A stretch of 64,000 nt of DNA from an uncultured Pelagibacteraceae bacterium (GTDB lineage Bacteria; Pseudomonadota; Alphaproteobacteria; Pelagibacterales; Pelagibacteraceae). This document shows positions 1 to 64,000 of the stretch, in pieces. How positions within the stretch are numbered: the first letter of the stretch is position 1; each line of letters begins with the position of its first letter. The notes below the pieces were generated by a model. That model was not told the origin of the DNA, did not search any database, and saw only the letters and a list, made by a program, of their open reading frames with translations. Where the stretch lies: NCBI GenBank assembly GCA_902617715.1, contig CACMXS010000003.1, positions 1-64,000 of the forward strand. The letters are read 5' to 3'. The translations under genes and the position numbers were made by a program.

Positions 1-2
1 AA

Positions 3-1076
3 TCTCTAACACCAGCTATGGCTGCTTCAGCTGAACTTGCTTTTAAAGAGGCTTCAGACTCAGGTTCGTTATTAGGTGGAGAAACTATTTCAGTAGTAAG
101 AGCAGACTCAACTTGTGTTGACTCAGCAGCAGCAACAGCAGCAGCTGAAGGTGTTATTTCACAAGGTGTAGCAGCTATTATGGGTGCTGACTGTTCAGGT
201 GTAACTGGAGCGATTGCTTCAAACGTTGCTGTACCAAATGGTGTAGTGATGATCTCACCATCAGCTACATCACCAGGATTAACTACATTAGATGATAAAG
301 GGTATTTCTTTAGAACTGCTCCATCTGATGCTAGAGGTGGTCAAATTTTAGCTGATATTACTAAAGATAGAAAAGTTAAAAGTGTTGCAATCACTTATAC
401 AAATAACGACTATGGAAAAGGTTTAGCAGATGTTTACAAAGCAGCTGTTGAAGCTCATGGTATTAAAGTAACTACTGTAACTGCTCACGAAGATGGAAAG
501 GCAGACTACTCTTCTGAAGTAGCAACTCTTGCCTCAGCAGGTGGTGATGCAGTAGCTGTAATTGGATACCTAGACCAAGGTGGTAAAGGAATTATCCAAG
601 CTTCTTTAGACTCAGGTGCATTTGATAAATTTATTTTATCAGATGGTATGATAGGTCAGTCTTTAGTTGATGCGTTTGGAAAAGACTTAAGAAAATCTTT
701 TGGTTCAATGCCAGGATCAACTGGAAAAGGTGCTGGAGTATTTGCTAAAGTTGCAAAAGCTGGTGGTATTGATAGTTCAGGACCTTACACAGGTGAATCG
801 TACGATGCTGCAGCGTTAATCGTTTTAGCTATGCAAGCAGGTGGATCAGCTGATAGAGCATCAATTGCAAAAAATGTAATGGATGTTGCTAATGGCCCAG
901 GAACAAAAATTTACCCAGGTGAACTAAAAAAAGGTTTAGATTTATTAGCTAAAGGTAAGAAAGTTGACTATGAAGGTGCAACTGGAGTTACTTTTACTAG
1001 CGTCGGTGAAGCTGAAGGTTCTTTCTTAGAACAAGAAGTTAAAGGCGGAAAATTCAAAACTAAAAAACAAAGATAA
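3..1076 (+). CDS. Branched-chain amino acid-type ABC transporter substrate-binding protein (5' truncated by window edge)
   Basis: Frame is open to the window start (SLTPAMAASAELAFKEA...); periplasmic binding protein type I features such as MGADCSGVTGAIASNVAVPNGVVMISPSATSP and YTNNDYGKGLADVYKAAVE. Confidence 0.9.
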   Translation, partial: SLTPAMAASAELAFKEASDSGSLLGGETISVVRADSTCVDSAAATAAAEGVISQGVAAIMGADCSGVTGAIASNVAVPNGVVMISPSATSPGLTTLDDKGYFFRTAPSDARGGQILADITKDRKVKSVAITYTNNDYGKGLADVYKAAVEAHGIKVTTVTAHEDGKADYSSEVATLASAGGDAVAVIGYLDQGGKGIIQASLDSGAFDKFILSDGMIGQSLVDAFGKDLRKSFGSMPGSTGKGAGVFAKVAKAGGIDSSGPYTGESYDAAALIVLAMQAGGSADRASIAKNVMDVANGPGTKIYPGELKKGLDLLAKGKKVDYEGATGVTFTSVGEAEGSFLEQEVKGGKFKTKKQR

Positions 1077-1092
1077 TTTATCTTAAAATTTA

Positions 1093-1125
1093 AACCCCCA
1101 GCATTAATTTGTTGGGGGTTTTTTT
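1093..1125. terminator. Rho-independent, probably bidirectional, terminator between convergent genes
   Basis: aacccccagc-attaattt-gttgggggttttttt: GC-rich stem with poly-T tail between the SBP gene (+) and the livM operon (-). Confidence 0.85.
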
Positions 1126-1195
1126 AGAAAAATAAATATTTATCAGCCATATATAAAGCCCAAGCTATTGCGGCACCCGTAATAATATATTTCAT
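1124..1195 (-). CDS. Putative 23-aa single-TM small protein MKYIITGAAIAWALYMADKYLFF
   Basis: ATG...TAA ORF read from the minus strand, 4 nt after the livM stop and ending at the terminator; hydrophobic segment typical of a TM helix; no clear Shine-Dalgarno. Confidence 0.35.
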   Translation of the reverse strand: MKYIITGAAIAWALYMADKYLFF

Positions 1196-1199
1196 AATT

Positions 1200-2570
1200 T
1201 TATTTTATTTCTATTTTTTCTGGAAGTATACCTTTTGGTCTATATCTCATTATTACCAAAAGACCTACTCCCATCATTAAAAATCTAAAGTATGGAACAC
1301 TTTCAATTAAGTGTACTTTTAAAAAGTGTGTGTCGTCTAGTCCAGCAGTAGTTAAATTAACCAAGTAAAGACCAATTGGTGCAGCTTCTATCCATAAAAA
1401 CCAAACAACAAAACCCCCAAGAATCGCACCAAAGTTATTTCCACTTCCACCAACAATAACCATTACCCAAATCAAAAAAGTATATCTCAAGGGCCTATAA
1501 CTTCCTGGGGTAAACAATCCATCTTGTGTAACCAACATCGCACCTGCGATACCAACAATGGCTGAGCCTAAAACAAAAATTAACAAGTGTTGTTTAACTA
1601 CATTTTTACCCATTGCATTAGCCGCTTCCTCATTATCTCTAATCGCTCTCATCATTCTTCCCCAAGGAGAGTAAAGAGCTTTTTGAGTTAAGATTAATAA
1701 AATAATTACTACAACTAAAAATAATCCGGAGTAACAAAGTTTTACGAAAACTGATGATCCTTCGATTACAAGTTGATTTAAAGCTGTTTGTCTTTCAGTC
1801 AAATCAGTAATTATATTTAATTTACTTGAGTTAAATTTTTCGACAAGATTTATAAACCAATCTGTTTGTTGTAAATTTACTTCATAAGGTGCAGGTCTTT
1901 TTAATCCAATTACATTCTTAACACCTCTTGTTAACCAATCTTCATGTTTTATAATTGCAATAACAATTTCTGATATTAGCAAAGTTGCTATAGCTAAATA
2001 ATCTGCCCTTAATCCTAAGGCTACTTTTCCTATAACAAAAGCTAATCCGCCTGCAAAAAAAGCTCCAACAACCCAAGAAAAAATAATTGGAAGACCTAAT
2101 CCTCCAAGAAAACCAGTTTTTGCTGGTTCTACATTTTCAATTGCCTCAATTCCAGGTTCTGAAATAAATCTTATGATAACAATTCCCAAAACTATAATAG
2201 AAGCTACAATGTAAGTTCTGTTTTTCGATTTCTTATAATTTTTTAAAATATATCTAACAGCCAATACCATCGCTATTATTAGAAAAAGACTAAATAAAAT
2301 ATTAGACCCACCTGCGCTCCAAGCTTCTTGAACTGGATCTACTGAAATTAAAACAGCTGCCAAACCACCTAAAGCTGTAAAACCCATTATTCCAAAGTTA
2401 ATAAGACCAGCATATCCCCATTGAATATTAGCACCCATTGTCATCACTGCTGAAATAAGACAAAGATTAAATATTGATAGAGCAATGTTCCAAGACTGAA
2501 ATATACCCACAAGGATAATTAGCCCCATCATTATACTGTATGCAGCAATTACGTTTAAATTTTTTCTCAC
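1200..2570 (-). CDS. livM: Branched-chain amino acid ABC transporter permease LivM
   Basis: Multi-TM LivM-type permease: GLRADYLAIATLLISEIV, RAIRDNEEAANAMGKNV, VGGSGNNFGAILGG. Confidence 0.88.
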   Translation of the reverse strand: MRKNLNVIAAYSIMMGLIILVGIFQSWNIALSIFNLCLISAVMTMGANIQWGYAGLINFGIMGFTALGGLAAVLISVDPVQEAWSAGGSNILFSLFLIIAMVLAVRYILKNYKKSKNRTYIVASIIVLGIVIIRFISEPGIEAIENVEPAKTGFLGGLGLPIIFSWVVGAFFAGGLAFVIGKVALGLRADYLAIATLLISEIVIAIIKHEDWLTRGVKNVIGLKRPAPYEVNLQQTDWFINLVEKFNSSKLNIITDLTERQTALNQLVIEGSSVFVKLCYSGLFLVVVIILLILTQKALYSPWGRMMRAIRDNEEAANAMGKNVVKQHLLIFVLGSAIVGIAGAMLVTQDGLFTPGSYRPLRYTFLIWVMVIVGGSGNNFGAILGGFVVWFLWIEAAPIGLYLVNLTTAGLDDTHFLKVHLIESVPYFRFLMMGVGLLVIMRYRPKGILPEKIEIK

Positions 2571-3586
2571 AGCACCTTCCCTTTAAATATACCTGATGGA
2601 CGATAGAGTAATACAATCACCAGTATTGAAAAAGATACTGCAAATTTATAATCTGTAGAAAGCAATTGAATTAAGCCATCTGGTTCCATACTTTCAGGTA
2701 AAAGATACATAAAAAATTTTCTATAAGCGTAAGTTAATAATATTTCAGAGAAAGCAATTACATATCCTCCTAGAAAGGCTCCAAATGGATTACCAATTCC
2801 ACCCACTATAGCTGCTGCAAATATTGGCAGCATATTATTAAAGTAGGTAAATGGTTTGAAACTTTTATCTAAACCATATAAAGCACCACCAATTGTAGCA
2901 AGGATACCTGCTATGACCCAAGTTGTCATAACAATTTTTTTTGGATCGATACCTGATAACAATGCTAAATCTTCATTATCAGAATACGCTCTCATACTTT
3001 TTCCTGTCTTAGTTTTATTTAAAAACCAAAACAGAGTTGAAACTAAAATCAATGTAACAATAATTGTAATAACTTGAGTAGACTTTATTGCAAGACCTTC
3101 ATGTAATCCTGTCATTTCTTTAAATTCACCTGCTTTAATCAAAAATTTTTCTCCATCAAAAAATCTTCTATCAGAGGGACCAATAATTATACGAACCACT
3201 GCTTGAGTAACAAACATTACTCCAATGCTCACCATCGCTAATTGTACAGGGGGACTTTTTTTTGTTCGGTAATATTTGAAGACAAATTTATCTATTATTA
3301 ACATGTAACTAACCATGAAAATAATCGCAAAAGGAATTGCTAAAAGAGCTGTGGGAAAAACTCCAAGACTAATTCCAACAGACTGAAAATACCAAGTGAA
3401 TAGAATTACAAACATTGTTCCAAAAGACATCATGTCTCCTGTAGCAAAGTTCGCAAATCGTAAAATTCCATAGATTAAAGTTACAAAAATTGCACCAAGT
3501 GCTAATTGGGATCCGTATGCTAAAGCTGGAACAAAAATGTAATTTAATAAAAGTATAATTGCATTTACAAAGTCCATATTAACCAC
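2567..3586 (-). CDS. livH: Branched-chain amino acid ABC transporter permease LivH
   Basis: LivH-type permease: LALGAIFVTLIYGILRFANFATGDMM, AAAIVGGIGNPFGAFLGG; overlaps livM by 4 nt. Confidence 0.88.
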   Translation of the reverse strand: MVNMDFVNAIILLLNYIFVPALAYGSQLALGAIFVTLIYGILRFANFATGDMMSFGTMFVILFTWYFQSVGISLGVFPTALLAIPFAIIFMVSYMLIIDKFVFKYYRTKKSPPVQLAMVSIGVMFVTQAVVRIIIGPSDRRFFDGEKFLIKAGEFKEMTGLHEGLAIKSTQVITIIVTLILVSTLFWFLNKTKTGKSMRAYSDNEDLALLSGIDPKKIVMTTWVIAGILATIGGALYGLDKSFKPFTYFNNMLPIFAAAIVGGIGNPFGAFLGGYVIAFSEILLTYAYRKFFMYLLPESMEPDGLIQLLSTDYKFAVSFSILVIVLLYRPSGIFKGKVL

Positions 3587-4286
3587 CTAGAAAAGAGCTT
3601 CTTACTCTTGGATCTTCTAGTAATTCTTTCCCAGTCCCAGAATGCCGGTTCTCACCAGTTACCAAAACATATCCTCTATCAGAAATATTTAATGCTTGTT
3701 TTGCATTTTGCTCAACCATTAAAATTGCTACATTAGTTCTTTTTACTTTTACGATATGATCAAATAGTTCATCCATCACAATGGGTGATACACCTGCGGT
3801 TGGTTCATCCAACATTAATACAGAAGGCTTAATCATGAGTGCCCTTCCTAATGCAACTTGTTGTCTTTGTCCGCCAGATAACTCACCAACTAATTGATCT
3901 TTTTTTTCTTTTAAAATAGGAAACAAATCAAAAATTTCATTAATCGTTTCTTTAAATTCAGTATTAATTAAGAATGCACCCATCTCTAAATTTTCTTCCA
4001 CTGTCATACCTGCAAAAACATTTTTTGTTTGAGGTACAAATGAAATACCTTCTTTAACTCTGTCTTGTGGGGAAAGTTTTGAAATATCTTTGCCATTAAT
4101 AATTACTGAGCCAGATTTAAGGTTTAGCAAACCTAACATTGCTCTCATTGCGGTTGATTTTCCAGCTCCGTTAGGTCCAAGGATTGATACTATTTCTCCT
4201 CTTTCAACATTTACAGAACATGAATTAATTATATCTGGTCCATTACCATACCCACCAGTCATGTTATTACCTTCAAAAAATGCCAT
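3579..4286 (-). CDS. livF: Branched-chain amino acid ABC transporter ATPase LivF
   Basis: Walker A GPNGAGKST, signature LSGGQRQQVALGRAL, Walker B LMLDEPTAG. Confidence 0.9.
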   Translation of the reverse strand: MAFFEGNNMTGGYGNGPDIINSCSVNVERGEIVSILGPNGAGKSTAMRAMLGLLNLKSGSVIINGKDISKLSPQDRVKEGISFVPQTKNVFAGMTVEENLEMGAFLINTEFKETINEIFDLFPILKEKKDQLVGELSGGQRQQVALGRALMIKPSVLMLDEPTAGVSPIVMDELFDHIVKVKRTNVAILMVEQNAKQALNISDRGYVLVTGENRHSGTGKELLEDPRVRSSFLGG

Positions 4287-4287
4287 C

Positions 4288-5073
4288 TTAATTATCCTTT
4301 AATTTCGAACCTCTACCTAAATAACTTTCAATAACTTTTTCATCTTTTTTTGCATCCTCAACTGAACCTTCGAAAAGAACTGAACCTTCTGCCATTACAA
4401 TTACTGGATCACATAATCTTCCTATAAAATCCATGTCATGTTCAATCATACAAAAAGTATAACCTTTTTCTTTATTAAGCTTTTGAATAGCTGTTCCTAA
4501 ATCTTTTAGTAAAGTTCTATTAACACCCGCTCCTACCTCGTCTAACAAAACTAATTTTGCATCTACCATCATTGTTCGACCAAGTTCTAATAATTTTTTT
4601 TGTCCACCAGATAAGTTTCCTGCTAATTCATTTTTTAAATGACTAAGATTAAGAAAATTAACTACCTCCATAGCCTTTTCTTTAATCTGACTCTCTTCTT
4701 TTGCAACTAATGAGGGTTTTAACAAAGCATTCATTAATTTTTCCCCAGATTGATTTCCTGGAACCATCATTAAGTTTTCTAGAACTGATAAATTTTTAAA
4801 TTCATGGGCAATTTGAAAAGTTCTGAGTAATCCTTTGGAAAATAATTCATAAGATGGAACATCAGTAATATTTTCATTATTAAACATGACGCTACCAGCA
4901 GAAGATTTTAAATTTCCAGCAATAAGATTAAATAAAGTAGTTTTGCCAGAACCATTTGGTCCAATAATACCTGTGATGGTTCCTTTTTTAACTTTAAGAG
5001 AGCATTCTGATACCGCTGCTAGCCCCCCAAAATATTTTGATAAATTATTAATTTCTAAAATATTTTCAGACAT
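4288..5073 (-). CDS. livG: Branched-chain amino acid ABC transporter ATPase LivG
   Basis: Walker A GPNGSGKTT, LSGGQKKLLELGRTM, LivG-type LRTFQIAHEFKNLSVLENLM. Confidence 0.9.
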   Translation of the reverse strand: MSENILEINNLSKYFGGLAAVSECSLKVKKGTITGIIGPNGSGKTTLFNLIAGNLKSSAGSVMFNNENITDVPSYELFSKGLLRTFQIAHEFKNLSVLENLMMVPGNQSGEKLMNALLKPSLVAKEESQIKEKAMEVVNFLNLSHLKNELAGNLSGGQKKLLELGRTMMVDAKLVLLDEVGAGVNRTLLKDLGTAIQKLNKEKGYTFCMIEHDMDFIGRLCDPVIVMAEGSVLFEGSVEDAKKDEKVIESYLGRGSKLKDN

Positions 5074-5076
5074 TAA

Positions 5077-5844
5077 TTATTTGTTTAGTCTTTTATGAAT
5101 GCTATTTAAAGTATTTATTAGGGATTTATAAACACCTTTTTTGCTCATTTCTTTTAAACCTTGCTCATTTAATCCTTTAGGAGTTTGTGATTCTTTTACT
5201 AAATATTTTAATTCTTTTTTTGAATTTACTACCGCATCTTCAGATAAAGCTAAAAATAATGTAGTGATATATTTTTGAGCATCTGATCTTTTAATACCTC
5301 TTTTAACTAACCATCCACTCATAACTTTCAATAATTCATAATAAGATGCCATCATTCCGGATGTTGACCAAAAATTAATAGAAAGTTTTTCATTCTTAAT
5401 CTCCACAGTAGAACCAATTTTATCAAAAAAATTTTTTACCTTTTTATTTGGAGGACAAATCGGTACAGGTCCTTTTTTTAAAGATATTGGTGGTAATGGA
5501 ATTGCTCTCACAATATCAACCTTTGTTTTAATCATTTTTTTTAATTCTGGAATTGTAATGGTTGAAATAAAACTTATGACTGTCTGGTTAGACTTAAATT
5601 TGAGTTTTTTAATTATCTTTTCTCCTACCGTAGGTGTCACTGCTAAAAATACCCAATTACTATTCTCAACTATTTTTTGGTTATCTTTCTCAATAGATAT
5701 TTTTTTAAATTTTTTCTTTAATCCTTTGGCAATTTTATTGTTTCGAGAGGATACAAATATCTTACTATATTTGATTGATGATCCACATATCCCAGTTATT
5801 ACTGAAGATGCAATTTTTCCTGTTCCTATAAAACCTAATTTCAT
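5077..5844 (-). CDS. proC: Pyrroline-5-carboxylate reductase-like NAD(P)-binding protein
   Basis: N-terminal MKLGFIGTGKIASSVITGI Rossmann motif; VRAIPLPP and C-terminal helical dimerisation region as in ProC. Confidence 0.7.
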   Translation of the reverse strand: MKLGFIGTGKIASSVITGICGSSIKYSKIFVSSRNNKIAKGLKKKFKKISIEKDNQKIVENSNWVFLAVTPTVGEKIIKKLKFKSNQTVISFISTITIPELKKMIKTKVDIVRAIPLPPISLKKGPVPICPPNKKVKNFFDKIGSTVEIKNEKLSINFWSTSGMMASYYELLKVMSGWLVKRGIKRSDAQKYITTLFLALSEDAVVNSKKELKYLVKESQTPKGLNEQGLKEMSKKGVYKSLINTLNSIHKRLNK

Positions 5845-5873
5845 AACTAATACTTTATAAAGGATAATTTATA

Positions 5874-6281
5874 TTAATTAATAAAAAAAGAACCTCTTAT
5901 TCTTAATAACTCTCTACTTAATTCTTTATTTTCTTTGAATGGTTTTCTCCCATGAAGCCAAAAATAATTATTTGCAACTACTGATGATCCAACTGGGAGC
6001 TTAGTTATAATCTTATTGTTGCTTTCCTCTAAACTATCAGACAATTTTTGTAAAAATGTACCTTGTTTCATATTTTTAGGTTCTGGAAATTGATCTATGT
6101 AAGAAATTTGAGGTTTTCCCTCTTGATCAGATGAAAAAACTGGATGCTCTACTTTGTAATCAATATTTTTACTTTTTGGTGAACCCCAAATAAAATCTTC
6201 TTTAGCTGTTGGGTCATTAAATAATTCATCACAGTGTTCCCAATCATCAAGATGTAACATTGCTGTTTCACCACCTTCCAC
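5874..6281 (-). CDS. glaH: C-terminal fragment of CsiD/GlaH-family Fe(II)/2-oxoglutarate dioxygenase (glutarate 2-hydroxylase-like)
   Basis: GGETAMLHLDDWEHCDELF...HPVFSSDQEGKPQISYIDQFPEPKNM...NNYFWLHGRKPFKENKELSRELLRIRGSFF matches the remembered CsiD/GlaH C-terminus; continues the upstream ORF in a different frame. Confidence 0.75.
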   Translation of the reverse strand: MEGGETAMLHLDDWEHCDELFNDPTAKEDFIWGSPKSKNIDYKVEHPVFSSDQEGKPQISYIDQFPEPKNMKQGTFLQKLSDSLEESNNKIITKLPVGSSVVANNYFWLHGRKPFKENKELSRELLRIRGSFFIN

Positions 6282-6789
6282 ATTTTTTTTCCTCTAATTT
6301 TGACATCAATAACCAATCAGTTTTTTCTTTAACATAAGTTCCGTCTGTATGAAGATCCATATTTGTATAGGCTTTCCTTAAATAAGAATCACTTTTGTCT
6401 TCATGCTTTACATGAAACCTTGCGTAATATTTTCCCGCCATAGCATCATGATTAGGAGTGCCAATTAAATGTGCTACTGCAGTTGATAATTTTACTAAAA
6501 AAATTTCATCAATTTTTGATATCAATTTTTTTGGTTTGATAATAAAACAACCTGTATCTCTATCTCTAATTATATTGTTAAGAAATTTTGATAATTTATT
6601 GTTACTTAAATCATCTAGACTTTTTGCAATAGTAAATCTAGTAAATGGCTTGTATTCAAGTGCAGTTATATCAAATTTGTTAAATGGAAAAATAAGTTTG
6701 TTTAATATTTCATCAGTTATATCGATATTTATTATTCTTTTAGATTTTTCGTTTAAATTAATTTCAAATCCATCAATTTTCTCAATCAT
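6268..6789 (-). CDS. glaH: N-terminal fragment of CsiD/GlaH-family dioxygenase, frameshifted relative to the C-terminal ORF
   Basis: LEYKPFTRFTIAKSLDDL, KLSTAVAHLIGTPNHDAMAGKYYARFHVKHEDKSDSYLRKAYTNMDLHTDGTYVKEKTDWLLMSKLEEK then out-of-frame KCGRW*. Confidence 0.75.
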   Translation of the reverse strand: MIEKIDGFEINLNEKSKRIINIDITDEILNKLIFPFNKFDITALEYKPFTRFTIAKSLDDLSNNKLSKFLNNIIRDRDTGCFIIKPKKLISKIDEIFLVKLSTAVAHLIGTPNHDAMAGKYYARFHVKHEDKSDSYLRKAYTNMDLHTDGTYVKEKTDWLLMSKLEEKKCGRW

Positions 6790-7109
6790 AAATAGCTACT
6801 AATTATGGATAGTATGATAGCAGAGAAAAGAGTTGGGTAAACTAAATTTTTTTTTGTCAAATAAAAAACTCCAACAGATAAAATAACTACAACAAATCTA
6901 ATTAAATAATCTATTTCAGATAAAGATCCTGAAGGAAATATAACTATTCTTGCAATTAACGCAGCAAGAGTAGAATAAGCAAGACAATTAAACCATCTAA
7001 ACATTTTTGAGGTTTCTTTTATCTTCTCTGCACTAACAACTCCTAAAAATCTAGATAAGTATGTCGCTAAAGATGTAACAAGAATTACTATTATTATATT
7101 ATTTGCCAC
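6786..7109 (-). CDS. azlD: AzlD family branched-chain amino acid exporter subunit
   Basis: Small multi-TM protein, ATYLSRFLGVV motif, overlaps an AzlC-like gene. Confidence 0.75.
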   Translation of the reverse strand: MANNIIIVILVTSLATYLSRFLGVVSAEKIKETSKMFRWFNCLAYSTLAALIARIVIFPSGSLSEIDYLIRFVVVILSVGVFYLTKKNLVYPTLFSAIILSIISSYL

Positions 7110-7803
7110 TTTTTTCTCCTAATAAGAAAGCAATCGTACCAGCAATAAATCCTCCAAATAAAATACACCACTCTGGAGATAAAAAATAAAAAGCAGGACC
7201 TAAAATCGTTCCCAAAATTACAGATAGACTTATTTGTAATGTTTTCATTGCACCAATCATCATGCAAATAAAATAGATTGGATTAATGATAGCCAAACCA
7301 ATAAGTATATCTTTATTAAGAAAATCTGAAGCAAAATAGCCTATTACTGTAGAAAAAATTGCAACAGACCAGGTGGCTGTCCCAATTCCTATCCAAAAAT
7401 CTATTCTATTTTCTTTTTCTATATTTTCGTAATTATCTTTCATTATTAGCCATGAAGAGACAGCTATAAAATGACATGATAAATAATATTTCCATCTTGG
7501 TTGATTTTCATGCATCAACAAAGGCATCAATGCTACAGTCATTGGATATAATCTGGCATTAACCAACCATACTGCTATAAAAATATTTATTAAAGATGCT
7601 CCAATCAACATTGACTCTGCCATCACTAGTGAACCAGGTAATGCATAAGTTAAAAAAGTAGAGAAAATACTTTCTTGAATTGTGAAACCTAAATTTTTAA
7701 GTAATGCACCTATAGCTACAAAACTTGCGCCCAGTGCTATAGCAGGACTTCCAACACCTTTAATAGACTTAAATCCTTTTAAAAAATATTTGGTATCTAT
7801 CAT
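7099..7803 (-). CDS. azlC: AzlC family branched-chain amino acid exporter subunit
   Basis: SPAIALGASFVAIGALLKNLGFTIQESIFSTFLTYALPGSLVMAE; VWLVNARLYPMTVALMPLL. Confidence 0.8.
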   Translation of the reverse strand: MIDTKYFLKGFKSIKGVGSPAIALGASFVAIGALLKNLGFTIQESIFSTFLTYALPGSLVMAESMLIGASLINIFIAVWLVNARLYPMTVALMPLLMHENQPRWKYYLSCHFIAVSSWLIMKDNYENIEKENRIDFWIGIGTATWSVAIFSTVIGYFASDFLNKDILIGLAIINPIYFICMMIGAMKTLQISLSVILGTILGPAFYFLSPEWCILFGGFIAGTIAFLLGEKSGK

Positions 7804-8588
7804 TAACCACCTAAGAATAGGCGACCCACATCTGGATTTTTTAATAGATCATCTCCTTTTCCAGCAATTGCTGTTTGACCTGAAACAAGAACATAACCTA
7901 TGTCTGCGAACTCTAAACCTTTCTTTGCATTTTGCTCGACTAAGATGATTGTTTTTTTTTCATTTTGCTGAAGATCTCTTAAAATTTCAAATACCATATC
8001 TATATATCTTGGTTCTAATCCGATAGAAGGTTCATCTACAAGCAATACTGAAGGTTTCATAACTAATGCTCTAGAAATTTCTAATAATCTTCTTTCCCCT
8101 CCTGATAAAACTTTTGCTGGTTGGCTTCTTCTATTTCTCAGTCTTTCGTATTTCTCAAAAATTCTTTCAGCTTCTTGATATGACTCCTCTGTTTTTTCCT
8201 TTATAAAACCACCCATTAATAAATTTTCCTCTACAGTCATGTCTGGAAAAACTGAGTTATCTTGCAGTATATAAGCTATTCCAACAGATCTTAATTTCTC
8301 AGCAGGTGTTAGGTTTGTAATTTCTTTTCCATCTATCTCTATTTGTCCAGAGAATATATTTGTAAACCCATAAATAGAATGAAGTATTGTTGACTTACCA
8401 GCACCATTCGGGCCAATCAAACAAAGTGATTGTGCTTTGCTCACAAACAGATCAAAATTATGTAAAATTTCCATTTTACCGTAACCAGCATTCATATTCT
8501 TAATTGTAAGATGAACGTTATTTGGTGAAAGTTTTTTTAAATCTTCTGCTCCTGGAGCTTTTCCTAATACTTCATATTGATTAGACAT
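7803..8588 (-). CDS. livF: Second branched-chain amino acid-type ABC transporter ATPase LivF
   Basis: GPNGAGKSTILHSIYGF, LSGGERRLLEISRALV, LLVDEPSIGLEP. Confidence 0.88.
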   Translation of the reverse strand: MSNQYEVLGKAPGAEDLKKLSPNNVHLTIKNMNAGYGKMEILHNFDLFVSKAQSLCLIGPNGAGKSTILHSIYGFTNIFSGQIEIDGKEITNLTPAEKLRSVGIAYILQDNSVFPDMTVEENLLMGGFIKEKTEESYQEAERIFEKYERLRNRRSQPAKVLSGGERRLLEISRALVMKPSVLLVDEPSIGLEPRYIDMVFEILRDLQQNEKKTIILVEQNAKKGLEFADIGYVLVSGQTAIAGKGDDLLKNPDVGRLFLGG

Positions 8589-9328
8589 TATTGTGCCCCC
8601 AAGTATGCATCAATAACACGTTTATCATTTTTAATTTCATCTGGTGTTCCATTTGCAAGCATCTTGCCATGAGCCAGACAATAAATACTTTCTGCCAATT
8701 GCATTATCACTCTCATATTGTGTTCTATTACTAAAAGAGTTATTCCAAAATCTTGGTTAACTTTTATCAATCTATCAATAATTCCATTAATTAATGTTGG
8801 GTTTATACCGGCTGTTGGTTCATCTAACAGAAGCATTTCTGGTTCGTTCATCAAAGCCATTGCGAGTTCTAGTAATTTTTGTTGACCAAATGATAAATCA
8901 CCAGCTCTTAATTTTCTTTTTTGGTAAAGTCCAACAAAATTTAAAAGGTTCTCTGCTTTTTCTGTCAAATCTTTAGGTATCTTAGAAAATATCTTTAATA
9001 TACTTTCATCACTTCCTTTATGACTAATAAGCATATTATCTACACAATTTAATTTTCCGTAAATTCTTGTTTGCTGAAATGTTCTTAATAATCCAAGTTT
9101 AGCAATTACAGGAACAGGTAATTCAGAAACTTCTTTACCATTAAATTTAATTGAACCATTGTCTATAGGGTAAGTTCCTACAATTGAATTAAATAAAGTT
9201 GTTTTTCCTGAACCATTAGGACCAATTAATCCAAATATTTTTCCTTTTTCTACAGTCATGGAAATATCTACATTGGCTTTCACTCCTCCAAAAGATTTGC
9301 TTACATTACTGACTTCTAAAATACTCAT
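8588..9328 (-). CDS. livG: Second branched-chain amino acid-type ABC transporter ATPase LivG
   Basis: GPNGSGKTTLFNSIVG, LSFGQQKLLELAMALM, LLLDEPTAGINP. Confidence 0.88.
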   Translation of the reverse strand: MSILEVSNVSKSFGGVKANVDISMTVEKGKIFGLIGPNGSGKTTLFNSIVGTYPIDNGSIKFNGKEVSELPVPVIAKLGLLRTFQQTRIYGKLNCVDNMLISHKGSDESILKIFSKIPKDLTEKAENLLNFVGLYQKRKLRAGDLSFGQQKLLELAMALMNEPEMLLLDEPTAGINPTLINGIIDRLIKVNQDFGITLLVIEHNMRVIMQLAESIYCLAHGKMLANGTPDEIKNDKRVIDAYLGAQ

Positions 9329-10374
9329 TTTAATTCTACTTGTGCTTTCCGATCTGCTTCATCAACAACTTCACCAAATCTCTCTGGATATTTCTCTCTT
9401 AACCATCCCATAATTCCCTCTGGGAAATAAATTACAATTACAACAATCAAAATACCTAAAGCAACATATTGCCATCCTAAAAAGAATGTCCAAAATCCTT
9501 CTTTAAAAATATGAAACACAGTTGCTCCAATTACTGGTCCCCACAAAGTTCCCTTACCACCTAAGATTGCCATCAAGACCATAAATACTCCCATCTCTCT
9601 TCCATCGAATGCAACATCAGTAGAGTCTATGTATCCAACCAATCCTCCCATGATTCCCCCTGCCAAACCACAAAAGAAAGCTGAAACCATCCAACCAATA
9701 ATTTTGTATTTCATTGTCTCAATACCCATTGCTTCTGCCTTATCTTCATTATCCCTGATCGCATTAAGAATTAATCTAAATCTTGTTGAGTAAATCGCTC
9801 TCACTGCTATGAAAGTAAGGACGAGTGCACCAAAACTTAAAAAATAAAAGAATTCTCCTCTTGCCTCTAAACCACCAACGTTTGGAAAAGGTGGTGTAGT
9901 AAAACCTTGTCCTGCTCCAATAATTTCTATACCTCCAGAAATTTCTCCAGCTGCAACTCCTAAACCTAAAGTGCAAATTGCAAAGTAATGTCCTCTTAAT
10001 CCTAAAATGGCATAACCAATTAATCCTGCAACAATAGTTGGAACAACTGCAGCTACTACAAGTCCGGCTGCCATTCCTTGAAAAAATTGAGAGGGAGTGT
10101 GTACAAACGTTTTTTCTCCTCCGCTTTCTGTCCATTCTGCTAGTGGAAAAAACATGCCAACTTGTACAGAGGCACATAAATACATTCCTAAACCATAGAA
10201 TAAAATATTTCCAAACGTGTTGTATCCCATTTCGCCACCCTGAATATTCCAAGTGGTAGCTAAAACAATCAATACACATAAAATAGATAATTGAACTTTA
10301 AATGCTGGAAATACAAAAGGCGCAGCAAGTCCAAATACTAAAATTGCAGCATATAATAAGACATTTTTATTCAT
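9325..10374 (-). CDS. livM: Second ABC transporter permease LivM
   Basis: GLRGHYFAICTLGLGVAAGEI, NAIRDNEDKAEAMGI, LGGKGTLWGPVIGA. Confidence 0.88.
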   Translation of the reverse strand: MNKNVLLYAAILVFGLAAPFVFPAFKVQLSILCVLIVLATTWNIQGGEMGYNTFGNILFYGLGMYLCASVQVGMFFPLAEWTESGGEKTFVHTPSQFFQGMAAGLVVAAVVPTIVAGLIGYAILGLRGHYFAICTLGLGVAAGEISGGIEIIGAGQGFTTPPFPNVGGLEARGEFFYFLSFGALVLTFIAVRAIYSTRFRLILNAIRDNEDKAEAMGIETMKYKIIGWMVSAFFCGLAGGIMGGLVGYIDSTDVAFDGREMGVFMVLMAILGGKGTLWGPVIGATVFHIFKEGFWTFFLGWQYVALGILIVVIVIYFPEGIMGWLREKYPERFGEVVDEADRKAQVELK

Positions 10375-11267
10375 TATTTTAGATACTCTCTTTTTCTTGA
10401 AAGTTTAAATCTTCTATAAACAAGAATTAAAACTAATAATAAAAATACTGAACCTATTCTAAATTCCGTACCTAATATATAATCAGCAAACTCTTCAAAT
10501 ACACCTAAACCCATCCCTGACATTGCAACACCAGGTAAGTTACCAAGTCCTGCAACAATAACAATCATGAATGATCTTATTGTATATGGTAATCCCATAT
10601 AAGGATGAATTGTAAAAGTAATTGAAATTAGTGCACCCGCAACACCACAAAGAGCAGCATTTAATCCAAAAGTAGCTGCATAAACTTTTTCAGTATCTAC
10701 ACCTAAAATCTTTGCAGCTCTTGCATTTTGAGCTGTTGCTCTGATTGCTCGACCAAGTTTTGATTTTTTCATGTAAATTACTAAACAAATAGCAAAAACA
10801 ATACTTACAAATGCAGAAAATATTTTTGAATTTGGTAAAACTACAGCGCTATCGAATAAGAATGTTGTTCCATATCCAGAGTTAGCTAAAACAACATCAG
10901 CACCAAATGCAAAGTTCATTAATTGCATAAAAAGTATACTTATTCCAAATGTAGCAAGAATTGAGATAAATAAATCTCTATCAACAACTTTATTTATTAC
11001 TAATTTGTAAATTCCTACTCCAACAAAATACATTATGATCGGTGATACAATCACCCCCCAAGCAGGATGAATTCCATAAAGATACATAAAGTAAGCAATG
11101 TACCCTCCAAGAATAACCAAATCACCTTGAGCAATATTTATGATATTCATGACTCCCCATTGCAAAGCCATTCCATAAGCAATTAATGCAAATAAAATTC
11201 CAAGTAGTATTCCGTCCAAACAAGCTTGAACAGTTATCATCGGATATTGAAAAACCATGAAATCCAT
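10374..11267 (-). CDS. livH: Second ABC transporter permease LivH
   Basis: LDGILLGILFALIAYGMALQWGVMNIINIAQGDLVILGGYIAY; RATAQNARAAKILGV; VAGLGNLPG. Confidence 0.88.
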   Translation of the reverse strand: MDFMVFQYPMITVQACLDGILLGILFALIAYGMALQWGVMNIINIAQGDLVILGGYIAYFMYLYGIHPAWGVIVSPIIMYFVGVGIYKLVINKVVDRDLFISILATFGISILFMQLMNFAFGADVVLANSGYGTTFLFDSAVVLPNSKIFSAFVSIVFAICLVIYMKKSKLGRAIRATAQNARAAKILGVDTEKVYAATFGLNAALCGVAGALISITFTIHPYMGLPYTIRSFMIVIVAGLGNLPGVAMSGMGLGVFEEFADYILGTEFRIGSVFLLLVLILVYRRFKLSRKREYLK

Positions 11268-11280
11268 AAATGCCTTTTAA

Positions 11281-11316
11281 AAAAAAATACCCCCTAGAGT
11301 TTAGGGGGTATTTATA
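11281..11316 (-). terminator. Intrinsic terminator/attenuator between livK and livH
   Basis: aaatacccccta-gag-tttagggggtattt stem-loop; on the minus strand it is followed by a T7 tract, just downstream of the SBP stop. Confidence 0.8.
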
Positions 11317-11325
11317 GATTTGTAA

Positions 11326-12564
11326 TTATCTTTCAGACCACTTAGGAATTGGGTGAATCAACTTAGCTGAAGCCCACTTAAGTGGAGCCACAACTTTGTT
11401 TTCACACTTCCCAGCGCCATCACACATTACTTGGAAAAGTACCATTGGCTTGTCAACATTTTGACCACCAGGGGCAAATTTGATATTTCCATAGAATGTT
11501 TGCATGTTAGTAGCTGCAAGAGCATCTCTTACTTTCTTTTGATCGAAAGAATTTGCTCTTTCAAAAGCATCTTTGAATACTAACAAGGCTGCAGAAGACT
11601 CTGCTGATTGATACGGCGGATCATATCCAAATTCTTTTTGGAAATCTGCTGCATACGTCATACCATCTTTAAAGAAATTATCTTTATAAGTTAGTGTTTT
11701 ATGCCATTGAGAAGCACATAAAGCATACTGAGAGTTTTTACCATGTTGTTTTGATAATTTTGCAGCATCACAATGTGTCATTGCTAACATTGGAACATCA
11801 ACTTTCATTTCAGCAATTTGTCTGATTGCAGTTAATGCACCTTTTGTGTGTCCTGATACCACAAGAACATCTGGCTTCATTTGTTTTACTTTAACTAATG
11901 TAGCTGCCATATCGTTAAGCTCTTTTGGAAGCTTATCATCGATTATAATCTCAGATCCAGTTTCTTTAGCTGCATCTAAAATACCTAATCTAACGTCTTG
12001 TGAGAATGCATCTTGTTCAAATGCTTGTGCAATTCTTACACCTTTTCCACCATTTAACTCAACTGCTGTTCTAATAGCAACATCAAGATATAAGTTAGCT
12101 GGAGCTAAAACTGCAAATAGATATTTGTAACCTTTTGTAAACAAAGACCTAGAAGCACCGTTAGCCTCAACCATTGGTACACCATATTTTTCAGTTACGG
12201 GTGCAATCGCTTTTGTTAATCCTGAGCTGTATGGCCCAAGCATAAACTCAACACCATCTTGAGAAATTAATCTTTCTGCTAATTGAGCTGCTCTTTTTGG
12301 GTTTGATTCATCATCATAATAAATGATTTCAAACTTATAAGTTTTTCCACCAACTTTTACTCCACCCATGCTGTTGATTCTGTCAACGGCCATATTATAA
12401 CCGTTTTGAGTATGAACACCATTTGATGAATATTTACCTGTTAATGAAATTGCAGCACCAAGAACAATTTTATCACCTACTACTTTTGCAAAAGATACAA
12501 CAGAAGTTGAAAGTAAAATTGCTACTGCAGAAATAAAACTTAAAATTAATTTATTTATTTTCAT
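11326..12564 (-). CDS. livK: Branched-chain amino acid-type ABC transporter substrate-binding protein
   Basis: Signal peptide; GDKIVLGAAISLTGKYSSNGVHTQNGYNMAVDRINSMGGV...YYDDESNPKRAAQLAERLI. Confidence 0.9.
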   Translation of the reverse strand: MKINKLILSFISAVAILLSTSVVSFAKVVGDKIVLGAAISLTGKYSSNGVHTQNGYNMAVDRINSMGGVKVGGKTYKFEIIYYDDESNPKRAAQLAERLISQDGVEFMLGPYSSGLTKAIAPVTEKYGVPMVEANGASRSLFTKGYKYLFAVLAPANLYLDVAIRTAVELNGGKGVRIAQAFEQDAFSQDVRLGILDAAKETGSEIIIDDKLPKELNDMAATLVKVKQMKPDVLVVSGHTKGALTAIRQIAEMKVDVPMLAMTHCDAAKLSKQHGKNSQYALCASQWHKTLTYKDNFFKDGMTYAADFQKEFGYDPPYQSAESSAALLVFKDAFERANSFDQKKVRDALAATNMQTFYGNIKFAPGGQNVDKPMVLFQVMCDGAGKCENKVVAPLKWASAKLIHPIPKWSER

Positions 12565-12654
12565 TTTATTCCTTTGGTTAATTAATTAATTAAAGCTTAA
12601 TTAAATAAAGAAATTAATAACTTTTCAAGTGGCAAATACATCATAATAGGTATT

Positions 12655-13269
12655 TTAATATTGTTGTGTAACAATAATTATTAATGCAATAACAACTAAA
12701 ACACTCGCTGAGATTGTATTAATTGTTTTGGGATTTGCTTTTATCCAAGTTATTAATTTTTGTGCAAGCACTGCATATCCAATCAAAGAAAGAAAATCTA
12801 GTACAATATAAGTTGTTATCAAAATAAAAAATTGGACAATGTAATTTGAATTAAAGTCAATAAATTGTGGAAATATTAAAGGAAAGAAGAGCCAAGCTTT
12901 TGGGCTTGTTCCTGCAACTAAAAAACCATCTTTAAAAAAAGAAAAAAAACTTTTTGAAGTAATTATTTTTGAATTTATATCTTTTGGTGAAGATTTATAA
13001 ACATCATAAGCTAAATAAAGTAAATATAGTACACCAATCCACTTAAAAAAATTTAAAAACTTAGGATTGTCAGAAAAAAAAGTTCCTAAAACAAATATAA
13101 CTAACGTTGCTTGAACAAAATTTGCAGTAATATCACCAAATGCAGTCCATATACAATTTCGAACCCCATAATTCATAGAATAAGAGACAATAACTATTCT
13201 TGGCGTCCCTGGTGTAATGAATAAAAAAATTATAATTTGTAAAAAAAGGATAAAATCTAAAGGGAGCAT
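12655..13269 (-). CDS. LysE/RhtB family amino acid exporter
   Basis: 204-aa multi-TM protein; FITPGTPRIVIVSYSMNYGVRNCIWTAFGDI; GTSPKAWLFFPLIFPQFID. Confidence 0.8.
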   Translation of the reverse strand: MLPLDFILFLQIIIFLFITPGTPRIVIVSYSMNYGVRNCIWTAFGDITANFVQATLVIFVLGTFFSDNPKFLNFFKWIGVLYLLYLAYDVYKSSPKDINSKIITSKSFFSFFKDGFLVAGTSPKAWLFFPLIFPQFIDFNSNYIVQFFILITTYIVLDFLSLIGYAVLAQKLITWIKANPKTINTISASVLVVIALIIIVTQQY

Positions 13270-13278
13270 AAAAAAAAA

Positions 13279-13325
13279 GATAGTCCTTAAAAACCGGGAG
13301 CTAAAGATGGCTAAGAAGGACTATC
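13279..13325. promoter_or_regulatory. 10-bp inverted repeat; terminator-shaped on the minus strand directly before the lysE ATG
   Basis: gatagtcctt (13279-13288) and aaggactatc (13316-13325) with A9 at 13270-13278 (U9 on the minus transcript) abutting the lysE start codon at 13267-13269. Confidence 0.55.
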
Positions 13326-13393
13326 AGGTTACACTATATCAGATCCAAAAAAAAATGCATTATCGATTTTTTTCAAATATAAAGGATTTATGA
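13307..13393 (+). CDS. Putative 28-codon leader ORF MAKKDYQVTLYQIQKKMHYRFFSNIKDL
   Basis: ATG preceded by a GGGAG Shine-Dalgarno-like sequence; TGA stop overlaps the ATG of the next gene (ATGA). Confidence 0.4.
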   Translation: MAKKDYQVTLYQIQKKMHYRFFSNIKDL

Positions 13394-13686
13394 AAAAAAA
13401 AGGTCACAGGCCAATCACCCGGGTCAAAAATCCAGAGCCAAATGTGGAAGATCCAAATTGGGTCATCTGGGCCGCTTGGGCTGATAGGATCACTTTTGAA
13501 GAAATCAAAAAAAAAACTGGTTACTCAGAATCTCAGGTTATCAAAATTATGAGAAAATCTCTTAAGCCAGCTTCATTTAGATTGTGGAGAAAAAGAGTAC
13601 ATGAAAAAAGTATTAAACACAGAAAAAAATTTGAATATTCACGTAAACAAATATCTGGTAAAATTAAAAAAGGTGATTATTTATAA
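13390..13686 (+). CDS. TIGR03643-like small conserved protein
   Basis: NPEPNVEDPNWVIWAAWADRITFEEIKKKTGYSESQVIKIMRKSLKPASFRLWRKRV, recognised from memory as this family. Confidence 0.7.
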   Translation: MKKKGHRPITRVKNPEPNVEDPNWVIWAAWADRITFEEIKKKTGYSESQVIKIMRKSLKPASFRLWRKRVHEKSIKHRKKFEYSRKQISGKIKKGDYL

Positions 13687-13689
13687 ATC

Positions 13690-13944
13690 ATGAAAAAAAT
13701 AACAATTTATACAGGTCCATTATGCAATTATTGTGATGCTGCAAAAAGATTACTAACTAGAAACAATGCACCTTACAATGAAATAAATATTGCAACAGTT
13801 GATGGAGCAATGGATGAAATGATTAAGAAATCTAATGGTAAAAGAACAATTCCTCAAATTTTTTTTAACGACCAACATATTGGTGGTTACGATGAAGTAA
13901 GAGCTTTAGAAAAAGAAAATAAACTTCAGGATTTACTTAAATAG
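13690..13944 (+). CDS. grxC: Glutaredoxin 3
   Basis: KKITIYTGPLCNYCDAAKRLL, TIPQIFFNDQHIGGYDEVRALE. Confidence 0.88.
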   Translation: MKKITIYTGPLCNYCDAAKRLLTRNNAPYNEINIATVDGAMDEMIKKSNGKRTIPQIFFNDQHIGGYDEVRALEKENKLQDLLK

Positions 13945-13960
13945 AATTAAAAAAATTAAT

Positions 13961-14260
13961 TTATCTTAAGATACTCATAGGATCATAATAACAATCCATT
14001 TGCTCTATTGTTTCAAAAAATATTTGATTTAATTCAGTTGAATGATGAGTTGGACAAATATTTACAGCATTTAAGTTATTAATATAATTATTTTTAGCCT
14101 TATTAATTGCCAATGAACTAGTTAAAGATGATGTAGCTTGTAAAACACTTCCAGACTGGGCAAAAGTTATGCTTGGGCCAACCATTGCACTATATTGTGT
14201 ACAATTACTTAAAATTGGTAACAAAAGAATTATCAAAATTATTTTTTTCACAAATTCCAA
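13961..14260 (-). CDS. Small predicted lipoprotein of unknown function
   Basis: Signal peptide with lipobox ILLLPILSNC; TTG start likely. Confidence 0.55.
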   Translation of the reverse strand: MEFVKKIILIILLLPILSNCTQYSAMVGPSITFAQSGSVLQATSSLTSSLAINKAKNNYINNLNAVNICPTHHSTELNQIFFETIEQMDCYYDPMSILR

Positions 14261-14347
14261 CTTATATAAAAATTTTAAATTTAAAATGCTTAAATTTATC
14301 CAATTTGGGTTTTAAATCCGAATTTTTTTTATATTTACTCAAGTGAG

Positions 14348-16582
14348 TTAAAATGTACCAAAAATTTCAAGATTTGCACCGTAATCAGGGATTTTATTAA
14401 ACAAACTATAATTTGAATTTAGTTTTAAATTAAAATTACCCATTTGTTTTAGATAACTAACTTTCGTATTATTATTGTTTATTGGATCATAAATTACATC
14501 AAAATTTGCATTTTGTTTCTTCACACTACCAAACTTAATGAATAAACTGTCTTTATGACCACTTTTGTTTAGACTTTGAAATCTTTCATAATTAAATGCA
14601 ATTGTACGACCATCTGAACTAATATATTCAAAACCTATATTTCCTTTTACATTATGTAATGAATGGGTATTTATAGTTTTCTTAATAGTAGTATTATCAA
14701 TATGATTTTTTAAATAATGATCAATGTTTGGTGTTAAATCATAAATATATTCAATAAATCCATTTCGACTTATAGTGTCATCATTTAAATATAAGATATT
14801 ATCAAATTTCAAACCTGCAGAAATATTTCCTGTTTTAAATGTAAGACTCTCGTGACTTTCAACGCTATTAGAAACAACACCAAAATCGGTATAGTCTGAA
14901 AATTGAGTAATTCCCATTTCAAGCTTTCCAAATGGAATCAATTCATATTTGGTATACTCATTTTCATTTTCATAGCTCATTGATGTATAAATTTGTTTTC
15001 CATTTCTTTTACCGGTAACCTGATCTTTGCCTAACTGGTCTATCATTAAATAACTAGCACCAAATAATAAATTAAGATTAGACCGATTTTTTAAAGGCAC
15101 ACTACTGTATATATTTAGAGAAAATGTTTGTGCATCTAATTCATCGCTTGACCCATCATCTATATCAACCTCGTCATTACCGTATCGAAATGCGTAACCA
15201 AAAATCTTTTTATCTACTAATTTATCTGCACCAAACATAATACCTCTAGTCTTAACTTCTTTAGGTTTAGAGGATCCTGTATCACCTACTCTTCCAAATG
15301 AAATATCCCCATGAGACCAGTAAGACCAATTCTTTTTATTTATTTCAGAATTTTCTTTTTTTAATGATGCTTGAGTATATTCAATATCATTTAATGAATT
15401 TTCTAAGTTCGTTTTCAATGCTGCTAAAATTGGATTATGAATATTTAACTTAATATTATGATTTGCTAAATTATCTCTTTCATCATTTCTTCGTATCCAT
15501 TCAAATCTTTTAAAAATTGTTGAAGAGTTTTGATGAATTACATTTTTAGCAATTTCTACTTGAGCCCCTATTGCTGTAACAGCATCTGTTTCACAAAGAA
15601 CAATTCCATAAGGACAAGTTAAATCATATTCATAAATTATATCGTCTCCATCATCATTAGCGTCTTCTGTTCCAATATAAGCCTTCATACCATTATTCCC
15701 AAAAGTCCATCCAATTGCTGAAACATTATTTCCATTTCCAACTATTTGGGAAGCACCAACGTAAGTTGCAGAACTAAGCTCAAATGGTGTCGATAATTTA
15801 TAAACAAACATAAAAGTAGGAACACCAGTGCTGTTATTAAGACCCTCACTTATATATAATCTTGTACCATCATCATCAAAGGCTATTTCAAACGTAAATC
15901 CATTGACCCTTAGGTCGGGGATGTCTTCTGTATTAAGATTGAATGCAAAAGTCCCAGAGCTTGGATCAAATGGTGTGGATAAATTGACCTGAGTTATATC
16001 GGTTACATTTTTATGTCCATCATTAAGATACATTCTTGTTCCATCATTATTAAACGTAACTCCGTAAAGTGCTGAAATTTCAAGAGCACCACTGTTATAA
16101 GCAGTTTTATAATTGAGACCGTCATCAGGAATTAATGTTGAGGCAGAAATTGAGGCGACGTCATATGGACTTGCTAAATTATGAAATTGCGCAAGACCAT
16201 GTGTATTAAATAAAAATAATTTTTTTCCATCATTATTAAATACAATAGTTTTTTTACCATTTCCAAAACCTAAATCATCACCAAGACCAGTTGTATTTAC
16301 AATAGTTCTGTTTGTGACATCCATGGTGCTGATGTCAAATGCAGTTGTTAAATCATAAATAAAAATTGCACCCCCATCAGTAGCTCCAGCTTCTAAATTA
16401 TCCATTACAAAAAATTTTTTTCCATCGGGGGTTATCGCTATTCCGGATGTGGATGGTTCATTATCTGCTCCATCCAAATTTGGATCTTTCAATTGTTTAA
16501 AAACAGGCTCAACTGTTCCTGCATGTACTGTATTCACTATAAAACATAAACAAAATACAATTAAAAATAACCTCTTAATCAT
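14348..16582 (-). CDS. Propeller-repeat surface protein with probable C-terminal beta-barrel (autotransporter-like)
   Basis: Signal peptide; repeats of the type GIAITPDGKKFFVMD...FIYDLTTAFDIST and TFNNDGTRMYLND; C-terminal half with amphipathic strands ending in GANLEIFGTF; paralogous to 45188-47311. Confidence 0.7.
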   Translation of the reverse strand: MIKRLFLIVFCLCFIVNTVHAGTVEPVFKQLKDPNLDGADNEPSTSGIAITPDGKKFFVMDNLEAGATDGGAIFIYDLTTAFDISTMDVTNRTIVNTTGLGDDLGFGNGKKTIVFNNDGKKLFLFNTHGLAQFHNLASPYDVASISASTLIPDDGLNYKTAYNSGALEISALYGVTFNNDGTRMYLNDGHKNVTDITQVNLSTPFDPSSGTFAFNLNTEDIPDLRVNGFTFEIAFDDDGTRLYISEGLNNSTGVPTFMFVYKLSTPFELSSATYVGASQIVGNGNNVSAIGWTFGNNGMKAYIGTEDANDDGDDIIYEYDLTCPYGIVLCETDAVTAIGAQVEIAKNVIHQNSSTIFKRFEWIRRNDERDNLANHNIKLNIHNPILAALKTNLENSLNDIEYTQASLKKENSEINKKNWSYWSHGDISFGRVGDTGSSKPKEVKTRGIMFGADKLVDKKIFGYAFRYGNDEVDIDDGSSDELDAQTFSLNIYSSVPLKNRSNLNLLFGASYLMIDQLGKDQVTGKRNGKQIYTSMSYENENEYTKYELIPFGKLEMGITQFSDYTDFGVVSNSVESHESLTFKTGNISAGLKFDNILYLNDDTISRNGFIEYIYDLTPNIDHYLKNHIDNTTIKKTINTHSLHNVKGNIGFEYISSDGRTIAFNYERFQSLNKSGHKDSLFIKFGSVKKQNANFDVIYDPINNNNTKVSYLKQMGNFNLKLNSNYSLFNKIPDYGANLEIFGTF

Positions 16583-16588
16583 GTTGGA

Positions 16589-18640
16589 TTATTTTTTCTT
16601 TATTAATTCAGTATTATTTATATTTATAGCCATACAAGTAATATCATCCCTTAATTTTTCAGCACCCCAATTTAATTCTTTTTCAATAGACTCAACTATG
16701 GTTTTTGGTGTCACATCTGACATGCCATCTATGATTTTTTGCACTCCTTCTGCGCCTAATTCCTCACCATTTTTCAAATACCCTTCCGTTACGCCATCAG
16801 TATAAACAACAAATGTCTTATCTTTAAGGTTCATAGTATTTGATTTAACCATCGACTCTGTGAAATATTTAACAATTCCAATAGGTGGCATTTCTGACTT
16901 GATGTATTCATAATTTTTATTTTGATCGAAAGTTAAAATGCTTTCATGCCCTGCATTAATAAATACTAGTTCTCCAGTTTTAATATTTAATTTTCCAAAA
17001 ACAGCGGTTACAAACATCCCTTTAAATTTAGCCTCAACAAGTTCGTTATTCACTCCAAACACAACTTTTTCTAAAGGGAACTTTAAATTAGTAAGCGTTC
17101 TAAAAATTGAAGATGCTTTTGCCATATACATACCAGCTTTAACGCCTTTTCCAGATACATCGGCTAATGTAAAAAAGTACTCTTCAGGTGTTGCTCTAAC
17201 TACATCAAAATAATCTCCTGATACATCTCTTGCTGGTACATTTTTGGCAAAGATAAAATTCTCAAATTTTGAAATATCTGGAAATAAACTTTTTTGGACA
17301 CCTGCCGCAAGTTCACGTTCTTTTAATAATTTTGCTTCTTTTTGTAAATTGTCTAAAGCAATTTTATTTTCCTCAATAAATCTAAAATAGAGACCAGTTA
17401 AAAAAGTAATTGTAACAATAAATATTGGATAACTCATATCAATAAGTTCAGATCTAAATTTATAGATAGAAAATCCAATAATTATTATTGCTAAAAGATT
17501 TCCAAAGAAAATAGATAAGCTATATTTTGGTTTTATTTTTTGAGATAGAATAAATGTGATTAAAGCTACAATTATTGAAAATAATAACTCAAAAATATAA
17601 GTGTTTGGATTTCTAATTAAGTAAGATTGATCTAAAATATTTTCAATTACATTAGCATGAACTTCTACTCCCGGAACGGTTACTCCTAACGGAGTTTTAA
17701 CTAGATCGAAAAGTCCTTGAGCTGAAGCACCTATTAAAACATATTTATCTTTAAAAAAATCTGATTGAAATTTACCATCATAAACATCACCAGCAGAGAT
17801 ATATTGTTTTTTATCAGATTTTTTATATTTGATCCAAATTATACCATTAGGGTCTGAACTTATCTTATAGGGTCTTGCGCTTATTCTATTAATTCCAACT
17901 TCATTTAATTCTACGTAAATATTTTTTTGATTAGATCCAACTCTAACCATTTCAAGCCCCATAGTTGGATATAATTTTTTATTAAATTGAACAATAAGAG
18001 GTAAAGATCTTATAATTCCATCTAACTGATCTAAAAATGATATTGAACCTAATCCTTTTACATCTTTTTCTAATATTTCAAGAGATCCAATAGAATAAGG
18101 GTATGAATAAGTAAATTGTTTTGGATCTCCACCTTTAGACAAAAATCTTGCTTTTGCTTTTCGATCATAATTTGAATGAGAAGGAACATTGCTTCCTAGA
18201 ACTGCAATTATTGATTTAGACTCTTTCAATTTTTCAGAAAAAATCTCATCGGGACCTTTTAGTTTTTGAAGTTCAGCTACATCGGAAGGTATTAAATCGT
18301 ACGACTTAATTATTTCATCAGGTGACTGTTTATCTTTTTCAGTAAAAAAAATATCGAACCCAATCGCTTTAGGATTTGATGTATTAAGTTGATCAAGTAT
18401 TTTTGCAAATACATTTCTATTCCATGGAAATTGTCCAAATTTTCCTAAACTCTCTTCATCTATATCAATGATTACAACTTCACTATCTTTTTTTTGTGCA
18501 AACACTTTTTGATAAAGATCAAAACTAAGATATGAAACTGATTTGATAAATGAAGGATTTATTATCTTAAGAGAAATGAGAAATAAAAGAACTAATAAGA
18601 AAATCAGATAGTTTGTGTGTTTTTGCAAAAATACTTTCAC
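16589..18640 (-). CDS. CHASE2 sensor domain fused to PP2C/SpoIIE-type serine phosphatase
   Basis: N-terminal CHASE2-like DSEVVIIDIDEESLGKFGQFPWNRNVFAKILDQL...GFDIFF; three TMs; C-terminal VSGDYFDVV, ADVSGKGVKAGMYMAKASSIFRTL, NAGHE, VYTDGVTEG, RDDITCM. Confidence 0.85.
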   Translation of the reverse strand: MKVFLQKHTNYLIFLLVLLFLISLKIINPSFIKSVSYLSFDLYQKVFAQKKDSEVVIIDIDEESLGKFGQFPWNRNVFAKILDQLNTSNPKAIGFDIFFTEKDKQSPDEIIKSYDLIPSDVAELQKLKGPDEIFSEKLKESKSIIAVLGSNVPSHSNYDRKAKARFLSKGGDPKQFTYSYPYSIGSLEILEKDVKGLGSISFLDQLDGIIRSLPLIVQFNKKLYPTMGLEMVRVGSNQKNIYVELNEVGINRISARPYKISSDPNGIIWIKYKKSDKKQYISAGDVYDGKFQSDFFKDKYVLIGASAQGLFDLVKTPLGVTVPGVEVHANVIENILDQSYLIRNPNTYIFELLFSIIVALITFILSQKIKPKYSLSIFFGNLLAIIIIGFSIYKFRSELIDMSYPIFIVTITFLTGLYFRFIEENKIALDNLQKEAKLLKERELAAGVQKSLFPDISKFENFIFAKNVPARDVSGDYFDVVRATPEEYFFTLADVSGKGVKAGMYMAKASSIFRTLTNLKFPLEKVVFGVNNELVEAKFKGMFVTAVFGKLNIKTGELVFINAGHESILTFDQNKNYEYIKSEMPPIGIVKYFTESMVKSNTMNLKDKTFVVYTDGVTEGYLKNGEELGAEGVQKIIDGMSDVTPKTIVESIEKELNWGAEKLRDDITCMAININNTELIKKK

Positions 18641-18700
18641 AAAACAAATCTATATTTAATTTCAATAAAGTAAATAAATCTTAGCGAAAGAGATTGGCTA

Positions 18701-19942
18701 TTACTTCTTCTTTCTTCTTTTCTTTTTAGCTTTTCTCTTCTTAGCTGCTTTTTTCTTTTTAACTATTCTTTTCTTTTTAATTACTTTTTTCTTTTTCTTA
18801 GGTTTTTTCTTAACTACTTTTTTCTTTTTCTTAGCTGGCTTTTTCTTCACAGCTTTTTTCTTTTTAGCTGGTTTTTTCTTAACTGCTTTCTTTTTGGTAG
18901 CTTTTTTCTTAGTAGCTTTTTTCTTAGTAGCTTTTTTCTTAGTAGCTTTTTTCTTTTTACCTTTTTTCTTTTCAGCTTTAGCTTTTTTCTTTTTACCTTT
19001 TTTCTTAGTAGCTTTTTTCTTTTTACCTTTTTTCTTTTTACCTTTATTTAATGCTGCATCTTTTTTAGCTTTTTTCTTTTCTGCTTTAGCTTTTTTCTTA
19101 GCTTTCTTCTCTGCTCTTTCAGCTTTGATTGCTACTTTTTTCTCTTTATCTTTTTGAATGTTTTGTTTTATGATTGTTTTGATTTCTTCTTTTTCAAAAC
19201 CCATTTGTTTTAATTCTTTTTTTAAACTTTTTCTTAATTGTTTTCGTTCGGCCTTTGTAGAATCCGGTGAAAGTTTAGCAACTCTCAATGCTTTCATCTT
19301 TTTATTAAATTTCTTTAATTGATTTTTTGTAATCTTTCTAGCTTGACCTGGCGCTTTTCCTTTTGTCATAGAAGTTACACTATAAGGATTATCTAATAAA
19401 GTTTGTCCTAAACTATTACCGACAAGAACTGCACCTGGTCTCATACCAAGTGTGTTATTTTTTCCTGGGCCAATCAATAAAGTATCTGTTTTTCCTTTTG
19501 ATACAATAGTTTGAAATTCTGTTCCTCTTGAACCTAAAGTTCCTTCTGGCACTTCAACTGTTAAGCTATCAGGATTTTTTTTACTAATTAATCCAGAGAT
19601 AACTTTTAAACTTCCTTGTTTAACACTTGCTACTATTTTTCCATCATTTGTTGCTGGATCAAAAACAAAAGTATCCATTACAACTTCCGAGTCTTCTCCA
19701 ATAGTAAATGTTGATTGGTCTAATAATAAAATTTGTGTGCCTGATCCTGCTCCTGCAGAAATTGTTTCATTTAAATATATTTTATCACCAGCTTTTAATT
19801 GTCTAGTTTCAGTTTTAACAGTACCTGAAATAGCACCTACAATCCCGACTAGTTGTTTTTCAATAGTTAATTTTTCCTCTGCATATGAATTTATGCTTAG
19901 TAAAAAAATTAATCCAAAGACAGCTGATAAAATTTTTTTCAT
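18701..19942 (-). CDS. Exported FecR-domain protein with long C-terminal poly-lysine (histone H1-like) tail
   Basis: Signal peptide MKKILSAVFGLIFLLSINSYA; VGIVGAISGTVKTETRQLKAGDKIYLNETISAGAGSGTQILLLDQSTFTIGEDSEVVMD...GSRGTEF; then ~150 aa of KKKATKKKA-type repeats. Confidence 0.8.
   Translation of the reverse strand: MKKILSAVFGLIFLLSINSYAEEKLTIEKQLVGIVGAISGTVKTETRQLKAGDKIYLNETISAGAGSGTQILLLDQSTFTIGEDSEVVMDTFVFDPATNDGKIVASVKQGSLKVISGLISKKNPDSLTVEVPEGTLGSRGTEFQTIVSKGKTDTLLIGPGKNNTLGMRPGAVLVGNSLGQTLLDNPYSVTSMTKGKAPGQARKITKNQLKKFNKKMKALRVAKLSPDSTKAERKQLRKSLKKELKQMGFEKEEIKTIIKQNIQKDKEKKVAIKAERAEKKAKKKAKAEKKKAKKDAALNKGKKKKGKKKKATKKKGKKKKAKAEKKKGKKKKATKKKATKKKATKKKATKKKAVKKKPAKKKKAVKKKPAKKKKKVVKKKPKKKKKVIKKKRIVKKKKAAKKRKAKKKRRKKK
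18897..18956. repeat. Tandem 15-bp repeat (gtagcttttttctta, ~4 units) encoding ATKKK repeats
   Basis: Four consecutive near-identical 15-mers inside the lysine-rich tail coding region. Confidence 0.8.
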
Positions 19943-19985
19943 AACGAAAAAGTAACAAAAATTGAAAAAAATACAAACTTTAAAA

Positions 19986-20009
19986 GCTCAAAAAAAACTC
20001 ATTTTGAGC
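19986..20009 (-). terminator. Possible stem-loop terminator after the TPR/beta-barrel gene
   Basis: GCTCAAAA...TTTTGAGC 8-bp stem between minus-strand genes; imperfect T-rich tail. Confidence 0.35.
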
Positions 20010-20064
20010 ATCAATTTTGGCGTTTTTATTTAATTTTTGATTAGAAAAACTGATTAAAATATTT

Positions 20065-21369
20065 TTAATTTAGCCTAAATCCTCTAGAAAAACTCAAAGA
20101 TAAAGAATCACTTATATAATCATAGTTAAGCATATTAGCTTCTGAAAAAAGTCTCTCATATGACAAGTTAATAAATAAAGATCTGTTTGGATCGATTCGT
20201 GGAAATATGTCCCCTATAGCTTTAGTAAACATAACATCAAAAGTATTTGTGTAATCTGATCTAATTTTATTTGAAGCTACCGATGAATCTTCTTTTTTAT
20301 AATCATTGAAACCAATAGAATTACTTACAGCAATATAAGCCCATGGAAATGCAAAATTTAACCCTAAACCAATATCATAAGTTTCATAATCGTTACCTGC
20401 ATCAACTCTAGCATCTGTATCACTGTATCCTAAACTTAAACTTGTTGAAATAATTGGAGTTACTATAAAATCATGTCCAAAAGTAAAACTATGCCCAACA
20501 GAATTAGTTTCGTTTGCAGTTGTATCCATTGAATTGTCATTTCCTTTTGAATTAGAGTAAGCATATCCATAACTAAAAGAATTTCTTTCACCAACTGAAA
20601 AGAAACCGCCTATGCCATACATTTTTGAAAAACTATCTGCGTCATGCTGGTAATCAGATTTACTTAACATTAGGTAAGGACTTAAACTTTGATTTCCTAA
20701 CACAGTATCTAAAGCTAGAGTAAGACCATAACTTTGATAATCGTCATCACTTTCAAGATATTGTTCTGAAAGAGAGTGAGAAGCATTAATTAAAAGAGAT
20801 GACTCTTCCCCAATAGGTCTTGTTGCTGATATCCCAAGGCCACCACTTAAAGTTCTGTCATGCATCGCAGAATTAAAACCAACCACACTTCCAGACTCTT
20901 CTTTGGTTCTTGTTTTTGAAACACTGTTAACATTGTTTGTGAAAAGACTCCCTACTGAAATATCTGCAGTTAAATTCCAAAGGCTCGGTTCTCTATCTCT
21001 TAATTCTTCCTCAATTTCTAATAAAGTTTCTAAATCTTCTTGTTCTAAATCTGTTCTTAATTTCATTTCATCTATAATCGTGTTCGCTTTCTCAGGAGAG
21101 TCAACTTGAACCAAAACTGATAACAATAATAATTTTATTTCAGTGTTATCAGGATAAAGCATATTAAGTCTTTCAAGTGTAGAGATTGTTTGTTTGAAAT
21201 TACCCATCTTACCTTGTTGTTGTGCATATTTTAAATTTAAATCTAAATCATTAGGCTTTTGTAAAATTTGCATATAAGTAATATTTTTTTCCGATGAAAA
21301 TACAGAAGTCGTGATCAACAATAAAGTTGATACAAATAATATTTTTATTCTGTTTGAACTTAAAAACAT
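20065..21369 (-). CDS. TPR-containing outer-membrane beta-barrel protein (SLAM/DUF560-like architecture)
   Basis: Signal peptide, TPR-like LNLKYAQQQGKMGNFKQTISTLERLNMLYPDNTEIKLLLLSVLV, followed by repeated amphipathic strands ending in a terminal beta-strand (SLSLSFSRGFRLN). Confidence 0.6.
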   Translation of the reverse strand: MFLSSNRIKILFVSTLLLITTSVFSSEKNITYMQILQKPNDLDLNLKYAQQQGKMGNFKQTISTLERLNMLYPDNTEIKLLLLSVLVQVDSPEKANTIIDEMKLRTDLEQEDLETLLEIEEELRDREPSLWNLTADISVGSLFTNNVNSVSKTRTKEESGSVVGFNSAMHDRTLSGGLGISATRPIGEESSLLINASHSLSEQYLESDDDYQSYGLTLALDTVLGNQSLSPYLMLSKSDYQHDADSFSKMYGIGGFFSVGERNSFSYGYAYSNSKGNDNSMDTTANETNSVGHSFTFGHDFIVTPIISTSLSLGYSDTDARVDAGNDYETYDIGLGLNFAFPWAYIAVSNSIGFNDYKKEDSSVASNKIRSDYTNTFDVMFTKAIGDIFPRIDPNRSLFINLSYERLFSEANMLNYDYISDSLSLSFSRGFRLN

Positions 21370-21415
21370 AAGAAACGAAAGATATAAGCTATATTATTTT
21401 TTTCAATTAATAATT

Positions 21416-21856
21416 TTAATTACACTCGGATTTGTCGATAGCACCTGTGTTATCTGTTGTTATTTTACAGTCACCAAGCCCCTTGGCCACAGCTGTATAA
21501 GCAGTCACGTTTTGAGTATAAGTACAATATACAAAACCACCCGCTTCAACATCTATGTAATTAGCTTTTCCAAATAATTGGGTTCCAATTGTAGATGTAG
21601 TAGTTGCATTAGCATCGCATTCTTCTTCCGCAGCTGCTGTATCACAATATTCACCAGCAGATGAAAAATATGATGCACAATCAGCGTAGTGATCTGTTTG
21701 AGCTAAGCCGATTTGCATTAAAACGTTTTCAGCTGCTTTTTTCTTTGAGCCTTCTACATAACCATTGTATGAGACAGTTCCAACTGCAGATAAAATTCCG
21801 ATAATTGCAACAACAACTAAGAGCTCGATTAAAGTAAATCCCGAGCTCTTAGTCAT
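21416..21856 (-). CDS. Type IV pilin (major-type, paralogue 1)
   Basis: Class III signal GFTLIELLVVVAIIGILSAVGTVSYNGYVEGSKKKAAEN. Confidence 0.9.
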   Translation of the reverse strand: MTKSSGFTLIELLVVVAIIGILSAVGTVSYNGYVEGSKKKAAENVLMQIGLAQTDHYADCASYFSSAGEYCDTAAAEEECDANATTTSTIGTQLFGKANYIDVEAGGFVYCTYTQNVTAYTAVAKGLGDCKITTDNTGAIDKSECN

Positions 21857-21870
21857 ATAATTTTTTATTC

Positions 21871-22404
21871 TTATTCTAAAGAAATTGAGTCTTCTACAGT
21901 ATCAGTAGCACCACTATCAAATTTTGATGTAATTGAAATACTGTTTCCTGAAGATCCATCAAGTTGAACATAGCCTAAAGCATTTTCACCACAGCTTGAT
22001 GATGTATCTGTTTCTGAAGAAGCTTCAGCATCACCCGCTGCTTCCATAACTGCTGCACAACTTGTATCGAATGGATTTTTATCACCCATAATCGAGTTTT
22101 CAGTAACATGTGTTACTACATCAGCCCCAGCTGTACTAGCATTTACTGATGTTGTGTAGTCCGAGCAGGACATACCATTTGCACCTGTGTTATCTTTTAA
22201 GATTGTTCCGCTACTATCTAAGCTACATTTTTTTGTTTCTGCTGCTAACACTTTAACAACATTAGCATGAATAGTTTTCACTGCATTTTTCTTGGCAGCA
22301 TTTGTATATCCATTGTAAGCAACAACACCGACTGCCGCTAGAATACCAATGATTGCAACAACAACCAATAATTCTATTAAAGTAAAACCTTTATTGTTTT
22401 TCAT
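21871..22404 (-). CDS. Type IV pilin (major-type, paralogue 2)
   Basis: NKGFTLIELLVVVAIIGILAAVGVVAYNGYTNAAKKNAVKTIHANV. Confidence 0.9.
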   Translation of the reverse strand: MKNNKGFTLIELLVVVAIIGILAAVGVVAYNGYTNAAKKNAVKTIHANVVKVLAAETKKCSLDSSGTILKDNTGANGMSCSDYTTSVNASTAGADVVTHVTENSIMGDKNPFDTSCAAVMEAAGDAEASSETDTSSSCGENALGYVQLDGSSGNSISITSKFDSGATDTVEDSISLE

Positions 22405-22507
22405 TTTATCCCTCTTTATATTATTTATATTATTATTTTTATTAATAATTTCTAATATGTAAATACTTTTTAAGTGTTAAATAATCTAACAAAAATAAGT
22501 GTTTTTA

Positions 22508-22518
22508 CCCAAATTGGG
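22508..22518. promoter_or_regulatory. Palindromic CCCAAATTGGG in the divergent pilin / STAS intergenic region
   Basis: Same CCAATTTGGG 10-mer (either strand) recurs at 14300-14309 and 31528-31537 in other intergenic regions of the locus. Confidence 0.4.
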
Positions 22519-22575
22519 CAAAAATATTACTATTTGTTATTTATTTATGTTATCAGTTAAAAATATTTCAAATTT

Positions 22576-22875
22576 ATGACTTATAAAGTTACAGAAGAAG
22601 GAAACGTCAGCACTGTTTTTTTAAATGGTGAAATAGATATGGATGTTACTGAAAAAGCTAAAGAGCAAATTTTGCCTTTGGTTGAATCTGGTAAAGAAGT
22701 TCACCTAAATTTAAAAGATGTTTCTTACATGGACTCTTCTGGAATTTCTATTCTTATTGAAAGCCATCAAAAGGCTCTTGAATTGAATACTAAAGTCATA
22801 ATCAAAGAGGTAAGTAAATCTGTTTTAAAAGTTATTATGATGGCAAAACTTGAGCAGATATTAAACTTAGAATAA
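22576..22875 (+). CDS. STAS-domain anti-sigma-factor antagonist (RsbV/SpoIIAA-like)
   Basis: NVSTVFLNGEIDMDVTEKAKEQILPLV...LNLKDVSYMDSSGISILIES with the conserved DSSG phospho-acceptor motif. Confidence 0.88.
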   Translation: MTYKVTEEGNVSTVFLNGEIDMDVTEKAKEQILPLVESGKEVHLNLKDVSYMDSSGISILIESHQKALELNTKVIIKEVSKSVLKVIMMAKLEQILNLE

Positions 22876-23288
22876 TGAACATTCAAGAATCTAAAGATTT
22901 TTTAGTAAGTACCGCTAGTTTGAAAGAGGTAAGAACTTTTTCTAGAGAAGTGTTTGAAAAAATTAATTTACCACAAGATCAAAAAGATGAGCTTGTATTA
23001 GCTATTGCTGAAGCTGCTCAAAATATTGTTAAACATGCTTACAAAGATGTTGTTGAAACTTCAGACAGAATGGAAATTAAAATTTCACTTAAAGATAAGG
23101 ATTTAGAAATAGGTTTTTTTGACAAAGGTAAAGCAGTAATACCTGAAAATATCAAACACAGAAAATTAGACGATATTAAACCTGGTGGACTTGGAACTTT
23201 TTTCATCAAACAGATTATGGATGCTGCTGTTTTTAAAAAGGATCAAAAAGAATGGGTAAACCACTTAGTGCTTACAAAAAAAATTTAG
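22875..23288 (+). CDS. RsbW/SpoIIAB-like HATPase serine kinase (anti-sigma factor type)
   Basis: ELVLAIAEAAQNIVKHAYKD N-box, GGLGTFFIKQIMD G-box; start overlaps the STAS stop. Confidence 0.85.
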   Translation: MNIQESKDFLVSTASLKEVRTFSREVFEKINLPQDQKDELVLAIAEAAQNIVKHAYKDVVETSDRMEIKISLKDKDLEIGFFDKGKAVIPENIKHRKLDDIKPGGLGTFFIKQIMDAAVFKKDQKEWVNHLVLTKKI

Positions 23289-24520
23289 CCTATTAATGCT
23301 CCAACATTAAAGATTGGAGAGTACATCGCAATCATCAAACCACCGATCATCACTCCCATAAAAACAATCATAATTGGTTCAATCAAACTTGACATGTTAT
23401 CAACTGTTGTATCGAATTCTTCCTCATAATAAGTTGCAACTGATCCAAACATTTCATCTAATTGACCTGTCTGTTCACCAACAGAAATAAGTTGGCTGAA
23501 CGTTGGTGGAAATAAAGGTTCTTTTAAAAAAAGTTTTGTTAAAGTATCTCCTGAAAAAACACCCTTCTTAACATTTTCTAAAGCTTCAGTTACAACAACA
23601 TTGTTGCTGACTGATTTTGCAATCTCAATACTCTCTAATAAATTAACACCCGCTGCACTTAAATTTCCTAGAATTAATGAAATTCTAGCTAGTAAAGATT
23701 TTAAAATCATTTCTCCAAATACTGGTAATTTTAAAATTTGTTTATGCCATCTATATTGAAATGCAGCATTTTTTGTTGTTAAATATTTAAAGACAACCAC
23801 AAATGAAATAATTGAAATAAGCATAACTAATCCACCTGTTCCTCTTAAAAAGTCACTCATCGACATAATTACTGCTGTTGGTTTTGGTAAAGCTAATCCC
23901 ATACCTTCATACATTTTAGCAAAAACTGGCACTACTTTGATTAACATAAATGCACTGACAGTTATCGCTACAGAAAACATTATTGATGGGTACATTAATG
24001 CAGATTTTATTTTCTTTTTTATCTTTTCTTTTTTTTCAAGTGAGTCCACTATCTTTAAAAGAAAAACATCTAGTTTACCACTGGCCTCACCAGCTTTAAT
24101 TAAATTACAATAAACATTATCAAAATATTGTGGATATTTTTCAAAACATTTAGACAATGTTACACCACCCTCAAGGCTTTTTCTGATGTCTTCAATTACT
24201 TCTTTAATAGCTGGACTTTCTAATTGATCTCTCAACATGCCTAAAACCTCAAGTATTGGCAAACCTGCCTTTACCATAGTTGCAAATTGTTTTGAAAAAA
24301 TTAAAACGTCCTCTACTTTTACTTTTTTCTTTCCAAATGAAAAACCTGCACCTTTTGCTTTAGTTTTAGCCTCTCCTTTTTTCTTTTTTGTTCTAATTAG
24401 ATTAGTAATTATGATTTTTTGTTCTTTAAGTTTATGAGATGCCTCTTCCTGATTAATAGCCTCAATATCACCCGTTACGTATTTCCCGTCTGCGATACCT
24501 TTATATGTGAAAGCTTCCAT
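23285..24520 (-). CDS. pilC: Type IV pilus inner-membrane platform protein PilC/GspF
   Basis: VLIFSKQFATMVKAGLPILEVLGML; VSVGEQTGQLDEMF-type motif ISVGEQTGQLDEMFGSVATYYEEEFD. Confidence 0.92.
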   Translation of the reverse strand: MEAFTYKGIADGKYVTGDIEAINQEEASHKLKEQKIIITNLIRTKKKKGEAKTKAKGAGFSFGKKKVKVEDVLIFSKQFATMVKAGLPILEVLGMLRDQLESPAIKEVIEDIRKSLEGGVTLSKCFEKYPQYFDNVYCNLIKAGEASGKLDVFLLKIVDSLEKKEKIKKKIKSALMYPSIMFSVAITVSAFMLIKVVPVFAKMYEGMGLALPKPTAVIMSMSDFLRGTGGLVMLISIISFVVVFKYLTTKNAAFQYRWHKQILKLPVFGEMILKSLLARISLILGNLSAAGVNLLESIEIAKSVSNNVVVTEALENVKKGVFSGDTLTKLFLKEPLFPPTFSQLISVGEQTGQLDEMFGSVATYYEEEFDTTVDNMSSLIEPIMIVFMGVMIGGLMIAMYSPIFNVGALIG

Positions 24521-24539
24521 TACTCTTTATATATACTAA

Positions 24540-26291
24540 TTATGAAGCTGATAAAACCCGTTCATACTCCCTAAAATTAAGCTCCCCATTTGCAATTAGT
24601 CTTCTGCCCATATCTTGCATGGTCTGAAAACCCTCTTTTATTGCAATTTCTCTTAATTCAGGTGTTGTTGCTTTTCTAAGTATTGCTTCTTTCACAGGTT
24701 TTGAAACTACCAAAATTTCATAAAGACCCTGTCTTCCCTTATAGCCAGTATCTTTACATTTAGCACAACCTTTTCCTTTTACAGCTTTTACTCTAGAAGC
24801 TTGTTCTGGAGAAAAACCTAAATCCTGTAAAACTTTTGGATTAACATCGTCATCTGGAACTCTACAATCTTTGCAAGTTCTTCTTGCTAATCTTTGTGCT
24901 AAAACTAATTGGCAAGCAGCACTAATTAAATAATCAGGTGTCCCCATATTTTGTAATCTAGTTATTGTGCTTGGAGCATCATTAGTGTGCAAAGTACTAA
25001 ATACCAAGTGTCCTGTTAATGCAGCTTTTAATCCTATATCAACAGTCTCTTTATCTCGCATCTCTCCAACTAGAATAATTTCTGGGTCTTGTCTTAAAAA
25101 AGATCTTAATGCTGCAGCAAAACTTAGTCCAATGTCGTCTTTTATCTGTACTTGTCCAACGCCATCTAGTTCATATTCAACAGGATCTTCAGCTGTTAAA
25201 ATATTTAAGTGAGGCTTACTTACTTCTTTTAAGATACTATAAAGAGTTGTAGATTTACCAGATCCAGTTGGTCCAGTTACTAATATTAATCCTTGAGTTG
25301 AATGTATTGATTTTCTTAAATTTTTTAAATCTGCATCCTCAAAGTTTAGTTGCTCTAAAGTAATGTCACCAGCATCTTTGTTTAATACCCGCATTACTAT
25401 TCTCTCATTATTAGCTGTTGGTAAAATTGATAATCGTAAATCAACAACCTTGCCATCAATTTTAAAATTTATAGCTCCGTCTTGAGGTAATCGTCTTTCA
25501 GCAATATCTAATTTACCCATGATTTTAAATCGGGTTACTACTGCTCCATAATTATCATGAAGAAATTGTTTATACTGCTCTTGCTCTGTTAGCATTCCGT
25601 CTAAACGATATCTTACTCGTGAAGAAAATCTGTAAGGTTCTATATGAATATCACTAACCCCTGATTTGATTGCTTCTGCAACAACTGCTGTACTAAATTT
25701 TATAACTTCAGACTCATTCTCTATAGCTTCTATATCTTCTTCAGGAGCTTTTTCTAAAACTTCACCTGCTTCACCCAAATCAGATTCAAAAGTTTTAGTT
25801 TTTTCCTTATTTTCTTTTCTAATTGTTGCAGTTGTAACATCTCCACTTTCTGATTGAAGTTTTTCTATAAATTCTGAAATCTGAGATATTTTAGCAGCAT
25901 GCAATTCAATATTTTTTTTTGTTATCGCTTTTAAATTTCTCATTAAACCAAGTTTTGAACTGTCAGAGATTGCAATATGAAGAGTTTTGCCTTCAACTTT
26001 AAAAGGAGCTACAAAATTTACATTTATGTAATTTGAAGGTAGAACACTTTTAATTTCATCACTGATTTGAATTTTTGAAAGATCAACAACTTCAAGACTC
26101 TGCTCTTTAACTAATACATCAAGAATTTTATCCTCATCTGTAAGCTTAAGTTCAAAAACTGCGTCTATCTGAGATTTATTTCCTTCAGTGCTAATTTTTT
26201 TAATGTTTATTAAATCTTTTCCAGAGATAATATCATTATCAATTAATACATTTATTAAGTTAATTTCACTTTCTCTACTAATTTTAAGCAT
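24540..26291 (-). CDS. pilB: Type IV pilus assembly ATPase PilB/GspE
   Basis: Walker A LVTGPTGSGKSTTLYSIL, AEDPVEYELDGVGQVQ, FLRQDPEIILVGEMRD, Zn-binding CKDCR/CAKCKDTGYKGR. Confidence 0.93.
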   Translation of the reverse strand: MLKISRESEINLINVLIDNDIISGKDLINIKKISTEGNKSQIDAVFELKLTDEDKILDVLVKEQSLEVVDLSKIQISDEIKSVLPSNYINVNFVAPFKVEGKTLHIAISDSSKLGLMRNLKAITKKNIELHAAKISQISEFIEKLQSESGDVTTATIRKENKEKTKTFESDLGEAGEVLEKAPEEDIEAIENESEVIKFSTAVVAEAIKSGVSDIHIEPYRFSSRVRYRLDGMLTEQEQYKQFLHDNYGAVVTRFKIMGKLDIAERRLPQDGAINFKIDGKVVDLRLSILPTANNERIVMRVLNKDAGDITLEQLNFEDADLKNLRKSIHSTQGLILVTGPTGSGKSTTLYSILKEVSKPHLNILTAEDPVEYELDGVGQVQIKDDIGLSFAAALRSFLRQDPEIILVGEMRDKETVDIGLKAALTGHLVFSTLHTNDAPSTITRLQNMGTPDYLISAACQLVLAQRLARRTCKDCRVPDDDVNPKVLQDLGFSPEQASRVKAVKGKGCAKCKDTGYKGRQGLYEILVVSKPVKEAILRKATTPELREIAIKEGFQTMQDMGRRLIANGELNFREYERVLSAS

Positions 26292-27833
26292 CTATAAAAT
26301 CCTCGGTGCAATAAATACTAATAATTCATCCATGTTATCAGTATTTGATTTACCTTTAAACAGGTTTCCAACAACAGGTACATTTCCTACTCCTGGAGTT
26401 TGTTGCTTACTATTTGTTAATGCATTCTTCTTAATACCACCAATAACTACGATATCCCCGTCAGCTATTAGTAATTTAGTACTTATTTCCATTTTATTAA
26501 TTGCAGGATCCCCTGGGTTAGATCTATTAGGCGTATCATTATTTACTTGAATATCTAAAAGGACATTACCATCACCTATTATGCTCGGAGTTACTGTCAT
26601 TTTTAAAGCTGCCTCCTTAAATGAAGTATCAGAACCTTCCGCCGAACTTGAAGCATAAGGAATTTCTTCACCTTGAGTAATAGTTGCAACCTGATTGTCT
26701 AAGGTAAATATTTTTGGATTGGAAATAGTTTTTCCCATTCCTTGAGACTCTAAAGCAGTTATTTCTGTTTTTAGAACTGCAGATCCAGTTTGTTTTAAAA
26801 TACCAATACCACTTGTCTTACCCGCTGCTGTAAAGTCAGTAAGTGAGTCTAACGTATTTGCTAAGTTAGCTGTTCCAGATGAACGATCTACGTTTCCAGT
26901 TGATCCAGCTTGCACACCTCCGATAGTTGGATCACCCTGTCTTCTATAAAATCCACCAAGTCTCGTACCTAAAGCTCTTTCAAAGTCAGAGTTTGCCTCA
27001 ACTATAAAAGCTTCGATTAATACTTGTTTAGTCCTTACATCAATTTCTTTTATTATCTTATCTACAACATCTAAATCTTTCTCTTTTCCTCGTGCAATAA
27101 TTGATCTAGTAGTTTTTTCTTCAGTAAATTGTACTAATGAAATTCCTCCTTCAGCAGCTTTAAACAATTCATCTAAAGTAGCTTTAGCTTCAGCAGGACT
27201 TATATAATAAAGTCTAAAAATTTCTGAAATCAATGGCTCTACTGAGTCCTCTAATTCAACTTTTTTTCTTACAGCTGATGCTCTTGCTGATTTCGTAGAC
27301 TCCTGTTGAGTTAAATTGGATGGAGAGTGGACTCTGATTAAATTACTTTGCACATCAAAGTCTGCTGCGTAATTTTTTAAATCTAAAAGAGCATTGAATG
27401 CTTTATCCCAAGGGATATCAATCAATTGAGCAGTAACTGATCCAGCAACCTCATCTCCTATCAAAATATTAATCTCACCAGCTTTTGCCATTAGTTCAAT
27501 TGCAGTTCGGTAATCTAGATTTTGGAATTTAAAAGACACACTTTGTTTTAGTAATTTATATTCATCACCAATTAATAAATAATTTCTAGTTTTTTGAGAG
27601 GAAATTTGTTTTCTTTTACCAAGCTTGATTACATCTCCTTCAGCTGGTTGTGGACCCATTGAGGCAGTTTTATCTACTTCTATTCTACCTTTTTTCTTAA
27701 TATCATCTTTAATAAGAGGGGTGTTATGTTTGAACTTTTTCTTACCAAAATTAGGGTCTGTAGCACAACCACTCAAGAGTAAAGCTGATACAAAACTAAA
27801 CAAAATTAAAAATTTAAATTTTTTAATATTCAT
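26292..27833 (-). CDS. pilQ: Type IV pilus secretin (PilQ/MshL family lipoprotein)
   Basis: Lipobox LLLSGC; IEAFIVEANSDFERALGTRLGG; secretin core SNPKIFTLDNQVATITQGEEIPY, GNVPVVGNLFKG, DELLVFIAPRIL. Confidence 0.9.
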   Translation of the reverse strand: MNIKKFKFLILFSFVSALLLSGCATDPNFGKKKFKHNTPLIKDDIKKKGRIEVDKTASMGPQPAEGDVIKLGKRKQISSQKTRNYLLIGDEYKLLKQSVSFKFQNLDYRTAIELMAKAGEINILIGDEVAGSVTAQLIDIPWDKAFNALLDLKNYAADFDVQSNLIRVHSPSNLTQQESTKSARASAVRKKVELEDSVEPLISEIFRLYYISPAEAKATLDELFKAAEGGISLVQFTEEKTTRSIIARGKEKDLDVVDKIIKEIDVRTKQVLIEAFIVEANSDFERALGTRLGGFYRRQGDPTIGGVQAGSTGNVDRSSGTANLANTLDSLTDFTAAGKTSGIGILKQTGSAVLKTEITALESQGMGKTISNPKIFTLDNQVATITQGEEIPYASSSAEGSDTSFKEAALKMTVTPSIIGDGNVLLDIQVNNDTPNRSNPGDPAINKMEISTKLLIADGDIVVIGGIKKNALTNSKQQTPGVGNVPVVGNLFKGKSNTDNMDELLVFIAPRIL

Positions 27834-28329
27834 TTGCCTCTCTTATCTGATTTTTAAAGTTCATAATAATATATTTATTTTCACCATCGTTTTCAAAAAC
27901 AGCTCGTTTAATATTTACATCAACAAGTTTAACGCCACTTAAAACTTCTTCAAATAATTCAACAGTCATAAATTCACCGTTATCATCAACTAACGTTATA
28001 AAGCTATTGTCTTGAGCAGAAAATGATCCAACAAGTTTATAAGTTCTTAATTTAACAGCGCTTGAGGTAGGTGTGGATGCAGTTACTATATCACTTGCAG
28101 TAGATGCGTCTCCAGCAAAAGGATCATTTAATGGCAAAGGTTCTTCGTCTACCACAACTGAACCTGTCTCATTATCTATATTATTTTTTTGAGCTGCCTG
28201 TTTTTCTTTTACTTTTTTATTAATCTCTTTTGCTTTATCTACGATATTTTGATCGTGATTATCTGCCACGACTTTTTGTGCAAAAGTAAAGATCATTAGT
28301 ATTAAAATTATGAGCCTAAAAAAATTCAT
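27823..28329 (-). CDS. pilP: PilP-like type IV pilus biogenesis protein
   Basis: Position between secretin and PilO-like; signal peptide; LPLNDPFAG and SAVKLRTYKLVGSFSAQDNSFITLVDDNGEF typical of PilP. Confidence 0.6.
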   Translation of the reverse strand: MNFFRLIILILMIFTFAQKVVADNHDQNIVDKAKEINKKVKEKQAAQKNNIDNETGSVVVDEEPLPLNDPFAGDASTASDIVTASTPTSSAVKLRTYKLVGSFSAQDNSFITLVDDNGEFMTVELFEEVLSGVKLVDVNIKRAVFENDGENKYIIMNFKNQIREANEY

Positions 28330-29011
28330 CTGGTAAACCCACTATTGTTAAAACTCCATTTACAACTACCGTACTGGTTGTATCCCCTTTTATCACTTTA
28401 ATTGTTTCTTTGTCAAAATTTAACATCTTTTGAGACATCGCCACTTGTCGTTTAAACTTGATATATCCAAGAAAATTGCCCTTTATTTGAAAATCTACAG
28501 GTATTTTATAATACGCAATGTTTTTTTTAGCCTTTGTGTCAACTTTTTTCTTCTTTTTCTTTTTCTTTTTCTTTTTTTCTGTAGATGCCATTGCTGAGGC
28601 CTTAGTGATTGCTTTTGGCTTACCTTTTTCAATTTTTGATATAACCAAATTATTTAATCCAGCAAATTCACTTAAGGTCTCATATAAACCCTCTACTTCT
28701 GCTTTACTGTGAAAGAGCGTAGAATAATTTTCGTATCGAGGAGTAAGTTTTTTAATTTTTGCTTTATTGTTTGAGATATCTTTGTTCATCTTTTCAATTT
28801 CAGCCTGTTTTTTTTGCATATTATCAAGCTGAGCTTTTTTCTTATCAACAATAGGATTAAGAACAGTATAGAATATAATTAGGAATAAAATTACAGATCC
28901 AAAACCAATCCCAAATTTTATTAAAGTTTTTTTATCTATTGATTGAATTTTGGCCTTAATACTTTCTACATTTATATTCTTCAAATCTAAATTAATGTTT
29001 TTTAAATCCAT
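28316..29011 (-). CDS. pilO: PilO-like type IV pilus biogenesis protein with a poly-lysine insert
   Basis: N-terminal TM, coiled coil, ferredoxin-like C-terminus VDFQIKGNFLGYIKFKRQVAMSQKMLNFD; insert EKKKKKKKKKKKVD. Confidence 0.65.
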   Translation of the reverse strand: MDLKNINLDLKNINVESIKAKIQSIDKKTLIKFGIGFGSVILFLIIFYTVLNPIVDKKKAQLDNMQKKQAEIEKMNKDISNNKAKIKKLTPRYENYSTLFHSKAEVEGLYETLSEFAGLNNLVISKIEKGKPKAITKASAMASTEKKKKKKKKKKKVDTKAKKNIAYYKIPVDFQIKGNFLGYIKFKRQVAMSQKMLNFDKETIKVIKGDTTSTVVVNGVLTIVGLPDEFF

Positions 29012-29014
29012 AAA

Positions 29015-31435
29015 TTATCCTTTAACATCTATTATTACTGTAAAGTTCTTTTTAATATCTGCAGAGTCTCCTGCTTTACCCTTAAAATTCATATTTCCTA
29101 GTGAAGCTTGGGTAACTAATTCTTGAGCTCCCAAATTATTTATTAATTTTAAAATATCTTGATCTGTTGCAGCCTGACCTTTTATTACTACTCTATTTTT
29201 TCCATTATAATCAACAGAGTCAAATTTTATTCTTTTTGGAACACTCATAGCAACTTGTGCTAAAACTCTGTAACTAATTTTTTTATTTGATTTAAGACTA
29301 TTGCTTAATTTTAATGTATTCGAAATTACCGCTAGTTCTTTTTTAATTTTCTTTTGTTCAGCTTTTTTTATTTTATGAGTTTTTAGTATTTTGTCGTAGT
29401 TAACTAACTTTTTATTATAAGAATGAATGTTCCAAAAAGATAATGCAAAAAGGAATAAATATACTGCTGCAACTGTAGCTGTAATTCCCTTGAAAGCAAA
29501 ATTTGAAAATGCTTTCATCTTTTTCTCTTTGATCATTCCTTTTCGATTAGGTAATAAATTTATATTTTTGACAGCAGTTACAAATTTATAATAACCAAAG
29601 ACGTCTAATTTTCTAAAAGCAAGACCTATTACTGAAGATAAATAAGATCTATTAGGCAAATCAACTTTATCTTTATTTTGTTGAGGAATTAATAATCCAT
29701 CCATTGGATCGAATAAATTAAAACTTACATTTAGTAAAATTTTTCTAAAATTAGCTAAATAATCTTCAACATTCTGTAAATCAGAAACAACTTTTATATT
29801 TCTAATTCTTTTTTCATATTTAGTTTCAAAGTCTTGAACAGCTTGTTTTACTTGTGTTATAAATCTTCTTACAAGTGCTTCTTTTTCTTCGGCATCTTGA
29901 GACTCTAATAGTATTTTTCTGTCTTGCCCTCGTAAAAAAATATCAGTAATTATTGGATTATTATCATATAAAATCATTAGATAATTTTCATCTAAACCAA
30001 ACTCTAAAACTGCAGTTAAATTTGCATCATCGGCTTTATTTGAAATTTGATTTATCTGATCTACTGCAGATTTTAATGCAAAACATTTTACATCAATTAT
30101 AACTGGGTTAAGATTACTTTGTTTAATGATTGAAGTATAATTATTTATATCAGCTAGTTTTGAGGCAACAAATAAAATATCCATTGTATTTGCTTTTTCA
30201 TTTCTATTTATTACCTGGTGAAAAATTGAATAGTCATCCAAGTTATCAGTTAATTGAACTAAATTTTCCCAAAGTGAATTAGTTTCTATTGCTTTTTGCA
30301 ATTCCTCTTCCTTCATTAAAGGCGCAGTAACAACTCTTATAATTGCACTTGTAACAGGTATAGCTATAGCAGCATTAAGAGTTGAAATTTTAGACTTTTG
30401 TAATGCAATTGAAAGTTCAGCTCCTAATTTTTCTCCGTTATCTAAAACATTTGCATCATCTGGAAGATCAACTGAATGAACATAAAATTTATCTAATACC
30501 CATTGATTTGATTTGTTTGTTGAAACTTGAGCTAATCTGATTTCTTTATTTGTAATTTCTACACCAACAATTTCCTCACCTTTTACTGATGACTTACCAA
30601 TTTTAGATTTGAAAAAATTTCCAACTTTTTTTGTAAGCTCACTTGTTTTTAAAGATTGTGGTGAGCTAGAACTTTTTTTAATAAAATCTGGTTTTTTAAA
30701 TTTAATTTTTTTTAGATTATCTAGAAAAGCAAACTTAGATTTCTTTTCTTCTGTAACATCTTCTACAACTTGGCTTAAATTTGCAGTGTCATCTTTTTTT
30801 GGTTCTGATGTTACAATTGGTTGACTTGTTTCTTGAGGTTTTTCAATTTCGTTCGGAGTTTCTAATTGAGTAGTAGATTGTTCAGTAGTAACGTTCTGGT
30901 CAACAGTAGTAGTTTGTTCTGTAATTTCTTTTTCTTTAGCCTGACCAGAAACTACATCATCAAACCATTTTTCTAAAATAGGAATTGCTTCTTCTAAATT
31001 TGGAGTTCCCGATGATGAAATTTTTTGTTTTCCCTCATGATAAAGTCGTCCAACCCAATTTTTTGACTTTAATTCACCTTTATATTTGTCTTGTCGAACA
31101 TAAATATGCAATCTTCCATCTTTTTTGTGGATCACTTCACGTCCTGGACTAACCTCTTCCTCTTTCGTTTCACTCGAAACGCTAGAAGTTTGTTGATCTT
31201 CATTATTTTGAGTTTCTAAATTCTGATTAATACCTTTTTCTTCTGAGGAAATATCATTATTTTGGTTTTGATCATTATTTTGATCATCATTTACATTCCC
31301 ATCAGTAGTGGAGTCGTTATTTTGAGTTTCTACACTCTCAGGTTGATCATTTTTATCAACTGATGGTTGATTTTCAGTCTCTGACTGAGATGAACCCTCA
31401 TCAATAATTTTTTTATCGTCTTCTTGGTCGCTCAT
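29015..31435 (-). CDS. pilM: Fused PilM-PilN-like protein with long acidic N-terminal extension
   Basis: EEIVGVEITNKEIRLAQVS...LNAAIAIPVTSAIIRVV (actin-like PilM), then NINLLPNRKGMIKEKK + TM + PilN-like domain; ~280 aa low-complexity N-terminal region. Confidence 0.75.
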   Translation of the reverse strand: MSDQEDDKKIIDEGSSQSETENQPSVDKNDQPESVETQNNDSTTDGNVNDDQNNDQNQNNDISSEEKGINQNLETQNNEDQQTSSVSSETKEEEVSPGREVIHKKDGRLHIYVRQDKYKGELKSKNWVGRLYHEGKQKISSSGTPNLEEAIPILEKWFDDVVSGQAKEKEITEQTTTVDQNVTTEQSTTQLETPNEIEKPQETSQPIVTSEPKKDDTANLSQVVEDVTEEKKSKFAFLDNLKKIKFKKPDFIKKSSSSPQSLKTSELTKKVGNFFKSKIGKSSVKGEEIVGVEITNKEIRLAQVSTNKSNQWVLDKFYVHSVDLPDDANVLDNGEKLGAELSIALQKSKISTLNAAIAIPVTSAIIRVVTAPLMKEEELQKAIETNSLWENLVQLTDNLDDYSIFHQVINRNEKANTMDILFVASKLADINNYTSIIKQSNLNPVIIDVKCFALKSAVDQINQISNKADDANLTAVLEFGLDENYLMILYDNNPIITDIFLRGQDRKILLESQDAEEKEALVRRFITQVKQAVQDFETKYEKRIRNIKVVSDLQNVEDYLANFRKILLNVSFNLFDPMDGLLIPQQNKDKVDLPNRSYLSSVIGLAFRKLDVFGYYKFVTAVKNINLLPNRKGMIKEKKMKAFSNFAFKGITATVAAVYLFLFALSFWNIHSYNKKLVNYDKILKTHKIKKAEQKKIKKELAVISNTLKLSNSLKSNKKISYRVLAQVAMSVPKRIKFDSVDYNGKNRVVIKGQAATDQDILKLINNLGAQELVTQASLGNMNFKGKAGDSADIKKNFTVIIDVKG

Positions 31436-31455
31436 TTACAACTCATATTTTTTTT

Positions 31456-31791
31456 CTCTAACACAAATTAACGAATCTCTAACACAAAAAACAAAATTAG
31501 TCTAACACAAAATTATAAAAAAGATGTCCAATTTGGGAATATGATAAAAAAAGTCAATAAAATAGCCATTTTTCAATAAATAAATTTTTTTTTAACTTTT
31601 TTTATAAATTTAATTTAAGGCTCATTCTCTAACACAAAATAGAAATATTGATTTGTGTTAGAGTATTTTTGATTTGTGTTAGAGATAATTTAATTTTATG
31701 AATCTACAAAAAGATAGTAAAATCAATAAAAAAAGAAATTTTGATAAAAAGTTCTCTTTTTGTGTTAGAGTTATAATTTTTTGTGTTAGAG
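31456..31791. repeat. Eight copies of a 12-bp motif CTCTAACACAAA / TTTGTGTTAGAG in mirrored orientation
   Basis: Forward copies at 31456, 31477, 31500 (first base G), 31627; reverse copies at 31652, 31673, 31759, 31780; adjacent copies spaced 21-23 bp. Confidence 0.9.
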
Positions 31792-32031
31792 AAAAAATTT
31801 TTTCCCAATTTTTGATTTAAGATAGGTGCGAAAATTAAAATTTTTACTAAAATTTTCAAAAAATTTGACTTTTCAATCCTAAATTGAGTAATTTTTTAGA
31901 AAAAAATAAAAATATTTTTCACTTTTGAGGTGAAAAATAAAAAAAAATTAAAATCTTATTATGATTTATAAGATTCAAAGTAAAAAAATTATAAATTTTA
32001 AATTTTTATACAATTTAATTAAATTTTTATT

Positions 32032-32334
32032 CTAATTAGGTTCACCTCGTATGTCAGTAGTTAATTCTTGATAAACTAAAACTGAAATAGTGTTTAAATT
32101 GTTCATTACTCTTTCAAAATCCCAACTTAAATCTACATCATTACAATTTAATTCATTATAATAATATACTTTAGCTTTCGGAATGGTTGGGAATTCATCT
32201 TGAGAGATAATATTAAGCTGATTTGTTTTTTTTTCAATTGTAAAGTTATATCTACAAACATTTGAAGTCGCCCAATATAAAAGAGAAGCAATAAGTATTG
32301 CAACAAAAATCATTACTTTACTTGTAGCAAACAT
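32032..32334 (-). CDS. Hypothetical single-TM protein
   Basis: 100 aa; N-terminal TM VMIFVAILIASLLYWATS, C-terminal extracytoplasmic-like domain. Confidence 0.5.
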   Translation of the reverse strand: MFATSKVMIFVAILIASLLYWATSNVCRYNFTIEKKTNQLNIISQDEFPTIPKAKVYYYNELNCNDVDLSWDFERVMNNLNTISVLVYQELTTDIRGEPN

Positions 32335-32343
32335 AAAAAAAAA

Positions 32344-33714
32344 TTAAACTCCGTCTACTACAACAATAGTTAAGTCATCTTTTTGAATTCTACCTGATTT
32401 AATAATATCTTCTACAATTTTATTTAATCTTTCGTAATTAGGTGTGTGTTGATATTTTTTTATATAATTTTTAAAACCATCTGACTCTAACATGTTTCCG
32501 TCAGCATCTTTTATTTCTGTAATTCCATCGGTAAAAATATACAAAGAACTTTCAGAAAACTTTAATATAGTTTCTTTATATTTTATCTTCGACATAATTC
32601 CTAATGGAGGACCTGCTTCAGTATAATTTAAAAATTTTCCGTCTTTCGAAAAAATTAACGGTGGTTCATGTCCTGCATTCGCAAGAAGTAATTCTTTTTT
32701 TTTACTATCGTAAATTCCAATGAGCATAGTAACAAACATTCCACGCGCAGCAGTTTCACATATTTCTGAATTAAGCAAGTTAAGTAATTCGGATGCAGAG
32801 TACATTGTCTTACTTAAACATCTATAGAGACTAGAAGCTTTAGACATGAGGAGAGATGATTTAATTCCTTTTCCTGAAACGTCTGCTACACCAAATCCAT
32901 ACTTACCATCACCTAGTTCTGAAAAATTATAAAAATCTCCTGAAACAACTTTCGCAGGGATATTTATTCCTGCGATGGGAAAATTTTCTTTTTTGTTTTG
33001 TGATAATAAAGTTTTTTGAATCTCTCCAACAATTTCAATTTCTTTTTGCATTCTATTCTTATCAACTAAATCTTTTGCCATCTTAGCATTATTAATTGCT
33101 AATGCTGCTGGTCCAGACAAAGTTTCTAAAAGTTTTCTATCGTTTTCTTCAAAAAGTTTATTATTAGTTTTTTTATTTAAACAATGAATAACACCAATAC
33201 ATTCATCTGATACAATTAAAGGAGAACATAAAACTGAATACGTTGTAAAATTTGTTTTGTTGTCTAAGTCAAAATAAAATTCAGCAATTTCTCTTACATC
33301 TTTTCTAACATCACCAACTCTAATACATTTTTTCATAACGGCTGCTTTACCCATTACTCCTTGTGTAATTGGTATTTCAAAGTCTTCAAGATATGCTTGA
33401 TGTTTTGAGGCAATACACTGAAACGATTGATTTTTTTTATCAATTAAAAAAATATTTGCTGCTTGAGCGTTTATTCTTTTTACAATTAGATCTAAAGAAT
33501 TATTTAATGTTTCTTTTAAATCAAGAGACTTTGCAAACTCTTGATTCATTTTTGTGACAAGTTCTAAATCTTTAGAGCTAGTGTCATCTATTTTGATTGT
33601 TTCCTTTTTTTTTGCGCCAAAAAACATACTATTTATAAATTGATATTCGTTGTTATTTTGATATTTTTGAAATTGATGGAAATCATTATTCATGCGCCTA
33701 ATTTCTATTTGCAC
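32344..33714 (-). CDS. GAF-domain PP2C/SpoIIE-type serine phosphatase (RsbU/RsbP-like)
   Basis: GAF region DLIVKRINAQAANIFLIDKKNQSFQCIAS...GKAAVMKKCIRVGDV; phosphatase VSGDFYNF, VADVSGKGIKSSLLMSKASSLYRCL, NAGHEPPLIF, FTDGITEI, KDDLTIVVV. Confidence 0.88.
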   Translation of the reverse strand: MQIEIRRMNNDFHQFQKYQNNNEYQFINSMFFGAKKKETIKIDDTSSKDLELVTKMNQEFAKSLDLKETLNNSLDLIVKRINAQAANIFLIDKKNQSFQCIASKHQAYLEDFEIPITQGVMGKAAVMKKCIRVGDVRKDVREIAEFYFDLDNKTNFTTYSVLCSPLIVSDECIGVIHCLNKKTNNKLFEENDRKLLETLSGPAALAINNAKMAKDLVDKNRMQKEIEIVGEIQKTLLSQNKKENFPIAGINIPAKVVSGDFYNFSELGDGKYGFGVADVSGKGIKSSLLMSKASSLYRCLSKTMYSASELLNLLNSEICETAARGMFVTMLIGIYDSKKKELLLANAGHEPPLIFSKDGKFLNYTEAGPPLGIMSKIKYKETILKFSESSLYIFTDGITEIKDADGNMLESDGFKNYIKKYQHTPNYERLNKIVEDIIKSGRIQKDDLTIVVVDGV

Positions 33715-33792
33715 CTAGCAGATGCAATTGTTTTTGTACAATACTGCATAAATGGGCTCATAGAATTTTCCTCTCAAATTAAACTATAAATT

Positions 33793-34557
33793 GTGTTCTA
33801 TATTATAGCATTTATCTTAGGAAGTATATGGGGGAGTTTTGCCAACGTTTGCATTCACAGAATGCCAATTGGAGAAAGTATTGCGGTAAAAAGATCATAC
33901 TGCCCCAAGTGTAGAGAAAAAATAAGCTGGTTTAATAATATTCCTCTATTTTCTTTTTTAATTCTAGGTGGAAAATGTCGAAGTTGTAAGTCTAAGATAG
34001 ATAAAAATTATTTTATAGTTGAATTGATAAGTGTTTTAAGTTTTATATTTGTTTATCACTTTTTTGGTTTTACGATTACATCTCTTTTGTTAGCGATCTT
34101 AAGTATTTTTTTTATTATAATTTTTTTTATAGATTTAAAACATTTTATTATTCCAAACACGCTTACTTTTCCTTTAATGATAATTGGTTTTGTCAAATCT
34201 TTTGATCCAAATTTAAATACAAGTTTATTTCCTAATTATCTGAATTCTTTAATTGGAGGAGTTTTAGGTTACTTGATTATATGGTTGATAATTCTTTTTT
34301 ATAAAAAAATTAGAAATAAAGAAGGTATGGGTTTAGGTGATGCGAAATTATTATCCGCTATCGGATTTTGGTTTGGATGGATAAGTATTCCTTTTGTAAT
34401 TTTTTTGTCTTCTGTATTAGCACTTCTTGTAGTTACTCCATCATTAATTAACAAATCAAAAGAGATGACTTCACAGATTCCTTTTGGACCTTATCTTGTG
34501 TTAGGTTCTGTATTATATTTATTATTACTAGAAAAAATTTTCAGATTATTAATTTAA
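33793..34557 (+). CDS. pilD: Prepilin peptidase PilD
   Basis: FILGSIWGSFANVCIHRMPIGESI, Zn-type CPKCREKISWFNNIPLFSFLILGGKCRSCK, aspartyl GMGLGDAKLLSAIGFWFGW; GTG start. Confidence 0.9.
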   Translation: MFYIIAFILGSIWGSFANVCIHRMPIGESIAVKRSYCPKCREKISWFNNIPLFSFLILGGKCRSCKSKIDKNYFIVELISVLSFIFVYHFFGFTITSLLLAILSIFFIIIFFIDLKHFIIPNTLTFPLMIIGFVKSFDPNLNTSLFPNYLNSLIGGVLGYLIIWLIILFYKKIRNKEGMGLGDAKLLSAIGFWFGWISIPFVIFLSSVLALLVVTPSLINKSKEMTSQIPFGPYLVLGSVLYLLLLEKIFRLLI

Positions 34558-35270
34558 TGAAAAAGTTTTTATTCACATTACTGATAATTGTTTTTTCTAT
34601 TTATTTTTTGGTAGAATTTATTGGAGATAGATTGATTAAAAACATTTTACAAGAAAATATTTCTAGTACATTAAATAGAGATGTATCAATTAAAAAATTA
34701 AATATTAATTACTTAAGTGGTGAAGCTAGTGGAAAGGACATCAGTCTATTAAATAAAAAATTTGATGGATATTTATTAAAAATTGACTCTATAGTAGTAG
34801 ACTTAGATGCTTTTTCAATTTTTTCTAATGATATTATAATTAATAATGTTTTGTTAGAAAATATAAAGGTTAATTATTTTTTTAATTTTTCTGAACAAAT
34901 AATTTCTGACAATGTAAGATCCTTAAAAGAAGATCTTGAAAATAAAAATACATATTCTAAGTCTAATAAATATTTTAATATTAAAAATTTAGATGCTAAA
35001 AATATTTCTTTATCTGCATCTTCACCGAATTTGAATATTGAAAAAACAATAAGATTAGATGATATGAATTTTAATAATATTGGAAATACAAGTGAGAGTA
35101 AGGATTATAAAGATATATTAAAAGATGTATTCATTGATACAACTGAAATCATAAAAGAAAAAATATTTAATGAAAATTTTTTAGAAAGACTTGAAAATTT
35201 TGATCCAAATCAGTTAGAAGATAAGGTTAAAGATAAATTAAAAAATAAACTTAAAAAATTAATAAATTAA
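34557..35270 (+). CDS. AsmA-like single-TM protein of unknown function
   Basis: N-terminal TM then NISSTLNRDVSIKKLNINYLSGEASGKDISLLN resembling the AsmA N-terminal domain; start overlaps the pilD stop. Confidence 0.45.
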   Translation: MKKFLFTLLIIVFSIYFLVEFIGDRLIKNILQENISSTLNRDVSIKKLNINYLSGEASGKDISLLNKKFDGYLLKIDSIVVDLDAFSIFSNDIIINNVLLENIKVNYFFNFSEQIISDNVRSLKEDLENKNTYSKSNKYFNIKNLDAKNISLSASSPNLNIEKTIRLDDMNFNNIGNTSESKDYKDILKDVFIDTTEIIKEKIFNENFLERLENFDPNQLEDKVKDKLKNKLKKLIN

Positions 35271-35271
35271 A

Positions 35272-38200
35272 TTAATAATTTTCTCTCCAGCTTCCTCTAA
35301 AGACAGAAATATTTCCTTCATTTGAAAGTAAAGTTACAAGCGTGTCCTCTTGTTCTTCACTACTTGTTGTAATATTAGCAAACAACTTATCTGAGAACAC
35401 CACTAGTTTTGATAAAACACCTGGTTGTAAATAATAACATCCTGTTTTCTCATCAAAACCTGAACCCTCTGCCATTTGTTTTGTAGCTCCGGCAATATCT
35501 TCCGATGTATTTATTCCACATTCATCATCAGCAGCACAAACATAAGCGTCTCCAACAGCACATTTTGTACCTAACGGTGGTTTGTAAACAGGGTAATACA
35601 CAGTTCCTTTATAAACTGTAGGTGACGCGCTAGCTTTTTGATAATAATTCTGAGTTAATGCAGACTCGCCCTCATCAGTAATTAAAGGTAAATCTAAGCT
35701 TTTATCGAAAGGTTTATCCAGCTTAAACACCCAGGCATCTTTATTTATAGCTGGGCAATCGTTCTGATTAATTGTTTCATCAGCAGTATTAACGCAATTA
35801 GGGCTTAGAGCATATCCTGTGTCTGAATCAATTTTTCTAGCATTTAGAGCTTCTGTTTGGCTACCTACCGAACCAGAATTTATCATTTTAAAATTTGGAA
35901 AATCGAAATCTCTGATACCGTAAAGGATATTATCCATTCCTTTTGATCTTCTACCTATGTCAGCAAAATCACCTGTTGATCCAAATAGATATAAGTTTTT
36001 TGTATCACTACCATAAGCTGCATCCATTCCAAAGAAACTATACCTACCATTTTCCCCATTGGTATTTAAATTAAATAAAGTCGTATATTCAAATAAATCG
36101 ATTGCAGTTGCACTTTCATCTCTAGATGTAAGATCACTGGTTAGATTGATTTTAATAATTTTTCCCTCATAATCATTTATATAAGCCATTCCGCCTCTCC
36201 ATTGAGCTCCTCTAAAAGTATCTGGTGTAATTAAAACAGGATCTCCAAGAACTGAATTAGGAATATCGTCATGAAAGTCACCGTCAATATCTGTAAATTC
36301 ATTATTAATGTCGACTATATCAATTAATCCAGCACCTCCGTCTGCTATCTTACCAGGATATTGAGCTCCAGTTTGTTCGTTCATAGTTTCTAAATCAATT
36401 AAATATATTGCTGAACCAACACCACCAATTCTTCCAAAACCAGCTGGCATTAATGCAACGTATCTGTCTTGGTCTATTGTACCTTCTCTTTCTATTGGAA
36501 GTCTAAATATTCTCGGAGTGGACCAAGTTTCACCAAGTTTACTATAATCATAAAGAGGATTTTCTGTTCCAGCATTTGGAACCTTAATACTAAATGAGTC
36601 AGAACCATCTAAAAGAGTTTTTGAAGAGTCGGGATTAGTAATTTCTACATCATCTTTATTATCACCTTCACCAAGGTTAATTACGACATCCTCTGTAAAT
36701 GTTATTGTTGCCAAAGAAGCCTCTTGTGAAATTGCAGCTACATTTAATTTTCTAGATGTTCCAGATCTTTTCAAAGTAACTTCTAAAGTTGCTGGATTAT
36801 CAATAAATTCTTGTGGCATATTGTATGAAAATCTCCACTTTCTTCCATTGTAACAAGCCGTAGTTCCACTAGAATAAAAATTATCGTCTGAGACACAATC
36901 TTTAATAGCATCTCTTGCAGTGTAAATCTCATCATCACTTTCTGTATCTGCTGCCTCAGCAGCCTCGTCGGTAGCTCTCGCTGTGTCTATATTAAAAAGA
37001 GCATTCTTAGCTTCCTCTGAGTCCATTATTGTTAAGCTACCATCTGAATAACTTAAATCTGAAACTGGATTATTTGCACTATTTACAATTGTACCATCGC
37101 TTTTAGCTATCATTACTTTATTATTTACAAAATCATTATAAACAGAATATACGTGAAGCGGTTTCTCTGGATCTGTTATATCTAAAATTGAATAACCTGC
37201 TCCACCTCTTCCATAAGGTATCATTAATATAGTATGCCAAGATTTTGTACCTTGTTCGAATTCTCCATCAGGTTTTATTCCAGATATATACATGTCGTGA
37301 ACTACTGGAGAACCATCAACTCCAAATATTGCGTTTGTACCACCTTTTTCAGTTCCAGCTATTCCGTTTAAAGTATCGTTAATTACTTCTGGTAATCTCC
37401 CAGCAATAAATGGTGGAACAAATGCCCAACGCTCGTCACCTGTTTCAGCATCAAATGCATGCAACATTCCATCGTTTGCTCCAACATAAAGAGTTCTTGG
37501 TCTTTCACTTAAGCTATTAGCCCAAGTCCGGTATCCATTTTTTGCTCTATAGTAAGCTTCTTGATTTGTAGAAGTATATAAAGTGTTTGCGCTTGGAGCT
37601 CCAACCTCAACTATCTGTGAATGATATATGTCACCGAGAACACTATCTCTTATATTTCCTTTTTCACTACACTTTGCACCATATGTAAAATAATCTTGAC
37701 CTCTTACAAACTTAATTAATCCTTTAATGTCATCACCATTGCCGGCTGTACCACCACATTTTGATCCAGGTTTATGATAATCTGTGACTGAAAATCCTAA
37801 AATTTCAAACAAACTATTTATCTCATCATCATTTGATTCTACCCAATTATTATAATCATCTTTATAGTCAACCCCTTCTAATACAGTCCAAATCTTCCTG
37901 GTTCCAGCTAAAGCTTGTGCTCTTACTTGTTCTGCTGCATCCCAATTATCAGGATGATCCATCACAACAGTTCCATCAGGCTCAACCTGGCTTCTCACAA
38001 GGTGTCCTACCCACTCTCCTCCCTTAATATATTCAAATTGCCCTTGATATAAATCTCCGCCTTCTTGAATAGTTGCGGTTATAGAAGGAGCTGAGAACGA
38101 AAGTCTAGTAGCTATGATTCTTTCAATCTCACTCTTTAACTTTGTAACTAGCTCTTTTGGATTTTCAGCAACTATTCTTTGTCTACACTCTGGATCAGTT

Positions 38201-40179
38201 TGTGCTGAAGTACCAAAATTTGGATCATCACAACTACCAGCTTTTGCTGCTTCTTTGAATTGTTCATCTCCTCTATCCTTTATTCCACCTCCATAGGCAA
38301 TAAAGATTGTCTTAACTCCTCTTGCAATTCCATCTGCATCAGGATTAATTCCCATTGCAGCAGTTTCTGTTCTTAATAATTTAATTTGATCTATCGCTCT
38401 TTGATGGTGATACCACATACCATCACCAATAACGACTACATAGTTTAATTGACAATCTGGCTTATCCGCACCAATTAAACCTACGTTATTATCCATAAAG
38501 TACTCGTACGCAAGTTGAGAAAACGCAGTAGCATCTGTACCAAATCTTGTATTCATGTTATCTACTGCTTGCACTATTCGACCTGACGTGTTCGGTCCAA
38601 CTCCAACTACTAAGCATGAATTTCCATCACATTGTTGTGATTTACCTGAAGGATGTTGTCCAACCCAGTTACGATAATAATCACATTGATCTCCACATCT
38701 ATGCCATCTCTTGCTAGGTCTAGGCTTTGGACACTCCTGGTGACATGAATACTCTGAAAATGGTAACCATTTTCCACTTGCGCCTTTACCATTTGGTCTA
38801 TGCCCTGCATTCCAGTATCCATAACCAAAATAAGCTCCACTAGTTAAAGAGCTATCATTAACAACTGCTTTAATTGCTCTTTTGGCTCCTTCAGCTCTAC
38901 TAATTACAGTTGTGCCCATCTCATCAACCCAAGTCATAGCGCCTGCACTAATATCAATTTCCTGCACCGAATTTTTAGAATTACCAACCCAAACTCTGTC
39001 ATTTGAAACGTGTAATGCCATAGGTCTCCAAAAATTAGTTACTTCTGTAGTGGATGCAGCATTAGCACCTACTCCAACTTGTGATGAAAGAGTAATTGAA
39101 GAAGATGAAACTGATAGCTTTTGAAGGACATGCGAAGAAATACTTGTAGCATAAATTATAGTTGTATCTTGTGGATCAACCTGCATTTTCGCAACATTAA
39201 AATACCCACCAGTGCTTCTTGGATAATGTTTATTAGTTGCATTATTTGTTGGGCAATAAATTCCGTCAGCATTTCTTTCAATAGGATGACTATAAATATC
39301 ACCATTGATTACATAAAAAAGATTATTTCCATCATCCATTGAAATTGAAGTTGTCTTCTTTAAATTGTTTCTAAAAGTGTTATTAACACTACTTAGATCA
39401 CATCTTCCCTCAACGCCAGTTGTAAGATTTCTGCTAAAAAGAAATTCTTGCTCATCATGTGCTAAACAAGCCCACTTTTTCTTTTTTTTTCTTCCAACCC
39501 TTTTTTCATTAGTACAAAGAGAGTCTATTCCATTTACTAATAAATAATCACTACCACCTATTGATCTTATGTCTAAAGATTTAGAGTACAATCTATCAAA
39601 TCTTCCGTGTGCTCGTTTCTCAAGTTGGTTTTGGTCAATTACTTCTATACAACCTCCGTCAGCATCAATTGCAACTACATTATCATAACTAGCAGATATA
39701 GAATAAATGACTTCTTTGTTTGCTGGAGTAGTCCCCAACACATTTTTGGAAATAGCCATGTCTCCTGCGGTACGTATCCTGCTGTCATGTCTTCCTGTTT
39801 CAAGTTCACAAGATGGCATACTGTTTGATCCTTGAAATACTTTTGCTCCAACACCGTCACCGTCAGGATCAACAAATTCCGCATCAAAGTCTTCTGTGGT
39901 GTAATCAAATTTTATTATTCCTCCTCCAGATTGTCCAACTAATACATCACCACTATCTAATAAAATCAAATCCATTGGCGTATATATTGCTGCTCCGCCA
40001 AAGGGATCACCATTCATACTAGCTGATGTATCAAGAAGAATTAATATGTTTGCCTTTACATCACCCGCACCTGATCCTGGAGGCAATGATTTCGAAAAAG
40101 CATTTTGATTAAATAATATTAATATCGTGAATAAATAAAAAAATAATTTCTTAAACATACTTATTTTAAACATTACCAA
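35272..40179 (-). CDS. pilY1: PilY1-like pilus-associated adhesin/assembly protein
   Basis: vWA-type [20 protein letters not shown]; PilY1 propeller [50 protein letters not shown] calcium-type loop before [16 protein letters not shown]. Confidence 0.88.
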   Translation of the reverse strand: [1635 protein letters not shown]

Positions 40180-40709
40180 TACTTTTTATATTCGTTATTT
40201 GTTATTATCAATTCTTCAGTTATTAGACTACCAAACTTAAGTATTTTACTATAATAGTAATTTTTTTCATTTTTTTCCCAAGTTATGTTACCTAGCCATT
40301 TTGTATCAAAAACTTCTTTTGCTTCTTCAGCAAAATTATCTTGAATATAATAAAAAAGAAAAGATTCTTTATCTTTAATATTTGAAATAGAATTTGAAGA
40401 AAGCAACTTATAACCAAGCACTGTTTCTCCACCTAGTGAGTATATTCTGATTTCAGTTTCTTTTGGGTGGTGATCTGGACACCAATGTTCAAATTTCGTT
40501 ATTACAAAACCATGATTTAAATTTTCATCAAGAATATCTAATTCTAATAGTTCTATATTTCCATCTATATCAGGCTCTCCTAACATATTTGTGACGTTTG
40601 AGAAATTTTCACCTATTTCAAACTCTAAGTCACATTCCTCAGAGTGTACAAAGGTAAAATTTAAAAAAATTGATAAAAATAAAGTTATAAAAAATATATT
40701 TCTTTTCAT
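40173..40709 (-). CDS. Hypothetical secreted protein in the minor pilin operon
   Basis: Signal peptide, 178 aa, overlaps the start of the PilY1-like gene. Confidence 0.5.
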   Translation of the reverse strand: MKRNIFFITLFLSIFLNFTFVHSEECDLEFEIGENFSNVTNMLGEPDIDGNIELLELDILDENLNHGFVITKFEHWCPDHHPKETEIRIYSLGGETVLGYKLLSSNSISNIKDKESFLFYYIQDNFAEEAKEVFDTKWLGNITWEKNEKNYYYSKILKFGSLITEELIITNNEYKKYW

Positions 40710-40713
40710 AATT

Positions 40714-41601
40714 TTAACTCGGCATTACAACTACGTTTTCCAAAGGTATTAAAATCTCCACATCCCCATTGTGTAATTCTCCAGTGCCTCCTGTTCCATA
40801 AAAAATTCCACAAGAATAGATTTTATATGCTGTTCCTTGAGTGTCAACACCACTTGTACCAGTTGCGATGCTTGAGCCCTCATCTCTATATGCAGCTTGC
40901 CCTATGTTTATAATAAAAAATTCATATGCAAATCTTTTTACAAAATTAAATTCTGACTTAACAAATTTTTCCCTACTTACTTTGGCTTGTTCATTAATTA
41001 TTGCATCATCGACTTCTAATTTCGTTTCTCCACCAGCTGCTGCACAATCTGACCATGGGCCATTACAAAGCAACGGTCCAATAATATTTAAAAAACTTCT
41101 TTGAATAGGTAGCTTTCCTTGTCCTACAATTTTTATTTCATTATCGTTATTAAAGTCGAGATTTTTAAAACTCATTAAACATACTGAATCATCTCTATTA
41201 ACAACTGTATCATTTATTGCTGGGCCCCTTCCAAAAGTATGTCTGAAATAATTATTTTCTTTAGCCCCATCATACTCAGTCTTTTTATCATCCCAAATTT
41301 CTTTCCTCACATTATATGCAGCTAATGGACCTGGTTCAGTAGGTATTTCTCCTAATACATCATTATCAGATGGAATTGAAGTCATCCAGTGTCCAAGATA
41401 ATTATCCAGGATCCATTTCTCACCTTCCATTAATCCGGTCTCTGCTACATAAAAAGTTTGTTGGTATTGATCACTGTTATTATTGCTTTGATGATCTCCT
41501 GAGGAAACAACAATTAAAGAGCCTCCCATTAAAGACATTACTATTAATAGTACGATTGATAATATTAATGCAAATCCTTTTTCTTTATTTTTATTCATCA
41601 A
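40714..41601 (-). CDS. pilX: PilX-like minor pilin
   Basis: KEKGFALILSIVLLIVMSLMGGSLIVVSSGDHQSNNNSDQYQQTFYVAETGLMEGEKW. Confidence 0.75.
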   Translation of the reverse strand: MMNKNKEKGFALILSIVLLIVMSLMGGSLIVVSSGDHQSNNNSDQYQQTFYVAETGLMEGEKWILDNYLGHWMTSIPSDNDVLGEIPTEPGPLAAYNVRKEIWDDKKTEYDGAKENNYFRHTFGRGPAINDTVVNRDDSVCLMSFKNLDFNNDNEIKIVGQGKLPIQRSFLNIIGPLLCNGPWSDCAAAGGETKLEVDDAIINEQAKVSREKFVKSEFNFVKRFAYEFFIINIGQAAYRDEGSSIATGTSGVDTQGTAYKIYSCGIFYGTGGTGELHNGDVEILIPLENVVVMPS

Positions 41602-42602
41602 TTAAATAATCCCCCAAGATTTCTTGTATGCACAGTTATAAAAATTGGATCTCTTTTATAAGCAGCTTGTTCTGCACTAAATATTTCGGGCTCTCTACCT
41701 AATGATAATATTTGTCTTTGTGTTCCCTGTTTTAAATTCTTAAAAAATCCACTTTTAGTAGCTGATCTAAAAGTCAAAGTTATATCAATAGATCGAATAT
41801 CATAAATTTTGTCTGGTTTTTTTGGGTCAGCATCTATTATTCGACCAAATTTATCTAGGGCTACGAATGACATGTCTGTAAGATATTCTCTTACTAATTC
41901 ACCATCATAACAATCATCAGCTGGACAATCAGCAGCAGTTGTTACCCATTTTCCACTGTTCTCATTCAAGCCTTGTTTCCAATATTTTTTAGATCTAAAC
42001 ACGCCATAAAATTGATCTCCATCCCTTTCTAACAATCTAGCAAAATAAGATATTTTATATTTCTTATAATATTGTTCACCTCTAGCAACATCAGCATTGG
42101 CATCGAAATCTCCGAAAACAATATGAATTTGATCACAGCATGAATTGTTTATTCTATCTTCAACTGGAAGCACCTCAAATCCAGGAGCATTAGGGTCTCC
42201 AGTTCCTACTTTAGTTTGGTCACCAAGCTTATTTCTATAAATTACAACAGGTGCATGACTGTTTTTTTCTGTAGCAGCTGTATCCCCTGCGATGAACTCT
42301 AAATAATCATTTCTTGGAATTCTTTCATCCAAACTTTTTGCTTCATTTTCTTCATTGTATCCATAATAATATTTAAAACCTGCCATTCTAACATCTCTCA
42401 TAATCATAGAAACAATATCTCTTCCTGACTTACTTATACCAGCAACATCTGTAACACGCGAATAAGTGTTATTGATAATAGAATATGAGGTATACATAGC
42501 AGCAATAATTATTGAAGATATAACTATTCCAATAAGCATCTCAATTAAAGTAACCCCTGCAATTTTATTAATTTTATTCACCCATACCCTCCAATGGCTC
42601 AC
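41598..42602 (-). CDS. pilW: PilW-like minor pilin
   Basis: AGVTLIEMLIGIVISSIIIAAMYTSYSIINNTYSRV, RDVRMAGFKYY. Confidence 0.75.
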   Translation of the reverse strand: MSHWRVWVNKINKIAGVTLIEMLIGIVISSIIIAAMYTSYSIINNTYSRVTDVAGISKSGRDIVSMIMRDVRMAGFKYYYGYNEENEAKSLDERIPRNDYLEFIAGDTAATEKNSHAPVVIYRNKLGDQTKVGTGDPNAPGFEVLPVEDRINNSCCDQIHIVFGDFDANADVARGEQYYKKYKISYFARLLERDGDQFYGVFRSKKYWKQGLNENSGKWVTTAADCPADDCYDGELVREYLTDMSFVALDKFGRIIDADPKKPDKIYDIRSIDITLTFRSATKSGFFKNLKQGTQRQILSLGREPEIFSAEQAAYKRDPIFITVHTRNLGGLFN

Positions 42603-43335
42603 CTCCTGTTACAGTCTGGTACTTGGGCTCATAATCTGCTTGAAAATATAAAAATCGTCTTTTTTTTCCATCATTCAAATTAAATTGAATTCTACCTATA
42701 TACATTCTTTGATCAAAAACATTATCATTGGTGTATTCACAATTATTTCTAGTCCAACGACACATCTCAAACATTTTAATTGATTTTGAGTCTTTTTCAC
42801 TTCTACATTTTAATAATTGGTCTTCAGATAAAATTGCTTTCCATTTTAATATTTGATTACCAGCTGCACTGGTTGCTCCCCAAACATCTCCGTCATCTTT
42901 ATATAAAGCTTTTCTATCAGCTTTTGAAGTTGTAGAACATTGAGATATATCAATTCCGCTTGTTACATCTGATGCTGTTTTAGTATCTGATCCACAAACC
43001 TGTGAGTCCTCAGTGTAACCTAAATTTGCGTAATATTGAACAAATTTTGTACATTTTTTTCTAGAGTCCTCGGATGCCATAAAAGCTTCACCGTTATCGA
43101 AAACTAATTTTTTTTCATCATTTGCACTTACACCAACGTAGGTATCTTTATAGCCAAGTACTCCTTCAGCGATCATTCCAACTAAATGACCTGCTTTGGA
43201 TCTTTCTCCAGAGACATCAATAGAATTAACTGCATAACCAACCATTTGGAAAATTCCAATAAAACCAATACCCACAATTACACTAGCGACTATTGCTTCT
43301 AATATACTCATTCCTTTTTCTCTGTTATTTTTCAT
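42574..43335 (-). CDS. pilV: PilV-like minor pilin
   Basis: EKGMSILEAIVASVIVGIGFIGIFQMVGYAV. Confidence 0.7.
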   Translation of the reverse strand: MKNNREKGMSILEAIVASVIVGIGFIGIFQMVGYAVNSIDVSGERSKAGHLVGMIAEGVLGYKDTYVGVSANDEKKLVFDNGEAFMASEDSRKKCTKFVQYYANLGYTEDSQVCGSDTKTASDVTSGIDISQCSTTSKADRKALYKDDGDVWGATSAAGNQILKWKAILSEDQLLKCRSEKDSKSIKMFEMCRWTRNNCEYTNDNVFDQRMYIGRIQFNLNDGKKRRFLYFQADYEPKYQTVTGGEPLEGMGE

Positions 43336-43337
43336 TT

Positions 43338-44015
43338 TTATTGATTAACCCAATCTCCATCATTATCAACACCAGCCCTATCATTCCATTTTTCCAATTT
43401 TATGCTTCCAAATCTAGACCAACCAATACGATAGTCACATTCAGGTCCTTTAATATCGTCTGGATCGTCGCAGATTCCGCCGGTGCCTCTGATCATAAAA
43501 TTATTTAAGTCTGCAAAATTAGCTGTACCACCATAATACTTTCCATCTTTAGAAAAACATACTGCTGCTTCTCCTATAAATTCAGTCTCAATGCCTTCCA
43601 ACACTACAGAACTAACTTCGGGTTTTTTCGAAACAGAACCATCATCGTCCCATTCATCGCCATCTAAAAAACATCTATCAACCGGATCTTTAAATAAATC
43701 TGGAGTTTCAGACATTTTTCTTCCAAAGCTGTCAGCTGACATTCCTCTTGAGATGATAGTCACCCTCATACTATCATCATCCAAAACTTCCGATGATATA
43801 TAAACCTGTGCAAAGGTATATAAACCTCTTTGAACTTGTGAATTTATATTTTCAAAAATATTAACTGCTCTAAGTACTTCAGTCTTAACTTTTCGAGTTT
43901 TATTCCACGTGTCTATATTTGGGTATGCTATAGCAGATATTATGCCTACAAGACATAAAACGACGATTACTTCTAAGATGGTAAAACCTTTAATGTTCTT
44001 TGCCTGCAGCTGCAT
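43338..44015 (-). CDS. fimT: FimT/GspH-like minor pilin
   Basis: KGFTILEVIVVLCLVGIISAIAYPNIDTW. Confidence 0.7.
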   Translation of the reverse strand: MQLQAKNIKGFTILEVIVVLCLVGIISAIAYPNIDTWNKTRKVKTEVLRAVNIFENINSQVQRGLYTFAQVYISSEVLDDDSMRVTIISRGMSADSFGRKMSETPDLFKDPVDRCFLDGDEWDDDGSVSKKPEVSSVVLEGIETEFIGEAAVCFSKDGKYYGGTANFADLNNFMIRGTGGICDDPDDIKGPECDYRIGWSRFGSIKLEKWNDRAGVDNDGDWVNQ

Positions 44016-45003
44016 CTATTTTACCTGCTTTGACAAGTTCTTCTAATGATTTTGTCATAGTAATCATTCCCTCTTTAACGGCTGTCTGCATGATACTAGG
44101 TATTTGATGGATTTTAGATTCTCTAATTAAATTTTGTATTGGAGGAGTACATTTCATTACCTCAAAAGCACCGCATCGACCTTGTCCATCTTTTGTTTTT
44201 AAAAGTCTTTGAGTTACAACCATCTTTAAAGATGTAGAAATTTGAGCTCTTATCTGTGCTTGTTGTTCTGGTGGAAACACGTCTATGATCCTGTTTATAG
44301 TACTTGGAGCACCACTAGTGTGTAATGTACCAAATACAAGGTGACCTGTTTCAGCAGCTGTTAAAGCAAGTGAAACAGTTTCTAAATCTCTCATTTCTCC
44401 AACTAATATAACATCTGGGTCTTCTCTTAATGCTGCCTTTAATGCGCTAGCAAATGATTGGGTTTGTTTTCCAACTTCACGGTGGGAAACAATACTCTTT
44501 ATATCTTTATGAATAAATTCAACTGGATCTTCAACTGTTATTATATTTGAAGTTCTAGTTTTATTTATTTCGTTTACAATTGCAGCTAGAGTAGTTGATT
44601 TTCCTGAACCTGTTGGACCAGTTACTAATACTAATCCTTTATGCATATCAATAATATCATAAAGCACTTGAGGTAAATCAAATTGATCCATTGTAGGTAT
44701 AACGCTTTCCACTCTTCTTAAGACTGCAGCAGGACCTTGAATAGTTTTATAAAAGTTAGCTCTAAATCTTAAACCACTCAAAGTAACTGATGAGTCTAAC
44801 TCATGAGTTTCATTAAACCTTTTCATTTCAACTTCGTTGCAGTTTGTCGACAATAGGTCCTGAAGGTCTTGGGCTTTAACCAACACTTCCGGAATTTTGT
44901 GAATTTCACCAGTTTGTCTATATGCAAGCGGCCAGCCAGATCTTATATGAAAGTCAGAAATTTTTTTATTATTCTTTGCTAATTCTTCTAATTTTTCAAA
45001 CAT
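43990..45003 (-). CDS. pilT: Twitching motility retraction ATPase PilT
   Basis: SDFHIRSGWPLAYRQTGEI, GPTGSGKSTTLAAIVNEIN, VEDPVEFIH, LREDPDVILVGEMRDLET, PIQNLIRESKIHQIPSIMQT. Confidence 0.92.
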   Translation of the reverse strand: MFEKLEELAKNNKKISDFHIRSGWPLAYRQTGEIHKIPEVLVKAQDLQDLLSTNCNEVEMKRFNETHELDSSVTLSGLRFRANFYKTIQGPAAVLRRVESVIPTMDQFDLPQVLYDIIDMHKGLVLVTGPTGSGKSTTLAAIVNEINKTRTSNIITVEDPVEFIHKDIKSIVSHREVGKQTQSFASALKAALREDPDVILVGEMRDLETVSLALTAAETGHLVFGTLHTSGAPSTINRIIDVFPPEQQAQIRAQISTSLKMVVTQRLLKTKDGQGRCGAFEVMKCTPPIQNLIRESKIHQIPSIMQTAVKEGMITMTKSLEELVKAGKIDAAAGKEH

Positions 45004-45187
45004 AGTATTTTTTATCTAGAATTTTATTTAAAGACAAGATTATACTTTTTTATAAAATCACAAAGTAATTTATTGCCCATAATGGTCAAAAAAATCAAGA
45101 ATTTCGTATTAAATTTAGGCATAATTTTTTAGTGAATAAAATTTATAATCATTTAAAAAATAGCTGAAATAATTACGGTTTAAAATA

Positions 45188-47311
45188 ATGACATTTTTAA
45201 AGAAAAATCTCATAATAAAATTTTTAAAAACAATTTGTTTAATTATTCTTATTTTTCCAAATTCAATCGCTTTTGGAGAGGTTTCATCATTTGTTGATAG
45301 CAAAAACGTTACGCAAAGAATTGCACATGGAATAACATTTAAACCAGATGGAACCAAAATGTTTATTGTTGGAAAGAGTCAAAATAAAATTTTTGAATTT
45401 GATTTATCTACAGCTTTTGATATTTCAACTGCTACCAAAAATTCTAATGAATATCTTCATGATTCAGAAGAAGAAGATGCAACAGATATAAAATTTAATT
45501 CTGATGGTACAAAATTATTTCTTGCTGGAACAGATGATGAAGAAATAAATGAGTATAGTTTATCAACTGCCTATGATGTTTCAACCATTGTACATCAGAA
45601 TACATATTTTAATGGGGGTGGTTTGGAATTTGTAGCTATCGCATTTAATACGAATGGAACAAAACTTTTTATTTATGATCAGACAGATAATGACTCAATT
45701 AAACAATATTCATTGGGTAGTCCCTTTGATCTCTCAAACGCAGTTCTTCAAAAACAATATATTGGAACAAGTAGCAAAACTTTAGTTGCAATTAATAAGG
45801 ACCCACAAGGATTAGCATTTAGCTCTGATGGGTCTAAAATGTACGTTACAGGAGCAGACACACAAAAAATTAAAGAATTCACACTAAGCACACCTTTTGA
45901 TTTATCTAATGTAACACTTGAAGGGGGTTACAGCCTTTCTGGCCAAATTGAGGAACCTTCAGGAATTGCATTTAGTGATGATGGTTCCAAATTGTTTGTT
46001 TTAGATTCAAAAAATACTGCATCTCATAGAGATGTTAATGAATATAATTTAAGTTGTGGTTTTGGAGTTAAAAAATGTATTGATCCAACTGCAAATAAAG
46101 ATGATGTTGCCTCTATTGAAACTCAATCTGAAACTACCAAAAAAATTATTCAGCATACAACATATCCTGTAATTAATCGTATGGAATGGTTAAGAAGAAA
46201 TAGTGGCAGAGTTAATCTAACTAATCAAAATATAAAGTTTCAATTTAATAATAAAATTTTGAATTCCTTAACAGATGAATTAATTCCTCTTTATTTTTCA
46301 AATGATGGTAATAATGAATCAAATTATCAAAATTCAAGCTGGTCTTTTTGGAGTGAGGGAACTATTAGCATAGGAAGTACAGGTGACACGAGTCAATCTT
46401 CATCAAAAAGTATCAATACTTCTGCTATTACACTGGGTGCAGATAAAAAAGGTGATGATAATATTATGAGAGGTATTGCTTTAAGATTTGGTAGTGATGA
46501 TGTTGATGTTGGTGATCTTGGAAGTGCTTTAGATATGAGTTCTTTCAGCTTAACTTTTTATAAGAGCAAACCTAGAGGGGAACAAAGATTTACAGATCAT
46601 TTAGTAGGATTAAGTTTTTTAAATTCTGATTTAATTAATAATAGTGGTTCCACTTCAACAAATGGTGAAAGATATGGTGAACAGTTATATGGATCCTTAA
46701 GTCTAAGAGATACATTTTCAAGAAACCGATTAAATTTTACTCCTAAATTAAAAATTAATTATGGAATAACTCATTTGGCTGCATACACAGAAACTGGAGC
46801 GACAGGATTAAATCTAGAATACAATGATCAATATATTGGAAACTTTACATCTTCTTTGGGAACAAGTTTAGATAACACTTATGATTTCAAAATAGGGTCT
46901 TTTATTCCTTATTTTGATTTTGAATATTTTGCTGACATGAGCCCATCCTCAGAACAAAAATTCTCTTACACTTCTAATGGGGAGAGTTTTACTTTAAAAA
47001 ATATAAATAACGCTACTCACAATATTATGGGCGCTATTGGATTTGATTTTATATCAGATAACGGTTTAACATTAATGACCAAATACACTAGAGATCAATC
47101 TCAAGGAAATAAAAACGACAGCTTTAATATTGCGTTAGATTATAGAGGTTCTCAAAGGTCTTCATATGCCATGTCCATTCAAGACACTTCTGCTATGTTT
47201 TCCCATAATAAAGAACTAGATAATTTCAAAATTGATTTAGATAGTCACTATAACTTTTTAGAAGATGATCCAGACTATGGGGTTTATCTAAAAATATCGA
47301 ATATAAATTAA
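45188..47311 (+). CDS. Propeller-repeat surface protein with probable C-terminal beta-barrel; paralogue of 14348-16582
   Basis: Repeats GITFKPDGTKMFIVGKSQNKIFEFDLSTAFDIST, GLAFSSDGSKMYVTGADTQKIKEFTLSTPFDLSN; NRMEWLRRNSGRVNLTNQNIKF aligns with KRFEWIRRNDERDNLANHNIKL of the paralogue. Confidence 0.7.
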   Translation: MTFLKKNLIIKFLKTICLIILIFPNSIAFGEVSSFVDSKNVTQRIAHGITFKPDGTKMFIVGKSQNKIFEFDLSTAFDISTATKNSNEYLHDSEEEDATDIKFNSDGTKLFLAGTDDEEINEYSLSTAYDVSTIVHQNTYFNGGGLEFVAIAFNTNGTKLFIYDQTDNDSIKQYSLGSPFDLSNAVLQKQYIGTSSKTLVAINKDPQGLAFSSDGSKMYVTGADTQKIKEFTLSTPFDLSNVTLEGGYSLSGQIEEPSGIAFSDDGSKLFVLDSKNTASHRDVNEYNLSCGFGVKKCIDPTANKDDVASIETQSETTKKIIQHTTYPVINRMEWLRRNSGRVNLTNQNIKFQFNNKILNSLTDELIPLYFSNDGNNESNYQNSSWSFWSEGTISIGSTGDTSQSSSKSINTSAITLGADKKGDDNIMRGIALRFGSDDVDVGDLGSALDMSSFSLTFYKSKPRGEQRFTDHLVGLSFLNSDLINNSGSTSTNGERYGEQLYGSLSLRDTFSRNRLNFTPKLKINYGITHLAAYTETGATGLNLEYNDQYIGNFTSSLGTSLDNTYDFKIGSFIPYFDFEYFADMSPSSEQKFSYTSNGESFTLKNINNATHNIMGAIGFDFISDNGLTLMTKYTRDQSQGNKNDSFNIALDYRGSQRSSYAMSIQDTSAMFSHNKELDNFKIDLDSHYNFLEDDPDYGVYLKISNIN

Positions 47312-47329
47312 GACCTACAAAATTTTAAA

Positions 47330-47671
47330 TTAGAAAAACACATAATAAATAACCCAAGCAATTAAAGTATACTCAAAAAAAGATTTGGTTAATTGGAGTT
47401 TTTCTTCACTAAACTTTGAAGTTAAAAATTTCTTTAGAAAATAAAAACCTAGGTGAACAATTATTATTCCAACAATAATACCAATAATTGTGTATTGAAT
47501 TGAGAAATTTTTATATCCGAAATAACAGGCTGCAATTAGTGTCAACCAAGAAACTTTAGAAATAAATACTTTAAAAATTAGACCAGCTTTTTTACTAAAT
47601 ACAGATTGTGTTTTTATAATTGAATATGACCAAATAATACCAATTAAAAAACTTGCATATTTTAATATCAT
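47330..47671 (-). CDS. Hypothetical membrane protein
   Basis: 113 aa, several hydrophobic helices. Confidence 0.5.
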   Translation of the reverse strand: MILKYASFLIGIIWSYSIIKTQSVFSKKAGLIFKVFISKVSWLTLIAACYFGYKNFSIQYTIIGIIVGIIIVHLGFYFLKKFLTSKFSEEKLQLTKSFFEYTLIAWVIYYVFF

Positions 47672-48012
47672 TCAATTACTTCAAGTTCTTCAACGATACT
47701 AACAATTTTTTTTCCTACAAGAACGGCTTTTACTCTTGCACATTCGTAATATGCAAAGGAAGTTTCTTCTGCGATTTGTTTCATATCTAAACATTTGGAA
47801 CTACTCTCTGTGAACAAATGTTCTTTAAGTACTGGAGGATCACCCAAATACATCATTAAGCCAACAACCTCTCCCTCTTTTTCAAATTCTGCCCTTTCTT
47901 CTATTTCTGCATATCTATCCCCGACACCAATTTCAAAATCTTTAAATGCAACATAGCCTTTGTAAATTATAAAGACTAAAACTAAATAAAAAACTATCTT
48001 AATTTTACTCAT
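47668..48012 (-). CDS. Hypothetical protein with N-terminal signal/TM
   Basis: 114 aa ORF overlapping the downstream ORF by 4 nt. Confidence 0.5.
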   Translation of the reverse strand: MSKIKIVFYLVLVFIIYKGYVAFKDFEIGVGDRYAEIEERAEFEKEGEVVGLMMYLGDPPVLKEHLFTESSSKCLDMKQIAEETSFAYYECARVKAVLVGKKIVSIVEELEVIE

Positions 48013-48022
48013 TTTTTTATTT

Positions 48023-48394
48023 TTATTTTACTTCTTTAAAAACTAAACATACACCATTATTGCAATATCTTTTTCCCGTAGGTTGTGGTCCATCATCAAA
48101 AATATGCCCATGATGGGCATTACAATTTTTGCAGTGATATTCTGTTCTTGCATAACCTATCAGATGATCTGTTTTAGTCTCAAAAACATCTGGTAACGAC
48201 TGGTAAAATGATGGCCAACCTGATCCACTTTCATATTTTGTTTTAGAGTCAAAAAGTTTAACCCCACAATTCGCACAATGATAACTTCCCTCTCTTTTCT
48301 CGTTGTTTAATTCGCTCGACCCAGGCGGTTCAGTTCCGTCCTCAAACATAACTAATTTTTGCTCAGCCGTAAGATTGGGATTTTTTTTATTCAT
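48023..48394 (-). CDS. msrB: Peptide-methionine (R)-S-oxide reductase
   Basis: GSYHCANCGVKLFDSKTKYESGSGWPSFYQ, TEYHCKNCNAHHGHIFDDGPQPTGKRYCNNGVCL. Confidence 0.93.
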   Translation of the reverse strand: MNKKNPNLTAEQKLVMFEDGTEPPGSSELNNEKREGSYHCANCGVKLFDSKTKYESGSGWPSFYQSLPDVFETKTDHLIGYARTEYHCKNCNAHHGHIFDDGPQPTGKRYCNNGVCLVFKEVK

Positions 48395-48398
48395 ATGA

Positions 48399-49292
48399 TT
48401 ATATTAATTTAGCACAAGATTGATGTAAAAATGAATGCAATTCAACTAATTTATCGAAGTCTTTATTATATCCTCCACCTAAAACACCACATAGAGGAAC
48501 ACCTTTAGAAAAAAAATTTTCAGTAACTATTTCATCTCTTGCTCTGATACCTTCATCTGAAATTTTTAATTTACCTAATCGATCGTTAAAATGAATATCA
48601 ACACCTGCAATATAAAAAACATAATCAAAGTTTTCTTCGTTCAGTTGATTTAAATAGAATTTTAATAATTTAATATATTGTTCATCCTCCATATTATCTT
48701 CAAGTTCAACATCAAGATCACTAATAGATTTTTTAGCTGGATAATTTGATTTAGAATGCATACTAAAAGTAAATACATTTCTGTTATCTCTAAAAATATC
48801 AGCATTTCCATTACCTTGATGAACATCTAAATCGACAATCAAAATCCTTCCAGCTAAACCTCGGTCTAGTAAATATTGTGCAGCTACGGCAACATCATTG
48901 AAAACACAATAGCCTGCTCCTCCCTCAAAATTTGCATGATGACTTCCACCCGCAGTATTACAGGCAACACCATTATTAATTGCGAGCTTCGATGCTAGCA
49001 CCGTTCCACCCGTAGCTACTAAAGATCTTTGGATAACACTATCAACTAATGGAAAACCAATTTTCTTAATTGTATTTTCATCTAAAGTTTTATTTTTTAC
49101 ATTTTTAATATATTCCTCTGAATGTGCTCTTTTTAAAGTCTCTTCAGAACATGGTAAGGGTTTATGAAATTTATTTACTATCTTTTTTTTTAATAAGTAA
49201 TTAGCAAGTTCACCAAATTTATTTATTGGAAATTTGTGATCATCACCAATTTTAGCAAAATAATCTTCATGATTTACAACTGATAAATCCAT
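48399..49292 (-). CDS. Histone deacetylase superfamily (acetoin-utilisation/acetylpolyamine-type) hydrolase
   Basis: AGGSHHANFEGGAGYCVFNDVAVAA, LIVDLDVHQGNGNADIFR, YIAGVDIHFNDRLGKLKIS. Confidence 0.88.
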   Translation of the reverse strand: MDLSVVNHEDYFAKIGDDHKFPINKFGELANYLLKKKIVNKFHKPLPCSEETLKRAHSEEYIKNVKNKTLDENTIKKIGFPLVDSVIQRSLVATGGTVLASKLAINNGVACNTAGGSHHANFEGGAGYCVFNDVAVAAQYLLDRGLAGRILIVDLDVHQGNGNADIFRDNRNVFTFSMHSKSNYPAKKSISDLDVELEDNMEDEQYIKLLKFYLNQLNEENFDYVFYIAGVDIHFNDRLGKLKISDEGIRARDEIVTENFFSKGVPLCGVLGGGYNKDFDKLVELHSFLHQSCAKLI

Positions 49293-49294
49293 AT

Positions 49295-50245
49295 TTATTC
49301 AATAACACGAATTGGCTTTCCATTAACGCAAGCCTCTAATGACTCGATCATTTGAGTATAATAGATATTATAGTTTTCTGTTGTTACATAGCCCAAATGA
49401 GGTGTTAATAATGCGTTGGGCAAAAACCTTAACTTATTATTTTCTGGTAATGGTTCTTTCTCAAAAACATCTAGACCGGCCCCTGCAATTTCATTGGTCG
49501 ATAATGCGATAATCAAGTCATCTTCATTTACAATCGGACCTCTTGAAGTATTAATTAGATAAGCTGTTTTTTTCATTTTATCTAATTCTTTCAAAGTAAT
49601 ACAATCTTTGTATCTTTCACCTCCTTGAACATGAATTGATAAAAAATCAGAATTTTTAATTAAATCCTCTTTGCTACATGGCAAAACATCTAATTCTTTA
49701 CATTTATCTAAGCTCAAATTTTCACTCCATGCCATTACTTGCATACCAAATGCTTTGCCAATTTTTGCAACCTGTGATCCTACTCTCCCTAAACCAATTA
49801 AACCTAAAATTTTTCCCTTAAGTTCAACACCCACAGTTGTTTGCCAGTAACCTTGATACATATTATCAATTTCTTCTTTAAAATTTCTTGCCAATCCCAA
49901 AATTAATGCCCATGTTAACTCAGGTGTTGGGTTCACATTGCTTTCAGTCCCACTAACAATAATATTTCTTTTTTTAGCTGCCTCTAAATCAATTGATTTA
50001 TTTCTTAATCCACTGGTTATAATAAATTTTAATTTTGTTAAATTTTCTATTAAATTTTTTGAAATAGGTGTCCTTTCTCTCATTACCAATAAAGCCTCAA
50101 AATCTGACAATTTTTCTAAAACATCAGCCTCATCTTCAAATGGTTCACTGAAAATTTTTATTTCATATTTTCCTGAAAGCTTTTCAATGTCAACAAACTG
50201 TTGAGAAACATTTTGATAGTCATCTAAAATTGCAACTTTAAGCAT
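49295..50245 (-). CDS. D-2-hydroxyacid dehydrogenase family protein
   Basis: GKILGLIGLGRVGSQVAKIGKAFGMQVMAW, LINTSRGPIVNEDDLI, GAGLDVFEKEPLP, LTPHLGYVT. Confidence 0.88.
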   Translation of the reverse strand: MLKVAILDDYQNVSQQFVDIEKLSGKYEIKIFSEPFEDEADVLEKLSDFEALLVMRERTPISKNLIENLTKLKFIITSGLRNKSIDLEAAKKRNIIVSGTESNVNPTPELTWALILGLARNFKEEIDNMYQGYWQTTVGVELKGKILGLIGLGRVGSQVAKIGKAFGMQVMAWSENLSLDKCKELDVLPCSKEDLIKNSDFLSIHVQGGERYKDCITLKELDKMKKTAYLINTSRGPIVNEDDLIIALSTNEIAGAGLDVFEKEPLPENNKLRFLPNALLTPHLGYVTTENYNIYYTQMIESLEACVNGKPIRVIE

Positions 50246-51131
50246 TTTTAATTTCTTTATTTGATAAAAATAAACCTAATATAATTAAAATTGCTCCAAT
50301 CAAATGAAAAAATTGAAATATTTCTCCATAAATTGCTATAGCCATAATTGAACTAAATAAAGGTATTAAAGACAATGAAATTCCTGCTCTATTTGCACCA
50401 ATGATGGATACAGCCCCAGCCCAGCAATAGTAAGAACCTATACTTGGAAAAAGAGCCAAAAATATTAAAGTATAAACTAAGTTTGTATCAAACCTCACGA
50501 TAAGTCCATTAGAGAGTTCATACAAATATTGTGGAAAAACAGTAATCAATCCAAATGTACAAATAATATGAACCAAAGTTAATAATGGTAGATTAAATTT
50601 CTTTTTCTTTAAAAGAGTTGAGTAAACTCCCCAAGTTAAAACACCTCCTATCATTATTAAATCCCCCTTATTAAAATTAAGTGAGAGTAAAATATCGAGC
50701 TTAAGTTTAGTTACAATTGCTATAATTCCACACACTGAAATAATAAGACCTAAAATTTGAAATTTGTTAGTTTTTTCAATTTTAAATAAAAAACAAAGTA
50801 AAATTATTATAGCTGGAATAGCAGCATTAAAAAGAGATGCGTTTATCACTTGAGTATGGACTAAAGATAAATAAGTAAAAGAATTAAATAAGCCCACACT
50901 TGTTAATCCCAAAAAAAATAATAAAGGTAAATTATTTAAAATTGTGTCTTTATATTTAATTATTTCTTTATAAGTAAAAGGCAGTAATATAATCCAAACG
51001 AGTGACCAACGATAAAATACCAAGGACAAGGGAGGAATTTCAGTAAAAAATGCATACTTTCCTATCATAAAATTTCCAGCCCAAAATAAGGATGCACAAA
51101 CCAGCATTACATATGCTTTGATGTTTTGCAT
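50238..51131 (-). CDS. DMT superfamily (EamA) transporter
   Basis: Ten-TM-like protein with duplicated EamA halves: ASLFWAGNFMIGKYAF; GVLTWGVYSTLLKK. Confidence 0.82.
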   Translation of the reverse strand: MQNIKAYVMLVCASLFWAGNFMIGKYAFFTEIPPLSLVFYRWSLVWIILLPFTYKEIIKYKDTILNNLPLLFFLGLTSVGLFNSFTYLSLVHTQVINASLFNAAIPAIIILLCFLFKIEKTNKFQILGLIISVCGIIAIVTKLKLDILLSLNFNKGDLIMIGGVLTWGVYSTLLKKKKFNLPLLTLVHIICTFGLITVFPQYLYELSNGLIVRFDTNLVYTLIFLALFPSIGSYYCWAGAVSIIGANRAGISLSLIPLFSSIMAIAIYGEIFQFFHLIGAILIILGLFLSNKEIKNA

Positions 51132-51134
51132 GAA

Positions 51135-52376
51135 TTAATTAAATCTTATTGAGCTATAAGGATCTAAATTTAAATTAGTGTTTTCTTTAGCTATCATTCC
51201 AGATACAATCTTTCCAGATATTGGGCCTAAAGTCCATCCTAAATGATGATGGCCAAAACAATAAAAAACATTTTTATATTTCTTAGATGGACCCATAACA
51301 GGTAAAAAATCTGGTAATGTTGGCCTAAAGCCCAACCATTCATCTTCGTGATCTGGAAGATCTCCCAACATATATTTTGCATTATTAATTAAATTCTTAA
51401 TTCTTGATTTTGAAAGAGGGTTATTTAAACCTCCGAATTCCACAGTACCTACTACTCTTAATCCTTGTTCCATAGGCGTAATACCAAAACCTCTATTGGA
51501 AAAGATAACTGGTCTACTTAAAAGATGATCACAATTTTTAAAATGAACATGATAACCTCTTTCTGTATCAAGTGGTATTTTTTCACCTAAATTATCCGTT
51601 AATTTTTTTGAAAATGCTCCACATGCAATTACAATTCTGTCAAAATCATATCTTTCATTATCTGTAACAAAAACAGGTTTTTCTGAATTAAATTGAATAT
51701 CTTTGATATCTTTCTTTTCAAACTTTCCACCTTTTTTTAAAAATAATTGAAAAAACTTTAAAAGAATTTTTTTTGGGTTTCTTGCATGCCTTGCATATGG
51801 ATAATAGACACCCGCATGGTAAAATGGTTTAATATTTGGTTCTAAATCATGAATTTCATCTTTAGATACTAATTGTTGTTTAACACCAAGCTCATCTCTT
51901 ACTCTAATTTCTAAATCTCTACTTTTTAAATCTTTATCATTCCAAATATATAAAATACCTTTGTTTTCAACTAACCCCTCTAATTCAATTTCATCAAACA
52001 ACTCATCATAAGCGGGTAATGCTAAATCTAAAATTTGATGCATATTTTTGGCTGTATGCATCATTTTATTTTTTGTTGTGTTTAAAATAAATTTAAAAAA
52101 CCAAGGTAACATCTTTGGTACGTAATTCCATTTCAAAGCCAAAGGTCCTGTTGAACTTAGTAGCATTGCAGGTACATCAGCAAGCACATCCGTTCTATTT
52201 AATGATAACGAGGCATAAGGTGAAAAATGACCTGCATTTCCATACGATGCGGCCGGACTTCCTGGCTCATCTCTATCAAAAATTGTTACATCAAAGCCTT
52301 TTTTTTGAAGAAATAATGCGTTTGAAATTCCCTGAATACCAGCACCAACAACCCCGATATTTAATTTTTTACTCAT
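51135..52376 (-). CDS. dadA: D-amino-acid dehydrogenase-like FAD oxidoreductase (DadA family)
   Basis: NIGVVGAGIQGISNALFLQKKGFDVTIFDRDEPGSPAASYGNAGHF; GFRPTLPDFLPVMGPS; FGHHHLGWTLGP. Confidence 0.82.
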   Translation of the reverse strand: MSKKLNIGVVGAGIQGISNALFLQKKGFDVTIFDRDEPGSPAASYGNAGHFSPYASLSLNRTDVLADVPAMLLSSTGPLALKWNYVPKMLPWFFKFILNTTKNKMMHTAKNMHQILDLALPAYDELFDEIELEGLVENKGILYIWNDKDLKSRDLEIRVRDELGVKQQLVSKDEIHDLEPNIKPFYHAGVYYPYARHARNPKKILLKFFQLFLKKGGKFEKKDIKDIQFNSEKPVFVTDNERYDFDRIVIACGAFSKKLTDNLGEKIPLDTERGYHVHFKNCDHLLSRPVIFSNRGFGITPMEQGLRVVGTVEFGGLNNPLSKSRIKNLINNAKYMLGDLPDHEDEWLGFRPTLPDFLPVMGPSKKYKNVFYCFGHHHLGWTLGPISGKIVSGMIAKENTNLNLDPYSSIRFN

Positions 52377-52425
52377 AAAAAATTATACAATTTATCTTTA
52401 AATAAAGTTAAGCGACAAATTATAC

Positions 52426-53553
52426 TTAAGCAATCAATTGTTGGTTATGAACTCTGGCACTCATAACTATTCCAAAGCCAATCATTGTTGCTAACATGGA
52501 AGATCCTCCATATGACATAATTGGCAAAGGAGAACCAACTATAGGTAGTAAACCTAAAACCATACTCATATTTATTGTGATGAATACAAAAATTGCTGCA
52601 CCAAAACTGTAACAAAAAATTTTCGCAAAATAACTTCTACAACTTGCCCCGATAGCCACTATTCTATAAATAATTATTGCATAGATCACCAAAAGTAAAG
52701 CTGAACCAATAAAACCAAATTCCTCAGAAAAAAGTGTAAAAATAAAGTCAGTATGCTTTTCAGGCAAAAATTCTAAATAGCTTTGGGTTCCTTTTAAAAA
52801 TCCTTTACCAAATATTCCACCAGATCCTACAGCGATTTTTGATTGAATTATTTGATAACCAGCTCCTAGTGGGTCTCTGTCTGGATTTAAAAAAGTTAAT
52901 ACTCTTAATTTCTGATATGGTTTTAAAAAAGCAATTATAAAAGGTAATGAAATTACAAAACCTAACATTGTATAGATAAAATATCTGTGGTTAATACCTG
53001 CAAACCATAAAACAGCTATTCCACTTATAGCGATTAGAACAGATGTACCTAAGTCTGGTTGCACAATCACTAAACCCATTGGCAAAATGATAATAATTAA
53101 TGATGTTAATATTGTATAAATAGAATTTACATTTTCTAATTTCATTCTGTGAAAATATTTTGCTAAACATAAAATTATAACTATCTTCATTAGTTCAGAA
53201 GGTTGAAGATTAATAAAATAAAGATTGATCCATCTTTGAGAACCTGATGAAGTTATACCGAATAAATAAGTTGCAACCAATAAACCAATTACAGCTAAAT
53301 AAGAAAGATAGCCTAAGGCAAACCAATATTTTATGTTAATAAATGAAATTATTAACATCATGAAAGTAAATACAATTAGTTTTGTAAAATGACTTTTCGT
53401 ATGAAACAAAACTTCTCCACCATCTGTTGAGTACATAGTTGCTAGGCTAATAAAACCTAATAACAAAATACAAATTAGTAAGATGTAGTCAAAATTTTTA
53501 AATTTTTGAAAAAAGTTTAATCTATTAGTTGTCAATCTTGTATGTTGGTACAT
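52426..53553 (-). CDS. rodA: Rod shape-determining protein RodA (SEDS)
   Basis: QPSELMKIVIILCLAKYFH, VQPDLGTSVLIAISG, FLPEKHTDFIFTLFSEEFGFIGS. Confidence 0.92.
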   Translation of the reverse strand: MYQHTRLTTNRLNFFQKFKNFDYILLICILLLGFISLATMYSTDGGEVLFHTKSHFTKLIVFTFMMLIISFINIKYWFALGYLSYLAVIGLLVATYLFGITSSGSQRWINLYFINLQPSELMKIVIILCLAKYFHRMKLENVNSIYTILTSLIIIILPMGLVIVQPDLGTSVLIAISGIAVLWFAGINHRYFIYTMLGFVISLPFIIAFLKPYQKLRVLTFLNPDRDPLGAGYQIIQSKIAVGSGGIFGKGFLKGTQSYLEFLPEKHTDFIFTLFSEEFGFIGSALLLVIYAIIIYRIVAIGASCRSYFAKIFCYSFGAAIFVFITINMSMVLGLLPIVGSPLPIMSYGGSSMLATMIGFGIVMSARVHNQQLIA

Positions 53554-55437
53554 CTAAATCTCCAAATATTTCTTATTATTTATTGATTGTCTAAACTTGT
53601 GTCGATCAATTACTAATTTAAATAATTTCTTAGCCATCGGTGCTGCTGTAGTACTTCCACTTCCTCCATGTTCAACAATAATGCTTAATGCATATCTTGG
53701 ATTTTTATAAGGTCCAAAAGCCACATAAAGAGCATGATCTCTCTCCTCATAAGGAATTTCAAAAGTTTTTAAATCTAATTCACGATCTCTTTCAGTTATC
53801 TTTTTTACTTGTGCTGTTCCAGTTTTTCCTGCAAATTGATATTTGGGATTATCTATTCTTGATTTAAAAGAAGTCCCTCTTACTTCATTTGTTGAAGCAA
53901 ACATTGCATCTTTTACAATTCTTATATTCTTTGAATTATCATACAAAGGCATGTATTTATCCTCAGGTTGGATTTTTTTCTTATCATCAACGACTATTTT
54001 TGGATAAATCTTATGACCCCCATTACCAATTTGAGCTGTCATTAAGCATAATTGTATGGGTGTTGTTTGAATATAGCCTTGACCGATTCCAGTGATTATC
54101 GTTTCTCCTAATAACCATCCTTGTCCTAATGCATTTTTTTTCCATTGGGTATTTGGGACTAAGCCACTTTTTTCAATACTGAATAAATCTCCAAAAACTT
54201 CTTTTCCTAATCCAAATTTTTTTGCAGTTTCACTTAATTTATCTACCCCTAGTTTACGAGCTATTTCATAAAAGTATATGTCACAGGATTGCTTCATGGC
54301 ATTTCTTAAATTCATAAATCCATGTCCCTCTTTTTTCCAACAATGATAAGTTTGACCATATAATTCTAATGGGTGCTTATGCCCTCTACATTGAACAGTA
54401 AAATTAGTATTAATAATTCCATTTTCCAAAGCTGATAAGGCAACGATAGGTTTAATTGTTGAACCAGGAGAATAGTTTCCTTGTAAAGTCTTGTTCACTA
54501 AAGGCTTCATTGGATCATTACGGATTAATTGCCAATCATCCTGGCTTATACCAAATACAAACAAATTCGGATCAAAAGAGGGTGACGAATGCATCGCTAT
54601 TATATCTCCTGTGTAAATATCCATCACACATATCGAGCCAGCTTGATCTTTAAGCAATTCGTTTGCTAGTTTTTGTACTTCTGTATCAATAGTAAGTCTT
54701 AAGTTTTTTCCTCTTTCTCCTTTTTGAAATTCTAATTGACTAATCCTTCTTCCATAAGCATTTACCTCATATCTTTCAATATCATTTGATCCTATTAATT
54801 TATCTTCAAACGATTTTTCTAAACCGATCTTTCCAACTTTAAGACCTGGAACAAAGTTTTTCTTTATCGAATCTGTTGTCTCAATATCAGTTTGATTTGC
54901 CTGACTGACATAACCAATAATATGAGTAAAATTTTCTTTATATGGATAATTTCTTGAAATTGAAATAACAGGTTTTACTCCATTCAAATCATATAAATGA
55001 TTATTAATTTTAGAAAATTTTTGCCAACTTAAATTGTCTGAAACGATTAGGGTTTCCCATGGTTTTATTTCATTTTTCTTTTTTAATACTTTTTTAAATT
55101 CTTTGTCAGATAATTCTAACAAGTCTTTTATTCGATAAATTACATATCTAAAATCATCAACTTGTTCAGGTATAATATGGAGTTGGTAAGTCTCAAAATT
55201 CCCAGCAATAACGTTTCCGAAATAATCATGGAATTCTCCTCTCACTGGAGCTAATTTCCATTCTCTAATTCTATTCTTGTCTGAGAGTGTTAGATATTTT
55301 TTATTTTCTTTTACTTGTAAAAAAAATAAACGGCTTACTATCCCTATCATTATAAAAAATTTTAATGAACCTGTAATAAACATTCTTCTATTGATAGAGT
55401 TAAGTTTTTTTACATTATCACTAGATGAATTAATCAT
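53554..55437 (-). CDS. mrdA: Penicillin-binding protein 2
   Basis: Transpeptidase GNYSPGSTIKPIVALSAL (SxxK), KQSCDIYFYE, AGKTGTAQV. Confidence 0.92.
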   Translation of the reverse strand: MINSSSDNVKKLNSINRRMFITGSLKFFIMIGIVSRLFFLQVKENKKYLTLSDKNRIREWKLAPVRGEFHDYFGNVIAGNFETYQLHIIPEQVDDFRYVIYRIKDLLELSDKEFKKVLKKKNEIKPWETLIVSDNLSWQKFSKINNHLYDLNGVKPVISISRNYPYKENFTHIIGYVSQANQTDIETTDSIKKNFVPGLKVGKIGLEKSFEDKLIGSNDIERYEVNAYGRRISQLEFQKGERGKNLRLTIDTEVQKLANELLKDQAGSICVMDIYTGDIIAMHSSPSFDPNLFVFGISQDDWQLIRNDPMKPLVNKTLQGNYSPGSTIKPIVALSALENGIINTNFTVQCRGHKHPLELYGQTYHCWKKEGHGFMNLRNAMKQSCDIYFYEIARKLGVDKLSETAKKFGLGKEVFGDLFSIEKSGLVPNTQWKKNALGQGWLLGETIITGIGQGYIQTTPIQLCLMTAQIGNGGHKIYPKIVVDDKKKIQPEDKYMPLYDNSKNIRIVKDAMFASTNEVRGTSFKSRIDNPKYQFAGKTGTAQVKKITERDRELDLKTFEIPYEERDHALYVAFGPYKNPRYALSIIVEHGGSGSTTAAPMAKKLFKLVIDRHKFRQSINNKKYLEI

Positions 55438-55936
55438 TCAAACCTTTCAAGTAATATCTAAATATTGATACAAAAATTATATAAAAGGAAAATGTAAAAA
55501 ATGTGTTTATTAAGTAATTCATTAAAATTAGATCAAAAGAAAAAAATAAAGTTAGGACTGAATAATTTATAGAATTGATTGAACTTATAATAAATAAAAA
55601 GTAAAACCAATCTTTCAAAGGACTAGGTCTTATTGTAATATTTCTTAAATACGCTGTTGATATACATATCAAAGTATAAGACAAGCTACTTATTCCTAAG
55701 GGTAAACCAACTACGGTGTCATTAAATAAACCAGCAATAAATACTAAAGTATAATCAAAGTACTTAAAGTCCTTCAAAGTAAAAAAGAAAATTAAAATAA
55801 ATGGAAAATTGAAAGAAAAATATTTTAGTTTTAGATAATTAAAATCAAATTCATTTAATACAGATATGTATAAAATGAGCATAGGTAACCAATAATAAAT
55901 TTTTAAAAACGACCCTTTAGCTCTCAAACTAGCCAT
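55430..55936 (-). CDS. mreD: Rod shape-determining protein MreD
   Basis: Multi-TM 168-aa protein between mreC and mrdA; FIAGLFNDTVVGLPLGISSLSYTLI. Confidence 0.75.
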   Translation of the reverse strand: MASLRAKGSFLKIYYWLPMLILYISVLNEFDFNYLKLKYFSFNFPFILIFFFTLKDFKYFDYTLVFIAGLFNDTVVGLPLGISSLSYTLICISTAYLRNITIRPSPLKDWFYFLFIISSINSINYSVLTLFFSFDLILMNYLINTFFTFSFYIIFVSIFRYYLKGLND

Positions 55937-57158
55937 CTATTTTTCCTTTGCTTAGTACACAATCTTTATATTCTGCACTACCTACAATAAAACCTTTATT
56001 ATTAAGAAATGATTTTCTACACTTATGACCATGCTCTAAATTTAATCTTAAAAATTTTAATTCCTGAGTATCTAAATTAAACTGATTAATCGTTTGTTTT
56101 TGAGAAGAAATTTCGTTATTCAAATTTAAAACTTTATAATTAAGATTATTTATTTCAGTTTTTAAATTTTCATTTTCTTTTTGAAATTTTTTGTTTGACT
56201 CCTCAATAATTTCTAATTCATCTTCTAAAATTTTTAATTTTGCATCCAGCGGATTATTTTCCTCATTACTGTTTTCATCAGTTTCGGCTGAGACTTGAGA
56301 AATTTCGGTTTGAGTAATTATTTCAGCAAAAACATACTTTAGTTGAGAAAAATCACTATAAAATTCAACTTCATATTCATTTACTGCACTCTCTCCAAAA
56401 GATTGTAACTTACCTATAGGAACTCCACTTTTAAAAATAGCTCCAGTACCTGAAGTATAGATAATGCTATCATCTACTAATTGATCTGAAAAACCGGACT
56501 TAATATATTTAATTTGACCTTTATCTTCTCCATTGCCTGTAACAATCGCCTGGATATTTTGTGGAGCGATAGTTACTGGAACATTTGAATTGAGGTCAGA
56601 TAACAACAATACTCTTGATGTTTTATAGTTTACCTCAATTACTCTTCCAACTAGATAAGATTGATCATAAACATTAGTTCCAATTTTAATGTTATCTTTA
56701 CTGCCTTTATTGATGATAATACTTTTTAAAAAAGGACTATCATGATCAACAATAATTTTTGCAAGTATTTTATCAGAGCTTGATACATAATCATTAATTA
56801 ATTCTTTTAACTCTCTATTTTCATATTCTGTAATTTCATTCGATACATAACTTGATTTAAGTCTCTCTAATTCAGTTTCATTTTTTTTATATTTTTTAAA
56901 AAAAGTTGTGTAATCTTTAGTTAATGTAAAAGTATTTTTAATTAAATTTTCCGGCACTGAAACAATAAATGAAGATCTATAAACTATTTCGTTGATTACA
57001 GCTTTTGAAAATTTTATTACTTTTAAATCTAAACTAGAGAGAATAATTATAAATAAAGAAAAAAAAACTAGCGTAAGTAATGAAAATTTTTGCTGTGTAC
57101 TTTTCTTTAAAAAAGCAGATCTAATTGCAATTAATAAATCATCTCTGCTTGATGCCAT
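55929..57158 (-). CDS. mreC: Rod shape-determining protein MreC
   Basis: AKIIVDHDSPFLKSIIINKGSKDNIKIGTNVYDQSYLVGRVIEVNYKTSRVLLLSDLNSNVPVTI. Confidence 0.88.
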   Translation of the reverse strand: MASSRDDLLIAIRSAFLKKSTQQKFSLLTLVFFSLFIIILSSLDLKVIKFSKAVINEIVYRSSFIVSVPENLIKNTFTLTKDYTTFFKKYKKNETELERLKSSYVSNEITEYENRELKELINDYVSSSDKILAKIIVDHDSPFLKSIIINKGSKDNIKIGTNVYDQSYLVGRVIEVNYKTSRVLLLSDLNSNVPVTIAPQNIQAIVTGNGEDKGQIKYIKSGFSDQLVDDSIIYTSGTGAIFKSGVPIGKLQSFGESAVNEYEVEFYSDFSQLKYVFAEIITQTEISQVSAETDENSNEENNPLDAKLKILEDELEIIEESNKKFQKENENLKTEINNLNYKVLNLNNEISSQKQTINQFNLDTQELKFLRLNLEHGHKCRKSFLNNKGFIVGSAEYKDCVLSKGKIDG

Positions 57159-57163
57159 TGTTC

Positions 57164-58198
<1,035 letters not shown>

Positions 58199-59773
58199 TT
58201 AAATACCTCTCATCCTCTCTTTGTCTTGTTCCATTGCAGGAGCAGTTTTTTCTCTTTTTAAAATCATTTTATTTAAAGCAGCTATGTACGCATTTGCTGA
58301 AGCGACCAATGTATCCGTATCTGCAGCTTGACCAACTGTTGTTTTACCGTTTTCCTCAATACGAACACTTACAGTTGCTTGAGCATCAGTACCTTCTGTC
58401 ACAGCATGCACTTGATACAGCTGAAGATTAACATCGTGTGGATACAAATTTTTTATACATTTAAAAATAGCATCTACAGGCCCGTCTCCTGTTTCAGTTG
58501 CTGATTTTACCTGGCCATTAACATCTAATGTCATCTCAGCTCTTTGAGGTTCTCCTGTTCCAGCAAATACTTTGAGAGATTTTAAAGCAATTGTATTGGC
58601 TTTATTATCTAAAATTAAACTATCATCAACTAATGCAATAATGTCCTCATCATATATGTGTTTCTTTTTATCTGCTAAAACTTTAAATTTTCCGAATGCA
58701 TTTTCTATTACGTCATCAGTTAAATCTGCATAGCCAAGACTTATTAGTTTATCTTTAAAAGCGTGTCTTCCTGAATGTTTTCCCATAACTAATGAGGTTT
58801 GTTTTACTCCAACACTTTCTGGTGTCATTATTTCATAGGTATTTCTATTTTTTAACATTCCGTCCTGATGAATACCAGACTCATGGGCAAATGCATTTTT
58901 TCCAACAATCGCTTTATTATACTGAACTGGAAAACCTGTTACATTTGACACTAGTTTAGACGCTTTACTTAATAGCGTTGTATTAATTCCTGTTTCATAT
59001 GGCATTAAATCATTTCTAGTTCTTATAGCCATAACAACTTCTTCTAAAGCTGCATTTCCTGCTCTTTCACCAATTCCATTAATTGTACATTCAATTTGTC
59101 TAGCCCCAGCTTGAATACCTGCTAAAGAATTTGCTACTGCTAAACCTAAATCATTATGACAATGAGTAGATAAAATTGCTTTGTCAATATTTGGTACTTT
59201 ATTTAATAATGTTTCTATAATTTTTGTAAATTCAGAAGGGACTGTATAACCAACCGTGTCGGGAATATTAATAGTTTTTGCTCCAGATTTAATTGCAAGT
59301 TCAACAGTCTTACACATATAATCCATATCAGTTCTAGTTCCATCTTCACAAGACCACTCTACATCATCAGTTAAATTTCTTGCATAAGTCACATGTTCTT
59401 TAATTGACTCATAAACTTGATCGGGTGTCTTATTTAATTTGTGTTTCATATGTAATGGACTTGTAGAAATAAAAGTATGTATTCTAAATCTAGGAGCATG
59501 TTTTAATGCTTCATAACATCTATCGATATCTTTTTTTGAGTGCCTTGCTAATCCACAAGGAATTGATTTTTTTAAAACTTTACTTATTGCGGAAACAGCC
59601 TCAAAGTCTCCTGGAGAAGCAATCGGAAAACCTGCCTCAATAATATCAATCCCTAATTCATCAAACACTCTGGAAATTTGAATCTTTTCTTCAAGACTCA
59701 TAGATGCACCAGGTGACTGTTCACCATCTCGCATCGTTGTATCAAATATAAAAACTCTATCTTTATTTGCCAT
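58199..59773 (-). CDS. leuA: 2-isopropylmalate synthase
   Basis: FIFDTTMRDGEQSPGASMSLEEKIQISR, STHCHNDLGLAVANSLAGIQAGARQIECTINGIGERAGNAALEEVVMA. Confidence 0.95.
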   Translation of the reverse strand: MANKDRVFIFDTTMRDGEQSPGASMSLEEKIQISRVFDELGIDIIEAGFPIASPGDFEAVSAISKVLKKSIPCGLARHSKKDIDRCYEALKHAPRFRIHTFISTSPLHMKHKLNKTPDQVYESIKEHVTYARNLTDDVEWSCEDGTRTDMDYMCKTVELAIKSGAKTINIPDTVGYTVPSEFTKIIETLLNKVPNIDKAILSTHCHNDLGLAVANSLAGIQAGARQIECTINGIGERAGNAALEEVVMAIRTRNDLMPYETGINTTLLSKASKLVSNVTGFPVQYNKAIVGKNAFAHESGIHQDGMLKNRNTYEIMTPESVGVKQTSLVMGKHSGRHAFKDKLISLGYADLTDDVIENAFGKFKVLADKKKHIYDEDIIALVDDSLILDNKANTIALKSLKVFAGTGEPQRAEMTLDVNGQVKSATETGDGPVDAIFKCIKNLYPHDVNLQLYQVHAVTEGTDAQATVSVRIEENGKTTVGQAADTDTLVASANAYIAALNKMILKREKTAPAMEQDKERMRGI

Positions 59774-59851
59774 AACTTTAAAAATTTGGAAAATCTATAA
59801 TACAATCTCTATTAGAAATTGCAAAATATTTTGTAAATTTTAATTATCTTC

Positions 59852-60892
<1,041 letters not shown>

Positions 60893-61441
60893 TTAATTAA
60901 ATATTTTGTCTCCTCTTGTCATTGCGACAGCACCTGTCCTGGATATGCTTACTAATCCAAATTTTTTTAAATTTTTTGCCATTTTATCTATTTCTCTTCT
61001 CAATGCAGTAATTTGAATAACATTAGATTTTTTTGTTTTATCCAATATTACAGCATTATATTTTTTACAAGCATTAATAGCTTTTTTAATTTTACTAGAA
61101 TTTCCAACGACTTTAAATAAGGCCATTTCTTTAAATATGACACTTTTATCATTTCTTTTAAAATCAGCTACTTTATGAACTGGAACTAACTTTTTTAATT
61201 GGAGTTTTATTTGATCAATTACTTGTGGGGTTCCTGTCGTTACAATAGTAATTCTTGAAATATTTCTCTTAGCATCAACTTCTGCTACCGCTAAAGACTC
61301 TATATTATAACCTCTTCCAGAAAATAAACCTACAACTCTAGCTAATACTCCAGCTTCGTTATCAACCCATACAACAATTATATGCGTGTCTGTTTTTTCT
61401 TTTTTTGTAGAAACACTATATGCTGATTTTGGATTTGCCAT
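60893..61441 (-). CDS. ilvH: Acetolactate synthase small subunit
   Basis: ACT domain VDNEAGVLARVVGLFSGRGYNIESLAVAEVDAKRNISRITIVTTG. Confidence 0.94.
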   Translation of the reverse strand: MANPKSAYSVSTKKEKTDTHIIVVWVDNEAGVLARVVGLFSGRGYNIESLAVAEVDAKRNISRITIVTTGTPQVIDQIKLQLKKLVPVHKVADFKRNDKSVIFKEMALFKVVGNSSKIKKAINACKKYNAVILDKTKKSNVIQITALRREIDKMAKNLKKFGLVSISRTGAVAMTRGDKIFN

Positions 61442-61443
61442 TT

Positions 61444-63210
61444 TTAAACTAAAGTTTTTCCTTTACCGGTAATTTTATTATCTTCTTTTTCACTTGGTCC
61501 TAATATCATTTGATTGTGTGGTTTGCCTGAAGGAATCATTGGAAAACAATTTTCATTTGGATCTACACGACAATCGAAAATTACTGGACCATCAAATTCA
61601 ACCATCTCATTTATTTTTCTATCAAGTTCATCTGGTTTTTCTGCTAAAATCCCCTTACAACCATACGCTTCGGCTAACTTAATAAAATCAGGTAAAGCCT
61701 CAGAATAACTTTCAGAGTAATTTTTTTCATGTAATAGTTCTTGCCATTGTCTTACCATTCCCATGTATTGGTTGTTCAAGATAAAAATTTTAATTGGTAG
61801 ACTATATTGAACTGCTGTCGACATTTCTTGCATTGTCATTAAAACAGAGGCTTCTCCTGCAATATCTATAACTAGTTTTTTTGGATGAGCAATCTGAACA
61901 CCTACTGCTGCTGGTAAACCATAACCCATTGTACCTAAACCTCCTGAAGTCATCCAACGATTAGGCTTATTAAATTTATAATGTTGAGCAGCCCACATTT
62001 GATGTTGACCTACCTCTGTTGTTATAAATGTATCCTTATCTTTAGTAAGTTCATAAAGTCTTTGAACTGCGTGCTGAGGTTTAATTGTTTCATCACTATT
62101 TTTAAAATGTAAAGAGTTTTTAGATCTCCACTTCTGAATTTGTTCCCACCATTTTGATATTTTTGGTTTATTAGATTTTTTCAAATCAATATTTTTCTTT
62201 TTTAAGGTTTTATTTGTACCTTTAAGAATTTCTTTAACGTCTCCAACTATTGCTAAATCGACTTTAATAATTTTATTGATAGATGACGGATCAATATCAA
62301 TGTGAACTTTTTTTGACTTTGGTGAAAACTCATCGATCTTTCCTGTTATTCTATCGTCAAATCTTGCTCCAATATTTATTAATAGGTCACAATCATGCAT
62401 CGCATTATTTGCTTCATAGGTTCCGTGCATACCAAGCATACCTAAAAATTGATTGTCATCTCCAGGATATGCACCTAATCCTTGTAAAGTTGATGTAATT
62501 GGGAAACCAGTTATTTCTACAAGTTCTCTCAACGCTTCACTTGCCTCAGGGCCTGAATTAATAACACCACCTCCAGAATAAATAATAGGTCTTCTTGATT
62601 GATTCATTAAATCAATTAATTGATCAATTTCTTTTTGATTAAAATTATTTGAAACTTTGCCATTTAATTTCTTTTCAATTTTTTGTTTTGAATAATTGAA
62701 TTTTGCAAATTGAATATCTTTTGGAATGTCAACCAAAACGGGTCCTGGTCTGCCTGTTGTTGCAACTTTAAAAGCTTCATGAAGAGTTTTTGATAAATCT
62801 TTGATATCTTTTACTAGCCAGTTATGTTTTGTACATGGTCTTGTAATTCCTGTTGTATCACATTCTTGAAAAGCATCTGTACCTATTAAATGAGTTGGTA
62901 CTTGTCCAGAAATACATACTAATGGGACTGAGTCCATGTAAGCATCTGTTAATGCTGTCACAACATTAGTCGCACCTGGTCCTGAGGTAACCAAGACTAC
63001 TCCAGGTTTTCCAGATGATCTTGCATAACCTTCAGCTGCATGTCCTGCTCCTTGTTCATGTCTAACTAAAATATGTTTAATTGAGGAATGATTTTTTAAC
63101 TCATCATAAATTGGTAAAACTGCTCCTCCTGGATAACCGAAAATATATTCTACCTCTTGATCCTCAAGACATTTGAATACAATTTCAGCACCTGAATATA
63201 ATTTTGACAT
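61444..63210 (-). CDS. ilvB: Acetolactate synthase large subunit
   Basis: YIFGYPGGAVLPIYDEL, RHEQGAGHAAEGYARSSGKPGVVLVTSGPGATN, TPP motif GEASVLMTMQEMSTAVQYSLPIKIFILNN. Confidence 0.95.
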   Translation of the reverse strand: MSKLYSGAEIVFKCLEDQEVEYIFGYPGGAVLPIYDELKNHSSIKHILVRHEQGAGHAAEGYARSSGKPGVVLVTSGPGATNVVTALTDAYMDSVPLVCISGQVPTHLIGTDAFQECDTTGITRPCTKHNWLVKDIKDLSKTLHEAFKVATTGRPGPVLVDIPKDIQFAKFNYSKQKIEKKLNGKVSNNFNQKEIDQLIDLMNQSRRPIIYSGGGVINSGPEASEALRELVEITGFPITSTLQGLGAYPGDDNQFLGMLGMHGTYEANNAMHDCDLLINIGARFDDRITGKIDEFSPKSKKVHIDIDPSSINKIIKVDLAIVGDVKEILKGTNKTLKKKNIDLKKSNKPKISKWWEQIQKWRSKNSLHFKNSDETIKPQHAVQRLYELTKDKDTFITTEVGQHQMWAAQHYKFNKPNRWMTSGGLGTMGYGLPAAVGVQIAHPKKLVIDIAGEASVLMTMQEMSTAVQYSLPIKIFILNNQYMGMVRQWQELLHEKNYSESYSEALPDFIKLAEAYGCKGILAEKPDELDRKINEMVEFDGPVIFDCRVDPNENCFPMIPSGKPHNQMILGPSEKEDNKITGKGKTLV

Positions 63211-63263
63211 TCATGCAATCTAGCTGAAGTTGTGCTGATTGGTCAAGGCTAACTACGTGATAT

Positions 63264-64000
63264 CTAAATTTTTTTTAGAAATTTATTCAGAGCGTCTGAG
63301 TTAATTTTGTTCCAGTCCAACATGTTGCCTCTTCCCCATGTGGTCTGTCTTTTGGCATATTGCCTAGTCTTTATTGATATTTTTTCAATTACATCGGGTT
63401 TTTCGATTTTTTTTTTAAGATAGTCTCTAATTTCCTTAATGCCAATTGCCTTAGAAGCAGTTTTACTTTGAGGAACTTTCAAATTAATGAAACTTCTTAC
63501 CTCTGGAACAGCTCCATTTTCAATCATTTTAACAGCCCTAATATTAATACGATTAATTAACTTGCTTCTTGGATAATCAATATAAATTTTAAAAAAGTCT
63601 TTTTTTTCAAATTCTGATTTTGTGCTTCTAAACCAATCATAAAGTGATTTTTTAGTAAATGACTTTACCTCATAAGCTCTAATAGCTCTTTGAGTATCAG
63701 ATGAGTTTAAAAAATTTTTTGTAAGAGGGTCTAATTTTACTAATTTTGAAAAAAATTTTTTAGATCCCATTTTCTTGTGCAAATATCTCACATTTTTTCT
63801 AAATTTTATTGGAATGTTTGGAATATTTACTAATCCATCTGTCAATGCCTTAAAGTATAAGCCGGTACCACCAACAAGAATAGGTACTTTTTTTCTTTTT
63901 TTTATATTTTCAATTTTTTCTTTTACTAGTTTAAGCCAATCACCAGTAGAAAACTTTTTTTTAACACTTTGAAAACCATATAAATGATGTTTAATATTAT
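63264..64000 (-). CDS. miaA: tRNA dimethylallyltransferase MiaA (5' end beyond the window)
   Basis: Frame stays open past the ORF-track start (PILVGGTGLYFKALTDGLVNIPNIP); MIENGAVPEVRSFI, KAIGIKEIRDYL, KRQTTWGR. Confidence 0.85.
   Translation of the reverse strand, partial: NIKHHLYGFQSVKKKFSTGDWLKLVKEKIENIKKRKKVPILVGGTGLYFKALTDGLVNIPNIPIKFRKNVRYLHKKMGSKKFFSKLVKLDPLTKNFLNSSDTQRAIRAYEVKSFTKKSLYDWFRSTKSEFEKKDFFKIYIDYPRSKLINRINIRAVKMIENGAVPEVRSFINLKVPQSKTASKAIGIKEIRDYLKKKIEKPDVIEKISIKTRQYAKRQTTWGRGNMLDWNKINSDALNKFLKKI

Follow-up and report, generated by a model that had tools for sequence, protein, structure and literature searches.

An uncultured Pelagibacteraceae (SAR11) bacterium encodes a PilM-PilN fusion protein, PilMN, that, judged from sequence comparisons, likely carries a captured integrase arm-binding domain together with the cognate sites of that domain at its own promoter, through which it would limit its own transcription. 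The candidate sites form an array of eight copies of a 12-bp motif in the 596-bp intergenic region upstream of pilMN, within the window analyzed here (the whole stretch of 64,000 nucleotides, positions 1 to 64,000 of contig CACMXS010000003.1, assembly GCA_902617715.1; Table 1). SAR11 bacteria are among the most abundant in the ocean, and have streamlined genomes with few regulators. To our knowledge, little has been published on their pili, and the open-licence PMC literature returned no account of a DNA-binding PilM or of the array. If the proposal is correct, the pilus machine would both sense and set its own expression by means of a mobile-element part taken together with its target sites, so that a DNA-binding domain would have been captured as a single unit with its cognate sites. 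Moreover, it predicts one specific, directly testable protein-DNA pair.

Table 1. Coordinates of the pilMN locus and of the array sites in the window.
Feature	Position	Strand	Remarks
pilO-, pilP-, pilQ-, pilB-like genes (rest of putative operon)	24540..29011	-	named by sequence reading
pilMN, fused PilM (Pfam PilM_2) and PilN (Pfam PilN), 806 aa	29015..31435	-	
Integrase-type N-terminal domain of PilMN, residues 101-168	30932..31135	-	predicted strands, then one long helix
Site 1	31456..31467	-	TTTGTGTTAGAG; closest to pilMN start codon
Site 2	31477..31488	-	TTTGTGTTAGAG
Site 3	31500..31511	-	TTTGTGTTAGAC, 1 mismatch; immediately after TATAAT hexamer
Promoter-like pair TTCCCA-N16-TATAAT for pilMN	31512..31539	-	abuts site 3; weak
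Second conserved element, TTGATTTTA-like	31550..31565	-	between sites 3 and 4; copy in window degenerate
Site 4	31627..31638	-	TTTGTGTTAGAG; left arm of central inverted repeat
Site 5	31652..31663	+	right arm of central inverted repeat
Site 6	31673..31684	+	
Second conserved element, TTGATTTTA-like	31719..31732	-	gap between sites 6 and 7
Site 7	31759..31770	+	
Site 8	31780..31791	+	farthest from pilMN

The array had been described in an earlier note as eight mirrored copies with neighbour spacings of 21, 23, 21 and 21 bp, with copies 4 and 5 forming a 12-bp inverted repeat around a 13-nt loop, and with the nearest copy about 20 bp from the pilMN start. All eight copies were found where the note placed them, four on the minus and four on the plus strand, and re-measuring returned the same spacings, the same inverted repeat and a distance of 20 bp to the ATG (31435, minus strand); the two wider intervals measure 127 and 86 bp. 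The note had seen no further exact copies in the window, and this could be extended to the genome (969 kb, 33 contigs, 76% complete), as a search for TTTGTGTTAGA detected no exact copy outside the array. The intergenic region holds eight sites with at most one mismatch, whereas 1000 dinucleotide shuffles yielded 0.001 such sites on average and never more than 1, and the array is not a chance occurrence. The gene downstream matches the PilM_2 (1.6e-17) and PilN (3.7e-5) families, as well as TIGR01175 (6.4e-21, although under the cut-off of that model), and has pilO, pilP and pilQ neighbours, as read from their sequences; a single clear transmembrane helix is predicted at residues 650-668 of PilMN.

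The genome is SAR11-like, with Pelagibacteraceae as its family relatives and an rhtB RNA in the window. We then looked at the array in relatives, which are mostly single-cell or metagenome assemblies. Searches with the pilMN protein and the motif located clusters of exact motifs upstream of pilM in many genera, and only scattered single copies elsewhere. Both the motif and its phasing were retained in related genomes, as the earlier note had proposed to check. Among 488 sites in 69 arrays, positions TGTGTTAGA were 97-100% invariant, a figure partly conditioned by the search, in which sites were gathered at up to two mismatches to the motif. Preferred spacings in these arrays were 21/22 bp on the same strand and 24/25 bp for the inverted pair, with gaps of about 86 and about 128 bp; the sequence around the sites has diverged between relatives, and orientation and copy number differ among genomes. 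In one branch, pilM and a divergent pilT-like gene flank the array, and in other branches it lies 3' of differing genes, indicating that the array travels with pilM. One lineage has a larger array of 12-14 copies across about 900 bp (L025, upstream of pilM; L147).

The presence of the array follows that of a conserved N-terminal domain of PilMN (residues about 100-168) that ordinary PilM lacks. This domain is found on PilM in 50 of 297 genomes of the order, and all 50 have the array: in 49 it shows as an exact phased pair of sites, whereas in G293, where it has diverged, it was detected by a relaxed scan. No exact phased pair was detected in the 247 genomes without a domain-bearing PilM. Fisher's test for this co-occurrence gives p of about 1e-55, a value that overstates the independent evidence given shared ancestry and neighbouring positions; taken alone, the co-occurrence could stem from joint inheritance of adjoining DNA. 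In addition, 11 relatives with a short PilM, starting near residue 250, have kept pilM and have neither the domain nor the array, and form one group on the PilM-core tree (support 89/99). Loss of the motif in relatives that keep the operon was the outcome that the earlier note had named as speaking against its proposal: such loss does occur in some relatives, but the domain is missing there as well. Two other candidates for a short PilM (L026 and L074) were rejected as contig-edge truncations, and weak domain matches in G278, G388, G394 and G003 were attributed to chance, since they fall in a frame of 497 aa whose G003 version reads as amidophosphoribosyltransferase. In another contig (L193:1-560), the sequence 5' of a domain-bearing PilM is mid-gene SpoIIE, which is probably due to a chimeric or collapsed single-cell assembly.

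Three SAR11 mobile elements encode tyrosine integrases that begin with the same domain, at about 50-60% identity, and these integrases are the only other SAR11 cellular proteins in which we found it. In L121-L123 and L212 the domain is N-terminal, and Phage_integrase scores above its cut-off in L121 and L123, and more weakly in L212. At the class level, the only clear match of the domain profile outside the order was likewise the N-terminus of a tyrosine recombinase (E 0.005). Models of the domain from PilM and from an integrase (pLDDT 80 and 88, respectively) both predict strands followed by a long helix. Foldseek searches of PDB and viral models gave no significant match (best E 0.5), with 3rmp, the arm-binding domain of a P4-like integrase, at rank 17 with a TM of 0.50; the predicted fold agrees with that of an arm-binding domain, short of proof. 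A PDB sequence search and a search of phage genome records returned no match, Pfam and NCBIfam assigned the domain to no family, and PHROGs gave merely weak matches of unknown function.

Besides the domain, these elements carry closely similar sites. In SAR11 single-cell genomes, two integrative elements of about 5 kb each (L120:6379-11518 and L118:1240-6390) are located at tRNA-Leu, and besides the integrase each has a resolvase-like gene and a tRNA-Leu (CAA) of its own. Both ends of each, these being the two of the three integrase elements for which both ends were read, hold tandem arm-type-like sites, TTTGTGTAAGAG, one base off the pilus motif. The repeats came from a blind search that made no use of this motif: the L120 element has an identical 24-mer, TTTGTGTAAGAGTAGTGTAAGAGT, at both ends, and the L118 element, likewise at both ends, a repeat pair with 91% similarity. 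Near the ends and the inner tRNA, 8 and 6 sites were counted in the two elements, versus shuffle means of 0.27 and 0.23, counts unmatched in 500 shuffles, and the interiors hold 2 and 1. This layout is that expected of arm-type sites. Furthermore, 5' of the integrase gene the proximal copy is oriented opposite to the two distal ones, the same polarity as at pilMN; in one element (L122) the sites upstream of the integrase match poorly. Because the domain and the site polarity resemble the N-terminus and the upstream region of integrases in SAR11 elements, domain and sites were probably captured jointly from a mobile element. The same domain was also seen in five IMG/VR virus contigs, on a short protein that lacks the integrase part and has a hydrophobic helix at its C-terminus (loci including L083:4013-4351, L085:1834-2175, L086:3989-4330 and L087:1084-1413). 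These contigs show just isolated near-matches to the motif, and the host array is one possible target of the short protein, which could also work elsewhere.

Proteins that act on their own or a linked promoter through a DNA-binding domain are known among trigger enzymes and membrane-tethered regulators, such as PutA, CadC and ToxR. Like PilMN, these are proteins with another job, or membrane proteins, that bear a DNA-binding domain; we know of none among type IV pilus platform proteins, and of none that uses an integrase-type domain. Regarding the sites, the locus resembles the arm-type sites of tyrosine integrases (lambda Int, P4-like Int and KplE1 IntS) in the small N-terminal domain, in the short direct-site arrays in both orientations, and in a possible DNA-bending element between sites. 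Unlike in integrases, however, the pilMN locus has no catalytic domain, no core site was recognized there short of a detailed search, and the arm-binding-like domain is carried by a pilus assembly protein. In negatively autoregulated integrase genes such as intS of KplE1, as proposed here for pilMN, the arm-type sites lie on or next to the promoter of the gene for the protein that binds them; IntS represses its own promoter, which overlaps those sites, and this repression is not relieved by single arm-site mutations (PMC2951348). PilMN differs in being a structural, membrane-anchored pilus protein, and its autoregulation is putative. ALOG domains are reported to derive from the DNA-binding domains of tyrosine recombinases, and also represent a recombinase DNA-binding domain co-opted for regulation, but they are eukaryotic, involve another recombinase domain, and come without a captured array of cognate sites (PMC3537659).

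The region between the array sites was also analyzed. The hexamer TATAAT directly before site 3 is exact in the window and mildly enriched in relatives (49% vs 30%), and would place the transcription start close to the three proximal sites. At the promoter-like position, a TTGACC...-type block is common in relatives, and the block before TATAAT is well conserved; in a promoter scan, promoter-like pairs were no commoner than in shuffles. In the relatives' arrays, a second element, TTGATTTTA, is strongly enriched in both gaps (36/44 and 22/45, with about 1 in shuffles). It resembles an IHF site but fails the strict IHF consensus WATCAANNNNTTR, which is not enriched in the gaps (4/44 and 2/45); the genome encodes two HU/IHF-family genes.

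Based on these results, the array probably represents arm-type-like sites for the integrase-type domain of the PilM-PilN fusion encoded downstream, and we strongly infer that PilMN binds it. Held in the inner membrane via the PilN transmembrane helix, PilMN would bind its own promoter region and so be positioned over the beginning of its operon, and occupation of the three proximal sites would limit pilMN transcription, self-limitation being the simplest model. The distal sites could add cooperativity or looping. By analogy with IntS, repression appears a better candidate than activation.

Given the membrane anchor of PilMN, a real alternative is that the locus is tethered. PilMN binding could mainly anchor the locus at the inner membrane by the pilus machine, rather than repress transcription, serving coupled expression and assembly or chromosome positioning; for instance, PilMN might hold its own promoter at the membrane, so that operon transcription is spatially coupled to pilus assembly. 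We regard both the general proposal and this particular form of it as possible, though unlikely. The domain is indeed tethered to a protein with a transmembrane helix, the virus contigs pair the same domain with a C-terminal hydrophobic helix, and eight phased sites across 336 bp are more than one would expect of a simple operator. Nevertheless, the sites lie all around the region 5' of the gene itself and the most proximal ones abut promoter-like sequence, which regulation fits at least equally well. It is distinctly less probable that the array is bound by a transcription factor other than PilMN and that the extra domain of PilM serves another role. The second conserved element suggests that another protein also binds in the region, and binding of the array by PilM is itself deduced from sequence, but the motif almost matches the terminal sites of elements whose integrase has the domain, and no array is found where the domain is absent. 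Moreover, the motif is confined to this array in the genome, which is unusual for a general regulator, and a general regulon was rejected on account of this uniqueness. The cooperative array for an unknown regulator that the earlier note had envisaged is well supported as a phased protein-binding array controlling the pilus operon, while its attribution to a separate unknown protein is unlikely, the best candidate being PilMN itself via its domain.

That the array is a functionless remnant attachment site of a lost mobile element is very improbable: the sites are of the same kind as those at integrase element ends, but across many species their core stays 97-100% invariant and their phasing is kept amid diverged surroundings, the array is lost jointly with the domain, and the locus has no recombinase. 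As for an attP or attL site, we found no integrase among the ORFs of the window, and no tRNA. RNA hairpins or cruciforms, or an iteron-type replication origin, are less probable still, even with a central 12-bp inverted repeat and AT-rich surroundings. Same-orientation copies are unable to pair mutually, the sequence is invariant and without covariation, and Rfam had no match at the array; the RNA or cruciform structures suggested earlier are thus disfavoured by the invariant sequence, the direct repeats on each side, and the variable orientation and copy number. Nor is the iteron suggestion supported, as the window shows no sustained GC-skew switch and no replication gene, and the array follows pilM.

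SpoIIE-type phosphatases and STAS/anti-sigma-like genes are located amid the pilus genes of the window (32344-33714, 22576-23288 and 16589-18640), which suggests a phosphorylation switch tied to the pilus. Finally, an rhtB sRNA (Rfam RF01814) was identified at 13261-13343, upstream of an RhtB-like exporter gene.
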